This document shows positions 1 through 64,000 of a DNA stretch of 64,000 bases, one piece after another; the first letter of the stretch is position 1; every line of letters begins with the position of its first letter. Source of the stretch: an uncultured Planctomycetales bacterium. GTDB taxonomy: Bacteria > Planctomycetota > Planctomycetia > Isosphaerales > Isosphaeraceae. The position numbers were made by a program, and so were the translations under genes. The stretch is taken from contig CAIYJE010000160.1 of the NCBI GenBank assembly GCA_903926465.1, positions 124,001-188,000 on the forward strand, in the 5' to 3' direction. The notes beneath the pieces are model-generated. The model ran no database searches and was not told the DNA's origin. It worked only from the letters and a program-made list of their open reading frames with translations.

Positions 1-1
1 C

Positions 2-658
2 TATGACCTTACGGTCAGAGCCAGTTCGGCGCGGATCCGGTTTGATATGACCAAGCTCATGGTCACCATTGAACTAGAGGACCCAGAGACCACGGGGCAA
101 TCTGATAAGCCGTTCCTGTTCTGGATCAATGGCCAGCAAGCACTCCAGTACCCATTGCCCAAGGCGCCTCGTGCCCCTGAACGCCGGGTGCAGCAACTGA
201 CGAATACCGAGATCAACGAAAACCAGGTCGAGTTCAAAAGAAAGATCGCGGTCGAGCGTAAAAAACAGGCCGCCAAGGCAGCCATGTCGATTGCCGCAGG
301 CCAAATTCAAGCGGTGGAGTGGCCGGCCGTTCGAAACTCGAGCCTGGAATACCCCTACCTTCACCAGAAATACCGCGAACTTGAGACCGAGAAGTACTTG
401 CGAATTGCACTCGCGGGTGGAGCATTCTTCTTCACACTGCTGGGAGCTCCCGTTGGCATCCTTCTGGCCAAGCGAGACTTTTTGAGCGCGTTTATCAGCT
501 GCTTCATCCCGATCATCCTCGTCTATTACCCAGTGGTGCTGATGGGCATCAACCTGGGCAAAGAGGGGGTGGTTCCCCCGATGATCGTCTTCGGCGGCAA
601 CGCACTGCTCGGCCTGATCGCCGTCTTCTTCGTGCTCCCGCCTGTCAGAAAACACTAA
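2..658 (+). CDS. LptF/LptG family permease, 5' truncated (probable LptF)
   Basis: C-terminal part of a YjgP/YjgQ-type permease; the frame is open to the window edge, so the start lies outside. Visible are part of the periplasmic domain and then, from about residue 130 of the fragment, three hydrophobic segments (ITS-like start at YLRIALAGGAFFF, then IILVYYPVVLMG and LLGLIAVFFVLPP), the layout of the C-terminal membrane half of LptF/LptG. In the family these proteins form the inner-membrane core of the Lpt lipopolysaccharide exporter with LptB. The gene is followed after 43 bases by a second member in the same orientation, the usual lptF-lptG arrangement. The F versus G assignment rests only on gene order. 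Confidence 0.82.
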   Translation, partial: YDLTVRASSARIRFDMTKLMVTIELEDPETTGQSDKPFLFWINGQQALQYPLPKAPRAPERRVQQLTNTEINENQVEFKRKIAVERKKQAAKAAMSIAAGQIQAVEWPAVRNSSLEYPYLHQKYRELETEKYLRIALAGGAFFFTLLGAPVGILLAKRDFLSAFISCFIPIILVYYPVVLMGINLGKEGVVPPMIVFGGNALLGLIAVFFVLPPVRKH

Positions 659-701
659 TGACCCATTTTCAGATTCCGGCCCTGCACCACGGAGGCGGCC
701 C

Positions 702-1916
702 ATGGTCATGACCATCCTCGATCGCCAGCGTTACTGGGCTTTCCTCAAGGCCTATGTCGTTTGCTTCGTCTCGCTTGTGGGACTGTACATCGTCATTGAC
801 GCGTTCACCCAGCTTGATGAGTTCTTGAAGATCAGCGACGGCACGGGCAGCCTGCTGAAATTGATGGGCCGCTACTATCTGGTGCGGATCAGCCGCTTCT
901 ATGACCAGCTCTGCGGTGTGATCACCCTGCTGGCCGCCATCTTCACCGTTACCTGGATGCAGCGCAACAACGAACATATTGCCATGATGGCTGCCGGAAT
1001 CAGCACGCACCGAGCGATTGTTCCCGTCATTGTCTCTTCGTGCCTGATCAGCCTGGTGGCCATCGTGAACCAGGAATGCGTCATTCCCCAGGTGGCCGAA
1101 GAACTTCAGCGCACCCCCGATGACGACGGTAACCGCAAGGTCAAGACCTATAGCCGACGAGACGTCAACGACATTCTCATCCACAGTTCATTCGCATATC
1201 GCAGTGATCTCTCGATCGAGCCATTCAACGCCACCTTCCCGACCAATCGTTACGGGCTCATGCTCCACGTATCGGCCCGCACCGCCCAGTACATTCCCCA
1301 TGACGCCACCGGTACCCCTTTTCGGGGTGGTTGGCTCATTCGTGCGGCGCAGCTTTCTCCCGCCGATGCGCCCGTGGATGGCACCGTCATTACCAGAATC
1401 GATCCCCAGCCCACCGCAAACCTGCTGAGCCTTGGCATGGGCAAAACTCTGGCCGATGCTCTGGTCGAAGCTTTTCCTGAGCCTCGAAATCATTCGGCTG
1501 GCCAGGATACGGGCACCTATTTCTTGCGCACCAATCTCACGTTCCTGACGTTGATTCAAAGCCTTCAGTGGTACCAGTATGCTGCCACTTCCGATCTGGT
1601 CAGGGCCACCCAAGATCCTACCTTCACGGCGGAACGGCAGGAAATCTCGGTGTTCTTGCACTTCAGGAACCTGCGTCCACTCCTTTCGCTGGTCATGCTC
1701 GGGCTGAGCCTACCCCTGGTTTTGGGCGGCTATGGTCGGAACATGTTCATCAATCTTGGTTTCTCGCTCGGTACATCCGCCATCTTCTACACGGCCATCT
1801 TCATCACCCAGTGGTTGGGGAACAACCGGATGCTCAGCCCAGAACTGGCAGCCTGGGCTCCGTTGATCGGCTTCGGTAGTCTGGCCGCCTCGCGCTGGGA
1901 TCGTATTCGTACCTGA
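702..1916 (+). CDS. lptG: LptG-like lipopolysaccharide export permease
   Basis: Permease of the YjgP/YjgQ family, 404 residues, usual length. Three membrane segments lie near residues 10-35, 55-80 and 90-125, followed by a large soluble (periplasmic) domain and three more segments in the last 100 residues (starting at LRPLLSLVMLGLSLPLVLGG). Known role of the family: with LptF and LptB it extracts LPS or a similar lipid from the inner membrane. The start at 702 is preceded by GGAGG at 691-695 with 6-base spacing; an in-frame ATG at 708 is a less well-spaced alternative. It pairs with the upstream truncated homologue. Convergent transcription with the kinase-like gene downstream is separated by a hairpin at 2181-2213. 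Confidence 0.85.
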   Translation: MVMTILDRQRYWAFLKAYVVCFVSLVGLYIVIDAFTQLDEFLKISDGTGSLLKLMGRYYLVRISRFYDQLCGVITLLAAIFTVTWMQRNNEHIAMMAAGISTHRAIVPVIVSSCLISLVAIVNQECVIPQVAEELQRTPDDDGNRKVKTYSRRDVNDILIHSSFAYRSDLSIEPFNATFPTNRYGLMLHVSARTAQYIPHDATGTPFRGGWLIRAAQLSPADAPVDGTVITRIDPQPTANLLSLGMGKTLADALVEAFPEPRNHSAGQDTGTYFLRTNLTFLTLIQSLQWYQYAATSDLVRATQDPTFTAERQEISVFLHFRNLRPLLSLVMLGLSLPLVLGGYGRNMFINLGFSLGTSAIFYTAIFITQWLGNNRMLSPELAAWAPLIGFGSLAASRWDRIRT

Positions 1917-2011
1917 GCTGAGCCAGGGCAAATGAACGAGGCTGCTTCGATCAGGCGTGTACCTCAAGCGATTGGACTTTGAGCGGTGCACGATTGGGTG
2001 GCACACGTGGG

Positions 2012-2029
2012 ACAGCCGCCCTCGGCTGT
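2012..2029. other. Small hairpin in the lptG downstream gap
   Basis: ACAGCCG and CGGCTGT form a perfect 7-bp stem with loop CCCT, 95 bases after the lptG stop. No T-run follows directly. The rest of the 1917-2240 gap shows no convincing gene; a 66-codon frame at 1979-2179 has no recognisable features. Confidence 0.35.
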
Positions 2030-2180
2030 ATGATAGGATTGTTTCTCGATGCAATCCCAATGAGAATTGAGCTAAACGCCCTGTCTGTGCTTGGGCTCAG
2101 GAACGGAAATTGGCTTCAAGCCTGGACCAGTTCAGGTGTTCGTGTGTGCGGTCCGTTCTCTGCGTGGACCTCAACATAAA

Positions 2181-2213
2181 AAACCTGGAGGGCAATCAAT
2201 GCCCGCCAGGTTT
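2181..2213. terminator. Bidirectional terminator-like hairpin between lptG and the kinase-like gene
   Basis: Arms AAACCTGGAGGGC and GCCCGCCAGGTTT are complementary over 13 positions with one mismatch around a 7-base loop. A-rich sequence on the left and TTTACG on the right give short U-tracts in either direction. It sits between two convergent genes, the expected place for a shared terminator. Confidence 0.7.
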
Positions 2214-2240
2214 ACGTATTGATGAAGTTCACTGATTGAT

Positions 2241-3026
2241 TCAACGAGGGGCCGTGGGAGATTCCACGGTCAGTCGGTTGAGTACGCGATGGCGAACAGC
2301 ACGATAGGGGCGGCGGAGGTGACCGTGGATGTGAAGTAGCCACCCCTTCTTTTTGGCATTCGCAATCTCTTCAGGGGCGAAGTCCATTGGACGCCGGCGT
2401 CGGTGGATCTTGGTGATATGGTATCCGTCGATCCGCTGAAAATAGCGCATCAGGGTTCCGAGACCCGGAACCTTTCTGCCCGCAAAATCGAGTGCAATCT
2501 GGAAGTCGATCAGCACGGGCCGACCTGCCTCGGTGACCACGATGTTCTCTGGCTTGCTGAGATCATTGTGGCTGATCCCACGATCATGCACAGCCTGCAA
2601 GATAGACTTCAGCTCAGGAAAGAATTGGGCGTCGGGCGTATGCTCACGGCTGTACTCACGAAGGTTGCAGCCGGGCACGTACTCTCGAACAAACGACGTC
2701 GCATCCACTTGTTCTCTGAACTTGGGGATGCCCGGGACATCCGAGAGTCTCTTCAGGAAGTGCATCTCTCGTCTGCACAAGAACCGGCCAAGCCAGCCAA
2801 GCGGTATCAGGCCGAAGCGATCCGCATGGTAAATCTTGTAAAGAACCGGGGCCGTTGAATTTGCGGCGTCCGGGTTTGACGTGCTGGGTTGATAGATTCC
2901 CACCGCCGCATAGAAATCTCGCTTGAGCACTCGCTCGCGATGATAAACCTGACCGTTCCAAGAAAGAACTTGCGGCAAGTCCTTACCGCGAATCTGCTTG
3001 TAACGCACCCAGTCGGCATCGGCCAT
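2241..3026 (-). CDS. Kinase-fold protein resembling LPS core (Kdo/heptose) kinases
   Basis: 261 residues from the chosen ATG at 3026, which follows GAGGATGG; a longer frame to 3197 lacks such a site. The protein shows a compact protein-kinase-like fold: candidate ATP-binding Lys64 (VLYKIY), a catalytic loop HNDLSKPEN with Asp155 and Asn161, and a metal-binding DFQ at 174-176 in place of DFG. This pattern and the small C-lobe match the lipopolysaccharide kinase (InaA/WaaP/RIO-like) group rather than classic Ser/Thr kinases. In that group the substrate is usually LPS inner-core sugar. The neighbouring Lpt transport genes make an LPS role plausible, but this is inference; a RIO-type protein kinase is the alternative. 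Confidence 0.68.
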   Translation of the reverse strand: MADADWVRYKQIRGKDLPQVLSWNGQVYHRERVLKRDFYAAVGIYQPSTSNPDAANSTAPVLYKIYHADRFGLIPLGWLGRFLCRREMHFLKRLSDVPGIPKFREQVDATSFVREYVPGCNLREYSREHTPDAQFFPELKSILQAVHDRGISHNDLSKPENIVVTEAGRPVLIDFQIALDFAGRKVPGLGTLMRYFQRIDGYHITKIHRRRRPMDFAPEEIANAKKKGWLLHIHGHLRRPYRAVRHRVLNRLTVESPTAPR

Positions 3027-3631
3027 CGATCCATCCTCTAAGCCGCAGACTGCGGAAATCGATCCGTGCGAACCAAAAACAAGCTGACCACAGGCCGTTC
3101 TGGGGCAAGTGATCGGGCCTCCGGCTGAATTCGGGAAATTCCTTGCCCTGAATTCAGCCTGTTTGTAGAGATCGACCAAAGCAAGAATGCCAGGCATCAG
3201 ATTTGGTCAGAAATGGAAATAACAGGAACCGGTCCTGACGGCTAGGCAAAATCGGGCGGTAACGGCTGAGAGTTGTCGTTTTCTTGCTGCCTGAGATATC
3301 GATCCCAGACCCAAAACTGCCGCGTGCCGACCCACCTGCGTGGGCAGGCCTTAACCTACACTGGCTAGTCTGATGGTTTTCAGTCGGATGCACGACTTGG
3401 GATTGCTAGCGACGTACGCACCCAGCGCACGGCTCACAAAGCCGTGGCATTAAACCAGGACCCTGAACGCTTGCTTGAACCGTTTTTCAATCGGCCCAGG
3501 TCGTACAGGTTGCCAGATTGGTCTCAATTGAGACGACAAATTCAGGATACGAAGAAACCACACGTTCAAAAGTGGCAAGCACTGGATAAATACACTGGCT
3601 CAGGAACAGATCGTCGGGGGCATCGTCAGGC
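3027..3631. other. Intergenic gap (605 bases)
   Basis: No frame here looks coding. It holds a hairpin CACGGCT-cacaa-AGCCGTG at 3428-3446 and a perfect 14-bp palindrome GTCTCAATTGAGAC at 3521-3534, about 100 bases past the fabF stop. It contains the 5' leader of the kinase-like gene and the 3' flank of fabF. Neither element is attributable to a known regulator. Confidence 0.5.
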
Positions 3632-4936
3632 TCAGGCCCCCCGTTTCATCGGTTGCCTGAGCTTCTGCATGACCAAAGAGGCATTCTGACCGCCAAATCC
3701 AAAACTATTGGAAATTGCAGTATCCATTCGCTTTTCACGGGCCGTGTTCGGCACGTAATCCAGGTCACAAACCGGATCTGGAACATCGTGATTGATGGTT
3801 GGCGGAATCACGCCCCGCTGTAGCGAGAGGGCCGTGGCCGCAGCCTCAAGAGCTCCCGAGGCTCCGATCAGGTGACCTACCATCGACTTCTGGGAACTCA
3901 TCGGAATGGAACGGGCCCGATGACCAAATACATGTTTGACGGCCGTGGTTTCCATGATGTCGTTCAGGCGGGTACTGGTGCCGTGGGCGTTGATATAGTC
4001 GATATCGGCCGGGTCAATTTTTGCTTCCCTGAGCGCCAACCGCATCGAAAGGGCCGCCCCCTTCCCGTCGGGCTCAGGCCTCGTCAGGCCATAGGCATCG
4101 AACGAAGAACCGTACCCGGTGACCTCAGCATAAATCTGCGCCCGACGTCGCTTGGCGTGCTGAAGGCTTTCCATGATCAAGACCGCGGCCCCTTCTCCCA
4201 GCACAAAGCCGTCACGTCCGCCATCAAAAGGCCGAGAGACCTCCGCAGGTTGTCGGTTCGACCGACTCACCGCGTTCATGGACGTGTAGGCCACCAGCAT
4301 CAGGGGGTCGAGCCGGCTATCGCAGCCCCCAGCCATCATCACATCGGCATCGCCCCGGCCAATCAGCCGAAACGCCTCGCCCACCGCCTGGGTACCAGCT
4401 GCGCAGGCTGTGACAATGGTGTTATTGGGCCCCATGGCCCGGTGCATGATCGAAAGATGGGCGGCCGCCATGTTCGGAAGATGCTTGAGTAGCCACAACG
4501 GGCACATCTGCTCAGCCTGGGCTTCACTAAAGCGTCCCAGGTCCAGCCGTCCGTCTGGTTCAAGCCCCCGGGCAATCGAACCCGCGAGTTCACTCATATC
4601 CATGGGGGTGATCCCGGTCCCCATGCAGATCCCGAACCGTTCAGGGTTCATGCTCTCGGTGTCTAACCCAGAGTCGGTCATTGCCAGCGAACCCGCCCCT
4701 ACCGCAAAGCGAACAGCGCGGCTCATCGCTTTGGCGTTCTTCCGATGCTCACCCAGAAATGGAAGCACATCAAAATTTTTGACCTCGCCCGCAATCTTCA
4801 CGGACTGGCCAGATGTATCAAAGCTCTCAATTCGACTCACGCCAGATCGGCCTTCGACAATCGCTGACCCAAATTCTTCACAGCCGATCCCGTTCGGAGA
4901 GACCACACCAATTCCTGTGATCACCACGCGACGCAT
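3632..4936 (-). CDS. fabF: 3-oxoacyl-[acyl-carrier-protein] synthase II (FabF-type)
   Basis: 434 residues, a complete thiolase-fold condensing enzyme. The catalytic triad is visible: Cys178 in VTACAAGTQA, His318 in NAHGTSTRLND and His355 in KSMVGHLIGASGA. The Gly-rich C-terminus (NSFGFGGQNAS) is typical of FabF. The enzyme condenses malonyl-ACP with acyl-ACP in fatty-acid elongation in the cytoplasm. The ATG at 4936 is preceded by AAGGGGAA. No ACP, fabD or fabG gene lies beside it, so it is a stand-alone copy; a role in a special acyl chain rather than bulk synthesis cannot be excluded. It is transcribed divergently from the aminotransferase. Confidence 0.9.
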   Translation of the reverse strand: MRRVVITGIGVVSPNGIGCEEFGSAIVEGRSGVSRIESFDTSGQSVKIAGEVKNFDVLPFLGEHRKNAKAMSRAVRFAVGAGSLAMTDSGLDTESMNPERFGICMGTGITPMDMSELAGSIARGLEPDGRLDLGRFSEAQAEQMCPLWLLKHLPNMAAAHLSIMHRAMGPNNTIVTACAAGTQAVGEAFRLIGRGDADVMMAGGCDSRLDPLMLVAYTSMNAVSRSNRQPAEVSRPFDGGRDGFVLGEGAAVLIMESLQHAKRRRAQIYAEVTGYGSSFDAYGLTRPEPDGKGAALSMRLALREAKIDPADIDYINAHGTSTRLNDIMETTAVKHVFGHRARSIPMSSQKSMVGHLIGASGALEAAATALSLQRGVIPPTINHDVPDPVCDLDYVPNTAREKRMDTAISNSFGFGGQNASLVMQKLRQPMKRGA

Positions 4937-5271
4937 CGGAATTCCCCTTAACGCCGCTTCCCTGGCGACTTCAACTCGGGGGTCCTCCTGATCCCGCGAG
5001 TAACACCAAAATCCGAAAAACTCAAATGGTCCACAGTTTGCGAACTATAGGCAATATAGAACGCTTTCGCAGGCTGGGCAAGGCAATCTAGATAATTTGG
5101 GAGGGATAACCCTACGCTTTTTATCTATTTTGTTCACCTATTGAGTCGTCTGAACCCGTCAGCCGATCCTCGGACTGACGAAGACTACCCTCAGACTGTA
5201 CGATAGCACGTGTTTCGAAAAATGACGGATTTCGGGCAGATCATTGCTCCCCAGGTTTGAGGATCGATTTC
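4937..5271. promoter_or_regulatory. Divergent intergenic region fabF / aminotransferase
   Basis: 335 bases between two divergent genes, so it must hold both promoters; I cannot assign -35/-10 boxes with confidence. A hairpin CGTCAG-CCGA-tcc-TCGG-a-CTGACG spans 5157-5180 (10 paired bases, one bulge), about 90 bases upstream of the aminotransferase start and probably within its leader if transcription starts further upstream. Confidence 0.45.
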
Positions 5272-6468
5272 ATGGCGGGTTTTCGATTGGCTGGCCGTTC
5301 GAACCTGATTGCACCTTCGGCAACTCTGGCGATGGCGGCTGAGGCGCGTCGGTTGAAATCTCAAGGGATCGAAGTGTTTGATTTTTCGCTTGGCGAGCCC
5401 GATTTCGATACCCCGCAAAACGTTCAGGAAGCGGCGTTCAAGGCGATCAGGGGCGGCCAGACCCATTACACGCCGCCCGCCGGACTCCCTGAACTCCGGA
5501 AAGCGATTGCCCAGCACTACACCGATCGGGAAAAACTTCCCACCGTCCTGGAACAGGTGGTGGTCTCGAACGGTGCCAAGCACTCGATTCACAACGCCTT
5601 GATGGCGGTTTGTCAGGAAGGGGATGAGGTCATCATTCCCGCCCCCTACTGGGTGAGCTACTCAGACCTCGTCAAGCTGACGGGCGCAACGCCTGTGGTC
5701 ATCCAGACCACCGAGGCCGAGGGATTCAAACTCAGCCCTGAGAAGTTCCGCCAGGCTCTTACGCCCCGTAGCCGGCTGTTGATGATGAACAGCCCCAGCA
5801 ACCCCACCGGCGTTGTTTACACCCGTGAAGAGTTGCAGGCGCTGGCCGAGGCTGTGCTTGAATCCGGAATTGGCGTGCTTTCTGATGAAATTTACGAGCA
5901 GCTCTGTTACGGATCCGCCCGCCCAACCTGTTTTGCAACCCTCCATCCGGATCTACCGGAACGGACGATCACGATTTCGGGAGTGAGCAAGACCTACGCC
6001 ATGACCGGCTGGCGAATTGGCTGGTCGGTGGCGCCTGCGTCGATCTCCAAGTTCATGACCGACTTGCAGAGCCAGGAAACCAGCAACCCCTGCTCCGTGA
6101 GCCAGTTGGCCGCCTTGGAAGCGATTACCGGTCCCCAGGAATCCGTGGAAGAGATGATTGCGGAATTCACCCGTCGCAGGGCGTACGTTCTTGAGCGGGT
6201 GAAAACCCTTCCAGGTGTGACCTGCGTCCCACCCGATGGGGCGTTCTACGCTTTTCTGAATGTTTCAAGCCATTTCGGCAGGACTCTGAAGGGGGTCCAT
6301 ATTGCCAATTCGACCGATTTTTGCCTGACCGCACTTTCCCAGGCCCACGTTGCCCTGGTCATGGGTGCCGCGTTTGGGGCTGAAGGTTACGCAAGAATGT
6401 CGTTCGCCACCTCAATGTCGATTATTGAGAAGGGATTTGATGCCCTGGAGCGGTTCCTTTCAAGTTGA
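5272..6468 (+). CDS. PLP-dependent class I aminotransferase (aspartate aminotransferase-like)
   Basis: 398 residues from ATG 5272, with GAGG at 5259-5262. Fold-type I aminotransferase: PLP lysine Lys240 in SGVSKTYAMTGWRIGW, substrate/PLP motif NSPSNPTG near 173-180, and DEIYEQLCY. Best fit is the subgroup Ib aspartate/prephenate aminotransferases that accept aspartate, glutamate and sometimes aromatic or prephenate substrates. Substrate cannot be fixed from sequence. Aspartokinase and TyrA lie elsewhere in the window, but not adjacent, so no pathway can be inferred from position. A TTG at 5257 would add five residues, but the ATG has the ribosome-binding site. Confidence 0.88.
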   Translation: MAGFRLAGRSNLIAPSATLAMAAEARRLKSQGIEVFDFSLGEPDFDTPQNVQEAAFKAIRGGQTHYTPPAGLPELRKAIAQHYTDREKLPTVLEQVVVSNGAKHSIHNALMAVCQEGDEVIIPAPYWVSYSDLVKLTGATPVVIQTTEAEGFKLSPEKFRQALTPRSRLLMMNSPSNPTGVVYTREELQALAEAVLESGIGVLSDEIYEQLCYGSARPTCFATLHPDLPERTITISGVSKTYAMTGWRIGWSVAPASISKFMTDLQSQETSNPCSVSQLAALEAITGPQESVEEMIAEFTRRRAYVLERVKTLPGVTCVPPDGAFYAFLNVSSHFGRTLKGVHIANSTDFCLTALSQAHVALVMGAAFGAEGYARMSFATSMSIIEKGFDALERFLSS

Positions 6469-6634
6469 GTTGGCCTTTTGTCGATGACAGAAGGTGAATT
6501 ACCACGGATTCGACTTGCCGAGGGCTCTGGCCCGGGGTAAGGTTCCTCGCCCGAGCGCACCTTGCCCCGGATCGACTTCCGCTCTCGTTCGCGGCCGGAC
6601 TGCTGCTTCCAACCGGCCGAGGAGACGTGCCGCG

Positions 6635-7855
6635 ATGGCCACCCGATGGGGCTGGGCTTTGTCCTGCCTACTACTTCCGGCTCTAGGTTGCTCCACAGGC
6701 AGCCGTCTGGGTGTTCGACCAGACAACTTGCCCACGCGGAGCGCCAATTCCAGCACGCCGTTGGTGGCAACTTCGGTTGCCAAGATCAACCGGAATGCCG
6801 ATGCGCTCGATGGTATGACCGCATCTACGACCGTCTCTGTCAATCAGGCCCGGTTTGGCGGTGGTGTCAGTGGCCAGATGGCCCTGGAGCGGCCACGAAA
6901 CTTCAGCCTGAAGCTGGAACGTGGGTTTGGCACTCCTGTGGTGGATGTGGGGTCCAATCCCCAGGAGTTCTGGTTCTGGACCAAGGACGCCAAAGACAAG
7001 TCGGTGTACGTGGGTCAGTTTGATAACCAAGGTAAGTTACCGGCCGATGTGCTGGTTCAGCCGGAATGGATCGTGGAAGCGCTCGGCATGCGCCCGATTC
7101 CCGCGGATGAAATGGACAAAATTCGGGTCGAGCGGGGCAAAGACCCCAACCAGATCATCCTCACGCATGATCGCTCGGATGAGTCTGGTCGCAAGATGAT
7201 CAAACGCACGATCCTGGATGCCACCACGAATCAGGTTCGCCAGCACCTGTTCTATGTGCCGGGCGATACCACCAACCCTGCGGCCGTGGTAACCCCATCA
7301 AGCTACAAGAGCTACGCGATTGAATCCGAAGCCGATTCTGAAGACGGAACTCCCCGGAGTGTTGAACTCCCTCAGCGGATGCAGCTTAAACTTAGCCCTT
7401 CCCGAGAGGCTAAGGATCAGCTTGTGATGGATTTTGCCTTGCGAGATATCCATCTCAACCCGCCCTTCACCGACACCAATCGCGAAGCCCTGTTCAAAGT
7501 GCCACAGATTCCGGGCTATCAGGTGGTTTCGATTACCCCGAATCGCTCGGAATTTGCTGCACAGCCCAGACGGGCAAGCCACGAAGGTGAACGTCCTTCA
7601 GCCTCGCTGGGGAGTGAACTGAAGCCTGGAGATCCACGCCCGATGGGTGTGGAAGGGGCCTCCCTGAACTGGAGCGACCCCATGCCGCTTTCGGCCGATC
7701 TGGCTGATGGACCACGGACCCCGCGTGGCGTGCAGAACATTGTCAGACGATCGGCTCCCAGTGCGCCCACCAGCCCGGTTAACCCCGCATCCCCTGCCCC
7801 AATCATCGAGTCTGGGGTTCAGCCTGCCAGTCTGGGGTCCGGCTTCACGCGTTGA
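6635..7855 (+). CDS. Outer-membrane-type lipoprotein, LolA/LolB-like fold suspected
   Basis: 406 residues. The start at 6635 follows GAGGAG (6619-6624) and opens a lipoprotein signal peptide: MATRWGWALS, hydrophobic core, lipobox LPALGC with Cys19. The frame is open 47 codons further upstream, but that extension is Arg/Pro-rich with no signal features. The middle (about 60-290) contains beta-rich stretches typical of carriers of lipids (FSLKLERGFG, EFWFWTKDAKD), resembling LolA/LolB or DUF4292-like proteins. The last 100 residues are Pro/Ser-rich and probably disordered. Location is predicted as lipid-anchored in the periplasm. The family assignment is an inference from pattern only; function unknown. 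Confidence 0.72.
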   Translation: MATRWGWALSCLLLPALGCSTGSRLGVRPDNLPTRSANSSTPLVATSVAKINRNADALDGMTASTTVSVNQARFGGGVSGQMALERPRNFSLKLERGFGTPVVDVGSNPQEFWFWTKDAKDKSVYVGQFDNQGKLPADVLVQPEWIVEALGMRPIPADEMDKIRVERGKDPNQIILTHDRSDESGRKMIKRTILDATTNQVRQHLFYVPGDTTNPAAVVTPSSYKSYAIESEADSEDGTPRSVELPQRMQLKLSPSREAKDQLVMDFALRDIHLNPPFTDTNREALFKVPQIPGYQVVSITPNRSEFAAQPRRASHEGERPSASLGSELKPGDPRPMGVEGASLNWSDPMPLSADLADGPRTPRGVQNIVRRSAPSAPTSPVNPASPAPIIESGVQPASLGSGFTR

Positions 7856-8120
7856 GGGTAGCCCCCCCAATCAAGCCAAGGATGCCCTATTCCTGACTGC
7901 CCAAGGCATTTTTTGTGAATGTCTGTTTTCCTGGGGCAGTAGCGGGAAAGAGAAGCCGAATGAGATTCATTTGCTCGCGCTTTGGGCTCGTATTCGAAGA
8001 ACAAGCCCACGCTCCCGCCCGGGTCTGATCTTTCGGGCGGCTTTCACAAAATTTTACGCTTCGGACTACGAAGTGTGTGGCGCCTGTGGCTGCTGGGACG
8101 GCGACTGGCCTTTCATTGGC
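7856..8120. other. Intergenic gap with dispersed 18-bp repeat copy
   Basis: No convincing gene. Positions 7984-8001 (GGGCTCGTATTCGAAGAA) match 14514-14531 in another intergenic gap at 17 of 18 bases, and resemblance on the minus strand continues loosely on both sides. Confidence 0.45.
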
Positions 8121-8507
8121 TCAGAGGATCGGCTCTCGTTCGCTGGTGCTATCCTCATTAAGCCCGGCCCGGGTTGCGGTCACATGACCGAGTTCGGCCT
8201 GTCGGTGCCGCTTCACCACTTCCTTGACACAAATTCGCCGGGCGATGACCGTCAGATAGATCGGCAATGCGCTCGTGCCCCGAAATTGCCTGAGAAGTTT
8301 GTAATCATCGTTGATGAACGCTGCAAAGATTTCGGCGGAAATATCCTCGGCCTCTTCAGGCCGCAGCGTGATGCCTCTGGAATGGGCCACGTGGTGAATA
8401 ACGTGGTAAATCAGGCCGAGATATCGGTCCACAAAATCGCGCCAGGCACCGGCCTTGTGTCTGAGACAGCGGTCCAGCAAGTGGCGGTCGAGTTCGCTCA
8501 AAGGCAC
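8121..8507 (-). CDS. Short sigma-70-like protein with region 2 only
   Basis: 128 residues from GTG 8507, preceded by AGGAG with 8-base spacing. The sequence matches the sigma-70 region 2 pattern: WRDFVDRYLGLIYHV, then EDISAEIFAAF (region 2.2-type core-binding helix), LLRQFRGTSALPIYL (region 2.3) and IARRICVKEVVKR (region 2.4). ECF sigma factors normally continue to a region 4 helix-turn-helix; here the frame stops about 20 residues after region 2 and I see no region 4 in any frame downstream. Either it is a minimal sigma-like regulator known from planctomycetes, or a decayed ECF gene. It is transcribed away from the response regulator, with a 218-base divergent gap. Confidence 0.7.
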   Translation of the reverse strand: MPLSELDRHLLDRCLRHKAGAWRDFVDRYLGLIYHVIHHVAHSRGITLRPEEAEDISAEIFAAFINDDYKLLRQFRGTSALPIYLTVIARRICVKEVVKRHRQAELGHVTATRAGLNEDSTSEREPIL

Positions 8508-8725
8508 GGGTCAAGCTCCTGCCTCGCGGGCGTGGCGATCAGGTTCAATACGAACATGATGCCTTACAATATCTTATCTGCTCTGGGCTCAGGTGCAAGT
8601 TCACGAAGGAGTTCTGACCTCTGCGATTCCCGGTTTTGGCAAGAGCCTGTAAGATCAGTTCGTACCTGCCCAAGAACTGGGTAGAAGACTGATTAGCCCC
8701 GAATCCCTCCCGGCAGGACTGTTCC

Positions 8726-9184
8726 ATGGCCGAATCTGCTGGTTTGCCGAAGATCCTGATTGCCGACGACAACGTCCAGAACGTGGAACTGCTGGAAGCG
8801 TATCTTGCTGAGGTTGAATGCGAGATCCTGACGGCATTCAATGGCGAAGAAACGCTTGAAATGGTCGATGAGCATCATCCGGACCTGATCTTGCTGGACA
8901 TCATGATGCCCAAGCTCTCGGGATTTGAGGTCTGCAAGAAGATTCGCAAGAACCCGGAAACCCGTGAAACCCAGATTCTGATGGTGACCGCGCTCAATGA
9001 ACCTTCAGATTTCGAGCGTGGAGTTCAGGCCGGCACGGACGACTTTCTGACCAAGCCGGTGAACAAGGTCGAGCTGCTCTGCCGGGTTCGGAGTCTTTTA
9101 CGGGTTCGCCATTTGAGGACCCAGCTTGAGCGGACGCTGGCCTATCTGGCGGAAGTGGAAACCGCCAGTCGTTCCTCCTCCTGA
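8726..9184 (+). CDS. Stand-alone receiver-domain response regulator
   Basis: 152 residues. Full receiver signature: acidic pair Asp14-Asp15, phosphoacceptor Asp58 in LLDIMMPKLSG, Thr88 and Lys110 in TKPVN. The sequence is closest in style to PleD/DivK-type receivers (ILIADDNVQNVELLEAYL). After the receiver only a basic amphipathic helix of about 30 residues remains (VRSLLRVRHLRTQLERTLAYLAEV), which could dimerise; no DNA-binding or enzymatic output domain. No histidine kinase is next to it. It is 24 bases upstream of the methyltransferase gene in the same direction, so the two may be cotranscribed. Confidence 0.88.
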   Translation: MAESAGLPKILIADDNVQNVELLEAYLAEVECEILTAFNGEETLEMVDEHHPDLILLDIMMPKLSGFEVCKKIRKNPETRETQILMVTALNEPSDFERGVQAGTDDFLTKPVNKVELLCRVRSLLRVRHLRTQLERTLAYLAEVETASRSSS

Positions 9185-9208
9185 AAAAACTTCTCGCCTG
9201 GTACCAAG

Positions 9209-10399
9209 ATGGCAACGCCTGTCATTGGAATTCTGCCGCGTCGTGCTCGCCCTTTCTTTGCGAGACATCCCTGGGTTTTTGCCGGTTCGGTGGCAAGGCT
9301 CGATGGGGAAGTGAAGGCCGGCGATGAAGTCCGGGTGGTGAGCGCCGAAGGGAAATTCATTGCCAGGGGCCTGATCAACCCGGGGATGAATCTGCTGATT
9401 CGCCTTTATCGCTGGGTGGATGAGCCACTCGACCGAGAGTTCTGGAAGGCCAGCCTGAAATCGGCGCTGGAGCTTAGACGCCAGTTTTGCCACCTGGATC
9501 AGCCGGGAACGGCCCAGCGGCTGGTTTCTAGTGAAGCCGATGGAATCTCAGGCCTGACCGTTGATCGCTACGGTGACTGGCTGGTGGTGTTGTTCACCAG
9601 CCATGCCCTCTGGCTCAACCGCAAAATATTGCTCGATCTGCTGATGGAGCTTTTCCCCGTCCGGGGAATGCTTGTGCGGTTCGATGCCTCCCAGGCAGGC
9701 CGGGAAGGCATAGCTACCCCGCCCGAGGAGTTCTGCGGCTTGGCCCCGGCCGGCCCCATTGAGATTCTGGAAAATGGCCTACGGTTCGAGGTTGATCTTC
9801 AGGCTGGTCAGAAGACCGGCTATTTCCTTGATCAACGCTCCAATCGGCTGTCGGCCGCGCGGTATGCGGCCAACCGATCCGCACTCGACCTGTTCTGCTA
9901 CACCGGAGGCTTTTCCCTGAACCTGGCCACGCACGGGAAAGCCAGTCAGGTGCTTGGAGTAGACTCCTCCGCAGCTGCCATTGAACGTGCGACTCGCAAC
10001 GCCCAGATGAACCAGCTCCAGAACGTGGAATTCCAGGCGGCCGATGTTTTTCGCACCCTGGAGTCGCTCAGGGGTACCGACCGCCGGTTCGGGATCATCA
10101 TCTGTGATCCACCCAAGTTCGCTCGCAATCAGCGCGATATTGACTCGGCCCTGAACGGCTACGTGCGTCTGAACCGGGCTGCGATTGATCTGCTGGAACC
10201 GGGCGGAATTCTGGTGACCTGCTCATGCTCAGGAACCATTGATCGTGCTTCGTTCCAGGCGGTCCTGGGGGAAGTGGCAACACTCTCCGAGCGCTCGATC
10301 CAGATCCTGGAGAGTCTGGGGCACCCGCCAGACCACCCCGTGGCAGTCTCCTGCCCAGAAACCGAGTACCTCAAGTGCCTGATTGCTCGGGTTGGTTAA
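9209..10399 (+). CDS. Class I SAM-dependent rRNA methyltransferase, RlmI-like
   Basis: 396 residues, the usual length for RlmI/RlmK-type 23S rRNA m5C methyltransferases. An N-terminal PUA-like domain (about 1-80; RRARPFFARHPWVFAGSV) binds RNA; a central domain contains QKTGYFLDQR, the RlmI-family hallmark; the Rossmann SAM-binding part follows with DLFCYTGGFSLNLA, VLGVDSS and IICDPPKF. The catalytic motif CSCSG lies near residue 341. The known reaction is methylation of a cytidine (C1962 in E. coli) in 23S rRNA; the exact site here is inferred. It lies 24 bases downstream of the receiver gene. Confidence 0.87.
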   Translation: MATPVIGILPRRARPFFARHPWVFAGSVARLDGEVKAGDEVRVVSAEGKFIARGLINPGMNLLIRLYRWVDEPLDREFWKASLKSALELRRQFCHLDQPGTAQRLVSSEADGISGLTVDRYGDWLVVLFTSHALWLNRKILLDLLMELFPVRGMLVRFDASQAGREGIATPPEEFCGLAPAGPIEILENGLRFEVDLQAGQKTGYFLDQRSNRLSAARYAANRSALDLFCYTGGFSLNLATHGKASQVLGVDSSAAAIERATRNAQMNQLQNVEFQAADVFRTLESLRGTDRRFGIIICDPPKFARNQRDIDSALNGYVRLNRAAIDLLEPGGILVTCSCSGTIDRASFQAVLGEVATLSERSIQILESLGHPPDHPVAVSCPETEYLKCLIARVG

Positions 10400-10495
10400 A
10401 TTCCGACCGTGGCTTGCGGAAACCGGCTGGCCCGATTCAGAACTTGAAAAATAAATTGAACTCGGTTCGCGGACTTTGCCGATTACTCGGAATAG

Positions 10496-10584
10496 AACGA
10501 ATCAGCGCCCATTCGCTGACGTTCGTTTGCAGATTTCAGTCTGGCCGGCATGAGACGGTGCACCCGAATCCAATGCCGCCGGCC
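10496..10584 (+). promoter_or_regulatory. Two leader hairpins upstream of the FEPLEGRRLL protein
   Basis: Hairpin A: AACGAA-TCAGCG (10496-10507), loop CCCATT, CGCTGA-cg-TTCGTT (10514-10527), 12 pairs with a 2-base bulge. Hairpin B: GGCCGGCAT (10543-10551) pairs with ATGCCGCCGGCC (10573-10584) with a 3-base bulge. Both lie between the methyltransferase stop and the ribosome-binding site at 10604. A could be the methyltransferase terminator, though no U-run follows. Confidence 0.4.
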
Positions 10585-10614
10585 TGACTGGTTCGAACAT
10601 TGCGAGGAATCGCC

Positions 10615-11604
10615 ATGGATAGCGGCAAGGCTCGATCACGCGTTTCAAAAGCACTCTCATTTGAGCCACTGGAAGGCCGGCGCTTGCTTACCACCATGCC
10701 TGGTCAGGCCCATGTCAAAGAAATTGCCGGGTCTGGCGGCGTACAACTGCGCATTCTGGCGACAGCCAACCGACCGATCACCGTGACCATCAATGATAAT
10801 GGCACCGGGCAACCCGGAAACATTCAGGTCACCGTGAATGGCCAGACCTATACCTCACAGTCCGCCGATACTTCGATTTATGTCCAGGGAAGCAGCAAAG
10901 CCGACCAGGTCACCTACAACCTGACCGGCAATTTGATCTCCGCACGCCAGGTTGTGAACATTCTGAACGCAGGTAATGATCAGTTCACCGCAAATTTGCC
11001 GTACGACATCCAGACCACCAAGGTTCTGGACCTGGAAGCCTACGGCGATGCCGGCAGTGACAATCTCCAGATCCACCAGGCAGGCAAGGTCACGGCAGGC
11101 ACGGTATTTCCGCTTCTCAACGGCGGAAACGGCAACGATACCTTGAGCTATGACTACACCGGTGATATCCAGGCTGGGGCCGTGGTTGGCCCTGTGCTCC
11201 AGGGTGCCGCCGGAAACGATACGATCAAACTGAATTACAGCGGTACCGTGCTGGGCCAGTTCCTTTACAACAACACTGTCGATGGTGGTTCAGGAAACGA
11301 TTCGATCTCGGTTGATGCGCATCTGGGTTCAACCTCAACCGGCAAGGTCGGTACCAGCCAGACACTTCCAGCCCTGGTTCAGGGTGGCGATAACAACGAT
11401 CAGATTCGCTACGTAATCACCGTCGATCCGACAACGACCACAACCACGACCACCACGGGTTCCACCTCGGCAACCACCACAACCACCAAGACGACAGCTC
11501 AGGTCTTTGGTTCCGCCGTGGGCGGCGCTGGTACCGATACCGTACTTCGAAGCGCGAACATCAATGGCGATTCGTCCAACGAAAATGATGCCGTGGTTGG
11601 TTAA
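10615..11604 (+). CDS. Exported planctomycete protein with FEPLEGRRLL signature and RTX-like repeats
   Basis: 329 residues from ATG 10615 (GAGGA at 10604-10608). Residues 16-25 read FEPLEGRRLL, the N-terminal motif shared by many exported planctomycete proteins and thought to act in sorting. The body contains repeats of the type GGNGNDTL, GAAGNDTI, GGSGNDSI, GGDNNDQI and GGAGTDTV, spaced about 35-45 residues: degenerate hemolysin-type calcium-binding (RTX) beta-roll units. A Thr-rich run (codons near 11431-11497) forms a linker before the last unit. Likely extracellular or cell-surface; calcium binding is inferred from the repeats and has weaker spacing than true RTX. The end is abrupt after one last repeat. 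Confidence 0.75.
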   Translation: MDSGKARSRVSKALSFEPLEGRRLLTTMPGQAHVKEIAGSGGVQLRILATANRPITVTINDNGTGQPGNIQVTVNGQTYTSQSADTSIYVQGSSKADQVTYNLTGNLISARQVVNILNAGNDQFTANLPYDIQTTKVLDLEAYGDAGSDNLQIHQAGKVTAGTVFPLLNGGNGNDTLSYDYTGDIQAGAVVGPVLQGAAGNDTIKLNYSGTVLGQFLYNNTVDGGSGNDSISVDAHLGSTSTGKVGTSQTLPALVQGGDNNDQIRYVITVDPTTTTTTTTTGSTSATTTTTKTTAQVFGSAVGGAGTDTVLRSANINGDSSNENDAVVG

Positions 11605-13942
11605 CCCAGACGGCCTTGAAATTCAGGGGTCAGATTCTCTTGACCCCTGTTTCACCAATACGCGTGCAAGGTCTCAGCGCAGGGAATCGGTAGCCTTCGC
11701 TCTGGCGCTTGCCGCGATTTTGGCTGCCTTCTTTTCTCAGTCACTCTTTCTCGGGAAGGTGCTGAGTCCGGCCGATGTGCTCTATGCGCAACGCTCATTC
11801 CCCGGCAAAGGGGAAAACTACGAGCCAGCGAACCGGTTATTGATCGACCCGGTTTTGCAATTTGAGCCCTGGCTTGAGTTCAGTCGAGCAGAGATCCGCT
11901 CGGGCCGGCTCCCGCTGTGGAACCCCTACGCGGGCTGTGGTGCTCCTCATCTGGCAAACGCGCAGAGCGGCATCTTCGATCCCGTTCACCTGATCGCCTA
12001 TCTGGGCACGTTGCCAGATGCCTTCGCCTGGATGGCGGCGTTCCGCCTCTGGATCGCCGGCCTGGGAATGTACTGGCTGGCCAGGGAGTGGAATCTGGGG
12101 TTTGCCGGTCGCTGGTTTGCGGGCCTCACGTTCCCGTTCTGCGGCTTCCTGATTGTCTGGCTCCAATACCCGGTGACCCCGGCAGCAATTTGGCTCCCCT
12201 GGCTGCTCTGGGCCACTCAGCGGCTGCTAAACCGGCCTGGCATCAGGCGGGTCGCGTACGTGGCGGCCTTCACCGCGCTGCCCTTACTGGCGGGCCATGT
12301 TCAAACCGCAGCGCACCTCTTGCTGGCGGCCGGCTTGCTCACACTGTTCGAGCTGTTCAACCGAAACGGGCGAACATTGAAGGAGCGGCTGATCCCACTC
12401 ACTCGGTGGGGAGCCGGGATCACGTTAGGGGTAGGCCTGGCCGCGGTCCAACTGCTGCCGCTGGCCTCATACCTGAGTAAAAGTCCGGTCTGGCAAGACC
12501 GCCTGGCTGAGCGAGATAGGGACGGTGGGGCCCAGCCCCCTCGGTTGCTCGATTCCTTCTGTACGGCCTTTCCCTACCTTTATGGTAGCCAGCGCCAAGG
12601 ACAACCGAACGTCGCCAAATTCCTGGGTGTTCATAACCTGAACGAATCGGCCGGTGGATACGCCGGCATTCCTGCCTGGTTGGTTTTGGCTCCTCTGAGC
12701 ATGGCCTGCCTCCGGGTCAACCGAAGGGTTCCGTTTCTGCTAACGCTGCTGGCGCTGGGCTTCTGCCTGGCGTTCGCCATTCCTCCTTTGCCAAGACTTC
12801 TTGGCCCCCTGCCCATCCTTAACGTGATAGATCATCGCCGCACCACGCTCTGGCTCGCTTTTGCCACCATCATGCTGGCAGCCATCGGGCTGGATCGACT
12901 CTCCACCATCAGGCCGGCCCGCCCAGCAATCGTCTGTAGCGGCTTACTCGCCCTATTGATGTTCGCCGCAGCGCTTGGGCTCACATTCGGAAGGGACAGG
13001 ATCTGGCAGGGGCTTGAGCCCCGGCTTGCCGCCAGAATGGCGGCAGCTGTCCCTGCCGAGCAAGCACGCTATCAGCGGCACATTCAGAACGCCCTCGAAT
13101 TCTATCCTCGCTATATCGCCGGAATCTCGGTGGAGCTATTCGCGCTTGCGAGCCTTTTATCTGCGTATCGAAGGGGGCGGATTGGTGGCACCTGGGCTGC
13201 TGCCATGCTGACGGGGCTCACGCTGTTCGACCTCTTGGCGTTTAGCTACGGCTTGAATCCCGAGATTTCCAGGTCAGATTCCCGACCTGAGAGTGCCGTG
13301 ATTGAGAAACTGCGGACCGTTTGTCCTTTCCCCGCGCGTGTGTTAGCCATTGATACCGAGTTCCCCCCGAATACCTTGATGCGCTACGGGCTCTGCGATC
13401 TGCGTAACTATGATTCAATTGAACTGAGCACGATGGTGAACTACTGCGAGCCGCTCTTTGCCGGCGATACCGGCCAATCGCGGACCAGTCGCCGAGAAAT
13501 TGGCTGGGCGGCAATTCTCGATCAGCAAGACCGATTGGTTGCCGCAGGCGTCCGGGCCATCGTATCCAGATCGTTGCCGCCAGAAGCCTTACGGCAGAAC
13601 TCCGAGTCTGTCTCTGGCCTCTGGATTACCCGGCTTGATGGCCCTGAACCTGGCTACTCTCATCTGTCCGCCGGCGAAATCCGCATTGACGACACGGGCG
13701 ATCCGAGACATCCTAAAACACTCGCTGTTTCCTTTGATCCTGGCTGGAAAGTCACGTCAAAGGATCCAGACATTCCTGTCGAAACCTCCAATACCACTTT
13801 TCTTGGTTTGCGTATCCCACCCGGGGTACAGACTGTCCATCTCCGCTATGAGCCCATTGAGGTTCAAATCGGGATCTGGATCAGTGGTGGATTGTTGCTT
13901 GCCTGGCTTAGCCTGTTCGTCTGTGTTCGAAATCAAGAGTGA
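11588..13942 (+). CDS. YfhO-family multispanning membrane protein (copy 1)
   Basis: 784 residues from ATG 11588 (ATG 11585 adjacent). Many hydrophobic segments spread over residues 30-560, a GT-C-like first loop (LSPADVLYAQRSFPG and ...RLPLWNPYAGCGAPHLANAQSG), and a soluble C-terminal domain followed by a final membrane helix (IGIWISGGLLLAWLSLFV). These are features of the YfhO family, of which the B. subtilis member is linked to lipoteichoic-acid glycosylation; the function here is unknown but glycolipid or wall glycosylation at the membrane is plausible. The start overlaps the previous gene by 17-20 bases with no clear ribosome-binding site; no better in-frame start precedes the first membrane helix. 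A second copy lies at 54689-57622. Confidence 0.78.
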   Translation: MPWLVNPDGLEIQGSDSLDPCFTNTRARSQRRESVAFALALAAILAAFFSQSLFLGKVLSPADVLYAQRSFPGKGENYEPANRLLIDPVLQFEPWLEFSRAEIRSGRLPLWNPYAGCGAPHLANAQSGIFDPVHLIAYLGTLPDAFAWMAAFRLWIAGLGMYWLAREWNLGFAGRWFAGLTFPFCGFLIVWLQYPVTPAAIWLPWLLWATQRLLNRPGIRRVAYVAAFTALPLLAGHVQTAAHLLLAAGLLTLFELFNRNGRTLKERLIPLTRWGAGITLGVGLAAVQLLPLASYLSKSPVWQDRLAERDRDGGAQPPRLLDSFCTAFPYLYGSQRQGQPNVAKFLGVHNLNESAGGYAGIPAWLVLAPLSMACLRVNRRVPFLLTLLALGFCLAFAIPPLPRLLGPLPILNVIDHRRTTLWLAFATIMLAAIGLDRLSTIRPARPAIVCSGLLALLMFAAALGLTFGRDRIWQGLEPRLAARMAAAVPAEQARYQRHIQNALEFYPRYIAGISVELFALASLLSAYRRGRIGGTWAAAMLTGLTLFDLLAFSYGLNPEISRSDSRPESAVIEKLRTVCPFPARVLAIDTEFPPNTLMRYGLCDLRNYDSIELSTMVNYCEPLFAGDTGQSRTSRREIGWAAILDQQDRLVAAGVRAIVSRSLPPEALRQNSESVSGLWITRLDGPEPGYSHLSAGEIRIDDTGDPRHPKTLAVSFDPGWKVTSKDPDIPVETSNTTFLGLRIPPGVQTVHLRYEPIEVQIGIWISGGLLLAWLSLFVCVRNQE
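11624..11649 (+). terminator. Perfect 9-bp hairpin after the FEPLEGRRLL gene
   Basis: CAGGGGTCA (11624-11632) and TGACCCCTG (11641-11649) pair perfectly around an 8-base loop, followed by TTTC. It begins 20 bases after the stop at 11604 and looks like an intrinsic terminator, yet it lies inside the N-terminal coding region of the next gene if that gene starts at 11588. Confidence 0.5.
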
Positions 13943-14046
13943 CCCCAGAATTGGCCTGAAGGGCTTGGATGCCCGACCCGGCAGAATCTCAGAATCGTGA
14001 TGCCACTGGCATGGCGTTCTAGTCTGCCAGCACAACAGGGAAGGAT

Positions 14047-14361
14047 ATGACCCGGATGATTCACTTCACGTGCGATATGTGTGGCAAGGACCTCTCAAGC
14101 AAGGAATCTCAGCGGTTCATCGTCAAGATTACCGCCTACGCGGGTCATGACTGTGACCACATTGGAGAAGCCGACCTCGACGAAGACCACATGGAGACTG
14201 TGGCCGAACTCATCAGGCGAGGCGAAACCCAGGATCACACGGAAGATCCCGGGCGGTTCAAAGGCTTTCGCTACGACCTCTGCTGCTCCTGCCATCGCCG
14301 GTTTCTTGAAGATCCCTTGAACCGGGACCCGCTTCGGCTCTTGAATTTCAGCAAGAACTGA
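14047..14361 (+). CDS. Small zinc-ribbon-like protein of unknown function
   Basis: 104 residues; ATG 14047 is preceded by GGGAAGGAT. Two cysteine pairs, CDMC near residue 9 and CCSC near residue 79 (LCCSCHRRFL), could bind one zinc ion with the intervening 65 residues looped out; the middle is very acidic (GEADLDEDHMETVAEL). No family is recognisable to me beyond the zinc-binding pattern. It stands alone, followed by a hairpin terminator at 14380-14415. The real coding nature is supported by the ribosome-binding site, the spaced Cys pairs and the terminator. Confidence 0.68.
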   Translation: MTRMIHFTCDMCGKDLSSKESQRFIVKITAYAGHDCDHIGEADLDEDHMETVAELIRRGETQDHTEDPGRFKGFRYDLCCSCHRRFLEDPLNRDPLRLLNFSKN

Positions 14362-14379
14362 ACAAGCCCGTATCGATCG

Positions 14380-14415
14380 AAATCACGCCACGTCGACCTC
14401 GTCTTGGCGTGATTT
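14380..14415. terminator. Terminator hairpin after the zinc protein
   Basis: AAATCACGCCA (14380-14390) and TGGCGTGATTT (14405-14415) are perfectly complementary over 11 bp, loop of 14 bases. The distal arm ends in TTT followed by TCAAAC. It starts 19 bases after the stop at 14361. Confidence 0.68.
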
Positions 14416-14748
14416 TCAAACATCGTGGTTCCTATTCGTGTTCCACGAAACTTAGCCCAGCGGTTGAGCGGAAATCCATCCAATAAGCCGCAAAAGATCC
14501 ATACGCGTACGTCGGGCTCGTATTCGGAGAAGAATCCCTCTCGAGTTGGATTGAGCCTGGCGGCAAAGGCGTTCTTGAATAATACGAACTTCGCATCATA
14601 CGGTGGAAAGCTGTCGATATCTTCGAACCGCAGCAGCTTTCCCCATCCACGAATTCCAACCCAACGAGAATGACGACATTCCAGTGGGGGTTTTCGGCCA
14701 TCACGGTTCACCACACGGGCTGGTGAAGCGGTGCGTGGCCGGCCTGAT
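14416..14748. other. Intergenic gap with second copy of the dispersed repeat
   Basis: No convincing gene. Positions 14514-14531 (GGGCTCGTATTCGGAGAA) match 7984-8001 with one difference. Read on the minus strand both copies encode a phrase containing EYEP in a frame that is open for over 400 bases here but has no start signal or family features. This is the 3' flank of the kinase at 14749. Confidence 0.4.
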
Positions 14749-16152
14749 TCAACGGGCCAGCAGCATGAGTAGATTGGTGAGTGCCGACACGCCTAGTAAA
14801 ACTCCAAGCACGGTGATGATCGTCGTTTTGGAATTCACCAGGGCCGCCATCTCTTGCTTCTCTTCCTCCGTGACCGACGATGCCATTTCTACGGCCTCCG
14901 CATCGTCATCGCTTTCCGAGAGGCTGGATAGGGCATCAGCCTTCTGGGCGGCAATCATCGGCCGTTCGCCGGCAATCAGGCAGCGCAGGTCCAGAATCAG
15001 GTCATCAGGGCTGCCGTACCGGTTCTCCCGATTCTTGGCCATCATTGTCTCGACAACCTCGCCCAGGCCGCTAGATAGCCTGGTATTGAGGTGGTCAGGC
15101 GGGGTAAGCAAGCACTTCTCGTCGGCGTGTTTCTTCATCACGTCATTGGGCGTGGTCCCCGGATAAGGAACGCGCCCGGTGACCATGTGGTAAAGCGTGC
15201 CGCCCAGACAGTAAATGTCTGCGCGAACGTCTACGTCTACCTGGCCCCGGACCTGCTCGGGGCTAATGTAGTACGGGGTGCCAATGGCCAACCCTGCCTC
15301 CGCGGAAGCCCACTTTTCATCGCTGGTCGGACGCGCAAGCCCGAGGTCCGCCAGCTTGGCACCGCCATCCTTGGGCAACATGATGTTTTCGGGCTTGATA
15401 TCACGATGGATCAGGCCGCGCTGGTGGGCGTGCTTGAGTGCATCGGCAATGCTCAAGATGATCTCAAGAGCTTCTCGTTCATCGAAGATCTTGCCGGCAT
15501 CGATCACATCCTTGATCGTCTTACCTTCCACAAACTCCATCACAAAGAACTGCAGTTTGCCAACCGACCCGGCGTCGATTGCGTTCACAATGTTGTTGTG
15601 CTGCAGTTTTGCGGCAATCTTCGCTTCACGCTGAAAGCGGTCAATGAATTCACGGTCCTGGGACAGGGAATCCAGCAGCACCTTCACGGCCACAATTCGG
15701 TCAACGCTCGTCTGGCGGGCCTTGTAGACCATCCCCATCGAGCCTTTTCCGAGCCGTTCCAGAATCTGATATCCAGGAATTTCCAGTTTTCCCGGCGCTT
15801 CTCCCATTTCCCTGAGCAAACGCGTGGCTTGCCCCTTGGTCAAAACTCCCGCCCCCACCATCAGTTCCAGCAAATTCTTGTCGGGATTCTTGGACCGCAG
15901 TCCCTTACAGGCTTCGACCTCGGTCTGGGTTACCAGTCCATGGCGAACCGCCAGCCGTTCGATATTCCCCTCGTCGAGCGGGGCGCCGGGCTTTCCCGCC
16001 TGACTTCGAGCCGGTGACGACGTAGCACTGGCGGATACCGATTTCGAGGATCCAGGCAAGCTTGTGGACTTGGAAGCACCCAGCGCCGTTGCCGGCTGTG
16101 GGGCACCCTTCTCTTCCTTTGGATTTGATGCCGATCCAGATGGTTCGCTCAT
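14749..16152 (-). CDS. Membrane-anchored Ser/Thr protein kinase
   Basis: 467 residues. Residues 1-60 are Ser/Ala/Pro-rich and disordered. About 62-118 form a small helical domain (IERLAVRHGLVTQTEVEACKGL and LLELMVGAGVLTKGQATRLL), two similar helical units often seen before planctomycete kinases. The kinase domain runs from about 128 (YQILERLGKGSMGMVYKA) to 395, with Lys157 in AVKVLL, HRDIKPEN (catalytic Asp251) and DLG (269-271) in place of DFG, and APE-like SPEQ. Residues 442-463 form one C-terminal membrane helix (TTIITVLGVLLGVSALTNLLMLL). The kinase domain is therefore cytoplasmic and tail-anchored, with no extracellular sensor. A GC-rich hairpin (CCGCGC-gact-GCGCGG, 16234-16249) sits in the leader. 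Confidence 0.9.
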   Translation of the reverse strand: MSEPSGSASNPKEEKGAPQPATALGASKSTSLPGSSKSVSASATSSPARSQAGKPGAPLDEGNIERLAVRHGLVTQTEVEACKGLRSKNPDKNLLELMVGAGVLTKGQATRLLREMGEAPGKLEIPGYQILERLGKGSMGMVYKARQTSVDRIVAVKVLLDSLSQDREFIDRFQREAKIAAKLQHNNIVNAIDAGSVGKLQFFVMEFVEGKTIKDVIDAGKIFDEREALEIILSIADALKHAHQRGLIHRDIKPENIMLPKDGGAKLADLGLARPTSDEKWASAEAGLAIGTPYYISPEQVRGQVDVDVRADIYCLGGTLYHMVTGRVPYPGTTPNDVMKKHADEKCLLTPPDHLNTRLSSGLGEVVETMMAKNRENRYGSPDDLILDLRCLIAGERPMIAAQKADALSSLSESDDDAEAVEMASSVTEEEKQEMAALVNSKTTIITVLGVLLGVSALTNLLMLLAR

Positions 16153-16551
16153 CGGTACCCCGCCGTTCGACGCCCCCGCTCGACGGATGATCCGTTAAGC
16201 TGGTCTTCGATCCGAAAAGAGATAAACTGCTTTCCGCGCGACTGCGCGGGACCTGACTCAGGAAATATCCTTTCGTCACAACTGTAGTATGGGTCCCCTG
16301 GTTGCGTTGTCAACGCCCCGCACTCGGTTGTGCGTGAGCACCTCAAGCCCGTCCAAGTCAGTAGGAGTGGGTGAACGCGCGGTTCGCCAGCGGCCAGAGC
16401 CTTTCAGAATGTCAAAGTTACGCGTTTGGACCACCCCGCTCCCTTGTTCCATCTGGTGTCGGGTGGCTACGATCTTCGGTTTACCCTGGCTCGGTGTGAG
16501 TTCAGGACCTTCATTAAGAAACTACGCGCGAAAGCGCAACGAGGTGGGTGC
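16153..16551. promoter_or_regulatory. Divergent intergenic region kinase / leuB-like
   Basis: 399 bases between divergent genes, holding both promoters. It includes the hairpin 16234-16249. Reading frames on both strands lack coding features; the longer open frame upstream of leuB (to 16426) is not similar to the enzyme family. Confidence 0.45.
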
Positions 16552-17661
16552 GTGCAGACGATCGGTGTGATCGAGGGGGACGGCGTTGGACCTGAGGTAA
16601 TGTCAGAAGCGTTGCATGTTCTGGAACTGGTCTCACGCCAGGATCAACTTGCATTCCACATCGAACGCTTTGACCTTGGGGCCGAACGGTATTTGAGAAC
16701 GGGCGAGGTTTTGCCAGAAGCTGAGCAGGAACGGCTTCGCCAGTGTGATGCCATTCTTCTGGGCGCGGTGGGAGACCCCAGGGTGCCCCCAGGCGTGCTG
16801 GAGAAGGGCCTGCTTTTGAAGATCCGGTTTGATTTTGCGCAGTACATTAACCTGCGGCCGGTGCGGCTTTATGAGGGGGTAGATACCCCGCTCAAGGCCA
16901 AGGGGCCCAATGACATCGACATGGTCGTTGTGCGAGAAAACAACGAAGATCTTTACGTGGGTGCCGGCGGCGTGCTCCGCAAAGGCACTCCGGAAGAAGT
17001 GGCGATCCAAACCTCGATGAACACGCGTGCAGGCGTTGACCGCTGCTTGCGATACGCGTTTGAGAAGGCTCGCGCTCGTGCCAAAGAGCGTGTATTCCGG
17101 GGCCTGAGTGAGGCGGATAAGGCGGCCGGTTTCCGTGGACAGTTGAGCATGGTTGCCAAGACCAATGTTCTCACCGAGGCACATGGCCTCTGGATGCGTG
17201 CATTCAATGAAATGGCACCGCTTTATCCAGAGATCAAGACGAACTATTACCACGTTGACGCATGCTGCATGCGGTTCGTGACCAATCCTGAATGGTTTGA
17301 CGTGGTTGCAACCAACAACATGTTCGGTGATATCATCACCGACATTGGCGCGGTTTTGCAGGGTGGAATGGGGGTTGCGGCCTCCGGGAACATCAACCCA
17401 GAACGAACGGCCCCCAGCATGTTCGAGCCGGTGCACGGATCTGCCCCGGACATTGCGGGCAAGGGAATTGCAAACCCTGTGGCGGCCATTCTTTCCGTTG
17501 GCCTGATGCTGGATCACCTGGGGTATCATCCGGGTGCCGAGCGAATTCGTGCGGCCGTTGCCCGGGTTCTCAAGGCTGGCACCCCACGCACGCCCGATCT
17601 GGGCGGCACCGCCGGAACCAAAGACGTTGCCAAAGCAATCTTTGAAGCGCTGTCTGCCTGA
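16552..17661 (+). CDS. leuB: Beta-decarboxylating dehydrogenase, probable 3-isopropylmalate dehydrogenase
   Basis: 369 residues from GTG 16552, preceded by GAGGTG at 16541-16546. The start begins with the family's TIGVIEGDGVGPEV. Further landmarks are the metal-binding DIITDIGAVLQGG region and the NAD-binding FEPVHGSAPDIAGKGIANP. The family comprises 3-isopropylmalate, isocitrate, homoisocitrate and tartrate dehydrogenases. The substrate-recognition segment reads MVVVRENNEDLYVGAGG, not the RELTGGIYFG of classic LeuB, which is why I keep the substrate open; leucine synthesis is the default. No leuA, leuC or leuD is adjacent. It ends before a strong bidirectional terminator. Confidence 0.75.
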   Translation: MQTIGVIEGDGVGPEVMSEALHVLELVSRQDQLAFHIERFDLGAERYLRTGEVLPEAEQERLRQCDAILLGAVGDPRVPPGVLEKGLLLKIRFDFAQYINLRPVRLYEGVDTPLKAKGPNDIDMVVVRENNEDLYVGAGGVLRKGTPEEVAIQTSMNTRAGVDRCLRYAFEKARARAKERVFRGLSEADKAAGFRGQLSMVAKTNVLTEAHGLWMRAFNEMAPLYPEIKTNYYHVDACCMRFVTNPEWFDVVATNNMFGDIITDIGAVLQGGMGVAASGNINPERTAPSMFEPVHGSAPDIAGKGIANPVAAILSVGLMLDHLGYHPGAERIRAAVARVLKAGTPRTPDLGGTAGTKDVAKAIFEALSA

Positions 17662-17693
17662 GGCATGCCGCTTGATTGGGACTGTAGGTTAAA

Positions 17694-17726
17694 AAAAAGA
17701 CCCCGGCATGAAGCCGGGGTCTTTTT
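17694..17726. terminator. Strong bidirectional intrinsic terminator
   Basis: AAAAAGACCCCGGC and GCCGGGGTCTTTTT are perfectly complementary over 14 bp around loop ATGAA, with A-run and T-run on the two sides. It lies between the convergent dehydrogenase and ferredoxin genes. Confidence 0.93.
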
Positions 17727-17755
17727 CTATTTCAAGCGTTGAGGTCGGAATCGAA

Positions 17756-18058
17756 TTACTTCGAAGCGGCCTTTTTGCAGGATGGGCCTTCGAGTGGGGC
17801 TTTCTTTTCGGTGATCACAGGCCACTTGGGTGCCTCGTCGGCATTGAGCGCAGTGAACTCTTTCCAATCGTCGGGCAGATTGTCCTCGTGGAAAATCGCC
17901 TCGACCGGACACTCGGGCACACAGGCCTCACAATCAATGCATTCTTCCGGGTGGATGAACAGCAGTTGAGGGCCTTCGTAAAAACAGTCAACCGGGCAAA
18001 CCACAACGCAATCTGTGTATTTGCACTCAAAGCAGGGTTCAGCGACCACATGGGCCAT
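17756..18058 (-). CDS. fdxA: Seven-iron [3Fe-4S][4Fe-4S] ferredoxin
   Basis: 100 residues from ATG 18058, preceded by GAGGAG. Cysteines at 9, 12, 17, 21, 25, 40, 43, 46 and 50 match, shifted by one, the nine-cysteine pattern of Azotobacter vinelandii ferredoxin I (8, 11, 16, 20, 24, 39, 42, 45, 49). In that protein 8/16/49 hold the [3Fe-4S] cluster and 20/39/42/45 the [4Fe-4S] cluster, so here 9/17/50 and 21/40/43/46 are expected. A soluble electron carrier; partner unknown. The C-terminal 30 residues are Lys/Ala-rich as usual. A frame to 18112 exists, but its extra residues are not ferredoxin-like. Confidence 0.92.
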
Positions 18059-18227
18059 CGCGCTCAGGCTCCTCGGGACGGGCTCTCGTGGATCATTGAT
18101 GACACAGACCATCGATATGCGTGAAGCACAGAGACCTGTATCGGAATTGGCTCATCATAGGGGAGGACGATTCCGAGAATCAAGCGAACCTCGTCCCCTC
18201 CCCTCTCTGAGCGTCCAAAAAAATGGT

Positions 18228-18806
18228 TCAGGGCTTGGCTGGAACGAGTTTGGCGGACTTGATTGTGATGGGCTCAACCGGAACGTCATCGTGGCCCTTC
18301 TTTGAGGTGGTACGAACGCCGGCGATCTTGTCGACCACTTCCATTCCCTCGATGACCTTGCCGAAGACGGCATATCCATCGCCCTGATCCAGGAACGCGT
18401 TGTCCTTCAGGTTGACGAAGAACTGGGCGGTGGCAGAGTGTGGGTTGGCCGTGCGGGCCATGGCCAGGGTGCCACGCTTGTTGGTGAGGCCATTGCGTGA
18501 CTCGTTCCGGATCGGCTTATCGGTTCCCTTTTCGCTCATGTCCGGATTCATGCCGCCGGTCTGGATCATGAAGCCAGGGATGACCCGGTGAAAGATCACG
18601 CCGTTGTAGTGCCCCTTCTCAACATACTTGAGGAAGTTCTCGGTGCTCTTGGGCGCCTTGGCACCGTCTAGTTCCACCGTGATATTTCCCATGGAGGTTT
18701 CGAGCACGACCACGGGATTACCATCCTCGGCCGCCTGGGCTTGAATTCCAGCAAAGGACAAAGACGCACACAGGGCCAACCGAGAGAACGAGCGACGATT
18801 CAACAT
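18228..18806 (-). CDS. Exported cyclophilin-type peptidyl-prolyl isomerase
   Basis: 192 residues. The first 26 residues are a cleavable Sec signal (MLNRRSFSRLALCASLSF then AQAAED; cleavage after AQA likely). The mature part is a compact bacterial cyclophilin: ETSMGNITVEL, FHRVIPGFMIQTGG, SATAQFFVNL and YAVFGKVIEGMEVVDKI. The catalytic Arg of FHRV, Phe of QFFVNL are present. It assists folding of periplasmic proteins. It lies 159 bases downstream of the large TPR gene on the same strand and 169 bases upstream of ferredoxin; cotranscription is possible. Confidence 0.92.
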   Translation of the reverse strand: MLNRRSFSRLALCASLSFAGIQAQAAEDGNPVVVLETSMGNITVELDGAKAPKSTENFLKYVEKGHYNGVIFHRVIPGFMIQTGGMNPDMSEKGTDKPIRNESRNGLTNKRGTLAMARTANPHSATAQFFVNLKDNAFLDQGDGYAVFGKVIEGMEVVDKIAGVRTTSKKGHDDVPVEPITIKSAKLVPAKP

Positions 18807-18965
18807 TCCAAACTCCTGAAAAGAATTGAGACGGTTATCGGCCGGTTAAGTGACCCGCAACCGCATGGCATGCCATACCGCGGGAGCTCAGTCGATCGAA
18901 CGGGATGAAAATCAGGGTGATCTTTGAATTCGTGAAGGGCCGGTTTTGTGTCCCGGCCCACAAGA

Positions 18966-21900
18966 TCAGCGACCGAAGCGGGCGCTGAACTGCTCCAGTT
19001 CCAGGACCAAGGCGCTGGGCATATCGGCACGGCCGGCCTCGGCCTTATCCAGGCAGGCTCGTGCGCGAGCCTTATCTTCGGCACGGTCGGCCAGCAACTT
19101 GGCCATATGGTAGTTAAGAACAGGATGCTCTGGGGCCTTACGAAGGCCATCTTCAAATGTGGCTTCGGCTTCCCGCACCTTGCCCACCTCGGCCTGAATC
19201 GAGCCCAGGGTATCAAGGAAGTCTGGGGGCAGATTGGCCGCATCCATGCGTCGAGCAAACCCCTCGGCCACATCCAGTGCTTCCGCATGGCGAGCCAGGT
19301 AACGGTGCAGGATCCAGGCCTTGTTATTCACAGCCTCCAGCGTGTCAGGCTGCAAGACGAGCACACGGTCGTACTCCTTCACGGCCCTGGTCAGGAGGTC
19401 CCGATCGGGTTCTGCCGAAGATGAGGTCTCTGCCTGAGCCAGCAGAATGTCACCGAGCGTGAGATGGACGATCGGCCGATCAAGGAGTTCAGCGGCTTTT
19501 TCACCCCAGGGGGTGGCCAGATCCGACCGGCCGGCCCGGTGATAACCCACGGCAATCGCCAGGCTAAACGCCCCGGTTGTATCACGCTGGCCAAAGCTCC
19601 TGGCCAGTTGATCAGCACGTGCCAGCGAGGCGGGCTCGACAGCTTTGCCAGCACTGGCCGGCTCACTCAGGCGCTGAATCAAGAGAGCCAGTGCCGCATC
19701 ATCGTCTGGCAGGATCTTGAGGCAGCTTTCCAGGGTGGCAACAGCCTTGCTGCGCGTTCCCTTGGCAACCTGCAGATCCGAAAGAAGGTGATAAGCATCG
19801 GCGTTGGAGGCATCGGTCTTGATCGCCTTGGCAAGCAGCTCAGCGGCCTCGTCACGCCGTTTCGCCGTTTCCGCCGCAGTGCCGGCCATGCGAACCAGCG
19901 CCTGGGCCTTGAGCACAAGGGCGGCGGGTAGTTCACTCTGAGACTCGATTACCGCCGATGCCTGCTTGAGAGCAGCGTCCGGGCGGCCAGCCCCAATTTC
20001 AGCTCGACCCAAAGCAAGCCGGAAGTCGGACCGGGACGGGCTTCGCTCCAGGGCTTCTTCGTAGGCGCGAGCCGCTTCGTCGGGCCGTCCCACGGCTGCC
20101 GCCACTCGGGCTTTAAGAATGGGACCGGCGGGTGACGCCTTTTGCTGATCGGTCATCAACTGGCCAATCTGGGCCGCGCGAGCCATGTCGCCTGTCTGGA
20201 TGGCTAGCTCCCCTTCAAGTTCCAGGAACCTGGGATCTTGCGGGAACGACTTGCCGGCTTCCACGATCAGGGCCGACGCCCCCTCAGAGGCACGCGTCAT
20301 GGCCGACGGGTCTTGCCGACTAGCGGCATCGCTCGCCTCTGCAGTTTTCAGTGTGATCTGCCTGGCCAGGATGGCTGCAGCCGCTGCCCCTTTCGGATCA
20401 GCCTTCAGTAGGTCCGCAGCAAGCAAGGTCTGCGCCTTATCAAACTGCCGGCTGTCTCGATAGGCGTCTACCAGCACGCTCCGTGCAGAGGACTGAGAAT
20501 CCACCTGCACCAGGTCTTCCAGAGATGAGATGGCCTGGGGATCCTTTGCCAGGACCATGATCTGGTAGCGGGCGCGAATCAATTCCACGCTGTTCGGGTA
20601 CTTGACCAGCCCTTCGTCCAGAACGGCTCTGGCCAGTTTCAGCCCCTCTTCCCCTTTGAGGTTCTCAAGGGCAGACATCAGCAGAAACAGGCCAGCCGGA
20701 GCATTACCCGCGTCAATGGATTTACGAACTAGCTCGGTGGCGGCAGGTAACTGATTCTTGGAGGTCAGCGTCAACGCTTTCAGTGAGATCGCCGGTGCGT
20801 GATTGGGGTTCTCGGCAAGCACGCGGTCGAGTTCACGAGCAGAGGCCACATCATCATTCTGACGGCGGTAGAAGTCGGCCGCCTGAACTCGCTCGTCGGC
20901 AGTGGTTTTGGGGTCGCGGAGCAACTCCACCACTTCCGCCTTGGCACGAGTTGGGTCGCCACCTGCCGCACGAGCCATGGCCAGGTTCCAGCGCGCCCCT
21001 CGGGTAAGCTGGTCCGCGGGGTGCTCTCGCACAAGTTCCTCAAACCGGGCCACCGCCGTGCCATAATCTTGTCGATCCATGGCCATCGATGCCAACGCCC
21101 ACTGGGCAGCGGTCGCCAGAGGAACTCCACCTTCTAGCTCCTTGACTGGCTTTTCCACCAGAATCTGTTCCAGGATCTGGCGTGCCTCCACGCTTGATCC
21201 ATTTTCTTCCTGAAGCCGCGCTTTCCAGAAGAGGGCAATCTTATTTTCTGGGTCTTTCTTGAGCGCTTCGTCCAGAAGAGCCGTGGTCTCAGCGCTACGC
21301 CCTTCAGAGAAGGCAAGCTGAGCTTCCAGCAGGTCCGGTGCGGCCGACTCTGACCAGCGATCCCGAATCTGGCGGATCGCCTTGAGGGCCGCCTCGTGAT
21401 CCTTCTCGGCAATCTCAAGAGTGGCCAGCTGCACCAGTCCGCTTGAGGTTTCAGACTTTTCGGTTAACGACGTCAAGAGTGCGCGGGCCTCACCCGGATT
21501 CTTCAGCGGACCGGCCAGGATCTTGGCTCTCAGCAGCAGAAGTTCTTCCTGACCCGGATGATCTGCCATGAAGGAAGCCAGCAGGCGATCAGCCGCGGCC
21601 GCATCTCCAGATTCTTGAGTGAGGGCAGCATCGAGTGCCACCAACTCGGAGTTTTCAGGGAACCGCGTACGAGCCGCCTCAAGCCGCTTACGAGCAGATT
21701 TGGTGTCCCCCTTCTCTCGAAGGGTCAGAATGGCGAGCATCTCGGACGGGGCATCGGCACCAACTCCGGAAACCAGTGAGTCCGTTGAACCGCCCAGCAA
21801 GGCATCAAGCTGGGCCATTCGAAGTTCGATGCCCTTGGTTTTCGGGTAACCGGCCTGAAGTGCTGCCTGATATTCTCGTCTTGCCTGGAGTCGGCTCTCG

Positions 21901-23528
21901 GTGGAAGGGCGTGCCTGATAAATTTCCGCAAGCAGCATGTGCAGTGTGGGGATCAGATCGGCCCCAACCCGGCCTTGCTGGGCATCCGCCAGCAGACGGT
22001 TGGCAATGGGCTCGGCCGTCTCTGGATAGCCGGCTTGCAGAACCGACCATGCAGCCCAGATCTGGTAGCGGGGGTCAAGCTGACTACCACCCATGCGATA
22101 AGCATCTTGAAGATGCTGGCGGCCCAACCCCTTCTCGCCGGTCTGGATCAAGGCGACTCCGTAAAGTGCCTGCGCGGTGGGAACGTCTTTCAAGCCTTCA
22201 GCGGCCGCACGCAAGTGCGAGAGCGCAGAGGCAATACGGTTTGGATCACGAACTTCGGATTCTGTTCCTGGCTGGGCTTTATCGGCCCCGGCAATTTCCA
22301 GGTCGATCACACCCCTGAAAAGATGTCCCAACGCCTGGTAGCGAGGCGTGGTGCTTGCCAGCAGCGATTCGATCAGGGGTGCAGCCTTGTCAAATCGCTG
22401 GAGATCGGACGAGTCTGCCAGAGCAGCCTTGATCCCAATTTCTCGGAGTTCGGCCGCGGTGGGAATCCAGACCGCAAGTGAAGCTGTGGGAAGTGCCAGG
22501 CCCTGCCCCACAACCTCCAGGCATCGTTCGCGCTGGTTTCTGTAAAGCAAATATTCTGCAAAACCCTGGTAGGGGCGAAGATCCTGACCGGCGGACGCGG
22601 AGGTCACCTTGCGAAAATTCTGATCGGCCACTTCGGCCAGTGCGTCGGCCAGCTTACCAATCTGTTCATCTTTCCGAATTGGTTCGGCAGAGGTGTTGAT
22701 ATGTCGCTGAGCTTTCTCAATGAGCCGGATCACTGCACTCACACGGGCGGGCGGCGAAACTTCCGGCAGAGCGGCTGCCTCTGTTCGAAAAGCCTCTAGC
22801 CGCACAGCCAGCGTGGCAGGATCGCTCGCATGCACCACGTCAATCAGCCTGAGATGAATCCGCGCCAGCGGGTCATTGCCAGCCGCTCCAGGAGAGCTAG
22901 AGCGGAACCCTTCAAGCAGTGTCTCCAGTTCCTTGGATTCCTGCTTCAGTTCACTAACCCGAGCACGTACCCACAAGGTTCGCTCACGATTGGGTTCCTT
23001 GGCTTCCAGCAACGCCAGGTGTGTTCGTGCTTCGCTCTCATTGACAGGCTGCTGATCAAGTGCTTCGCAGGCCAGTACGTAATGAACGTCCGGATCGCTG
23101 GACTCCAGTGGTTGCAGCTCGTGAGCCCAGTGGATGCTGTCTGACCACTCCTCATGTTCCAAAGCATCGGTCAGCAAGGCTTGCCTTGGTTCGGCCATCT
23201 GCTTGCCGAATTTCGCGGCGTCCGAAAGTGCTTTTAACCGCTCGGCACGTAAACGCTGGCCGGCTTCCGGATCTTTCTCGGACCAAGTTGCCAGAAAGTC
23301 GGCGATTTCGAGGTGGATCTTCGGGTTTCGAGGGTCGCGCTGGAGCGCCTGAGCGTATCGAACCTTCGCCTGATCGAATCGGCCAGCCGTCACATCGGCG
23401 CGGGCGATTGGTAAAACATCTTCGGCACGCTTGGGCACAATTACCGCAAGCAGGGCAAGCAACCCCACAGCGCCCAGGACCACAAACAAGCCACTCAGAA
23501 TGATCAACGGCTTCCAGCGCACGGACAT
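18966..23528 (-). CDS. Giant tetratricopeptide-repeat protein with N-terminal membrane anchor
   Basis: 1520 residues. Start at 23528 follows AAGGAGGAG, an excellent ribosome-binding site. Residues 8-31 form one membrane helix, leaving the rest outside the cytoplasm (N-terminus basic, MSVRWK). The remainder is mostly Ala/Leu-rich helical repeats of about 34 residues with TPR hallmarks (for example AKVRYAQALQRDPRNPKIHLEIADF and similar units to the C-terminus), over 30 by spacing. No enzyme domain is visible. Such proteins act as scaffolds, and in planctomycetes they are common near envelope or secretion genes; the partner is unknown. The last repeats (LEPDTLEAVNNKAWIL-type) look like canonical TPRs. 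A long hairpin lies directly upstream. Confidence 0.85.
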   Translation of the reverse strand: MSVRWKPLIILSGLFVVLGAVGLLALLAVIVPKRAEDVLPIARADVTAGRFDQAKVRYAQALQRDPRNPKIHLEIADFLATWSEKDPEAGQRLRAERLKALSDAAKFGKQMAEPRQALLTDALEHEEWSDSIHWAHELQPLESSDPDVHYVLACEALDQQPVNESEARTHLALLEAKEPNRERTLWVRARVSELKQESKELETLLEGFRSSSPGAAGNDPLARIHLRLIDVVHASDPATLAVRLEAFRTEAAALPEVSPPARVSAVIRLIEKAQRHINTSAEPIRKDEQIGKLADALAEVADQNFRKVTSASAGQDLRPYQGFAEYLLYRNQRERCLEVVGQGLALPTASLAVWIPTAAELREIGIKAALADSSDLQRFDKAAPLIESLLASTTPRYQALGHLFRGVIDLEIAGADKAQPGTESEVRDPNRIASALSHLRAAAEGLKDVPTAQALYGVALIQTGEKGLGRQHLQDAYRMGGSQLDPRYQIWAAWSVLQAGYPETAEPIANRLLADAQQGRVGADLIPTLHMLLAEIYQARPSTESRLQARREYQAALQAGYPKTKGIELRMAQLDALLGGSTDSLVSGVGADAPSEMLAILTLREKGDTKSARKRLEAARTRFPENSELVALDAALTQESGDAAAADRLLASFMADHPGQEELLLLRAKILAGPLKNPGEARALLTSLTEKSETSSGLVQLATLEIAEKDHEAALKAIRQIRDRWSESAAPDLLEAQLAFSEGRSAETTALLDEALKKDPENKIALFWKARLQEENGSSVEARQILEQILVEKPVKELEGGVPLATAAQWALASMAMDRQDYGTAVARFEELVREHPADQLTRGARWNLAMARAAGGDPTRAKAEVVELLRDPKTTADERVQAADFYRRQNDDVASARELDRVLAENPNHAPAISLKALTLTSKNQLPAATELVRKSIDAGNAPAGLFLLMSALENLKGEEGLKLARAVLDEGLVKYPNSVELIRARYQIMVLAKDPQAISSLEDLVQVDSQSSARSVLVDAYRDSRQFDKAQTLLAADLLKADPKGAAAAAILARQITLKTAEASDAASRQDPSAMTRASEGASALIVEAGKSFPQDPRFLELEGELAIQTGDMARAAQIGQLMTDQQKASPAGPILKARVAAAVGRPDEAARAYEEALERSPSRSDFRLALGRAEIGAGRPDAALKQASAVIESQSELPAALVLKAQALVRMAGTAAETAKRRDEAAELLAKAIKTDASNADAYHLLSDLQVAKGTRSKAVATLESCLKILPDDDAALALLIQRLSEPASAGKAVEPASLARADQLARSFGQRDTTGAFSLAIAVGYHRAGRSDLATPWGEKAAELLDRPIVHLTLGDILLAQAETSSSAEPDRDLLTRAVKEYDRVLVLQPDTLEAVNNKAWILHRYLARHAEALDVAEGFARRMDAANLPPDFLDTLGSIQAEVGKVREAEATFEDGLRKAPEHPVLNYHMAKLLADRAEDKARARACLDKAEAGRADMPSALVLELEQFSARFGR

Positions 23529-23552
23529 CAGGCACTCCTCCTTGGCCAGGCC

Positions 23553-23622
23553 GGTTCACCGTTGTGGAGATCCCCCTCAACGTGCACCTTCTTGATGCGT
23601 TGAGGGCAAACAGCGGTGAACC
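23553..23622 (-). promoter_or_regulatory. Two-tier long hairpin immediately upstream of the TPR gene
   Basis: Outer arms GGTTCACCG (23553-23561) and CGGTGAACC (23614-23622) and inner arms CCCTCAACG (23574-23582) and CGTTGAGGG (23598-23606) are each perfect 9-bp complements, nested. The hairpin ends 10 bases before the ribosome-binding site (23535-23543) of the TPR gene. No T-run follows on the minus strand. Confidence 0.7.
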
Positions 23623-23820
23623 TGGATCACATACCCAGCGAACCAAGCGCCAGGCGGATCAAATTGTCGGGTGAGCAACTCGGGTGGCGGACTCGGTCAA
23701 CAAGCTCAAACAGAGCCTGGAAAACTTTAACTCGGCAGGGGCAATATCACAAAGAAGTCGAAAGACACGATAGCCGAGGTTCAACCCCGGCTCAAGAGCA
23801 ACCACCCGGCACAACCGGTT

Positions 23821-24768
23821 TCACCGAACGAACCGGTTCGGATTGTCCAGAAACGCCTGCCGATGTGTGGAGTCTGGAAATTCATAACGCACGCCTTCGT
23901 GGACCTGGGAGCAGTTGGGAACCCCGCGAACCAGCCGACCGTCTGAAGCGCGACAGTGCGGGCAATATCCTTCGCCTCCAAGCTCACCACGGGCGTACCG
24001 GTCGGGATCGCTGGCAAAGGACTTACGGCTGGCCTCGTCTTTGCACAGGTACAATCGCTCTCGGTAGTAAACCGCAAACCGAGGGTCTCCGTTCTCGGCA
24101 TCGTCTCGATCTTGCAGCGTAACCGGGCAGCGCCCTCGCTGGGCCGGCAAATATTTCACAGGGTCTGCCTGAAACCGGGCCTGGGCGGCGGCATCCTGAA
24201 ACCGGTACTCCAGACCATCGTAGGATGTGCGAATTTGAGCCTGGCCGGAAACAATTTCACCATGCTCAATCAAGGTGACCGGACAACTGCCCCCCATCGC
24301 TATTTCTGTTGGTACGTCTTCCGGTTGGGGCGGAATCAGAGGCCTGAGCTGAGCTTCAGCCGCCTGAAGAAACCCCAGGAACTGCTCAGGCGAACGGTAG
24401 CCCTGAACGCGAGCAAATTCCCGACCGGTAGGATCGAGCACGATGGTGGTGGGCAGCTTGACCACACCGAAATGGGCCATCAGATCTTCGCGGTGCTCAG
24501 AATGAATGAGCACAGGCTGGAACCGAGTTTTTGCCAGACTTGCCACCGGGGCCCAGGGAAAGACCTCGGCATCCATGCGCCGACAGAAATGGCACCACGA
24601 ACCGGTGAACTGTAGCCAGATTAGTTTTGGATTGGTGCGAGACTCGGCCAGGACCTGCTCAAGATCTGTCCGCCAGTAAAATGCTGGCTCTTGTGCCCCG
24701 GAATGGTAGCTGACAGCAAGTTGAGAAAAGCCCAAAATCAGTGCGCAAACGATCCTTCGATGGCGCAT
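23821..24768 (-). CDS. Exported thioredoxin-fold protein with three C-terminal YHS-like modules
   Basis: 315 residues. A signal peptide (1-25) precedes a thioredoxin-like domain (about 28-140) with active site CHFC (Cys59, Cys62) and the cis-Pro motif KLPTT (about 105-108), as in DUF255/thioredoxin_7-type proteins. Three short units follow at about 162-207, 214-260 and 269-315, each with a CP-containing start (CPVT, CPVT, CPHC), an aromatic YRF/YLC/YEF element, and an FxxDPxxY or FLDNPNRF end, the pattern of YHS domains (thought to be metal-related). Redox activity outside the cytoplasm is likely; a copper or heavy-metal handling role is inference. The gene stands alone between the TPR gene and the nfeD operon. 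Confidence 0.78.
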   Translation of the reverse strand: MRHRRIVCALILGFSQLAVSYHSGAQEPAFYWRTDLEQVLAESRTNPKLIWLQFTGSWCHFCRRMDAEVFPWAPVASLAKTRFQPVLIHSEHREDLMAHFGVVKLPTTIVLDPTGREFARVQGYRSPEQFLGFLQAAEAQLRPLIPPQPEDVPTEIAMGGSCPVTLIEHGEIVSGQAQIRTSYDGLEYRFQDAAAQARFQADPVKYLPAQRGRCPVTLQDRDDAENGDPRFAVYYRERLYLCKDEASRKSFASDPDRYARGELGGEGYCPHCRASDGRLVRGVPNCSQVHEGVRYEFPDSTHRQAFLDNPNRFVR

Positions 24769-24980
24769 CGAAACCTCCGACGTTCGTCACCCCAGAAAGC
24801 ACAAAATATCAGACGAGATCTGCCTTAAAATCCAAGGCAGCGTGACCCCGTCCCTGGGGTGTCGCCCTCAACCGGGCGTGCCGATCCACCGGCTCACAAA
24901 CATCGCGAAACCTCTATTGTCACAATCTTAGAGATCGGTATGTGTCTGGTTCAAATCCATAAAAAGCATCTGAAACCTGG

Positions 24981-25003
24981 TCACGGTTTGAAGTCAACCG
25001 TGA
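24981..25003 (-). terminator. Hairpin downstream of the nfeD-floA operon
   Basis: TCACGGTT (24981-24988) and AACCGTGA (24996-25003) pair perfectly with a 7-base loop, 17 bases after the stop of the last operon gene. On the minus strand a T-run occurs about 20 bases later rather than directly, so termination is only suggested. Confidence 0.45.
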
Positions 25004-25019
25004 GACACAAAACCGAAGC

Positions 25020-25646
25020 TCAGATCCCTTTGCCGTGGGTATTTCGGGACTTGTTCATACTCACAGGGGGACTCAGGATCACCTGAAGCAAAATGGCTTC
25101 GCGGATCCGCTCTGGATTGGAAAGAGCTTCACGCATGGAATCCAGCGTTACCGTGCGTCTGGTATTGGGATTACTGGAAGAATCTTCGCTGACCGACGTA
25201 TTGAAGGATGACTGATTGATGCTGTTGGAATCGCTCCGACTCAAGTTTTCTTGCGCCGGTCTTTGGCCGGGGGCGGCACCCAAAGCTGCGGCTTTAGGTG
25301 GCTTACTGCCCCGCCGGCCGGTTGGAACCGGATCAAGAATGGATGCCGTTGGAATATTCCGGAAAGATTGATCAACAATCACAACTCCTTCAGCCCGCGA
25401 ATTCGCCCTTTTCCCTTGTGGGGATGGAGTGCGCCTGGCGGCGGGAGAAGGAGTTGTGGGTCTGATGACCAACCCGGTCGATCGGGCGACAGGTTCCGCG
25501 CCTGGGCGTGGGCCAAGGCGGCTCCCCGTGGAGCGTGCCCTTTGCGCCGCAGACGCCTGGCGGTTGTAGATCTGACTCAGAGCCCAGAAAATCAGGAACG
25601 CAGCGGGTACCAGAAGCCTGAGCAGAGAGTCGCCGTTATTGTTCAT
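25020..25646 (-). CDS. Hypothetical third gene of the nfeD-floA operon
   Basis: 208 residues. One N-terminal membrane helix (LLRLLVPAAFLIFWALSQIY, 8-28) is followed by a long basic, Ser/Pro/Arg-rich, probably disordered region and a conserved-looking C-terminal helix (DSMREALSNPERIREAILLQVILSPP). The protein is not in a family I recognise. Its position 60 bases downstream of floA, in the same direction, suggests a role in the same membrane process; the ending ...REAILLQVIL could be a docking helix. The start is ATG 25646. Confidence 0.68.
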   Translation of the reverse strand: MNNNGDSLLRLLVPAAFLIFWALSQIYNRQASAAQRARSTGSRLGPRPGAEPVARSTGLVIRPTTPSPAARRTPSPQGKRANSRAEGVVIVDQSFRNIPTASILDPVPTGRRGSKPPKAAALGAAPGQRPAQENLSRSDSNSINQSSFNTSVSEDSSSNPNTRRTVTLDSMREALSNPERIREAILLQVILSPPVSMNKSRNTHGKGI

Positions 25647-25706
25647 GGCTACATCTTTTCCGTTTCGCTCGGAAGAGCGACCAGAAGGATTCGGGACGAT
25701 CTCAAC

Positions 25707-26777
25707 TCAGGAGCCGGGGGTTGTTTCACGGCGGAGTGAGGAATTTGCGGATGTACCGGCAATTGCCGACCGCATTTCCGTATCGGCCTGAACATTTTTT
25801 AGGCTGTAGTACTCGGCAATCCCCAGATTTCCTTTCCGGAACGCCTCGGCAATGGCCAGAGGAACCTCGGCTTCGGCGGCCACCACCTTGGCTCGGTTTT
25901 CTTGGACCAACGCCACGTTTTCTTGTTCTGTTGCCACGGCCGCGGCCCGGCGTTCTTCGGCTTTGGCACGGGCCACGCGCACATCGGCCTCGGCCTGAGC
26001 CGCTTGCAAATTGGCACCGATATTGTCACCCACATCGACGTCGGCGATGTCGATGGAAAGGATCTCGAACGCCGAGCCTGCGTCCAGTCCCTTTTCAAGT
26101 ACCCGCTTGGAGATGGTGTCTGGGTTCTCCAGAACCGCGTTATGGGTCTCCGCAGATCCGATGGTGGTCACAATCCCTTCGCCCACTCGCGCGATAATCG
26201 TCTCTTCGGTGGCACCGCCAACCAGGCGGTCGATATTTGTGCGTACGGTCACTCGTGCCTTCACCTTGAGCTGAATGCCGTCCTTGGCCACCGCGTCAAT
26301 GGTCTGGCGGCCCTTGGCGGGGTCTGGGCAATCAATCACCTTGGGATTCACGCTGGTCTGCACAGCATCCAGCACGTTTCGGCCCGCCAGGTCAATAGCC
26401 GAGGCTCGCTTCCACGACAGCGGAATATCCGCACGGTTGGCTGCAATCAACGCCCGAACCACGTTCGGCACATTTCCACCAGCCAGGTAATGCGCTTCCA
26501 GAGACTGACGAGTTACCCCGTCTTTGTCCGAAATTCCAGCCTGTACGGCCATGATCTTGGACCGAACGATGACGTTGGGATTCACCTTACGAAAGGTCAT
26601 TCCAACCAGATCAAAGAGCCCGATTCCCGCGTTGGTGGTGACCGACTGAATCCACAAGTTGAAATACTTCGCGAAAAGCACAAACAGGGCGAACGCGAAC
26701 AGAATGATCACGCCTGCCCCAACCATGAACGGTACGGTCATGTCGGAGGGCATCTGGGCAAAAGGCAACTGGGCCAT
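25707..26777 (-). CDS. floA: Flotillin-like membrane scaffold FloA
   Basis: 356 residues (family usual about 330). One N-terminal membrane helix ([23 protein letters not shown]) is followed by the SPFH-type part beginning [28 protein letters not shown], and a long coiled-coil rich in Ala/Glu ([22 protein letters not shown]). FloA proteins organise functional membrane microdomains. The ATG at 26777 follows AGAGGT. It sits 85 bases downstream of nfeD, the conserved pairing of NfeD proteins with flotillins. Confidence 0.9.
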
Positions 26778-26862
26778 GTTGTACCTCTGGGGTTGAATGA
26801 GTTTTGGAGAGTTGTCCCTGGTTGGGGATCATTGGAAGCACGAAAAACCGAAATTTATCGAC

Positions 26863-27375
26863 CTAGCTGGAAAATTCTTCCAGAGCGGGAATCTCTGCGC
26901 GTCTCACCGAAAGCCGTTGACCACGAACCTGAACGACCTGAACCAGAGTTCCGGCCGGTAGCAACCCGTCCTCGGCTGAACCTTCGAATTTTCGACCATC
27001 CAGGTCGACCATTCCGGTTGGCTTCAGCGGGGTCAGGCAACGCCCGAACTGACCGACCAGGTGATGCAGTAAGGTCTGATCCAGGTCGGATGCGGAAGGA
27101 TCAGGCTCCGGCGGCTTGAGTGTCAGTCTCTTTCCGAGCGGAGTCTTGGGCCACAGGCTGACCGCTAGCATGAGTGTAAGCGGCAGCAACAGGCCAGTCA
27201 CCATCAGGAACAGCCATCCATAGGCCGTGGTGGTGAACGCAAGATAAAGGCTAATCCCCACAAATCCGAACGCCATCAGGCCAATCAGTCCACCCGATGG
27301 AATGAAAGCCTCTGAAACAAACAAAAATAGAGCGACCGCCAGCGTGAGAATCGGCCAGACAAGTTCGATTCTCAT
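26863..27375 (-). CDS. NfeD-like membrane protein
   Basis: 170 residues. Three hydrophobic segments in the first 85 residues (MRIELVWPILTLAVALFLF; LIGLMAFGFVGISLYLA; WLFLMVTGLLLPLTLMLAV) precede a soluble OB-fold domain (GMVDLDGRKFEGSAEDGLLPAG...VVQVRGQRLSVRRAE) typical of short NfeD proteins. Short NfeD proteins lack the ClpP-like protease part. In the family these are partners of flotillin, consistent with floA next door. It is the first gene of the minus-strand operon. Confidence 0.88.
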   Translation of the reverse strand: MRIELVWPILTLAVALFLFVSEAFIPSGGLIGLMAFGFVGISLYLAFTTTAYGWLFLMVTGLLLPLTLMLAVSLWPKTPLGKRLTLKPPEPDPSASDLDQTLLHHLVGQFGRCLTPLKPTGMVDLDGRKFEGSAEDGLLPAGTLVQVVQVRGQRLSVRRAEIPALEEFSS

Positions 27376-27656
27376 GAAGCCCTCTCAGAGGTCCAGACCA
27401 TGCGCATGAATACTCTAGATTCAGTTTACTGAACGGATAGCCCCTCGCCAACAGGTAGAGTCCACCAACCCGGTCGAATTGATACGATCCGCCCAGATTG
27501 ATTCGGCGGTACAACGCCACATGCACCCACGCACGCACTGCCGCCCGTAAGCTGAAGTACTAGACCGATGACGCGGCTTGCTTCCTTTCGTTATGCTTTC
27601 CCACTCTCTCACAGGTTCATAGATCACGATCACGGCAAGGTCCGAGGACGGCGACG
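27376..27656. promoter_or_regulatory. Divergent intergenic region nfeD / aspartokinase
   Basis: 281 bases between divergent genes. It must contain both promoters; I see no tRNA, hairpin or operator that I can name. Confidence 0.35.
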
Positions 27657-29459
27657 GTGGGTCTGCTAGTTCAGAAGTTTGGTGGCACGAGCGTCGCGGA
27701 TAGCAACAAAGTGCTGGCGGCCGCCCGGCGCGCCATTCGGGCACACCATGCTGGGGATAAGGTTGTGGTGGTCGTTTCCGCCCGCGGCCATACCACAGAT
27801 GAATTGATCGATCTGGCCAAAGAGATCTCTGACCCCCCGCCCGCCCGTGAGCTGGACATGCTGATCTCCACGGGTGAGCAGGTCAGCGTGGCGCTCATGG
27901 CCATGGCGGTGCAGGCCCTTGGAGTACCCGCGATCAGCTTCACGGGGGCACAGATCGGACTGGTTACCGATAGCTTCCACACGCGGGCACGAATCCGAGA
28001 AATTGCCACCGATCGTATCCTCCAGGCGCTTGATTCCGGACAGATTGTGATTGTGGCCGGCTTCCAGGGAATTGACGCCAACGCGAATATCACCACCTTG
28101 GGTCGTGGTGGATCAGACACCACGGCCGTGGCATTGGCAGCCGTGCTAGATGCTGATGCCTGCGAGATTTACACCGACGTGGACGGGGTTTACACCACCG
28201 ACCCCCGGGTTGTGCCTGAAGCCCGAAAGCTGGACAGGATCAGCTACGACGAAATGCTCGAACTGGCGAGCCTTGGCGCTGGCGTGATGCATTCGCGTTC
28301 GATCGAATTCGCCAAAAAATACGGCGTGCCAATCCACGTTCGATCCAGCTTTTCAGACGCGAATGGGACCTGGATTGTGGGCGAGGCCGACGCCAGCCAT
28401 GCGGGCAGCGTGACAGGTTGTGCCCTGGTCAAGGACGAAGCACGAATCACGGTGTTAGGTGTACCGGACCGTCCAGGGGTGGTGCACGAGTTATTTCGCC
28501 GGATCGCACAGGCGAAAATCGTGGTCGATATGATCGTTCAGAATGTCGCCCTTCATGGAACGACCGAGGTCAGTTTCACCGTGGCGGCCGATGACTTGAC
28601 CCAAGCCCTGGAGGTCGCCGATACCGCAGCGCGGGCCATTGGAGCGGCCGGGATTGATCATGACCCCCAGGTCTCCAAGGTTTCCATTGTGGGCCAAGGG
28701 ATGCGGGTCCACACGGGCGTTGCGTTCTCACTCTTCAAAGCCCTGGGTGCAGCCGGCATTAACATCGACATGATCACGACCAGCGAGATCAAGATCAGTG
28801 TTCTGGTCGCGCGGATCTCGGGTGTTCAGGCGTTGCGAATTGCTCACAAGACGTTCAGTTTGGAACAGGCCAGTGGCGACTCGGCCCACGCGCAATTCAA
28901 GCCCCGCCACCTGGCTTCTCCTGCCCGTGGGCAGGTGACCACCGACGAGCACGCCGCAGCATCACCAGGCATGGAAGACCTGGTCATCACCGACGTCGAG
29001 CTGGACACAACGCAGGCCAGAATTACTGTGCTGAACTTGCCGAACACCCCTGGGCAGTCGGCCCATGTTTTTGAGCGAATTTCCAGCGCGGGCGTGTTTG
29101 TAGACATGATCGTTCAGAACACCGGACGTGGGGACAACACAAACCTTTCATTCACCGTTCCCCGCACGCAGACAACGCAGGCAGCCGAGGCCGTTCTTCA
29201 GGCGGTCCCGCACGGCCAGGTTGTGGTTGATGATGACCTTGCCAAGCTTTCCGTGACCGGGGTTGGAATGCGGACCCACACGGGGGTGGCCACTCGAATG
29301 TTCGGTGCGCTGGCTGACCGGAACATCAATATCGCCATGATCTCCACGAGTGAGGTTCGGCTCAACGTGATCACGAACCAGGATGCCGGCCATTCGGGGA
29401 TCGCGTGCCTTAGACAGGCGTTCCACCTGCCCGAACCTGGGCAGGCTCAGAGTAAGTAA
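27657..29459 (+). CDS. lysC: Aspartate kinase with four ACT domains
   Basis: 600 residues, GTG start 27657 preceded by GAGGA (27643-27647). Amino-acid-kinase domain 1-250 with KFGGTSVAD, TLGRGGSDTTA and YTDVDGVYTTDPR. ACT domains occupy about 262-330, 341-405, 453-515 and 528-592 (the second and fourth both carry GxGMRxHTGVA). Most bacterial aspartokinases have two; a four-ACT form is established in the Synechocystis enzyme and predicted in related phyla, where lysine and threonine bind separate pairs. It phosphorylates aspartate as the first step to Lys, Thr and Met. The duplicated ACT pair is separated by an Ala/His/Ser-rich linker (about 405-450). Confidence 0.93.
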   Translation: MGLLVQKFGGTSVADSNKVLAAARRAIRAHHAGDKVVVVVSARGHTTDELIDLAKEISDPPPARELDMLISTGEQVSVALMAMAVQALGVPAISFTGAQIGLVTDSFHTRARIREIATDRILQALDSGQIVIVAGFQGIDANANITTLGRGGSDTTAVALAAVLDADACEIYTDVDGVYTTDPRVVPEARKLDRISYDEMLELASLGAGVMHSRSIEFAKKYGVPIHVRSSFSDANGTWIVGEADASHAGSVTGCALVKDEARITVLGVPDRPGVVHELFRRIAQAKIVVDMIVQNVALHGTTEVSFTVAADDLTQALEVADTAARAIGAAGIDHDPQVSKVSIVGQGMRVHTGVAFSLFKALGAAGINIDMITTSEIKISVLVARISGVQALRIAHKTFSLEQASGDSAHAQFKPRHLASPARGQVTTDEHAAASPGMEDLVITDVELDTTQARITVLNLPNTPGQSAHVFERISSAGVFVDMIVQNTGRGDNTNLSFTVPRTQTTQAAEAVLQAVPHGQVVVDDDLAKLSVTGVGMRTHTGVATRMFGALADRNINIAMISTSEVRLNVITNQDAGHSGIACLRQAFHLPEPGQAQSK

Positions 29460-29519
29460 CCCCTGCCACACGCACGGATTTCCCGTCCTCAATCTCGTAC
29501 TTTCGGATGCCGTTGAATT

Positions 29520-30362
29520 ATGAGCGAATCTCGTTCGTCGATCCTGGAAAGATTTCGGGCCAAGGTTCGAACTGGTCAGGCCATTGTGGGTGGAGGAGCC
29601 GGGACCGGCATTTCTGCCAAGTGCGAGGAAGCCGGCGGCATCGACCTGATCATCATTTACAACTCCGGCAAGTTCCGGATGGCCGGTCATGGGTCGCTGG
29701 CGGGGATGATGCCGTTTGGGAATGCCAACCAGATTGTGCTGGAAATGGCGGCCGAGGTTCTGACGGCCGTGAAATCGACACCGATCCTGGCCGGCGTTTG
29801 CGGTACCGATCCCATGCTTCTCAGGCGTCATCACCTCAAACGCCTGATTGACCTTGGGTTCGCTGGTATCCAGAATTTTCCAACCGTGGGGCTGATTGAT
29901 GGCCAGTTCCGGGTGGGCCTTGAGGAAACCGGCATGGGGTATCAACGCGAGGTTGATATTGTGGCCGAAGCCCACGCCCTTGACCTGCTGACAACCCCCT
30001 ATGTTTTTGATCCCGAGCAGGCGCGCCAGATGGCACACGCCGGCGCGGATATTTTGGTGGCCCACATGGGCCTGACCACACTGGGAACGATTGGGGCCAA
30101 GACGGCCAAGAGCCTCGAGCAGTCTGCCAAGGAAGTGGCTGCCATTGCTGCCGCGGGCAAAGCCGCACGACCCGACGTGCTGGTGCTTTGCCATGGTGGT
30201 CCAATTGCAATGCCCGACGACGCCGCTTACATTCTCCGGGAATGTCCGCAGGTCGACGGTTTCTATGGAGCGAGCTCCATGGAGCGTTTACCCACGGAGA
30301 TCGCAATTACCGAGCAGGTTCGCCGATTCGGACATCTTCGGATTGGTGGCGCGGCTCACTGA
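29520..30362 (+). CDS. TIM-barrel protein of the phosphoenolpyruvate-hydrolase-like family (Tm-1 C-terminal half)
   Basis: 280 residues, family PF09370 (TIM-barrel signal transduction/PEP-hydrolase-like). Landmarks are [38 protein letters not shown], a long helix with [24 protein letters not shown] and [11 protein letters not shown]. The plant protein Tm-1 has this domain as its C-terminal half. The enzymatic activity is not settled for the family. It is 60 bases after lysC and 18 bases before the UPF0261 gene, strongly suggesting cotranscription. Confidence 0.87.
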
Positions 30363-30380
30363 GGCAGGAGCTGGGCTTCC

Positions 30381-31607
30381 ATGGCTGTGGTACTCGTTGC
30401 AACTCTGGACACCAAAGGGGAAGAACTGGGCGAGGTTCGCTCGGTTCTAACCTCCGCGGGTCTAGCTTCGATTGTGATTGATGCAGGTTCCGCCGGCCAG
30501 CCACAAATTTCTGTCGATATCGCACGCGAACGGGTTTTTGAAGCGGCCGCCGTTCAGGGTTTTGAGTCGCTTTCCCGCGGTGAAGCGGTTGCGAAGGCGG
30601 CCACCGGCGTGACTTCGATTGTGAAGCAACTCTACGCGGAGGGGCGTGTCGACGGAATTCTTGCGCTCGGGGGATCGGCGGGAACCACCATTGGCACTTC
30701 CGCCATGCGTGCGCTACCGTTTGGCGTGCCAAAAGTGATGATCAGCACGCTGGCAAGCGGCCAGACTCGTCCGTTTGTGGGTGGCAGTGACCTGGTGCTT
30801 TTTCCCTCAGTCGCCGATGTTGCGGGCCTGAACCGGCTCACAAGGACGGTGCTCAGGAATGCAGCCTGGGCGATGGTCGGGATGGTTCGGGGCCGGGCCG
30901 AGCCCCAGTCAATTGCGCAGAGTGACCGCCCGGTCATTACGGCCACGATGTTTGGGGTAACCACCCCCTGCGTCAGCCACGCCCGGATGGAGCTGGAATC
31001 TTGGGGTTATGAGGTCTTGGTATTCCATGCCACGGGGGTTGGTGGCCAGGCCATGGAGGGGCTGGTTCGCGATGGCATGGTTTCAGGAATTCTGGACCTG
31101 ACCACCACGGAAATTGCGGATGAGGTTGTAGGTGGAGTTTTGTCGGCCGGCCCGGATCGGTTGCGGGCCGGGGCACGGTCTGGCCTGCCCCAGGTGATCA
31201 GTGTGGGTGCGCTCGATATGGTGAATTTTGGGCCCATGGAAACGGTTCCCGAACAGTTCCGGGGTCGGCTATTCCACGTTCATAATGCCAATGTCACCTT
31301 GATGAGGACAACGCCCGAAGAGAACACGGCGATCGGGCAATTCCTCGCCAGAGCACTGGTCGAGTCGGTCGGGCCAACGGCAGTCCTGATCCCACGTGGA
31401 GGCATCTCCGCCCTGGATGCGCCGGGGGCCCCGTTCTATCATCCCGAAGCAAACACAGCCCTTTTCGATGCCATCCGGCAGGGGTTATCGAGTCGCCCGG
31501 ATATTGCGTTGATTGAGCGGATCGAGCACATTAATGACCCAGCCTTTGCCAGTGCGGCCGCGGCCACGCTCCGTGGCTGGCTGAGTCCGACCATGAGAGG
31601 GGCTTGA
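30381..31607 (+). CDS. Tm-1-like ATP-binding protein (UPF0261)
   Basis: 408 residues, family PF06792/UPF0261. It opens with VVLVATLDTKGEELGEVR, and contains GILALGGSAGTTIGTSAM, the GGSDLVLFPSVADVAG segment and SVGALDMVNFG. In tomato Tm-1 this family is the N-terminal half and binds viral replication protein; the bacterial function is unknown, with ATP binding reported for Tm-1-like domains. It lies 18 bases after the TIM-barrel gene, so the two halves of plant Tm-1 are adjacent separate genes in reversed order. Confidence 0.87.
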   Translation: MAVVLVATLDTKGEELGEVRSVLTSAGLASIVIDAGSAGQPQISVDIARERVFEAAAVQGFESLSRGEAVAKAATGVTSIVKQLYAEGRVDGILALGGSAGTTIGTSAMRALPFGVPKVMISTLASGQTRPFVGGSDLVLFPSVADVAGLNRLTRTVLRNAAWAMVGMVRGRAEPQSIAQSDRPVITATMFGVTTPCVSHARMELESWGYEVLVFHATGVGGQAMEGLVRDGMVSGILDLTTTEIADEVVGGVLSAGPDRLRAGARSGLPQVISVGALDMVNFGPMETVPEQFRGRLFHVHNANVTLMRTTPEENTAIGQFLARALVESVGPTAVLIPRGGISALDAPGAPFYHPEANTALFDAIRQGLSSRPDIALIERIEHINDPAFASAAAATLRGWLSPTMRGA

Positions 31608-31829
31608 GAGGCTCCACTCTGACACTGCGAGACCAGACTGGTAGGGGTCAATCCAAGCGAGCGATCCTTGGTTGATCTTCAGGTCTTGATCTGATCCGTG
31701 CGAAAGTCTTGCCGTCTGTCCCTGGGCGAACCTGGAACGCTCGACCGAGAAAACCTTATCAACACGATCGACGGCTCAGGATGTACCTGAGATCAAGAGG
31801 CCGACCTTGGCCAGGAAACGAGCCGGAAC

Positions 31830-33497
31830 ATGGGGCAGGAACACGTGAACTCTCCAGGCAAACAGGCATGGGCCGGGGTACCTCCACTGCAACCGATCCC
31901 AGATTCCATCCAGTCACTGGGGACGGCGTTCGCACGGACGATGGCAAAGCAACCCAACGCCCTGGCGTTTGCGGATAGTACAAAGACCAAGCTCAGTTAT
32001 CGGCAAACCATGCAGCGTGCCACGGCGCTGGCTCGGGTTTTGGGTAGGACGGTTGGCCCTGGCCGTTATGTGGGAATTTTGTTACCGCCCACCGTTGCGG
32101 CGGCTGTGACAAACCTCGCAGTCACGTTGCTGGGCAAGATTCCGGTGAACCTCAACTATACGGTTTCGGAATCGGTGGTGAACTCCTGCATCGATCAATG
32201 TGAACTGAGTCACGTCATCTCGTCTCGCCGGGCTCTTGAGAAGTTTCCGATCAAGCCCAAGGTGCCGGTCATCCTGCTCGAAGACGTGCCGAAGTTGATC
32301 TCTCGCCTTGATAAACTGGTAGCGGCTGTGGCCTCGTATTCACCCAAGTTACTGGCTCCGGCCTTCTTGCCCGGACTACGCGGGAACCGGATGGAAGAGA
32401 CCGCGACCGTCATTTTCACCTCGGGTTCCACGGGTGACCCCAAGGGGGTGATGCTCTCGCACCGAAACGTACTTTCGAACGTTTTCGGGATCGGGCAGCA
32501 TGTGGATCTTTCGCCCAAAGATACCGTTCTGGGAATTCTCCCCTTCTTTCATTCCTTTGGCTTCACCGTCACACTTTGGACGGTGCTTGGCCAGGGATTG
32601 AAGGCGGTTTATCACTTCAGTCCCCTGGATGCCAAGATCATCGGCGGCCTTTCCGAGGAGTTTGGTGCCACGGTGATGGCGGCCACGCCCACCTTCATGC
32701 GAAGTTACATGCAGCGCTGCAAGCCCGAGCAGTTTGCAAAACTTCGGCTTCTGATCCTAGGGGCTGAAAAGCTGAAGCCGGAAACCGCCCAGGAGATCGA
32801 AGACCGCTTGAAGGTGATACCGTTGGAAGGGTATGGCTGTTCAGAGACCGGTCCGGTGGTCTCTGTGAATGTGCCGGTTTCCGTTCGTTCTCGTTCGGGA
32901 GAGTCGATCCCCGGAAATCGCCGGGGCACGGTGGGAAGGCCTCTGCCCGGCACCGAGGTGCGAACCGTAGACGTCCAGACCGGTGCGCTCTTGCCGGTGG
33001 GCCAGGAAGGGATTATTGAGGTCCGCGGCCCGCAGATCATGCAGGGTTATCTCAATCGCGCAGAAGCCACCAGCGCAGTCCTCAGGGACGGGTGGTATTC
33101 CACGGGAGACCTGGGCTTTGTGGATCAAGACGGCTTCTTATCGATCACCGATCGACTCAGCCGGTTTGCCAAGATTGGCGGAGAGATGGTCCCGCATCAC
33201 GCTGTGGAGTCGGCAATTGCTCAGGTGGCTGGTGTCTCGGATGCTTCCCTGGTTGTGACCTCGGTTCCAGATCCGAAGCGTGGTGAGCGACTGGTGGTCC
33301 TTCATACCGGCCTGCCGCTCACTCCCGAAGCCACCTGCGCCCGTCTGACGGCAGGCAGCACGCCCAAACTCTGGCTCCCAGCGCCATCCGACTTCATCCA
33401 GGTCGAGTCGATCCCTGTCCTTGGAACCGGAAAACTCGACCTGCGTGAAATTCGCAGGGTTGCCATCGAACGCTCGGGAGGCACGGCCCCCGCCTGA
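31830..33497 (+). CDS. AMP-forming acyl-activating enzyme (acyl-CoA or acyl-ACP synthetase)
   Basis: 555 residues, ANL superfamily. P-loop-like TVIFTSGSTGDPKGV, A5 motif YGCSETGP, A7 region GWYSTGDLGFVDQDGF, and C-terminal catalytic lysine in GTGKLDLREI. The middle resembles the AMP-binding domain of Aas-type fatty-acid recycling enzymes (LGILPFFHSFGFTVTLW). Substrate probably a medium or long fatty acid. The start at 31830 lacks a clear ribosome-binding site, and 222 bases of gap separate it from the Tm-1 gene, so separate transcription is likely. It has no fused acyltransferase domain. Confidence 0.85.
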   Translation: MGQEHVNSPGKQAWAGVPPLQPIPDSIQSLGTAFARTMAKQPNALAFADSTKTKLSYRQTMQRATALARVLGRTVGPGRYVGILLPPTVAAAVTNLAVTLLGKIPVNLNYTVSESVVNSCIDQCELSHVISSRRALEKFPIKPKVPVILLEDVPKLISRLDKLVAAVASYSPKLLAPAFLPGLRGNRMEETATVIFTSGSTGDPKGVMLSHRNVLSNVFGIGQHVDLSPKDTVLGILPFFHSFGFTVTLWTVLGQGLKAVYHFSPLDAKIIGGLSEEFGATVMAATPTFMRSYMQRCKPEQFAKLRLLILGAEKLKPETAQEIEDRLKVIPLEGYGCSETGPVVSVNVPVSVRSRSGESIPGNRRGTVGRPLPGTEVRTVDVQTGALLPVGQEGIIEVRGPQIMQGYLNRAEATSAVLRDGWYSTGDLGFVDQDGFLSITDRLSRFAKIGGEMVPHHAVESAIAQVAGVSDASLVVTSVPDPKRGERLVVLHTGLPLTPEATCARLTAGSTPKLWLPAPSDFIQVESIPVLGTGKLDLREIRRVAIERSGGTAPA

Positions 33498-33622
33498 TCT
33501 TGGCTTGTGAAATCTGGGTTGTTTGCAAAACGCGTGGAATCGGTGGGTGCTCCCTTTTTTCGACTCCATGGTGAATAATCTAAAGATTAATCGCGGGCGG
33601 AACAGGTTGCCGGAATCTCTCT

Positions 33623-34993
33623 ATGAATGTCGTATTGAAGGTTGTTGCTGGCCCACACTCGGGTAAGGATTACATCTTTACGCGGCATTCCACGTTTGTG
33701 GTCGGTCGGTCTCCTGAAGCCAATTTTCCCGTGCCCGATGATAAGTTTCTCTCCAGGGACCATTTCCTGATCGAGTTCAATCCTCCGATTTGCTACCTGA
33801 AGGATATGGGGAGCACCAACGGGACCCGCGTCAACGGTCAGATTGTGACCGAGGTCCGGCTTCGGAGCGGCGATACAATTTCGGCAGGCAAAAGCACCTT
33901 TGTCATACAGGTCGACTCAACCCGAGAGCAACTTGCTCCCATCCTCTGTACGGTTTGCGGTCAGCTGGCTCCCGACGACATTGCCGTGGCCGCGGAACCT
34001 GGTGAAGACAAGATCATCTGGATCTGTGACGCATGCGTTTCCCAAAGACGCAAGTTCCCGATTCCGATCGAGGGGTACTGGATTGAGTCCAGGCTGGGCG
34101 GGGGCGGGATGGGAGAGGTCTACAAGGCTCGCCACCTCGAAACCGGGCGTGTGGTCGCCATCAAGATGATGATTCCGTCAGCCGCGGCCAGTCCCCGGGC
34201 GCGAGACTATTTTCGGAGAGAGATCGAGGTTCTCAAGAAGCTTGAGCATCCCAACATCGTAAAATTCTACGGAATGGATGACGATCTGGGTCTGTTTCAA
34301 CTGGTGATGGAATATGTTGATGGACCCAATGCCCGTGAATGGATGGCCGCCCAGTCTTGCCGGCCGTCCGTGGCATCCATCGCAAAAATTGGGATCCAAC
34401 TTCTTTCCGCCCTGGATCACGCGCACACCGGGGGGTTCGTTCATCGAGACATCAAACCCTCGAATCTGCTCATTACCGGCAACAAGGAAGACCCAATCGT
34501 CAAGCTCTCGGATTTCGGGTTGGCCAAGAGCTTCCGCGACGATATCGGCTTCTTTGGCCTGACTCACCAGGGAGACGTGGGAGGCTCGGTGGGCTTCATT
34601 TCGCCCGATCACATTCGTGACTTCCGAGAAGTGAAGGAACCGGCCGATATTTATGGAGCTGGAGCGACCCTGTATTACCTGCTCACAGGCCAGTATCCCT
34701 ACCTGGACTTCGATCCGATGGGAAACAATGCCTACACCATGATTCTTGAGCACCCGACCGTCCCGATTCGGGTGCATCGACCGGATGTACCGGAGGCATT
34801 TGACCGGATCATTCGCAAAAGCCTGGAAAAACACCCACGTGATCGCTGGAAGACGGCATCAGCCTTTGCCAAAGCGCTCGAACCGTTTGCAGAAGCGAAA
34901 AATGCAGAGCATGCAATCATCAATCCAGCGGAGAACCGAATAGCATCCGAGGCGGCCAGCATGCCACCGCCAACCGATCTTGCGGGGCCATGA
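33623..34993 (+). CDS. FHA domain - zinc ribbon - Ser/Thr kinase
   Basis: 456 residues. FHA domain about 1-100 with the phosphothreonine-binding residues GRS (28-30), SRDH (44-47) and NGTR (66-69). A four-cysteine knuckle follows: C109-x2-C112 and C135-x2-C138 (CTVCG, CDAC). The kinase domain from about 152 has GGGGMGEVYKA, Lys181, HRDIKPSN (Asp276) and DFGLAKS (297-303), and a C-terminal disordered tail with no membrane helix, so the protein is cytosolic. FHA binds phosphothreonine, suggesting self-recruitment or docking to phosphorylated partners. It lies 45 bases upstream of tyrA, same strand. Confidence 0.9.
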   Translation: MNVVLKVVAGPHSGKDYIFTRHSTFVVGRSPEANFPVPDDKFLSRDHFLIEFNPPICYLKDMGSTNGTRVNGQIVTEVRLRSGDTISAGKSTFVIQVDSTREQLAPILCTVCGQLAPDDIAVAAEPGEDKIIWICDACVSQRRKFPIPIEGYWIESRLGGGGMGEVYKARHLETGRVVAIKMMIPSAAASPRARDYFRREIEVLKKLEHPNIVKFYGMDDDLGLFQLVMEYVDGPNAREWMAAQSCRPSVASIAKIGIQLLSALDHAHTGGFVHRDIKPSNLLITGNKEDPIVKLSDFGLAKSFRDDIGFFGLTHQGDVGGSVGFISPDHIRDFREVKEPADIYGAGATLYYLLTGQYPYLDFDPMGNNAYTMILEHPTVPIRVHRPDVPEAFDRIIRKSLEKHPRDRWKTASAFAKALEPFAEAKNAEHAIINPAENRIASEAASMPPPTDLAGP

Positions 34994-35038
34994 ACTCGCC
35001 TTTTATCGAACCAAAGATTACAGTTTTCGCTCCTGGAT

Positions 35039-35965
35039 TTGTTTCCTCTTCATTTGGGTAGTTCCTTGTCCCATTTTGGAACGGTGACCATTGTTGGCGT
35101 GGGCCTGATCGGAGGCTCGATTGGGAAGGCCCTGCGCGCTCGGGGGATGGCCGATGAAGTGATCGGACTCGGTCGAGACCAAGCACGCTTGGCACTTGCC
35201 CAGTCGGTTGGTGCCATAGACTCGTTTACAACCCATTTTGAAGATTCGATACCAAGATCGCAGATTGTTGTCATTTGCACGCCGGTCGATCGAATCTCAG
35301 CAGATATCCTGCAATGTGCCCCGTTTGGGCATCCGGATCTGCTGATCACCGATGCGGGAAGCACCAAACGGACCATTGTGGAATCGGTGAGTCAGATTGC
35401 GGATCTGGCCGCCCATTACGTGGGAGCACATCCCATCGCCGGTTCCGAGCGTTCAGGCGTTGAGGCCTCCCGGGCCGACCTGTTTGAACGAAGCCTTTGC
35501 GTCCTGACTCCCATGGATTCGACGCCAGAGAAACTCTGCGATCGGGCAAGAAACTTTTGGGCTTCTCTGGGCTGTCATGTTGAAAGCATGACTCCGGCGG
35601 TGCATGATGAAGTTCTCGCACAAATGAGCCATGTGCCGCATGTGCTCGCCGCAGCGCTAGCTCGCTCGGTTCCAGCCTCCAGTCTTCCGTTTGGCGGCGG
35701 AGCGTTTCGGGATGTGACGCGTGTTGCAGCCGCCGACCCCTCGCTCTGGATTTCAATCCTCCTGGAAAATCGTGAAGCTGTATTACAAACCCTGGATCAG
35801 TACTTGAAGAGTTTGCATGAGTTCCGTTCGCTCTTGGCTCAGTCCGATTCCGATCGTCTTAAAATCTGGTGGCATGAAGCCAAAATTCAGCGCGGGCTTT
35901 TTGAACAGGCCCAGGCCCAGCTTGCCGATCGTTCAAGACGCAGCTCGTCCGAAATAATCGACTAA
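35039..35965 (+). CDS. tyrA: Prephenate (or arogenate) dehydrogenase
   Basis: 308 residues. Rossmann motif TVTIVGVGLIGGSIG, then AHPIAGSERSGVEAS (catalytic His in AHPIAGSE) and DRISADILQ. Oxidative decarboxylation step to tyrosine. No ATG lies before the Rossmann fold; possible starts are TTG 35039, TTG 35054, TTG 35066 or GTG 35084. TTG 35066 gives the normal leader length (about 7 residues before TVTIVG); 35039 is listed as the longest. A prephenate- versus arogenate-specific call is not possible. The C-terminal ACT domain of some TyrA proteins is absent. Confidence 0.84.
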   Translation: MFPLHLGSSLSHFGTVTIVGVGLIGGSIGKALRARGMADEVIGLGRDQARLALAQSVGAIDSFTTHFEDSIPRSQIVVICTPVDRISADILQCAPFGHPDLLITDAGSTKRTIVESVSQIADLAAHYVGAHPIAGSERSGVEASRADLFERSLCVLTPMDSTPEKLCDRARNFWASLGCHVESMTPAVHDEVLAQMSHVPHVLAAALARSVPASSLPFGGGAFRDVTRVAAADPSLWISILLENREAVLQTLDQYLKSLHEFRSLLAQSDSDRLKIWWHEAKIQRGLFEQAQAQLADRSRRSSSEIID

Positions 35966-36003
35966 ACCCACTCAATACCGTTTCACCTGTCACTGGTTCA
36001 TTC

Positions 36004-38889
36004 ATGCTCTGGCATATTCAGATTTCTCCTGGTCCTGGACAACCCGATCACGAAGGCCGCCGAATCGAACGAGAGGCCGCAGAGTTACATCTGCCAGGTC
36101 CTTGGCTGGTTTCTGCCGCACGCGGATTCTTGATCCAGGGGGATTTCACTCAGGCCCAAATTGAGCGGCTGGCCAGTGATCTCTTTGTCGACTCGGTGGT
36201 TGAGTCTGTTCGGGTTACCCCTTGCGTGCGAGCCCAGGACGGATCTCTTACTCACTCTGGCACCAACCAGATCCACGTGTTGCGGCAACCCGGTGTTACG
36301 GACCCGGAAGGTGAGAGTGGCCTGAATCTCTTGAGAGATCTAGGATACGCCGTTGACCACTGTCGAGCCATTCGAACCTACCAGGTCGATGGCCCCTCGA
36401 ACGCCATGGACGCACTGGTTTCTCGAGTCCTGTGCAACGACGCGGTTGAGGTGGCTGTTCGCGGACCCATTCCTTTCGATCGGATTGGGCTTGGGGCAAA
36501 CTACCTGTTCCAGCGGATCTCGGTTCCGCTGAGCACCATGAATGACGTAGAGCTGGTGAAGTTCAGCCGAGACGGCCAGCTTTCACTCAGTCTCAGTGAA
36601 ATGAAAGCGATTCAGGCTCACTTCGCGGAAATGGGCCGTGAGCCAACCGATTGCGAACTGGAGACGATCGCACAGACATGGAGCGAACACTGCTCCCACA
36701 AAACACTCAGGGGTGTCGTGGAATTTGAAGGCAAGGTGATTGACAATCTCCTGAAGTCCACAATTTTCCAGGCGACCAAAACCCTGAACCTCGACTGGCT
36801 GGTCTCGGTGTTTGAGGACAACGCGGGGGTTGTCTCGTTTGACCATGACTACGACGTTTGCTTCAAGGTTGAAACGCATAACCACCCCTCGGCCATCGAT
36901 CCCTACGGGGGAGCAAACACAGGGATTGGCGGCGTGATCCGCGACCCAATGGGAACCGGCCTGGGTGCGAAGCCAATTGCCAATACCGACGTCTTCTGCG
37001 TGGCACCGCCCGATACCCCACCGGAATTGGTTCCGCCTGGGGTGCTTCACCCGAAGCGTGTGCTCAGAGGGGTTGTGGCGGGAGTTCGCGACTACGGCAA
37101 CCGAATGGGAATTCCCACGGTCAACGGCGCATTGGCGGTAGACCCGGCCTATCTGGCTAACCCGCTCGTGTTCTGTGGCACCATCGGACTTCTCCCTCGT
37201 GGAAAAGCTCACAAGGAAGTTGCGCACGGTGACCTGATTGTGGCCCTTGGTGGACGGACCGGCCGTGATGGAATTCATGGGGCAACGTTCAGCTCCGTGG
37301 ATCTCACCAGCGAGAGCCAGGGAATTTCTGGCGGATCGGTCCAGATTGGGAACGCGATCACCGAAAAGATGGTGCTTGATGTCGTGCTACAGGCACGAGA
37401 CCGAGAGTTGTTCCGTTCGATCACCGACTGCGGGGCGGGCGGATTCAGCTCTGCGGTGGGAGAGATGGGTGCAAATCTTGGCGCAGAGGTCGATCTTGAG
37501 AAAGCACCACTCAAGTACCAGGGTTTGAACTATACGGAAATCTGGATCTCGGAAGCTCAGGAGCGGATGGTTTTGGCGGTGCCTCCCGAGCACCTCGAAG
37601 CGTTCCAGGCTTTGGCCGATGCCGAACACGTGGAATCCACCGTGCTGGGCCGGTTTGTGGATACCGGCAGGCTCCAGCTTCGCTACGAGGGCGAAGTTGT
37701 TGGTGATCTCTCCATGCATTTTCTTCACGAGGAACGCCCCAGGGTTGTTCGGCAGGCTCGGTTCACGCCGGCCCCAGAAACAGCACTCGATCTTCCCGAG
37801 CGTCTGAACTACAACGACGACCTGCTGGCTGTGCTTGCGAATTGGGATGTGGCAAGCAAGGAGTGGATTGTTCGGCAGTATGACCATGAGGTTCAGGGCG
37901 GCACCATCATCAAGCCGATGGTTGGTAGCCACGAAGATGGTCCTGGAGACGCTTCGGTTATTCTGCCGGTTCGCGGTCGTTGGCGTGGGCTTGCCATCAG
38001 TTGCGCATTGAATCCTCGGCTCGGGTCTATCGACCCGTATGCGATGGCGGCAGGGTGTATTGATGAAGCCATTCGCAACTGTGTGGCTGTAGGCGCGGAC
38101 CCAAGCCGAATTGCCCTGCTTGATAACTTCTGCTGGGGCAACCCGGAACGGCCGGAAACACTCGGCTCACTGGTTCTGGCTGCCAAGGCTTGCCATGATC
38201 TTGCGCTGGCTTATCAAACCCCGTTTATTTCTGGAAAGGACAGTCTTTATAACGAGTACTCCCACGGAGACGTTTCACTTGCAATTCCCCCGACCCTGCT
38301 GATCAGTGCGATGGGGCAGGTTCCCGACGTTCGGCGCTGTGTGACCATGGATCTGAAAGAGTCTGGAAACTCGCTGTATCTGATCGGCGAGACGACCGAT
38401 TGCCTGGCGGGATCGATCTGGGTTCAGCACCTTGGACTGAAGGGTGGGCGGGTTCCACAGGTGGTACCCGAGGCAGGCCGAAAGATCTTTGCTGCCGTTC
38501 ATGAAGCAATCTCGAATGGGGTCATTCGTGCGTGCCATGACGTGAGCGATGGCGGGCTTGCGGCTGCGATTGCTGAAATGTGTATGGCTGGACGGCTTGG
38601 TGCAAGCGTTCTGCTGGCATCGGTGCCTGGCGCAGACCGAGGTATCTCCGAAAGTGCGATACTTTTCTCAGAGAACCCCACTCGTTTTGTGGTCGAGATT
38701 CGGCCGGCAGACGAGCCTCGGTTCCGGGAAATCTTGAACTCTCAAGGAGTGCATCACTGGGGCCGAGTTGGGACGGTGGATGCTACCCCCAATGGTCATT
38801 TTATCGTTCAGGGGCATAGTGGTCAGAATCTCATTGATATCGGAATTCCGCAAATGCTCAGCGCGTGGCGTAGAACGCTCGACGCTTGA
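36004..38889 (+). CDS. purL: Phosphoribosylformylglycinamidine synthase, large PurL with PurS-like N-terminus
   Basis: 961 residues, longer than small PurL (about 730) and shorter than the large enzyme with fused glutaminase (about 1300). Residues 1-155 hold two PurS-like halves (WHIQISPGPGQPDHEG then IHVLRQPGVTDPEG); this matches the N-terminal PurS-dimer-like domain of large PurL. The synthetase part follows with TWSEHCSHKT near residue 219, HNHPSAIDPYGGANTG near 297, ATFSSVDLTSESQG and two AIRS-like halves. It converts FGAR to FGAM using glutamine ammonia from PurQ, encoded two genes downstream. The glutaminase domain is thus separate, so the purS gene is fused and not free. Confidence 0.93.
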   Translation: MLWHIQISPGPGQPDHEGRRIEREAAELHLPGPWLVSAARGFLIQGDFTQAQIERLASDLFVDSVVESVRVTPCVRAQDGSLTHSGTNQIHVLRQPGVTDPEGESGLNLLRDLGYAVDHCRAIRTYQVDGPSNAMDALVSRVLCNDAVEVAVRGPIPFDRIGLGANYLFQRISVPLSTMNDVELVKFSRDGQLSLSLSEMKAIQAHFAEMGREPTDCELETIAQTWSEHCSHKTLRGVVEFEGKVIDNLLKSTIFQATKTLNLDWLVSVFEDNAGVVSFDHDYDVCFKVETHNHPSAIDPYGGANTGIGGVIRDPMGTGLGAKPIANTDVFCVAPPDTPPELVPPGVLHPKRVLRGVVAGVRDYGNRMGIPTVNGALAVDPAYLANPLVFCGTIGLLPRGKAHKEVAHGDLIVALGGRTGRDGIHGATFSSVDLTSESQGISGGSVQIGNAITEKMVLDVVLQARDRELFRSITDCGAGGFSSAVGEMGANLGAEVDLEKAPLKYQGLNYTEIWISEAQERMVLAVPPEHLEAFQALADAEHVESTVLGRFVDTGRLQLRYEGEVVGDLSMHFLHEERPRVVRQARFTPAPETALDLPERLNYNDDLLAVLANWDVASKEWIVRQYDHEVQGGTIIKPMVGSHEDGPGDASVILPVRGRWRGLAISCALNPRLGSIDPYAMAAGCIDEAIRNCVAVGADPSRIALLDNFCWGNPERPETLGSLVLAAKACHDLALAYQTPFISGKDSLYNEYSHGDVSLAIPPTLLISAMGQVPDVRRCVTMDLKESGNSLYLIGETTDCLAGSIWVQHLGLKGGRVPQVVPEAGRKIFAAVHEAISNGVIRACHDVSDGGLAAAIAEMCMAGRLGASVLLASVPGADRGISESAILFSENPTRFVVEIRPADEPRFREILNSQGVHHWGRVGTVDATPNGHFIVQGHSGQNLIDIGIPQMLSAWRRTLDA

Positions 38890-38937
38890 CCCATCAATTT
38901 CTCTCACTTTTCTATTAAGCTTTAAAGGATCGCCACC

Positions 38938-39765
38938 ATGTTGAAGTTTGTGACTTTTGTCGATGGAACCAATCTTGACGGTGTTTTGAAACATTTGAAC
39001 CTTCGTGTCGATGACTATGGGTCTTTCTATCGCCACCTGTTTGATCGTAGCGTTCATGAATGGGGAAAGACGTTTGCCGAGGGGTCCCCTTGGCCACCTG
39101 CCCAGCATGCGAGAATTTACTGGTACGTCGTTGGAAAAATGGACGAGTGGGATCTGGGCGATAGCAAGGCGGAAGGCCGACTGCGGAGCCGATTTGATCT
39201 GAACGCACGGCTTCGTGATAGCTACGTTGAGGACGTGATCCGCCGGTTGCCTGACTGTCCGCCTGAGCGTCGGATGGAAGAGGCCTGGAACTTGTGCTTT
39301 GCGGAAACCCGAGACTGGTACGAAGGCAAGCGGCGGGCCCTTGAGCGGAAGAAGCGGTTCTACCACGGGGTGCAGGCGGCCACCGATTTCATCGAGATCC
39401 GCCAAGAGGGGCACTGGAAGATCGATCTGCTCCACCACACCATCACGGAAAAGGGGCTGGATACCAGCCTGGCCGTCGACATGACGGCCTTGCATGAAAC
39501 CTACGACGTTGCCTTGTTGATTTCAGGCGATGCCGACGGGATTCCCGGTATCAACTATGTGAAAAACCGCTCCAAGCATGTGGGAGTGATCGAATTCCGC
39601 CGGGGGGCCCAATCGGAATTCCCCGGTAAAGGCGCATCGTCTCGACTGAAGATTGCCGCCGATTTTGTAGTCCAGGTTTTTGAAGCCGACCTGATTCGAC
39701 GGAATCTGGCGTATCGAGCAGAACCGGAGTTTGGGGGCATGTCGGGGAGCGAGGCAAACTACTGA
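38938..39765 (+). CDS. NYN-domain (LabA/PIN-like) putative RNase inserted between purL and purQ
   Basis: 275 residues. PIN-like NYN fold: FVDGTN at 7-12 (Asp9, Asn12), EKGLD 171-175 (Glu171/Asp175), a conserved Asp181, and the acidic strand ISGDADG 195-201 (Asp198, Asp200). These four acidic groups are the metal-binding site of PIN/NYN nucleases. The middle (75-150) contains a charged helical insert rich in Arg. It starts 48 bases after purL (AAAGGA ribosome-binding site) and ends in TGATG overlapping the purQ start by one base, so it is translationally coupled to purine synthesis. RNA target unknown; a link to purine control is inference. Confidence 0.87.
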   Translation: MLKFVTFVDGTNLDGVLKHLNLRVDDYGSFYRHLFDRSVHEWGKTFAEGSPWPPAQHARIYWYVVGKMDEWDLGDSKAEGRLRSRFDLNARLRDSYVEDVIRRLPDCPPERRMEEAWNLCFAETRDWYEGKRRALERKKRFYHGVQAATDFIEIRQEGHWKIDLLHHTITEKGLDTSLAVDMTALHETYDVALLISGDADGIPGINYVKNRSKHVGVIEFRRGAQSEFPGKGASSRLKIAADFVVQVFEADLIRRNLAYRAEPEFGGMSGSEANY

Positions 39766-40538
39766 TGGCCACGCCACGGGTTTTAATTTTACGAGCGCCT
39801 GGTACGAACTGTAACGAGGAAACGGCATACGCCTGGGAACAGGCAGGTGCATCCTGTGAAACCTGGCATCTTTCCAGGTTACTCGCCGATGCAAGCCAAA
39901 TTTCCAAGTTTCAGGTTTTAACGATCCCCGGTGGTTTCTCTTACGGAGATGACCTTGGGGCCGGCCGAATCTTTGCGACTCGTCTGGGTACGGTCCTCGG
40001 TGAGGAAGTTCGGAAACTTCGTGACCGAGGCGGCCTCATTCTTGGCATCTGCAACGGGTTCCAGGTTCTGGTTCGTGCTGGCCTGTTGCCAGAGAACTCA
40101 GAAATTGGGCCGGTTACACTGACCCGGAATGACTCGGGCCACTTTGAGGACCGCTGGACGCGGCTGGCCCCAGTGCCCGGCCGCTCCCCGTTCCTGACGT
40201 CTGCGGAACCTCTGGAATTTCCCTCAGCGCATGGCGAGGGGAAATTCCTCACCAAATCGGCCGAAGATCTGGAGCGGCTCCAGCAAGCCGGTCAGATTGT
40301 GCTGCGTTATATTGATGCCGAGGGAAATCCAACCCAGTCGTTCCCGCAGAACCCGAATGGATCGGCCGGAGCCGTTGCCGGCATGTGTGATCCAACCGGA
40401 CAGATTCTCGGTCTGATGCCTCACCCTGAACGGCACGTACTTCCCTACCATCACCCCAGGTGGACCCGTTCGGAACTTCGAGCCGAAGGGGATGGCATGA
40501 GGCTTTTTCGTTCGGCGGTTGCGTCACTCTCTGAGTGA
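39765..40538 (+). CDS. purQ: Phosphoribosylformylglycinamidine synthase, glutaminase subunit
   Basis: 257 residues. Class I glutamine amidotransferase: RAPGTNCNEE near residue 10, nucleophile Cys96 in LGICNGFQVL, and the catalytic His in LMPHPERH. It supplies ammonia to PurL. The ATG overlaps the stop of the NYN gene (TGATG). A strong hairpin at 40584-40619 follows. Confidence 0.93.
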   Translation: MATPRVLILRAPGTNCNEETAYAWEQAGASCETWHLSRLLADASQISKFQVLTIPGGFSYGDDLGAGRIFATRLGTVLGEEVRKLRDRGGLILGICNGFQVLVRAGLLPENSEIGPVTLTRNDSGHFEDRWTRLAPVPGRSPFLTSAEPLEFPSAHGEGKFLTKSAEDLERLQQAGQIVLRYIDAEGNPTQSFPQNPNGSAGAVAGMCDPTGQILGLMPHPERHVLPYHHPRWTRSELRAEGDGMRLFRSAVASLSE

Positions 40539-40583
40539 TTCTCTTCTGGTCGATTCTCGGTCTGCAATTCGATCAAAACAAAA

Positions 40584-40619
40584 GAAGCCGGTTCCCAGGT
40601 TGGCCTGGGAACCGGCTTC
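40584..40619. terminator. Strong bidirectional hairpin between purQ and spoVG
   Basis: GAAGCCGGTTCCCAGG and CCTGGGAACCGGCTTC are perfectly complementary over 16 bp around loop TTGG. The A-rich left flank (CAAAACAAAA) gives a U-tract for the minus-strand spoVG transcript; purQ may share it. Confidence 0.82.
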
Positions 40620-40657
40620 CGCATTTCAAAGTCGTTCATCAGGTGTAGCGACAGAGC

Positions 40658-41308
40658 TTAGAGCCCTGCGCCAAAGCCGTGGGTATCGCCGCGGTGTTCC
40701 GAGGAAACGCCATCAACGGGAACCTCTCGGCGGCTTGGCGAGTGCGGCCCACGGATCACGGAACTACGATTGTGCTGGGTGTGAGACCGCAGAGGGCCCC
40801 GACGCAGAGGTGGCTGATCTGCCGCCCCTTGCTGACCCATGCTGGGCATCGCAGTTTCGTAGGGGTTCTGATTATCGTAATCGCCTTCGTCGAATTCATC
40901 GTAGCGCGAAACATAGCCCGGCTGCTTGGCACGTTCTAGTTCTTCGGCGTAGGCGGTCAACACGGCTCCCTGGATTTTCTCCCGGCAAGCTGAGTTGATC
41001 GGGTGGGCAATGTCGGCGTGAAGCTTGGCACGTCCTTCAGCGTCACGGAGTGCCCGGTTCTCGTCGAGTCGGCTGCCACAATGGTTGCAGAACCGAGAGC
41101 GTAGATGGTTCTTGGTGCCACAGTGGTTGCAGCGGTCGGTCAGCTTCCGCGAAGGCATGGCGACGAAGAAGCCCTTGGCCCCCTCGATGATCTTCAGGTC
41201 GCGGATGACGAACGAGTCGTCGAACGTTATGCTGCAGAATGCCTGCAACCGCTCGTTGCTTCCCGAGTTGTCTTCCATGAGCTTGATGCGAACTTCGGTG
41301 ATATCCAC
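40658..41308 (-). CDS. spoVG: SpoVG family protein with inserted zinc ribbon
   Basis: 216 residues from GTG 41308, preceded by AAAGGAG. The SpoVG core starts as [13 protein letters not shown] and continues to [16 protein letters not shown] (about 54), but instead of moving directly to DIAHPIN a zinc ribbon (C60-x2-C63, C74-x2-C77; CNHCG twice) and a short charged segment are inserted up to about residue 98, after which the core resumes ([24 protein letters not shown]). The C-terminus (130-216) is Gln/Arg/Pro-rich and likely disordered. SpoVG proteins bind DNA/RNA and act as global regulators in Firmicutes and Borrelia. It lies 32 bases downstream of ispE, like the ispE-purR-yabJ-spoVG order in Bacillus. 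Confidence 0.85.
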
Positions 41309-41340
41309 GGCCGGTACTCCTTTACTCGATGCGCGAGGTC

Positions 41341-42219
41341 TCAAGGTCCGCATGTCACGACTCGGATGCGTCCTACTCCGAGTGTTTCTAGCGCTTGTGC
41401 AACAGCCTCGGCTGAATCCCGATCGGGACACAGTCCGAAGTAGGCTGATCCACTTCCACTCATCATTGATCCGTCGCAAGACGGATCGAGGCACAACAGG
41501 GCGTCCCGGACCTTCGTCAGTTCCGGCACAAGGGACTCGCTCACAGGCTGAAGTCTGTTGAACAAACTCAATCCCAGGCGATCGAGATCTCCCGCTCTGA
41601 AAGCATCCTCGCAAGCCGCGATCGAACGCGGATCGTGGGGAACCCTGACAGATCGGTAGACGTCGGCCGTGGAAACCCCCACACCAGGGCTTACCAGGAC
41701 AACATAGAAGGAAGCTCGGAACGGAATCGGGGTGACAAGCTCACCGCGACCCCTGCAAATTGCAGCCGGCCCATGAAAAAAGAACGGAACATCACTGCCC
41801 AGTTCGGCACCCATGGCCGCTAACTGTGTTTGGGACAGGCCCAAAGACCAGAGCTGGTTCAGGCCGATGAGCGTTGCCGCGGCATCACTTGAACCACCAC
41901 CCAGTCCAGCTTGAACAGGGATCCGCTTTTTGAGTTCGATTGCCGCCCCGGAAGTCCCACCCACCTCACGCCGAAGCCGTTCAGCAGCTTTGATCACCAG
42001 GTTGTCTGGGCCGCAAGAGAGCGATGGGTCATCGCACACCAGCGAAACCGAACCGGTAGCCGAATGCTGAAAACTCAAGAGGTCAGTCAGGCCAATTTCC
42101 ACTGCAAGGGTCTCGATCTCATGGTAGCCATCGCTTCGCTTCGAACGAACTTCCAGAAAGAGATTGAGCTTGGCTGGCGCCAACACGTTGATCCGGTCAG
42201 ATTCCACGCGGACGATCAT
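41341..42219 (-). CDS. ispE: 4-diphosphocytidyl-2-C-methyl-D-erythritol kinase
   Basis: 292 residues. GHMP kinase with [11 protein letters not shown], the ATP-binding [13 protein letters not shown] (near 101-113) and the C-terminal [11 protein letters not shown] motif. Step of the non-mevalonate isoprenoid pathway. I chose ATG 42219 because it has GGAGG upstream and gives a normal length; earlier ATGs at 42312 or 42333 would add over 30 non-family residues. A glycine-coding stretch (GGTGGAGGCGG) lies just before it. It is the first of an ispE-spoVG pair. Confidence 0.88.
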
Positions 42220-42549
42220 GGACGCACCGCCTCCACCACCGCCTTGGACGAGGATGCCGCTCAGTTCACAATCCCTACTGTTCAAATGGATCCAGGTCGC
42301 GTCCACAAACATGGCCGGTTCAGGATCCACCACAGAACGCGGCTGTTTCTATCCCCAAGGCTGAATCGTCGCAATAGGTAAATTTGACAAAACCAACCTC
42401 GATGGCCGATACCAACATAATCTTTCACGCGAAGCCCACGAATTGAGCGAAATCCAAGACCCCTGGCTGAGCCTGCAACAGGCTCCATATGCCCCAGTCT
42501 CTTCTTCACAATTCAGGGTCACCGGCCCCACTCAGACCTGAAACGACGG

Positions 42550-43128
42550 TCAGGAAGAACGCCCAGTGGCCGACCGGCCAGAAAGGCTCGCCTGGACCCG
42601 TTTTAATTCAGCAACCTCGCCAGCGTGACCCGCCGCAAGTGCGCATCGGATCAGCCCATCAATGGCCTGATAGAGGGGCTGGTTGCCATGGCAATCTGGG
42701 GAAAGAAGCCCTTTGAATCCTCTCGGAATCGCTCGCTCAATCAATTCATAGGCATAGCCAAAATGCCCCTTGGCAAGGCTGGGGTCTTTTTCGAGTTCCA
42801 GGGCAATCTGTCCAAGTGCGCAATGAACCCAAAGATGGTCACCACATCCCTCAAGCGCAAACCGCAACATATCCCGGGCCTCTTCAGGCTCACCCTGCCT
42901 CCAGGCATCAAGCGCTTCCTGGTAGTCATCCCAGAGCCTGGCCACGCAGGCAGGGTGAACCAATTCGAATCGCCCTGGGTCCAACTCTTTCAGCGAGATC
43001 CGGGAATGTGCTGGCTGGCCGGCATCGGGATGCTCTGGAGCCCTGCCCCGCCCTGCCGGTCCGGAAGGTGGACGCAACGAGGGACGAGAATTCGGGTCAC
43101 CTGGTCTCAAAGGACGGTTTTTGGACAT
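42550..43128 (-). CDS. TPR-like hypothetical protein
   Basis: 192 residues from ATG 43128. The first 60 residues are Pro/Arg-rich; from about 65 it is helical with TPR-like pairs (DDYQEALDAWRQGEPEEARDMLRFALEGCG, ...WVHCALGQIALELEKDPSLAKGHFGYAYELIERA). Family uncertain. Transcribed away from archease. A GAGCCTG-caa-CAGGCTC hairpin at 42469-42485 lies 65 bases past the stop. Confidence 0.62.
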   Translation of the reverse strand: MSKNRPLRPGDPNSRPSLRPPSGPAGRGRAPEHPDAGQPAHSRISLKELDPGRFELVHPACVARLWDDYQEALDAWRQGEPEEARDMLRFALEGCGDHLWVHCALGQIALELEKDPSLAKGHFGYAYELIERAIPRGFKGLLSPDCHGNQPLYQAIDGLIRCALAAGHAGEVAELKRVQASLSGRSATGRSS

Positions 43129-43284
43129 GATCGTCTCGCCTTTGCACTTCCGCAAAACCTACCGTGTTACGTGTGGGAACAAACCCGCTGCCCAAGTTCT
43201 GCGTAAAATGATTCTATCAATTCCCACCAGAACTTGGGGCGTACCACGCATCAACGGGTGACTTTGATCCCTGAAAGGCAGAGC

Positions 43285-43707
43285 ATGCAGCGCGTGAGTT
43301 TTGTCGATCACACCGCCGACGTGAGAATGATCATAGAGGCCGCCAGCCTGGATGATCTCTTTCGGGCAGCCGCGGAAGCAATGCTTGGCTATATCATCAC
43401 CAACCCTGAGCAAATCTTGCCGAGGGGGTCGGAAACGATCCAGATTCAGGCCGATTCACTCAGCGAGTTGCTGGTGAGATGGTTAAACGAACTGATTTTC
43501 CTGATCGAAACCAAGCATACCGTGTACCGAAGCTTTCAAGTTCAGATCAACGAGAAGACGCTTGAACTGTCTGCACAGGTTCAGGGAGAACCGCTGGACC
43601 CAGCGCGGCATCAGGTTGATCACGAGATCAAAGCCGTGACCCGACACGAAGCGGAAGTCTCATCAACGCCAACCGGCTGGTTCGCCCAGGTGATCCTGGA
43701 CATTTAA
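43285..43707 (+). CDS. Archease
   Basis: 140 residues from ATG 43285, preceded by AAAGG. Family hallmarks are FVDHTADV at 5-12 and DHEIKAVTRHEAEV near 112-125, holding the conserved acidic and His residues. Archease promotes the RNA ligase RtcB, often adjacent to it; I find no rtcB in this window. It converges with the sugar kinase gene, ending 8 bases before it. Confidence 0.85.
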   Translation: MQRVSFVDHTADVRMIIEAASLDDLFRAAAEAMLGYIITNPEQILPRGSETIQIQADSLSELLVRWLNELIFLIETKHTVYRSFQVQINEKTLELSAQVQGEPLDPARHQVDHEIKAVTRHEAEVSSTPTGWFAQVILDI

Positions 43708-43715
43708 CCCATGCC

Positions 43716-44693
43716 TCAGAGCGAATTCACAGCCAGGGTGTGTTCCGCGATGAAGCGATCGGCCTCTGCCCCGGTGAAAACCCCGGTTGTGGTACCCACG
43801 GCCCGTACACAACTTGCCCCAATGGCGCTCGCCAAAGTCAGGCAGCCAAGCTCGTCGTGTCCCCTCAGCAAGCCTGCAATGTATCCAGCGTCAAACGCAT
43901 CGCCGCCGCCAGACGCATCTACGAACGGGATTGGAAACACCCCAAGCCGAACCCGAAGCTGATCGGATATCGAAATAGCCCCCTCGTCACCCAGCGTGAT
44001 CACCACACGTCGGGCACCCATCTTCCGAAACTGATCCGCTTGTTTGACCGGATCAGTCTCATCCAGCATGAATTCCGCTTCATCGGAATTCGGCAGGAAG
44101 AGATCGGTATGGGGCAGCACAGGCAAGAGGTAGTCCAGATAATCTCCACGCCCTGGCGTGGCAACGTCCAGAACGATGAATGTTCCCTGGGCCCGAAGTT
44201 CGGCAAACGTTCGTGCCAGAGACTCAGGATCAATGCCGGGTAAGATGAGATATCCGCCCAGATAGAGCACGCGTGGAGCAGGATGAACCTGAGCGTTCAG
44301 GTCTGAAACCAGAAGATTACGGTTGGCGCCAAACGTGTGAACGAATCGCCTGTCCTCGCCCCGAACGTTGATGATCAAGGTCTGACTGGTCGAGAGAACT
44401 GGGTCGACCAGCAGGCCCCGAACATCGACCCCCTGCTCAATCAAGGCCTCGGAAATGAATCGACCAAAATAGTCATTTCCAATTCGGCCACAAATCCTGG
44501 GCTGCATCCCCATCCTGGCCAGGCAGATCGCCGCGTTACTCGCGCAGCCACCCACGCTTAGTATCAGGTCATCCGCCGGAACCAGTTCGCCTGACCGCGG
44601 CAAATGAGAAATCGGCAGACTGATGTGGTCGGCAACAACCACACCCGCGCAGATCACGGAACGTGTATCAGGCATGGAAGACGGATTGTTCAT
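43716..44693 (-). CDS. PfkB/ribokinase-family sugar kinase
   Basis: 325 residues from ATG 44693 (alternative ATG 44675). PfkB fold with VSVGG-type GGCASNAAICLARMG, the substrate region and the catalytic DASGGGDAFDAGY near the C-terminus. Substrate unknown; sequence resembles ribokinase/fructokinase/adenosine kinase relatives. Neither ATG has a clear ribosome-binding site. An in-frame TTG at 44765 overlaps the ftsH stop, with a C9 tract in between, so coupling to ftsH is possible but less likely. Confidence 0.82.
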   Translation of the reverse strand: MNNPSSMPDTRSVICAGVVVADHISLPISHLPRSGELVPADDLILSVGGCASNAAICLARMGMQPRICGRIGNDYFGRFISEALIEQGVDVRGLLVDPVLSTSQTLIINVRGEDRRFVHTFGANRNLLVSDLNAQVHPAPRVLYLGGYLILPGIDPESLARTFAELRAQGTFIVLDVATPGRGDYLDYLLPVLPHTDLFLPNSDEAEFMLDETDPVKQADQFRKMGARRVVITLGDEGAISISDQLRVRLGVFPIPFVDASGGGDAFDAGYIAGLLRGHDELGCLTLASAIGASCVRAVGTTTGVFTGAEADRFIAEHTLAVNSL

Positions 44694-44721
44694 GGCTGGG
44701 AGAGGGAATGAAAGAACCGGC

Positions 44722-44735
44722 GGCGGGGGGGGGTG
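44722..44735. repeat. G-tract (nine consecutive Gs) between ftsH and the sugar kinase
   Basis: A run of nine G (in GGCGGGGGGGGGTGGG) lies in the 68-base ftsH-kinase gap. It is in the leader of the minus-strand kinase, where it reads as nine C. Such tracts slip in replication. Confidence 0.6.
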
Positions 44736-44761
44736 GGAGCGTGTTTTCGATCCAGCAAGCG

Positions 44762-46750
44762 TCAAAGTTCCAGCATGGCCGGTTCGGTCGGCGGAGTCTT
44801 GGCGGTCCGGCCATCAAGCTGGTCCAGATTCAAGGTGGCTCGCTTGCCGATCATGGCCTCAATTTCCGTATCGCTAAGCACTTCTCGCTCCACCAGCGCA
44901 TCGGCAATTTTCTCAAGCTCTTCACGACGCTCTGTGAGCAACCGGAGGGCTCGATCGTCGGCTTCACGAAGGATCCGGGAAACTTCTTCGTCAATCACCT
45001 GAGCCGTGTGTTCAGAGTGATCACGCGCCTCGGAGATCTCCCTGCCCAGGAATGGATGCTCATCGCTCATCTTGAAAGCGACGGGGCCCAACCGCTTGCT
45101 CATCCCCCACTGGGTGACCATACGCCGGGCCAGCCGAGTGGCCTGATCAAGGTCCTGAGCCGCACCAGTGGATAGGTCGTTGTAAATGAGCCGCTCTGCA
45201 GCTCGGCCACCCATCAGCACGCTGAGCCTGGCCACCAGCTGGCTTTCGGTCAGACCCACACGGTCCTCTTCGGGCAGGAACTGGGTTACACCGAGCGCCC
45301 GACCGCGTGGAATGATTGTCACTTTATGAACGGGGTCGGTACCGGGCGTCAGCCAACCGACCAGGGCATGACCTATTTCGTGATAGGCCGTGGCTCGCTT
45401 GTCGCGGTCGGAAATGAACTCTTCCCGCTTGGCGCCCATGATAATTTTATCACGTGCAGACTCAAAATCGGCGGAGGAAACGTGATCTTGGTCTTCACGG
45501 GTGGCCAGAAGCGCGGCTTCATTAACCAGGTTGGCAAGATCGGCACCACTCATACCCACCGTGCCCCGGGCGATCGCTTCGAGATCGATGTCGGGTCCCA
45601 GGGGAACTTTGCGTGAATGGACCTTGAGGATTTCAAGCCGCCCCTTCTTGGTCGGTAGATCGACCGTGACGTGGCGGTCAAACCGGCCAGGACGAAGCAG
45701 AGCTGGATCGAGCACGTCGGGACGGTTGGTCGCTGCCAGCACAATCACGGTTTCGCTCGGCGTGAAACCATCCATCTCGGTAAGGATCTGATTGAGGGTC
45801 TGTTCCCGCTCATCATGGCCTCCACCCAAGCCTGCGCCACGAACCCGGCCCACGGCATCAATTTCGTCAATGAAGAGAATACAAGGGCTATTCTCCTTGG
45901 CCGTTTTGAACATATCTCGTACGCGGCTGGCACCCACGCCGACGAACATCTGAATGAATTCGCTGCCGGAGATCGAGAAGAAGGGAACTCCCGCCTCACC
46001 GGCCACAGCACGAGCAAGCAGCGTTTTGCCGGTACCTGGAGGCCCGTTGAGCAGAACTCCCTTGGGAATGCGCCCACCCAGTTTCTGGAATTTCTCTGGA
46101 CTCTTGAGAAACTCGACGATTTCCTGAAGCTCGGCCTTGGCATTCTCAAGCCCGGCAACCTCGTCAAACGTGGTTCGCTGCTTGGAACGATCATGCCTGC
46201 GGGCTGGGCTTTTGACAAAGCTACCCAGAATACCGCCATCGAACTGGTCTCTCGCCCGACGCATCAACAGGTACATCAAGCCGACGAACAGCAGGGTTGG
46301 CAGCAGAAACGTGAACCAAACCAGGCTGTTGGAGCCCTGAGAGGCTTCAACATCTACGCGAACCGGTTGCCGCTTGGAACCTGGCTCGGTGTAACTTCTG
46401 AGCTTGGCGAGCACTGTTTCAATCGAGGCTTCGGTCGGCAGATTCGTCCTGAAGGTTTTGAGCTTTTCAGGGCGAACTTCCGAAACGTCATACGTGGTCT
46501 CATCACGGAGTTCGCCACGAACCTCCGTACCCTGAATCAAAACGCTCTTGATGTTGTCGCGATCAACCTGGTCCAGGAACCAGGAATAGTTCACGGAACC
46601 GCTTCCCGGGCGGATCATCAAGAACATCAGGCCGATGATGGCAATTAACGCGATCCAGAGCCAAGGTGGAGCTGGAGTGTTGGTCGCTCCAGACGGTCTC
46701 CGTGGTTGCTCAGGACGACGCGATGGTTCTTGCGGAACGCGATTCCCCAT
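44762..46750 (-). CDS. ftsH: ATP-dependent zinc metalloprotease FtsH
   Basis: 662 residues. Membrane helices near 29-46 and 142-164 flank a small periplasmic domain; AAA Walker A GPPGTGKT (236-243), Walker B FIDEID (293-298), second region of homology [19 protein letters not shown], and the zinc site HEIGH (457-461). An N-terminal Pro/Arg-rich extension of about 30 residues precedes the first helix. It degrades membrane and short-lived cytosolic proteins. The gene ends 68 bases before the sugar kinase start. Confidence 0.95.
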
Positions 46751-46906
46751 GGATTACTCATCGAGAAAAAATATAGGTCAGTCGCTGGAATGAGAACGAG
46801 ACCAGTTGAGAGGGTCTATTCTATGCAAAACGCGGCAAAATGTTCAGACCTTTGCCGAAGAGAAGCAAAGTGGGCAGATTGTATAGCTAGTTGGCAGAGA
46901 ACCCCA

Positions 46907-47950
46907 TCATGCGGATTCGTGGTCAAGATGCTGAGTTTCTAGCCATTTTTCGCAATCAATGGCAGCCGCACAACCACTTCCCGCCGCGGTAATCGCCTGT
47001 CGGTAATGGGTATCCACAACATCACCACACGCAAAAACTCCCTCAACCGTGGTGGCGGTCCCATAATTTGGCAGGGAATCGACATGCAGTCCCTCTGGCC
47101 CATCATGATTCGCCCAGGCCAGAGCATTCCGATTGATCAGGTACCCAGACTTGGTCAACGCAAGCTTGCCTTCAAACAGGCGTGTGTTGGGAACGTGGCC
47201 AATGGCCAGGAAAAGCCCATCAATCTCCAGAGGGGTTCTGGATTCGTCCACGGTCGACTTGAGGAAGACCCCCTTCAATTCCTTGTTGGGGTCTGAGGTT
47301 CCGTACACTTCATCAACCACCGAATTCCAAGCCATGGTGATCTTGGGATTTGCCAGCATTCGCTCTTGCATCACCTTGGATGCACGCAGGTGATCACGCC
47401 GATGAATGACGGTGACCTGCCGGGCAAATCTGGTGAGGAAGCTGGCTTCCTCTACGGCTGAGTCTCCTCCACCCACCACGGCAATGGCTTTCCCTCGGTA
47501 CAGCGCACCGTCGCAGGTGGCACAAGTGCTCACGCCATGGCCTCTGTAGGGAGCCTCACTTGGAAGGTCGAGCCATCGAGCCGAGGCGCCTGTGGCAATA
47601 ATCAAGGCGTCCGCCGTGTAAGTGGCCTGCTCGCCAGACGGATCTCCGCTGGGATCCAGACTCGTCACAATCCGGAACGGTCGTGAAGAGAGATCCACAG
47701 AAATTGCGGTTTCAAACCGCGTCTCTGCGCCGAACTTCTGGGCCTGTTGCCGCATCAATTCCATGAGTTCGGGGCCCATGATCCCCTCAGGAAACCCGGG
47801 GAAATTCTCGACCGTGGTCGTCCAGGTCAATTGCCCGCCAGGCTCTTTGCCTTCCAGAACCAGTGGGTTCAGGTTGGCTCTTGCGGCGTATAACGCGGCC
47901 GTGAGCCCTGCAGAGCCTGAACCAAGAACCACTACGGTGTGATGAGCCAT
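46907..47950 (-). CDS. trxB: Thioredoxin reductase
   Basis: 347 residues from ATG 47950. FAD-binding GSGSAGLTAALYAAR near 10-25, redox centre CATC (Cys143, Cys146), NADPH-binding GGGDSAVEEASFL, and the C-terminal FAD motif GVFACGDVVDTHYRQAITA. It reduces thioredoxin using NADPH. The C-terminus has about 20 residues more than E. coli TrxB. A longer start at 47986 is unlikely. It is 156 bases from ftsH and transcribed divergently from csrA. Confidence 0.94.
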   Translation of the reverse strand: MAHHTVVVLGSGSAGLTAALYAARANLNPLVLEGKEPGGQLTWTTTVENFPGFPEGIMGPELMELMRQQAQKFGAETRFETAISVDLSSRPFRIVTSLDPSGDPSGEQATYTADALIIATGASARWLDLPSEAPYRGHGVSTCATCDGALYRGKAIAVVGGGDSAVEEASFLTRFARQVTVIHRRDHLRASKVMQERMLANPKITMAWNSVVDEVYGTSDPNKELKGVFLKSTVDESRTPLEIDGLFLAIGHVPNTRLFEGKLALTKSGYLINRNALAWANHDGPEGLHVDSLPNYGTATTVEGVFACGDVVDTHYRQAITAAGSGCAAAIDCEKWLETQHLDHESA

Positions 47951-48269
47951 CGTTTTGCTGCCTGAAAATCTACGGTTCCGGTTCACGGGCTGATTTCGTT
48001 GAAAATCATTATCAGCACGGCCAGGGGAAAAGCCAACACTTCAGGCATCATCTTTTCAGGACTGGCTCGGATCCGGGGTGAGCTCTTCACCCTTGGTGGA
48101 TCTGTGAACTATAGAACTCAAGGAGAAAACCGCACACAGGCAAGTTCGCACTGAGGCACCTACGAATTTGCCGCGGTTCGGGTTGGGAACCGCCAAAACC
48201 ACCAAAACCCCCGACAGGCCATATCCAAGCATGAACGCAATCGGTCACCCTTCTGAAGGATCTTCAGCC
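47951..48269. promoter_or_regulatory. Divergent intergenic region trxB / csrA with leader hairpins
   Basis: 319 bases. A nested hairpin lies at 48070-48102 (GATCC...GGATC outer, GGGTGA-gctct-TCACCC inner). Just before csrA, CTGAAG-gat-CTTCAG at 48253-48267 folds over the ribosome-binding site (see the findings). Frames in the gap do not look coding. Confidence 0.55.
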
Positions 48270-48536
48270 ATGCTTGTTCTCACTCGCCGTGTCACGGAAA
48301 GCCTGATGATCGGCTCGGATATTCGGATCACCATTATCAGGGTGGGGGCTGGCCAAGTGCGGATCGGGATTGAAGCCCCCAGAGAGATTCCGGTTCATCG
48401 GGCCGAGGTTTTGACCCCAGTTCAGCCGGCCAGTACCGGGGCTCACGCAAAATCCGCGGATTCGCAAACGGAAATCACGATTCAGACGGACGGCCTTCCT
48501 GAAACCGATACCCGACCCCGCGAATTGTCTCGATGA
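48270..48536 (+). CDS. csrA: CsrA-like RNA-binding regulator
   Basis: 88 residues from ATG 48270. The first 50 match CsrA: MLVLTRRVTESLMIGSDIRITI and GAGQVRIGIEAPREIPVHRAEV. The canonical protein is about 61 residues; here a further 27 residues follow, Ser/Thr/Glu-rich. It binds A(N)GGA motifs near ribosome-binding sites and controls translation. It ends inside the 3' end of phoB (opposite strand); the two coding regions overlap by 62 bases. Its ribosome-binding region GAAGG lies in a hairpin with a GGA at its loop. Confidence 0.9.
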   Translation: MLVLTRRVTESLMIGSDIRITIIRVGAGQVRIGIEAPREIPVHRAEVLTPVQPASTGAHAKSADSQTEITIQTDGLPETDTRPRELSR

Positions 48537-49182
48537 AGTCGGCGGCGTCTCCCATTTTGCGTCTCAGGCTCTTTACATGGACATCGATGGTTCGCTCGAG
48601 AACGATGGCGTCTTCTCCAATGGCGGCATCCATCAGTTCATGACGGCTGAAGGCCCGGCCCGGCTGGCGAATCAGGGTTTCCAGCAACCGAAACTCGGTT
48701 GGGGTCAGCACTAATTCCTCGCCGGCCACAGTCGCCTGATGCCGAAGCCGATCAATGGCCACCCCGTGACATTCAACGATGTTTCGAGTCGAGTTGGCTT
48801 CCCGGGTTTGCCGTCTGCGCAGTTCGCGTTTAATTCGCTCGATCAGAACCTTGATGCTGTAGGGCTTGGTGACATAGTCATCTGCCCCCACCGCAAAACC
48901 GACCAACTGGTCAGCCTCTTCCGCCTTGGCCGTAACCATGATAATGGGGATCTGACGGGTCCGTGAATCCAGGCGAAGTTCACGGGCAACCTCAATCCCC
49001 CCCTTCACGGGCAGCATCAGGTCTAGCACCACGATGTCTGGAATCTTGAGCTGAGCTTGTCGCAACCCGTCTTGACCATCGTATGCCACCAGGACGTCAA
49101 AACCCTCGCGTTGCAGGCTGTAAACAAGCGGTTCGACCAGAGTTCGCTCGTCCTCGAGCACCAAAATTCTCGGGTTTGCCAT
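48475..49182 (-). CDS. phoB: PhoB-type OmpR-family response regulator
   Basis: 235 residues. Receiver with acidic residues Glu10/Asp11, phosphoacceptor Asp54, Thr84 and Lys106, and a C-terminal winged helix (LVLTPTEFRLLETLIRQPGRAFSRHELMD ... HVKSLRRKMG). The known role is the phosphate starvation response. It is the last gene of the minus-strand locus phoR-pstSCAB-phoB, 22 bases after pstB. Its 3' end overlaps csrA by 62 bases. Confidence 0.93.
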   Translation of the reverse strand: MANPRILVLEDERTLVEPLVYSLQREGFDVLVAYDGQDGLRQAQLKIPDIVVLDLMLPVKGGIEVARELRLDSRTRQIPIIMVTAKAEEADQLVGFAVGADDYVTKPYSIKVLIERIKRELRRRQTREANSTRNIVECHGVAIDRLRHQATVAGEELVLTPTEFRLLETLIRQPGRAFSRHELMDAAIGEDAIVLERTIDVHVKSLRRKMGDAADFIETIRGVGYRFQEGRPSES

Positions 49183-49204
49183 GGTATTTTTGAGTCAAGG
49201 AACA

Positions 49205-50059
49205 CTAGCCGATCCGGCCAGTGATGTAGGCTTCCGTTCGGGGATCAGACGGGGTTGTGAATAGCTTTTCGGTTGAACTGTATTCGGCAATCACGCCGGT
49301 TCGATGATTTTCCTGGGAAACAGAGTCATCCAGCAGCATGCAAACGGTCATATCGCTTGCCCGCCTTGCCTGTTGCATGTTATGCGTGACAATAATGATT
49401 GTATAATCACGCTTTAACTCATCCATCAGGTCTTCAACGCTACGGGTCGAAATGGGATCAAGCGCTGAACAGGGCTCGTCCATCAGAATGACTTCGGGCT
49501 GCACCGCCAGAGTTCGTGCAATGCAGAGCCTTTGCTGCTGACCACCCGAAAGGGACAATCCAGATTGATTCAATTTGGATTTCACTTCATCCCAGAGAGC
49601 TGCCCTGCGGAGGGAGCTCTCCACGAGTTCGTCCATGTCTCCCTGGTATCCATTGATGCGGGCCCCCCAGGCCACGTTCTCATAGATCGTTTTGGGAAAC
49701 GGATTCGGGCGCTGAAAAACCATGCCCACCCTGCGGCGAAGCGAAACCGCGTCTGTCTCTGGCCCATTGATATTTTCGCCATCGAACAAAATGACGCCCG
49801 TCATCCGAGTGGTGGCCACCAGATCATTCATCCGGTTAAAGCACCGCAGCAGCGTGCTTTTTCCGCAGCCCGAGGGGCCGATCACCGCGGTGATCTTGTT
49901 GCGTGGTACGGAAAGGTTGATTTGCTTGAGCGCAGGACTACTGCCGTACCACACGTTGAGATCACGTGTTTCGATGACCGGATCCGAGAGAGAGACCGTC
50001 TCTCGGGAACTTGGACCCCTTGAAGGAGTTTCCCTCCCAGGAGGAGGTACGGTACTCAT
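49205..50059 (-). CDS. pstB: Phosphate ABC transporter ATP-binding protein
   Basis: 284 residues. Walker [10 protein letters not shown] near 60-68, Q-loop [12 protein letters not shown] typical of PstB, signature LSGGQQQRL and Walker [14 protein letters not shown]. It powers PstCA. N-terminal extension of about 25 residues (Pro/Ser/Arg-rich) before the first strand. 18 bases after pstA. Confidence 0.95.
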
Positions 50060-50077
50060 GACAACAGGCCCTGGTGT

Positions 50078-51025
50078 TCAGTTTCGGTTGAGGCGACCGC
50101 TACGGTTCCGGATCACAATCGCCACGGCGTTCATGGAAATCAGAAGTACGAGCAGCAAAAGAATTCCGCCTGCCGCCAGGGTTTGGTCGGCTGGGTCGGG
50201 ATACTTTGCGTAATTGTAAATTTCGAGTGGCAACGGCACGTACTGGTCGCCAGGGCCACGCGGCGGGTTAAGCAGCGAGCTTGCCTGGGTCACCATCAGC
50301 ACGGGTGCGGTTTCACCAATCGCCCGAGAGAGAGACAAAATCAGGCCCGTCATGATACCAGGCAAGGCTGCGGGAAGAACATGATCGCGAACAGTTTGCC
50401 AGCGGGTGGCCCCCAAGGCGAGCGCAGCCTGCCTGTAGGTCGTTGGAACCGCTCGGATTGCTTCCTGAGCGGCAATGATGATCACCGGCAGCACCAACAG
50501 GCTCAGGGTCAAAGCCCCAGACCAAATCGAATATCCGAGGGCAAAAGGCTTGAATCCGAAACCGCGAACAAACAGGGTGAGTCCCAGGATGCCGTAGACA
50601 ATCGAAGGAACGCCGGCGAGGTTGGCGATATTGGTCTGAACCACGGCCTTGAACCGACCGGGCCGCACGTACTCCTCCAGGTAAACCGCGGCCCCAAGGC
50701 CTACCGGTACAGCAAAGAGGGTAACCAGGCCTAGCAGCCACAAACTGCTCACAACTCCGACCCGAAACCCAGTCGTTTGCGCAGATTCACCGGGTGTCTT
50801 GGTTGCCAGCGAAAGTAAAAGCTGACCCAGATCCCAGGCATTCTGGGGCAAGTGATACCAAGGCCGACCGGCTTGATGCCCCAGCCCAGTTGAGAGTACG
50901 GAACCCAGCAAAATCGAGAGCACCACCACGCCGCTGAAAGTCGCAAGCACACAGGCAATGGCGAACAACGGACCCAGAATCCGTCTGATCCGCGAATGGG
51001 GCGTATAAGTATGGAGTTCTTGCAT
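50078..51025 (-). CDS. pstA: Phosphate ABC transporter permease
   Basis: 315 residues, six membrane segments, with the conserved EAIRAVPTTYRQAALALGATRW coupling loop (EAA motif) in the fifth cytoplasmic loop. It forms the channel with PstC. It starts 2 bases after the pstC stop. Confidence 0.93.
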   Translation of the reverse strand: MQELHTYTPHSRIRRILGPLFAIACVLATFSGVVVLSILLGSVLSTGLGHQAGRPWYHLPQNAWDLGQLLLSLATKTPGESAQTTGFRVGVVSSLWLLGLVTLFAVPVGLGAAVYLEEYVRPGRFKAVVQTNIANLAGVPSIVYGILGLTLFVRGFGFKPFALGYSIWSGALTLSLLVLPVIIIAAQEAIRAVPTTYRQAALALGATRWQTVRDHVLPAALPGIMTGLILSLSRAIGETAPVLMVTQASSLLNPPRGPGDQYVPLPLEIYNYAKYPDPADQTLAAGGILLLLVLLISMNAVAIVIRNRSGRLNRN

Positions 51026-51027
51026 GC

Positions 51028-51978
51028 TTACACATAGGCCTCGCGGTATCGGGCAAGCACTATCCGAGAGACGATGTTCATGCTCAGCGTCACGATGAAC
51101 AGCACCATCGCGACCGCAAAAAGAGAAAGCGAGGTTGGCGAACCAGGCGCTTCCTCACCGCCAACCACGGCAACAATGTACGCGGTCATGGTCTCGATCG
51201 AAACGAGCGGATTGAGCGTGATCGACGGAACACGACCTGCCGCCAATACCACGGCCATAGTCTCGCCCACGGCGCGGCTCAGGGCAAGAATGAACGAGGC
51301 GAACACACCAGAAAGGGCGGCCGGCAAGACAATGCGTGTCGATACCTCGAACTTGGTTGCACCAAGCCCATAGCCGGCTTCCCTCAGGCCCTGCGGAACC
51401 GCGGAAAGGACATCCTCGCTCAGGGAGGACACCATCGGGATAACCATCACACCCACCACTATGCATGCACTCAATGCATTAAATTGCTCAACATCCAGGC
51501 CGAAGGGATTCAGGAGCAAGCGGAGGCCGGGTGTGACAAGCTGGAGAGCAAGAAACCCGTACACAATCGTTGGAATACCCGCGAGCAATTCCAGGGAAGG
51601 CTTGAGCACCGCCCTGACTTTTCTGGGGGCGTATTCGCTCAGATAGATTGCGCTCAGCAAACCGACAGGCAAGGCAATCACGGACGAGCCCAGGGCAATC
51701 ATGAATGTGCCCCAGATCAGAGGCAAGATTCCGAAATGTGGGGCCTCAACATCGGTTCCGGTCAGGAACCGAATGGGTGAGATCCCAGAGACCCGAAAAA
51801 ACTGTGCCGACTGAACACTCAGAATCACCACGATGCTGATGGTGGTCAGAACGGTTGTGAGGGTGCAGAGCAGCAAGAACAGATGCGCAAGAGGACCCTC
51901 CAGACGCCGCCAGAGGCCCGGTGGCGCCCAGAGTTCAGGAGTTGAAATCTGTCCAGACTTGTTCATAGTGCGGCTCAT
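51028..51978 (-). CDS. pstC: Phosphate ABC transporter permease
   Basis: 316 residues from ATG 51978, 13 bases after the pstS stop; a longer frame begins at 52020 overlapping pstS. Six membrane segments and the EAA-type loop VLSAVPQGLREAGYGLGATKFE. It pairs with PstA. Confidence 0.92.
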   Translation of the reverse strand: MSRTMNKSGQISTPELWAPPGLWRRLEGPLAHLFLLLCTLTTVLTTISIVVILSVQSAQFFRVSGISPIRFLTGTDVEAPHFGILPLIWGTFMIALGSSVIALPVGLLSAIYLSEYAPRKVRAVLKPSLELLAGIPTIVYGFLALQLVTPGLRLLLNPFGLDVEQFNALSACIVVGVMVIPMVSSLSEDVLSAVPQGLREAGYGLGATKFEVSTRIVLPAALSGVFASFILALSRAVGETMAVVLAAGRVPSITLNPLVSIETMTAYIVAVVGGEEAPGSPTSLSLFAVAMVLFIVTLSMNIVSRIVLARYREAYV

Positions 51979-51991
51979 CGCGGTTGACGGC

Positions 51992-52996
51992 TCAAGAAGC
52001 CGGGGTTCCGGCCGCCTCAATTGCCTTGTTCAAAGCTTCTTGGTTGGCCTTGATATCGGCTTCATTGGGAGCATCAAAATTAGCCGCTGTGGCCAATCTG
52101 TCAATGTTCCCAAGATAGTGCTTCACAAACTGGGCCACGGCCGGCCGCTTGAGCGCCGCATTCTTGACGAAGATGTAAAGAGGGCGGGAAAGCGGAGCAT
52201 ATTCCTTGGACATGATGGTTTCGGGCGAGGGCATGACCGCTGGGGCATCGGCACCGTTCTGGAGCGGAATGGCTCGCAAACGTTCTTTGTTCACCACAAA
52301 ATAACCGTAACCGAAGTAGCCAATGGCACCTTCATCGCCGGCAACTCCCGCCACAAGCTGGTTATCATCGGGGCTAACCTGAACCCCCTTGCGCTGGGTT
52401 TTGACCCCTTTGCCCACAATCGCTTCCATGAAGAATTCAAAAGTGCCAGACGCGGAGTCTGGTGAGTAAACGATGATCTTCTTATCGGGCCAGCTAGGAT
52501 CGAGGTCTTTCCAGGTTGTGATTTCACTCTCTGGGCCATAAAGCTGCTTGAGCTGCTCAACCGTTAGTGATTTCACAAAATCATTCTTGGGGTGTACCAC
52601 CACGGTAATTCCGTCATAACCAACCAGGAAGCGGGTCCATTCCAGACCAGACTCTTTGGATTTTTCGGTCTCTTCCGGCTTGGCGTCTCGTGAGGCGTCA
52701 ATCACATCCACTTCGTTACGCAGGTAGCGATCAAAGCCGCCACCGGTTCCGTGGTTTCCCACCGTGACCTGAATCTCTGGGGCCACCTTGTTGAAATCAA
52801 TCTGAGCCTTCTGACTGATCCTGAAAACGGTGCTCGAACCATCAACCGCGATTGTCTCAAGCGGACGCGAGTCACCACAGCCCGCGAGGATACCAGGGAT
52901 TAGTAAGCCGAGGAATTTCAGGAATGCAGGAACCCCATGGGTTGGCTGACGCAGTTTCAACAAGAGACTCTCCAGGCTGGAAATTGAGGAATTCAT
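51992..52996 (-). CDS. pstS: Phosphate-binding lipoprotein PstS
   Basis: 334 residues. Lipobox LAGC with Cys40 after an unusually long N-terminus of about 20 residues before the hydrophobic core. The mature part begins ETIAVDGSSTVFRISQ, where GSS-type residues bind phosphate, and the second phosphate-binding segment GNHGTGGGFDRY follows. It delivers phosphate to PstCA. The locus order phoR, pstS, pstC, pstA, pstB, phoB is intact. Confidence 0.94.
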   Translation of the reverse strand: MNSSISSLESLLLKLRQPTHGVPAFLKFLGLLIPGILAGCGDSRPLETIAVDGSSTVFRISQKAQIDFNKVAPEIQVTVGNHGTGGGFDRYLRNEVDVIDASRDAKPEETEKSKESGLEWTRFLVGYDGITVVVHPKNDFVKSLTVEQLKQLYGPESEITTWKDLDPSWPDKKIIVYSPDSASGTFEFFMEAIVGKGVKTQRKGVQVSPDDNQLVAGVAGDEGAIGYFGYGYFVVNKERLRAIPLQNGADAPAVMPSPETIMSKEYAPLSRPLYIFVKNAALKRPAVAQFVKHYLGNIDRLATAANFDAPNEADIKANQEALNKAIEAAGTPAS

Positions 52997-53064
52997 CGTG
53001 TTCAGTTTTTCAGGTCTTGACCGGCTGAACCAGATGTCTGACCTTCAATGCAAGTAATCTACTG

Positions 53065-53087
53065 GATGAATGTGAAGATTCTATGAA
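53065..53087 (-). promoter_or_regulatory. Candidate Pho box upstream of pstS
   Basis: Read on the minus strand, TTCATA and TTCACA recur 11 bases apart, followed at once by TTCATC. An 11-base period of 7-base repeats is the layout of PhoB-binding boxes (CTGTCAT-type). It overlaps the phoR stop codon, 70-90 bases upstream of pstS. Not close to a known consensus. Confidence 0.35.
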
Positions 53088-54436
53088 GAAGAAACCGGAA
53101 ATTCCTGACTCTCTAGAACAGCCAAACCTTGCCTTCCGGAAGATGGCTGGAAAAACCGTGGAAGAGATACTCGGAAGGTGCTGCCGGCATTGAGCCGACT
53201 TTCCACACTTACCTTACCACCCAAACTCTGGACCAGGTGTTTGACGATTGAAAGACCAAGGCCCGTGCTTCCCACCTCTCGGCTTCGCGCCTTATCAACC
53301 CGAAAGAAGCGTTCAAAAACCCGGGGAAGGTCTTCTCTTGGAATCCCGATCCCATTATCACGCACGTCGATGGCCACCGCATCGTCTGAAACCCGGCAGG
53401 CGACATGAATGCGCCCGCCAGTGGGGGTATAATTAATCGCATTGTCGACAAGGTTGTCCAAAATCTGCCGGATGGCCTCCTCGTCAGCGCGAACCAGAAC
53501 CGCCTCACACTCGCTATCGAGCTCGATGGTCAAGTTCTGATTTTTTGACTGCGCACGCGGCCGATGTGCCTCCACAATTCGACGAATACCTGGCAACAAG
53601 CTCATTGGCTCGTGGGAAAACGCGTTATCGCCGGTTTCGAGCCTGGCCAAACTCAGCATATCGAGAATCAATTGATGAAGCCGGTCGGCTTGCTCATCAA
53701 TGCGATGGAGAAATTCATACTTCACCTTGGGATCGTCGATCGCACCGTCGATCAGGGTTTCCGTATACGCTCGAATCGAAGCGAGTGGTGTTTTGAGTTC
53801 ATGAGACGCGTTTGCCACAAAATCCTGACGCATCCGCTCAAGACGTCTCAATTCCGTCACATCATGAAAGACCAGCACAGCGCCCGGTACAGGCGAGCCC
53901 GGCAGCCGAGTTCCATGAACCGCCAAGCTCAAGCCGGTTGCCCGAGGCCGCTCAGGCGTGCGAACCGACACGGCAATCTCTTCTTGGTGAGGCCCGTCCC
54001 CCGTCAAGGTTGCCTCAATCGCTTCCTGGACCCTCGGAATTCGCACCGCTTCGGCAACCAGCCGACCGCTCTCACCAAACGGCAATCCAAAGAACTGAAT
54101 GGCGGCTCGATTCACAAACAGCAGCCGCCGGCGTGCATCAACCGCCATCACCCCTTCGGCCATCCCTTCAAGAACCTTCTCAAGCAACTGCCGATCACGC
54201 TCAAGACGGGTCAATCGTTCCTCAAGCTCGGGCGCAATGCTGTTAAAAACCGTGACCAGCGATCCAAGAGAGCCCAGCCAACGCCCCTCGATCGGCCGGA
54301 CGGTTCTACCCCTCGCCAGCGCGTCTAGTCCTCGTGTCAGTTGCTGGACGACCTTTCGACGCCGGTAGGCGAACAAAGCCTGCATCGGGATCAGCAGTGC
54401 CAGTAGAACAAGCAGGAAAATCAGCGCGGGATGCAT
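53081..54436 (-). CDS. phoR: PhoR-type sensor histidine kinase
   Basis: 451 residues. One N-terminal membrane helix (4-23) without a periplasmic domain; a PAS domain (about 85-190; GMAEGVMAVDARRRLLFVNRAA); HisKA with His212 in SHELKTPLAS; and HATPase with DNLVDNAINYTP and STGLGLSIVKHL. A single membrane helix near the start, and not a large sensor, is the PhoR design that senses Pst activity. It is the first gene of the locus, 84 bases before pstS. Confidence 0.93.
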   Translation of the reverse strand: MHPALIFLLVLLALLIPMQALFAYRRRKVVQQLTRGLDALARGRTVRPIEGRWLGSLGSLVTVFNSIAPELEERLTRLERDRQLLEKVLEGMAEGVMAVDARRRLLFVNRAAIQFFGLPFGESGRLVAEAVRIPRVQEAIEATLTGDGPHQEEIAVSVRTPERPRATGLSLAVHGTRLPGSPVPGAVLVFHDVTELRRLERMRQDFVANASHELKTPLASIRAYTETLIDGAIDDPKVKYEFLHRIDEQADRLHQLILDMLSLARLETGDNAFSHEPMSLLPGIRRIVEAHRPRAQSKNQNLTIELDSECEAVLVRADEEAIRQILDNLVDNAINYTPTGGRIHVACRVSDDAVAIDVRDNGIGIPREDLPRVFERFFRVDKARSREVGSTGLGLSIVKHLVQSLGGKVSVESRLNAGSTFRVSLPRFFQPSSGRQGLAVLESQEFPVSSS

Positions 54437-54688
54437 CAGAACCCCTGGACAGACCGATGTGCCCTCGGTTCAAGAACGTTCTACTATCATGGCATGGCCA
54501 CCCAGCAACGCCAAGCCTCAGACCCCCCCAAGGGTTTGAGATCCCCTTCAGACACCAAGTCATTCCAAACGTCTCAGTTTTTAGACGAAAGCTAGAGTCG
54601 CCATAGGCGGATCACGGCCAGCAATTCACTGAGAAGTTTTCGTGAAATTCAGCCCCGGTTCTGCCAACCGGCTCAGTGCTCGCCATTA

Positions 54689-57622
54689 TCAGCCCCCTGC
54701 CTGCCGGCGTACCAATGACGCAGCAAAAAGTCCAGCCGTGATGACCAGGCCGAGACCAGAGAGGGCTGCACCCCACAAAAAGCTGACCGGACGATATCGG
54801 AAGATAAGTCGATGATGCCCTGCCGAGACGATCACGCCCCGCATCCCCAGGTTCGTCCGCCAGATTCGCTCTGGCTGGCCATCAAGCTCGGCAATCCAGC
54901 CCGGCGCGGCTGAGTCGGAAAGCACGACCAGGCCACGACTTCCCAGATCGATGTTCAGCTCAACCCGATCCGGGGTATATCGCTCAAATGAGACCAATTC
55001 CCTGGCGTTGGGCTCCAGAGGATCAAGTTGCGGCCGGTCCCTAGCAGGCTCGGCAGACTCAACCCAGGCCACTTGCTCAAGGTCCAGAACCGGACGTTCG
55101 GGATCTGACCACAGGCTATCGTTTTGGAAGAAAAACGCTCGAATTCTTGCTTGTCGCTGCTTTTCGTCGAGCCGGTCCAGTTCGGGAACAACCTGAACCT
55201 GATGAACCACCCAGGCCCTGGGCGAGGCTGAAAGATTCTGGAGAAGTTGCCAGTCATTCTTCCGGCGCCACGCTTGACTCTGCTCTGGATCGGCCATCGT
55301 TTCCGGCCCAGGCACGATCGGTTGGGTCTTTTCCAGAAAAGAGGCATAACTCCGGCTCTCATCTCGCCAGCCCGCAGCATCCACGGGTAGCAGAAAATAT
55401 TCGGTTCCCCAGAGATCAAAAGCCCGTCTGGGGTAATGCAACACCTGGCTGTTCGGAGCCAGGCCGATCATGGGGCCCAGTACCGGACCAGCAGGAACGA
55501 GCCAAGGGCGAAAAAGCGCCAGGTAACGGGGAGACTCCATGATCCCCAGAGTCAGCGTATATGACAGATTTTCGGGCAATCCATGTAAGGGCTGAAGGGT
55601 CTGTTTCTCCCAGCCTGTCAGTTGTTCGATCCGATCATCGGCCCCTTCAAGGTACCAGCCAAACGGATACCAGACCGGGGGCCGGTGAATTCTTGGCGGC
55701 GGCGACTTTGAATCTCGCGCATTCTCAAGCTTGGTAACGGCCTCGGAAGCCTGGTCAAAAACCGACTGAGGAACCGACCACACCAGACCATGGTTCGCAA
55801 CCGCCAGGTCGGCACAGGTCAGAAGTATGGCCAGAAGGCCGGCAAACTGGGGTCGAACCGCTTGAATTCTCAGGATGACGGCCGCCGCGGCGAATACCAA
55901 AGAGGCCTGCAACAGCCCGTTTCTGAGCGCGAGCCAGGCAAGCGCCGCATCAAAGGGGCCGCTTTGCTGAGACGCTCGACCGGCTCGGGTTCCCCAAGCC
56001 ACCAGAAACCCTTGAGTCAGGAAAACGGAAACCAGTAACCCGATCATGAGCGACATCAGGGCCAGTGCCAGGCGTTGAATGGCCTTTGATTGCCCCTCGG
56101 AAAGTCGGTCCCAGCCCAGCGATGCCAGCACGCAAATGCCAAGTGAAAACCAGGTGTAAAGCTTGGTGGGGTACCGAAAAAGCTCCAGCCCAGGAATCAA
56201 CAGGGTCAAGAAGTAGTAGGGGCTACCATCACCGGCAAGATAATCGGCTTCCGAAAGTGAGTGAGACGTGATCTGGGGGACAGGAAGGAACCCTTTCAGC
56301 GGGGGTAGCCAGCGTCCAACTCCCGCGGGAGACGCATAAAGCCCAAAACTGGCCAGCAAGGCAAGCAAAGCCAGAAGCGCAATTCCCCGAACACCGGCCG
56401 ACCGTGGTCGCCACATGGCGAACAGGGCCAGAATCAGAATTAAACCGCCCTGATAGAGCGACGCCACCCAGAACGTGGTGTCGTTTTCGGGCGGCAAAGC
56501 ATAACGCCACGCGTGGTTACGGCCATACGGTTGGCCCAAAACCCCAGGCGCAAGCATTTCAAACATGCGGTACGGGATCAGGCTGAACGCGTAACGATCG
56601 AACCGCTCACCCCCGCGGGTGCTATCCATCAAATTCTCAGCCACCGGAAGGATGCCCACCGCCGCCAGTAAACCAGCAAGCCCGCCAACCCCCAGAACCG
56701 GAACGATCCGGGCCGGCCAACTCGAACCTCGTCGCCAGGCCGCCAGCGTTACGGCGAACCCTGCCACTAGCAGACCCAGTTGCATCAACCGACTCAATGG
56801 AATCGATCGGGTTCCTACATCCAACGATGCACGCAGCCAGGGCGCAAGCCAAGCCCCAATCCAGCATGTGAAAACGAAGCCCAGCAAGAGCGCCAAGCCC
56901 TGGAATGCGCCAGGCCAGCGTGAGGTAGGAACGTCGGCTCGCTCTCGATCTATCTGACCTTTTCCGCCCGTGGCGGCAAATCCAATACTCAGAATCCACG
57001 TCAGATAGGCCGATTGCGGCTCACCTCCCAGAAGTTGCAGACTCAGGAACAGGGCGGACCATGCCAGGCTGGAATACCGCCCGGACCGCCTCCACCCTTC
57101 AAGGGCCCAGAAACTCCAGGGGATCCAGGCCGCACCCACCAGATAGATTACATTGTTGTAAAGCAACAGAACCGGGCCACCAAACGCATACCCAATTGCA
57201 CCTAGGGCGCACGCCGTTCCGCTTCGTTCCAGCCGTTTCAGAAATGCGAACATCCCACCGAACGCCAACAACACATGCCCGATCACATAAAACCGCATCG
57301 CGCACGGGTAATCCAGCAGTCCAAACAGCACCTTGGGGGGATAGAAAACGGCGGCCGTTGGATTGCCAAGCAGCGGCATTCCACCATTTTCCCAGGGGTC
57401 CCAAAGTGGGATCCGCCCTGCGGACCACTCTTGCTGAACCCTTTGATAGAGGGGGTAGTAATGGTGAGACGCATCACGAAACGCAAACTGACGATCGAAG
57501 AACAAAACCGGCGCGAAGCAGGCCAGAAACAGGCCCAAAAAACCCATCGCCATCACCAGCCGTCTTGATCCCGATACCCAGTTGCCAATTGGTTGCCCCA
57601 TCTTTTTCCCCGTACGCTCCAT
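54689..57622 (-). CDS. YfhO-family multispanning membrane protein (copy 2)
   Basis: 977 residues from ATG 57622 (ATG 57601 is as likely). First helix FLGLFLACFAPVLFF followed by DRQFAFRDASHHYYPLYQRV and GRIPLWDPWENGGMPLLGNPTA, matching copy 1 (11588) in the LWxPxxxxGxPxLxN motif. About a dozen helices to residue 630, a soluble domain with two GT-C-like subdomains and a C-terminal helix (VSFLWGAALSGLGLVITAGLF). Presumed membrane glycosyltransferase-like function, unproven. It is 982 bases upstream... its 3' end lies 252 bases from phoR, no shared operon evident. Confidence 0.8.
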   Translation of the reverse strand: MERTGKKMGQPIGNWVSGSRRLVMAMGFLGLFLACFAPVLFFDRQFAFRDASHHYYPLYQRVQQEWSAGRIPLWDPWENGGMPLLGNPTAAVFYPPKVLFGLLDYPCAMRFYVIGHVLLAFGGMFAFLKRLERSGTACALGAIGYAFGGPVLLLYNNVIYLVGAAWIPWSFWALEGWRRSGRYSSLAWSALFLSLQLLGGEPQSAYLTWILSIGFAATGGKGQIDRERADVPTSRWPGAFQGLALLLGFVFTCWIGAWLAPWLRASLDVGTRSIPLSRLMQLGLLVAGFAVTLAAWRRGSSWPARIVPVLGVGGLAGLLAAVGILPVAENLMDSTRGGERFDRYAFSLIPYRMFEMLAPGVLGQPYGRNHAWRYALPPENDTTFWVASLYQGGLILILALFAMWRPRSAGVRGIALLALLALLASFGLYASPAGVGRWLPPLKGFLPVPQITSHSLSEADYLAGDGSPYYFLTLLIPGLELFRYPTKLYTWFSLGICVLASLGWDRLSEGQSKAIQRLALALMSLMIGLLVSVFLTQGFLVAWGTRAGRASQQSGPFDAALAWLALRNGLLQASLVFAAAAVILRIQAVRPQFAGLLAILLTCADLAVANHGLVWSVPQSVFDQASEAVTKLENARDSKSPPPRIHRPPVWYPFGWYLEGADDRIEQLTGWEKQTLQPLHGLPENLSYTLTLGIMESPRYLALFRPWLVPAGPVLGPMIGLAPNSQVLHYPRRAFDLWGTEYFLLPVDAAGWRDESRSYASFLEKTQPIVPGPETMADPEQSQAWRRKNDWQLLQNLSASPRAWVVHQVQVVPELDRLDEKQRQARIRAFFFQNDSLWSDPERPVLDLEQVAWVESAEPARDRPQLDPLEPNARELVSFERYTPDRVELNIDLGSRGLVVLSDSAAPGWIAELDGQPERIWRTNLGMRGVIVSAGHHRLIFRYRPVSFLWGAALSGLGLVITAGLFAASLVRRQAGG

Positions 57623-57735
57623 CTGGATCACCAAGCCGACTTGATGTGGAAAACTTCTGGCACCCGGCTATAACTCATGGTGTCCTGGGAAGATCCAGAA
57701 ACCGCTCATCCCAACCAAACAAGGGCCGCACGACC

Positions 57736-58206
57736 ATGCCGATTGCAGGACAGCCAGCACCAGAGTTTGAACTGCCAGACCAGCAGGGCAAGTTCCACAA
57801 GCTCTCAGACTACCAGGGCAAGCCACTGGTCATTTACTTCTACCCAAAAGATGACACGCCCGGGTGCACCAAGGAAGCCTGTGCCTTCCGAGACGCAACC
57901 AAAGAGTATGAAAGATTGGGGGCTCAGGTCCTGGGTGTCAGCCCAGACTCATCGGCATCCCACCAGAAATTCGTGGATAAGTATGAGTTGCCGTTCCCAC
58001 TGCTGGCCGATACCGAACGGGCCATGTGCGAAGCCTACGGCGTCTGGCAAGAAAAGAACATGTACGGCAAAAAATCGATGGGCGTGGTCAGATCCACGTT
58101 CGTGATTGCCCCCGACGGCAAGATTCGCAAAATCTTTGCACGGGTCAAGGTTGAGGGGCATTCAGACCAGGTCCTCCTGGCCCTTGAAGGCCTGGAAAAA
58201 TCCTGA
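57736..58206 (+). CDS. bcp: Thioredoxin-dependent peroxiredoxin (Bcp/PrxQ)
   Basis: 156 residues from ATG 57736. Peroxidatic Cys44 in DDTPGCTKEACAF and resolving Cys49 five residues on, the atypical 2-Cys PrxQ layout. It reduces peroxides using thioredoxin, for which trxB encodes the reductase elsewhere in the window. Divergent from YfhO 2. Upstream in-frame residues (to 57061) lie antisense to YfhO and are not part of it. Confidence 0.93.
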   Translation: MPIAGQPAPEFELPDQQGKFHKLSDYQGKPLVIYFYPKDDTPGCTKEACAFRDATKEYERLGAQVLGVSPDSSASHQKFVDKYELPFPLLADTERAMCEAYGVWQEKNMYGKKSMGVVRSTFVIAPDGKIRKIFARVKVEGHSDQVLLALEGLEKS

Positions 58207-58219
58207 GCCCGTCCCAGGG

Positions 58220-58265
58220 AAACGCTTGGATCCCGGCTGAAAAACCAGCCGGGACCCGAGCGTTT
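58220..58265. terminator. Composite terminator between bcp and the sigma-like gene
   Basis: Inner stem TCCCGGCTG (58231-58239) with CAGCCGGGA (58246-58254), outer stem AAACGCT (58220-58226) with AGCGTTT (58259-58265). It sits between convergent genes. Confidence 0.8.
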
Positions 58266-58287
58266 AGAATCTGCAAACTTGGGAACG

Positions 58288-58950
58288 TCAGACCGTATCG
58301 GTCTCTTCCACGTCGGCTTTCGTACGACGCCCCTTCGCCCCTGAGGTATCACCAGACAGGAACTTTTCCAAACGTCGGAGCGCTTTGTATTTTTCGTCGG
58401 AAACCCGGGCAGGACTCATGCTCAACTGGTCCGCAATTTCGGGAACCGTCCAACCCCTGGTCCAGAGCTCAACAATCCGATCTTGACGATCGGAAAGTGT
58501 TTCCTTTCGCGCATTCTCCAGCATCTCTGCAATCTCGAATGGATGCCCGACAGGCGGCTGTCCCGAATGCGCGGTGGTCGTTTGCTCATCGAGAGGCATC
58601 AGCCGGCGAGTTCGCTGAACTCGCTTGCGTACCATGTCGATCGCCCGAACCAGTTCGCGACGCTCTGGAGTGTCTTCGGCAAGAACCTGCGTTAAATCAA
58701 GACGCCCAGACCGGGCCTCACCCAGTAATCGGCAGCACACTTCCTGGGTGCAATCATCCCAAACGCCTGGGTCTAACCGGGCGTTCCTCCAGCAGACCGT
58801 GCAGTACCGCTGGATGTCACGGACCAAGGTTCCCTCAACCGCCTCTACCGTCAGGGCGGCCAATCCCACCACCAACGCGGCCGCTGCCGTTCCCGAGCGA
58901 ACATAACGCCGGGCGGGATTCGTCAGGTTTGTTTCGATTGGTTTTTTCAT
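58288..58950 (-). CDS. ECF sigma-like protein with hydrophobic N-terminus
   Basis: 220 residues from ATG 58950. Residues 19-40 are strongly hydrophobic (TAAAALVVGLAALTV), then a region-2-like segment (TLVRDIQRYCTVCWRNARLD...WDDCTQEVCCRLL, with Cys-rich 50-73) and a region-4 helix-turn-helix (EIADQLSMSPARVSDEKYKALRRL, about 170-195). The C-terminal tail is acidic. Known ECF factors are soluble; the hydrophobic stretch could be a helix 1 of region 2 or a membrane anchor. No anti-sigma gene is adjacent. No clear ribosome-binding site. Confidence 0.68.
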   Translation of the reverse strand: MKKPIETNLTNPARRYVRSGTAAAALVVGLAALTVEAVEGTLVRDIQRYCTVCWRNARLDPGVWDDCTQEVCCRLLGEARSGRLDLTQVLAEDTPERRELVRAIDMVRKRVQRTRRLMPLDEQTTTAHSGQPPVGHPFEIAEMLENARKETLSDRQDRIVELWTRGWTVPEIADQLSMSPARVSDEKYKALRRLEKFLSGDTSGAKGRRTKADVEETDTV

Positions 58951-59054
58951 GAGGTCGTTACTTTCGGTCAGCCACACCACGGCGAAGATCCATGGTACCC
59001 CTTCCAGATTGTTTTGGGGTTCAGCGGCTCGAAATCCATTCCGCAAGTGGGTGC

Positions 59055-59786
59055 TCAGGTCCCGCGATTGGGTTTTGATCTCAGGGATCGGCTTGCTTTT
59101 TTCGGTCGCACGATCAGCCAACCTTCACGACGGGCCAACCTCAACAGGCGACCACGCGGATTGACAACAACCGCCCGACCTGTACGAAGCAGCAGTGAGC
59201 GATCACTCCAATTATCTGCGTAGGCAACGCAATCGTCCATCGCAAGTCCCTCAGAAACGGCCCAGCGCTCGGCATAAGCCCGCTTTCCGGGTCCATAACA
59301 GGCTGGACCAGCCAAGGGACCCTCAATTTTACCATCCTCAATCCGCATCGGCGTGCTGATGATTGCCGATGCACCCAGAAAGTCCCCCAGCGGTCTCAGA
59401 ATAAACTCAGGCGACGATGAGAGCAGAACCAGCTTGACCCCAGACTCTCGTAGGCCCTGGCAATGTTCAATCACCCCCTGGAAGAGCCGAGGGCGGACCT
59501 GGTTCTCAAAATTCTCCACCGCCAGTTTCTCAAGCTCGATCATCGGAATCGAGCGAATGTGCGACAGGCCAAATGCAAGCAATCGGCCATAATCTAACCG
59601 ACCAAACCGGTGCTGAAGGCCATGATAAGCCATTCTGAACAGGTATGATGGCTCAACGAGCCCTTTGGCTCGCAACAGTTCCGCAAAAAAGAACGTGGTC
59701 GTGCCAGAGATGAGCGTTCCGTCAACATCAAAGATTGATGCGCGGGGCAACGGATCGAAATGAGGCCAATTGACGATGTCTGTCAT
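59055..59786 (-). CDS. HAD-superfamily phosphatase (SerB/HAD-IB-like)
   Basis: 243 residues from ATG 59786. Motif I FDVDGTLISG (nucleophile Asp in DVDGT), motif II LLSSSPEF, and motif III/IV YADNWSDRSLL. The cap insert (about 25-120) is helical, as in HAD-IB (SerB, PSP-like and lipid-A or sugar phosphatases). Substrate unknown. It starts 4 bases after the glycogen synthase stop, same strand, so probably cotranscribed. Confidence 0.82.
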   Translation of the reverse strand: MTDIVNWPHFDPLPRASIFDVDGTLISGTTTFFFAELLRAKGLVEPSYLFRMAYHGLQHRFGRLDYGRLLAFGLSHIRSIPMIELEKLAVENFENQVRPRLFQGVIEHCQGLRESGVKLVLLSSSPEFILRPLGDFLGASAIISTPMRIEDGKIEGPLAGPACYGPGKRAYAERWAVSEGLAMDDCVAYADNWSDRSLLLRTGRAVVVNPRGRLLRLARREGWLIVRPKKASRSLRSKPNRGT

Positions 59787-59790
59787 ACAT

Positions 59791-61008
59791 TCAGGCCTGA
59801 ACCAGGTCCCTGTAAAAATCGAGGGTGAACCGAGCAATGCTCGGCCATCCGAATTCATGTTCTACTCGCTCGCGAGACCGGATCCCCATCTCTTTGAGCT
59901 TACAAGGATCCGAAATCAACTGGTCAATGGCCGCCGCCAGGTTCCTGGCAAACAGGCCGGGATCTCTGGGCTCAAAATCCCCATGGGGACCAGCCTCGAA
60001 CTCAACCAGAGTTCCAGTCTGGCCAGGAACCACAACTTCTTTGATTCCCCCAACAGAAGATGCTACCACAGGAGTCCCGCATGCCATCGCTTCAAGATTG
60101 ATGATTCCGAACGGCTCATACACGGATGGGCAGACGAAAAGCGACGCCCCCGAGTAAATCGGAATCAAATCGTCTTTGGGAACAACCTGGGGAATCCAGA
60201 TGATCTGGTTTTTTGACTCGCTCCGGACCTTGTTAACCTTTTCCGCCATCTCTCGGCCGATCTCTGGCGTGTCTGGAGCGCCTGCACAAAGAACGACCTG
60301 AAGTTCGGACTTGAGGTGCCGAACCGCCTCTACTAGATGAATGATCCCCTTCTGACGCGTGATCCGGCCCACAAACAGAATGTAGGGACGATTGGGATCA
60401 ATTCCATACTGGCTCAAAACTTCCGGCTTGTGGGTTGGGCAGTACTGCTCCAGGTCGATCCCGTTGTGAATCACCCTGATCTTCTCTGGCTGCACGCCAT
60501 ACAGCGAGTGAACATCGGCTCTCATGGAGTTTGAGACGGCGATAACGCCGTCGGCGTTCTCGTAGGCGGTTCGTTCAACCCATGCGCTGGCCTGGTAGGC
60601 GGTGCCAAGCTGTTCCACTTTCCAGGGCCGATGCGGCTCCAGGGAATGGGTGGTCAGAACGAGTTTGGCGCCCGTCAACTGCTTCAGCAAGCAGCCGGCA
60701 AAGTGGGTGTACCAGGTATGGCAATGCACGATGTCGATGTTTTCAAGCTGGCCGGCCATGACCAGGTTTCTGGCCAGCGTATCGAAAAACTTCAGGTGGC
60801 GAGGGTCTTTGCCTTGGGATTGGAAGGGGGGCTCAATCCCCTCCACCTGCAGGTTTCCTTGCTCGCAATGCTGGTCACCAAAGCAGAGAACCTGGACCTC
60901 CTGGCCTCGTTCGATCCGGGTCAGCTCCCTGGTCAGGTATTCCACATGAACGCCAGCACCACCGTAGATGTAAGGTGGATACTCATTCGTCAGTAACGCA
61001 ATCCGCAT
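59791..61008 (-). CDS. Glycosyltransferase family 4 / glycogen synthase-like
   Basis: 405 residues. N-terminal nucleotide-sugar motif NEYPPYIYGGAGVHVEYLTREL, HTWYTHFAGCLL, and C-terminal GT4 motif YEPFGIINLEAMACGTPVVAS. The GGAGVH start and overall size match the actinobacterial-type ADP-glucose/alpha-glucan synthase (GlgA-type, TIGR02149) rather than E. coli GlgA. Transfers glucose from a nucleotide-sugar onto a growing glucan. Upstream is the phosphohexomutase and downstream the HAD phosphatase, forming a sugar cluster. Confidence 0.82.
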   Translation of the reverse strand: MRIALLTNEYPPYIYGGAGVHVEYLTRELTRIERGQEVQVLCFGDQHCEQGNLQVEGIEPPFQSQGKDPRHLKFFDTLARNLVMAGQLENIDIVHCHTWYTHFAGCLLKQLTGAKLVLTTHSLEPHRPWKVEQLGTAYQASAWVERTAYENADGVIAVSNSMRADVHSLYGVQPEKIRVIHNGIDLEQYCPTHKPEVLSQYGIDPNRPYILFVGRITRQKGIIHLVEAVRHLKSELQVVLCAGAPDTPEIGREMAEKVNKVRSESKNQIIWIPQVVPKDDLIPIYSGASLFVCPSVYEPFGIINLEAMACGTPVVASSVGGIKEVVVPGQTGTLVEFEAGPHGDFEPRDPGLFARNLAAAIDQLISDPCKLKEMGIRSRERVEHEFGWPSIARFTLDFYRDLVQA

Positions 61009-61063
61009 GGATCGAACCTTCTTGTGCGCAACGTTTCTCCGGATTTGTTCACGAGGAAACGGG

Positions 61064-62407
61064 TTAATTTCTCGTAAGCATCTGTCCTACGCGTTGTGCC
61101 AGTTCTTGGGCAATGGCTGCATCCGTCGCTTCAGAGATTACCCGGATGATCGGTTCGGTGTTACTGCCACGCACGTGAACCCATCGCTGATCCCAGTCGA
61201 GCCTGAGACCATCCCGCAAATCTGCCTTGGCATCTGGGAACTGCTCTCGGACGTGATCAAGAGCCTCCGCCGTGATGGGACGATCGGTTGCGAATTTGGT
61301 TTTGACCATCTTATAAGAAGGGAGCCGGTCCACAATTTTGGAAAGGGGCACCTTCTGGGTTGCAAGCAAGTCCAGAGTAACGGCCATGGCCACAAAACTG
61401 TCTCGAACGAAACCGACTCGGGGGTCAATCACTCCGCCGTTCCCCTCGCCACCAAGAACAGCTTGGTTATCCAGCATGGCTCGAACCACGTGGTACTCAC
61501 CAACGGGAGACCGAATGACCGAACTTCCAAGCGAATGGGCAACGTCGTCGATCATGCGTGAGGTGGACAGGTTAGCCACCACCACGCCCGGCCGATCTTT
61601 GAGCAGCCTGAGTGCCGAGAGAACTAGTGTACATTCTTCACCAATATAACGACCAGAATCATCAAGAATGGCCAGACGATCCGCGTCTGGATCTTGTACA
61701 AACCCGACATCCGCTCCCACGGCCTTCACAATTGCGGGGATCTGTTTCAAATTTTCGACCGTTGGCTCGGGTGGCCGCTCATAAAGCCCGTCGGCCGCGG
61801 CTCCCAGCGTGACCAATTCACAGCCTAAGTCTCTTAACAAATTCGCGCCAAAGCGGGCCCCGCCGCCATGGCAACCGTCGAGCACCACGCGAAACCGTCG
61901 AGCGCGAATGGCATCGACATCGACAATCCCCAGTACCCTGGCCCGATGTTCAAACTCTGGATCTCGAAGGTTGGCGATCCGGCCAAGATTCTGAACCGAG
62001 GCCCACGCATAGTTCCGTTCTTCGATGCGACGTAGCACATCCCGGCCCTGTTCAGGACTCAGAACCATGCCTTCTCTCTGAAAGAATTTGAGCCCGTTGT
62101 ACTCGGGAGGGTTATGAGACGCGGAGATCTGAATTGCTCCACTGGCAGCCCGTTCACGAACCAGCAAGCCCAGCGTGGGGGTTGCCAGAGTGCCGGCGAG
62201 CAGGACATCGTGACCGGTGGCTGCCACGCCAGAGATAACGGCGTGCTCAAAAACCGTGGCCGAACTCCGGCCATCATTGCCCACCAAAATTGGCCCGGGC
62301 TGACAGGTCGACGCATAGGCGGCAGCGAACTCCGCGACCACCATTGGGTCAAGCCCGTCCCCAACCAGCCCACGCAACCCAGATACACTGGCAATTCGCA
62401 CACCCAT
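61064..62407 (-). CDS. glmM: Phosphohexomutase (phosphoglucosamine/phosphomannomutase family)
   Basis: 447 residues from ATG 62407; a frame upstream to 62455 adds 16 residues. Alpha-D-phosphohexomutase: catalytic phosphoserine Ser97 in ISASHNPPEYNG, metal loop DPDADRLA, sugar-binding GEGNGGVI and phosphate-binding RGSNTEPIIRV. GlmM versus PMM/PGM is not fully decided by sequence. It supplies sugar-1-phosphate upstream of the glycogen synthase gene, 55 bases away. Confidence 0.82.
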   Translation of the reverse strand: MGVRIASVSGLRGLVGDGLDPMVVAEFAAAYASTCQPGPILVGNDGRSSATVFEHAVISGVAATGHDVLLAGTLATPTLGLLVRERAASGAIQISASHNPPEYNGLKFFQREGMVLSPEQGRDVLRRIEERNYAWASVQNLGRIANLRDPEFEHRARVLGIVDVDAIRARRFRVVLDGCHGGGARFGANLLRDLGCELVTLGAAADGLYERPPEPTVENLKQIPAIVKAVGADVGFVQDPDADRLAILDDSGRYIGEECTLVLSALRLLKDRPGVVVANLSTSRMIDDVAHSLGSSVIRSPVGEYHVVRAMLDNQAVLGGEGNGGVIDPRVGFVRDSFVAMAVTLDLLATQKVPLSKIVDRLPSYKMVKTKFATDRPITAEALDHVREQFPDAKADLRDGLRLDWDQRWVHVRGSNTEPIIRVISEATDAAIAQELAQRVGQMLTRN

Positions 62408-62917
62408 GTGCCCCCCCGATCTTGATCCAAGACCTCCCGGTTCATCGACCGTCATTCAAACGCTGCCATAACAGCACATTTGGAACAACAGGTCCGTTGG
62501 GAGCGATACTGGACAGGTGGCTCGAAAACCGCTTGGAAGCGTCAGCGCCATGCTGGAGTAATTTCGGCCGATTGAGGCTTTTATCACAACGGTCTCGGTC
62601 TTGAAATGCAATCCGTGTCCCTTCGAGACGACATCCAGGACACTCAAGCCCCACCATACCCGCCAAAACCGTCCTGATTTTCTTACGCCAGGACAAAAAC
62701 TAAGCTCGCGGAGACGGGCAGCTCTTGACGTGAGGGGACTGCGGGCCGATTTGGCGTACCAAGCCGATAGTACCAGCCATTCACCCATGCACGCTCGTGT
62801 GCAGCCATGGACTGAGATCTGATTGGCATTGCCTGATCAGGCGGTCCGGGTAGAATTCCGCAGCCAATCCCGACCGATTGATCGGATTGGATCATGGCCG
62901 ATTCAAGGAGGAACGGC
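62408..62917. promoter_or_regulatory. Divergent intergenic region glmM / glycosyltransferase
   Basis: 510 bases, no gene I can support. It holds a palindrome GCCTGATCAGGC (62831-62842) and a partly self-complementary stretch around CCGATTGATCGG shortly before the glycosyltransferase start. Both promoters are expected here. Confidence 0.45.
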
Positions 62918-64000
62918 TTGATCGCCCGGCGTTTTTTATTTGGCATCGTTGTGCTTGCGGCCGGATTACAGGCCCAGGGGATCGCACGTACCTGGTTGCC
63001 GGCCCAGGACGGACTCAAATACATTCAGGCGGCTCGTGCATTTCACGACCAATCCTGGCTCGACGCCATTCGTGGAACGGATCAGCATCCGCTCTACGCC
63101 ATGATGATTGCCCTGGCGCAACCAGCGGTTGCCGCGTTGGGGATTGAAGGCCCAGACTCCTGGCGTGTTGCCGCCCAGGTTGTCTCGACCGCCGCCTATT
63201 TGCTGGTGCTGGTTCCGCTCTTTGCTTTGACCAGGCACCTGTTTGGCGTGAGGGCCGGCTGTCTGGCTGCCCTGCTTTGGGTGGCCCTGCCCTTACCTGC
63301 GGAGATTGGCCACGACACGTTGAGCGACTCGCTAGGACTACTCTGGTTCACTTTGGCCTTCTGGCAGGGTGAACGGTGGCTTTCTACGGGCAGGCCCTTA
63401 CATGCCACCTGCGCGGGTGTTGCGGCCGGGTTGGGGTTCTGGACCAGGCCGGAACTCGCCGTCGTCGGACTGGTGCTCATTGCTCTCAGTATTGCCCGCT
63501 TGATTGCCAATCAGGTCCACACACAACGCTTCTCCCAGAGTGAAATGGTTTCCGCCACGCTTGCCGCCTGGCGAGGTCCAGTGGCCGCAGCCGGAGTCTC
63601 GCTGAGCTTTCTGGGGATGGTCGGCCTGTACACGGTTGCCAAAGGCGAGGTCTCAGAGAAGTTGACCGTGCGGCTGGGGCTGGGGCTACCCCCGTCAGCG
63701 GCCCCACGGCCGATCACCTCACGACCCGACTTTGAACTTGCGGGGCTACCGCCCAAGGAAGAGAGCCGTTCCGCTCAGACCCGCCCGACCCTGGGTTGGG
63801 CAATCCAGGAAACGGCCAGTCTTTGGCTCCGGACGCTTGGGTTTGTGCTGGCCCCACTGGCCTTGGTGGGGGCGGTTCGCGCTCCCGCGAGTTCGGCTCG
63901 ACTGCTGGCAAAAACCTATCTACTGGTTTTTGTGGGGGTTTTGCTCAGGCATGCCACATCCCGTGGTTATCTCTCTCATCGCCATGTCCTGACACTGACG
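62918..64000 (+). CDS. GT-C glycosyltransferase (PMT/ArnT-like), 3' truncated
   Basis: 361 residues to the window end, from TTG 62918 with AAGGAGG at 62905-62911. Multiple membrane helices; the first loop has the GT-C acidic pattern (LPAQDGLKYIQAARAF) and later a short DTLSDSLGLL motif, as in PMT_2/ArnT-type glycosyltransferases that use a lipid-linked sugar donor. The C-terminal part is outside. Substrate unknown. It belongs to envelope glycan functions by context with the YfhO and LptG genes. Confidence 0.75.
   Translation, partial: MIARRFLFGIVVLAAGLQAQGIARTWLPAQDGLKYIQAARAFHDQSWLDAIRGTDQHPLYAMMIALAQPAVAALGIEGPDSWRVAAQVVSTAAYLLVLVPLFALTRHLFGVRAGCLAALLWVALPLPAEIGHDTLSDSLGLLWFTLAFWQGERWLSTGRPLHATCAGVAAGLGFWTRPELAVVGLVLIALSIARLIANQVHTQRFSQSEMVSATLAAWRGPVAAAGVSLSFLGMVGLYTVAKGEVSEKLTVRLGLGLPPSAAPRPITSRPDFELAGLPPKEESRSAQTRPTLGWAIQETASLWLRTLGFVLAPLALVGAVRAPASSARLLAKTYLLVFVGVLLRHATSRGYLSHRHVLTLT

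Follow-up and report, generated by a model that had tools for sequence, protein, structure and literature searches.

A predicted zinc ribbon stands between the nucleic-acid-binding determinants of SpoVG in planctomycetes and three further phyla

SpoVG is a widespread regulator whose role, at DNA versus RNA, is still argued. A preliminary description of the DNA analysed here (the window, a whole stretch of 64,000 nucleotides from an uncultured Planctomycetales bacterium) pointed to a SpoVG gene with its conserved core split by a four-cysteine insert, which raises the question of what this insert is, how far it is distributed and what it could add to a nucleic-acid-binding protein.

The spoVG coding sequence (40658..41308, minus strand) comprises 216 amino acid codons and a stop in an uninterrupted frame, and we judge the gene to be real. 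Its GTG start is inferred from homologues together with an AAAGGAG sequence resembling a Shine-Dalgarno site (41317..41323, minus strand), read from the sequence 8 bases before the GTG. Directly upstream lies the reading frame of ispE, a GHMP kinase (41341..42333, minus strand), the end of which is separated from the spoVG start by 32 bases in the window, and the two genes are likely to be co-transcribed. Beyond the stop codon, between the convergent spoVG and purQ genes, is a terminator-like hairpin of 17 pairs followed by a T-rich stretch (40583..40620, minus strand). A hairpin search returned 3 sites against 2.0 expected, with this stem far the longest and very stable (z -5.75), and it is probably a terminator common to both genes. 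Two other frames in the neighbourhood may be recorded: a gene for an NYN-domain protein (a putative nuclease; 38938-39765, plus strand) between an apparent purL and purQ, its end overlapping the start of purQ, and, upstream of ispE, a 201-codon frame (42550-43155, minus strand) for which there was no Pfam match at an E-value of 0.001.

The translation that was searched, 217 amino acids including one residue preceding the start, matches the SpoVG profile PF04026 at 92.9 bits (cut-off 29.6) over 80 profile positions across residues 3-122, which upholds the view of a SpoVG core divided by an insert. The NCBIfam model for the septation regulator SpoVG (NF009749) reaches 88.1 bits in two stretches, below its cut-off of 108, the insert having broken the match in two. 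SpoVG chains in the PDB align to both halves of the protein. In an AlphaFold model built with 99 sequences the core is confident, and it resembles the SpoVG crystal structures overall at Z 11.7-12.8; the match to Bacillus subtilis SpoVG (2ia9_F) has Z 12.8 over 86 residues at 2.7 A. Binding determinants have been mapped in Staphylococcus and Borrelia SpoVG: according to the portions of the study available to us, mutants showed K50-R51 of the S. aureus protein to be essential for DNA binding, and helix residues 66-71 determine specificity (Jutras 2013, PMC3688583). By alignment to a PDB chain, the equivalent of the K50-R51 doublet is R54-K55 (41144..41149, minus strand), and that of the specificity hexapeptide S66-E71 is residues 106-111 (40976..40993, minus strand), the DIAHPIN strand and C-terminal helix together occupying residues 99-127 (40928..41014, minus strand; placed by alignment and model). 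Planctomycete ribbon forms nearly all have such a doublet, [RK][RK] after MPx being present in 80 of 83.

Between AMPSRK and DIAHPIN the window protein carries 43 residues (56-98; 41015..41143, minus strand) with the pattern C-x2-C-x10-C-x2-C, CNHCG occurring at residues 60-64 and again at 74-78. Canonical SpoVG had been described as running straight from AMPS to DIAHPIN; this needs correction, since in five SpoVG genes a loop of 7 residues stands between the MPS-and-doublet motif and DIAHP/DIVHP, and the net insert is therefore 36 residues (43 versus 7). The ribbon proper, C60-x2-C63-x3-N67-x6-C74-x2-C77 (41078..41131, minus strand), was delimited from Pfam zinc-ribbon matches, models and conservation. 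The insert follows the RK doublet immediately and ends ahead of the specificity hexapeptide, so that the alignments support a ribbon placed, in the chain, exactly between the two mapped DNA-binding determinants. The suggestion that the insert lies beside the nucleic-acid surface accordingly holds along the chain, with the doublet on one side and the hexapeptide on the other.

That the insert is a zinc ribbon is supported by its conservation, by Pfam matches close to threshold, by a model of high confidence and by the resemblance of its fold to C4 zinc fingers, and this prediction of the preliminary description stands. In the window protein PF13240 and PF12773 score 24.5 bits (cut-off 25) and 26.1 bits (cut-off 27.3), and in a whole-genome search the same ribbon scores 27.4 bits, above the PF13240 cut-off. 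The Cys half of the ribbon is modelled with AlphaFold block means of 92 (residues 61-70) and 97 (residues 71-80), the later half of the insert lower (87 and 65), and the ribbon modelled alone has a pLDDT of about 90 across its Cys half. Top fold matches of the lone ribbon are largely C4 zinc fingers (RanBP2-type, eL40, ArnA and MDM2), many of them superposing 22-28 residues at roughly 1-1.5 A; their E-values are weak, 0.1 or worse, and Z reaches 3.4 at most for this very small ribbon. Compared with the PDB as a profile, the ribbon finds a generic double zinc ribbon protein best (6.6e-10) and the ribosomal zinc ribbon protein eL40 at an E-value of 0.0039. Conservation and models place the four cysteines in the two knuckles of a C4 fold; they lie within the confident part of the model, as would suit a common metal.

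A survey of PF04026 homologues across planctomycetes showed that the insert is the rule in this group. We obtained 96 planctomycete loci by PF04026 match or by place, partly overlapping (L076 and L086 represent a single gene, and L001 stands for that of the window). The profile matches 89 of them, and 86 of those 89 have the four cysteines; of the three exceptions one (L048) is a copy with a broken frame and two (L055, L056) are short, divergent paralogues. In the seven loci that the profile does not match are short paralogues that have diverged even further. Across the phylum PF04026 finds matches in 172 of 294 genomes, and among the matches listed (150 places) all span 336-378 bases, compared with about 240 for a canonical match. 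Weaker places were checked in 20 of the genomes with an unlisted match or further copies: short paralogues that have diverged are among the further matches there, and for two of the 20 (G096, G173) they were all that was found. Close relatives carry the gene as well, with PF04026 matches in 39 of 40 near relatives, some of which are also in the phylum set. The insert is therefore no local accident or sequencing error, as it recurs across planctomycete loci. Some planctomycete genomes also have SpoVG-like paralogues that are short, divergent and ribbon-less (L049, L050, L054-L060).

A pattern scan over one genome per species, which requires AMP..K and the first CxxC and so finds ribbon forms only and says nothing of absences, returned at least 120 stretches, at least 109 of which encode SpoVG and 11 of which are chance matches. 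The second CxxC is present in 108 of the at least 109 and the remaining one is cut by the end of the piece. By title, among the matches listed, 85 are planctomycetes and 20 Omnitrophota, with one each from Desantisbacteria, Vermiphilus, a PVC-group bacterium and 'Bacteroidales'. Rows of our two ribbon alignments were selected for both CxxC pairs, and Cys invariance there holds by construction, as does that of AMP..K and the first pair among the stretches of the pattern scan; the counts free of such selection are those of the 96 loci and of the distinct cores from the PF04026 searches. Four of 87 distinct planctomycete cores were scored as lacking the ribbon, L096 only through a trimming artefact.

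The insert itself has been reported before (Gupta et al. 2012, PMC3444138), as a planctomycete signature indel of 32-36 residues that, according to the available parts of the article, does not occur in other groups; the main text of that article contains the word 'zinc' 0 times and names no function for the insert. Beyond planctomycetes, our searches found the insert in genomes that bear the titles Omnitrophota, Desantisbacteria and Vermiphilus, and more widely in the phyla to which these belong. Within the Omnitrophota phylum PF04026 matches 88 of 117 genomes, where the best match spans at least 330 bases in 72, is partial with excess length in one (G428), scores high over 243-279 bases in 8 and is short and divergent in the other 7. 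All 4 genomes searched from the phylum that includes Desantisbacteria carry the ribbon. In the phylum of the Vermiphilus-titled genome (Vermiphilus is Babelota per NCBI, and the title may be wrong) 28 of 35 genomes match, 27 of them over 348-360 bases and one split at contig ends, and the four cysteines are present in 13 of 13 distinct sequences read. Chloroflexota, a candidate outgroup, gave no SpoVG of any kind in 201 genomes. As far as we searched (titles and abstract openings of the open-licence literature, in which neither a SpoVG zinc module nor the insert outside planctomycetes was found), the zinc-ribbon identity and the wider range are new.

A mobile origin was considered and rejected. 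Matches were found in 12 phage and 10 plasmid records, 11 and 9 of which span both sides of the insert position in 198-261 bases and are therefore without the insert; matches H12 and H22 end before it, the loop at the H22 locus being of 7 residues. The phage and plasmid SpoVG is thus the short form, and no mobile gene was seen among the genes neighbouring spoVG in the window. Seven IMG/VR 'viral' contigs (L097-L103), which may be viral or host, encode ribbon SpoVG, the stretches in L098 and L100 encoding the same protein.

Judged from sequence, the ribbon form is a SpoVG orthologue and not a paralogue. Where the locus extends far enough, an ispE motif precedes spoVG in 39 of 70 cases in planctomycetes and in 14 of 18 in Omnitrophota, and a glmU motif follows it in none of 65 and in 8 of 14, respectively. 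Of 16 loci whose gene order was read, three from Omnitrophota (L119, L127, L152) have ispE-spoVG-glmU-prs-rplY-pth, genes being named by sequence reading, an order close to that of Bacillus. A tree built from the core after deletion of the insert, resting on about 80 residues and weak at its deep nodes, places the forms of Omnitrophota, Desantisbacteria, AB1 and the Vermiphilus phylum together with one planctomycete-titled contig (support 97). Eight of the 40 matches in loci L224-L263 are Omnitrophota SpoVG that lack the ribbon but otherwise look like orthologues, and the tree joins these eight to 11 sequences with the ribbon (support 85), in a clade nested among Omnitrophota that carry it; the tree fits a single gain of the ribbon with later loss. 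One Fusobacterium sequence is placed among the planctomycetes, probably through long-branch attraction.

Several single loci deserve mention. An Omnitrophota SpoVG (L245) has an 18-residue loop without Cys, perhaps a decayed ribbon. Omnitrophota genomes often hold a second, short SpoVG-like gene without DIAHPI (L229, L230, L231), as exemplified by L231, GMPRHQGKDGKWYDTV. A contig titled 'Bacteroidales' (L134) has a planctomycete-like SpoVG and one titled 'Planctomycetales' (L148) is grouped with Omnitrophota in the tree; both are probably mis-binned or mis-titled.

Residues of the ribbon other than cysteine are conserved to different depths. The PF04026 searches yielded 83, 4, 23 and 13 distinct four-Cys sequences from the four phyla (planctomycetes, the Desantisbacteria group, Omnitrophota and the phylum of G448), and K/R66 is present in 81, 4, 19 and 13 of them, respectively. 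In the planctomycete ribbons N67 is found in 83/83, R/K70 in 72/83 and N75 in 68/83. For R/K70 and N75 the figures elsewhere are 1 and 1 of 13 in the phylum of G448, 1 and 2 of 4 in the Desantisbacteria group, and 12 and 16 of 23 in Omnitrophota. For comparison we used 30 other ribbons from related genomes, gathered by family search since the loci themselves supplied a single one: where SpoVG has R70, 2 of these have R/K and 12 have D/E, and the median net charge of the 18-residue ribbon is +3 in SpoVG versus -1 in the control (p ~1e-14, with rows that are not independent). The basic non-Cys face is strongest in planctomycetes, as R70 and N75 are not kept outside them, and by the same comparison these two residues are not ancestral. 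Conservation of K66/N67 may be structural. The rarity or mixed occurrence of R70/N75 outside planctomycetes weakened the idea that the ribbon had been an RNA clamp from the start in every phylum.

The C-terminal tail of about 89 residues (40661..40927, minus strand) had been put down as some 80 disordered residues. Model confidence is low here (AlphaFold block means of 50-60), but the tail has an acidic stretch and ..RGPH motifs kept in near relatives, and short conserved motifs that extend to its last residues. A frameshifted tail was rejected, as relatives have the same motifs and the same end. This end, FGAGL (40661..40675, minus strand), is an instance of F[GSA]xG[ILVM], which closes 84 of 106 distinct planctomycete tails of at least 40 residues. 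A first motif, [FY][GA]xG, fitted 69 of 107 long tails and was widened after its misses were viewed; because the motif was picked from the sequences and the rows share ancestry, the counts are descriptive. The widened motif ends 0.04% of shuffled tails, 2 of 64 short planctomycete tails, none of 4858 other open frames of at least 100 codons, and none of 6 long and 35 short Omnitrophota tails. A motif kept at the extreme C-terminus of a tail that changes fast argues for a docked partner, and by analogy with SSB the conserved tip suggests partner docking.

What, then, could the ribbon do? On the sequence and model evidence, we hold it slightly better than an even bet that this is a clade-wide SpoVG in which a zinc ribbon at the groove loop gives a second nucleic-acid contact and the tip recruits a partner. 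The four cysteines would hold one structural zinc, and in the SpoVG dimer each subunit would have its ribbon projecting at the groove, offering the second contact, probably to single-stranded RNA, through K66/N67, with R70 and N75 adding to the predicted contact in planctomycetes; a partner protein would be recruited by the flexible tail through the FGxG[IL] tip. Such a protein would serve as an RNA- (or DNA-) binding regulator, like SpoVG elsewhere; the Listeria monocytogenes protein binds RNA, and ssDNA weakly, according to the available part of that study (PMC4959528). For the ribbon itself an added nucleic-acid contact, probably to RNA, appears the most likely role. The preliminary description had offered a binding surface or a redox switch: the former gains from the basic, conserved non-Cys residues of planctomycetes and nothing was found for the latter. 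Counting against a contact, some Omnitrophota SpoVG are without the ribbon, and most of the RanBP2/NZF fingers matched were solved with Ran or ubiquitin and not with RNA.

The same structures speak for the ribbon as a protein-protein docking module (for example for RNA polymerase, the ribosome or an RNase) in place of a nucleic-acid contact, a tenable if rather unlikely alternative. It is also favoured by R70/N75 not being kept in all phyla, and the docking-like tip of the planctomycete tail makes partner binding likely somewhere in the protein; the location of the ribbon in the chain between two mapped nucleic-acid determinants and its basic character in planctomycetes argue the other way. 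It is very unlikely that the ribbon is purely a structural stabiliser or a neutral lineage marker without a function of its own. Such a marker would agree with its report as a plain signature indel, in the available parts of the article (PMC3444138), and with the eight ribbon-less Omnitrophota. However, the four cysteines and K/R66 recur through the distinct sequences of four phyla, and almost all planctomycete SpoVG sequences that were read have kept the ribbon. A zinc- or redox-sensing switch, in which zinc loss or a disulphide would reshape the adjacent groove and turn binding off, is possible but unsupported and also improbable: only position favours it, in that four cysteines beside a groove could be oxidised, while some carriers are anaerobes by name (Brocadia and Scalindua), the non-Cys conservation is left unexplained and no sensor-type gene context was seen.

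Returning to a contact with nucleic acid, one may go further and speculate, with low expectations, that planctomycete SpoVG is a two-handed RNA hub, in which the dimer groove and a zinc-ribbon clamp for ssRNA would together bind transcripts and the F[GSA]xG[IL] tip, at the end of a flexible linker, would recruit a processing partner, much as SSB recruits partners through its C-terminal tip. Planctomycetes are not known to use FtsZ for division, so that SpoVG could not be needed there for classical septation.

These findings have practical consequences. The published planctomycete-only claim for the insert, as it stands in the available text (PMC3444138), no longer holds, which bears on its use as a taxonomic marker. 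A natural variant with a ribbon between mapped determinants offers a clean test of which nucleic acid or target is gained or lost, and the conserved tip could be used as bait for a putative partner.

Set against known systems, the window protein has in common with Bacillus, Staphylococcus and Borrelia SpoVG (PF04026; 2IA9, 2I9X, 2I9Z) the core fold, AMPS[RK][RK], DIAHPIN and the C-terminal helix, and differs from them in the 43 residues with a predicted zinc ribbon that replace the 7-residue loop, in a tail with a conserved tip, and in falling below the NCBIfam SpoVG equivalog cut-off. Its insert is the same as the signature indel described by Gupta et al. in the available parts of the 2012 article (PMC3444138), here read as a zinc ribbon and found in three further phyla. 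With the RanBP2-type zinc finger (PF00641; ZRANB2, RBM5) it shares the spacing Cys-x2-Cys-x3-Asn-x6-Cys-x2-Cys and a similar fold, but strict membership was rejected because, despite the spacing and the Asn, the Trp before the first Cys is absent (position 58 is D) and PF00641 scores 11.5 bits against a cut-off of 27. With ribosomal eL40 the insert has in common a ribbon of the form C-x2-C-x2-[KR]-N-x-[LI]-R-A...C-x2-C-G, which in eL40 belongs to a free-standing ribosomal protein, whereas in the window it is set into the core of SpoVG.
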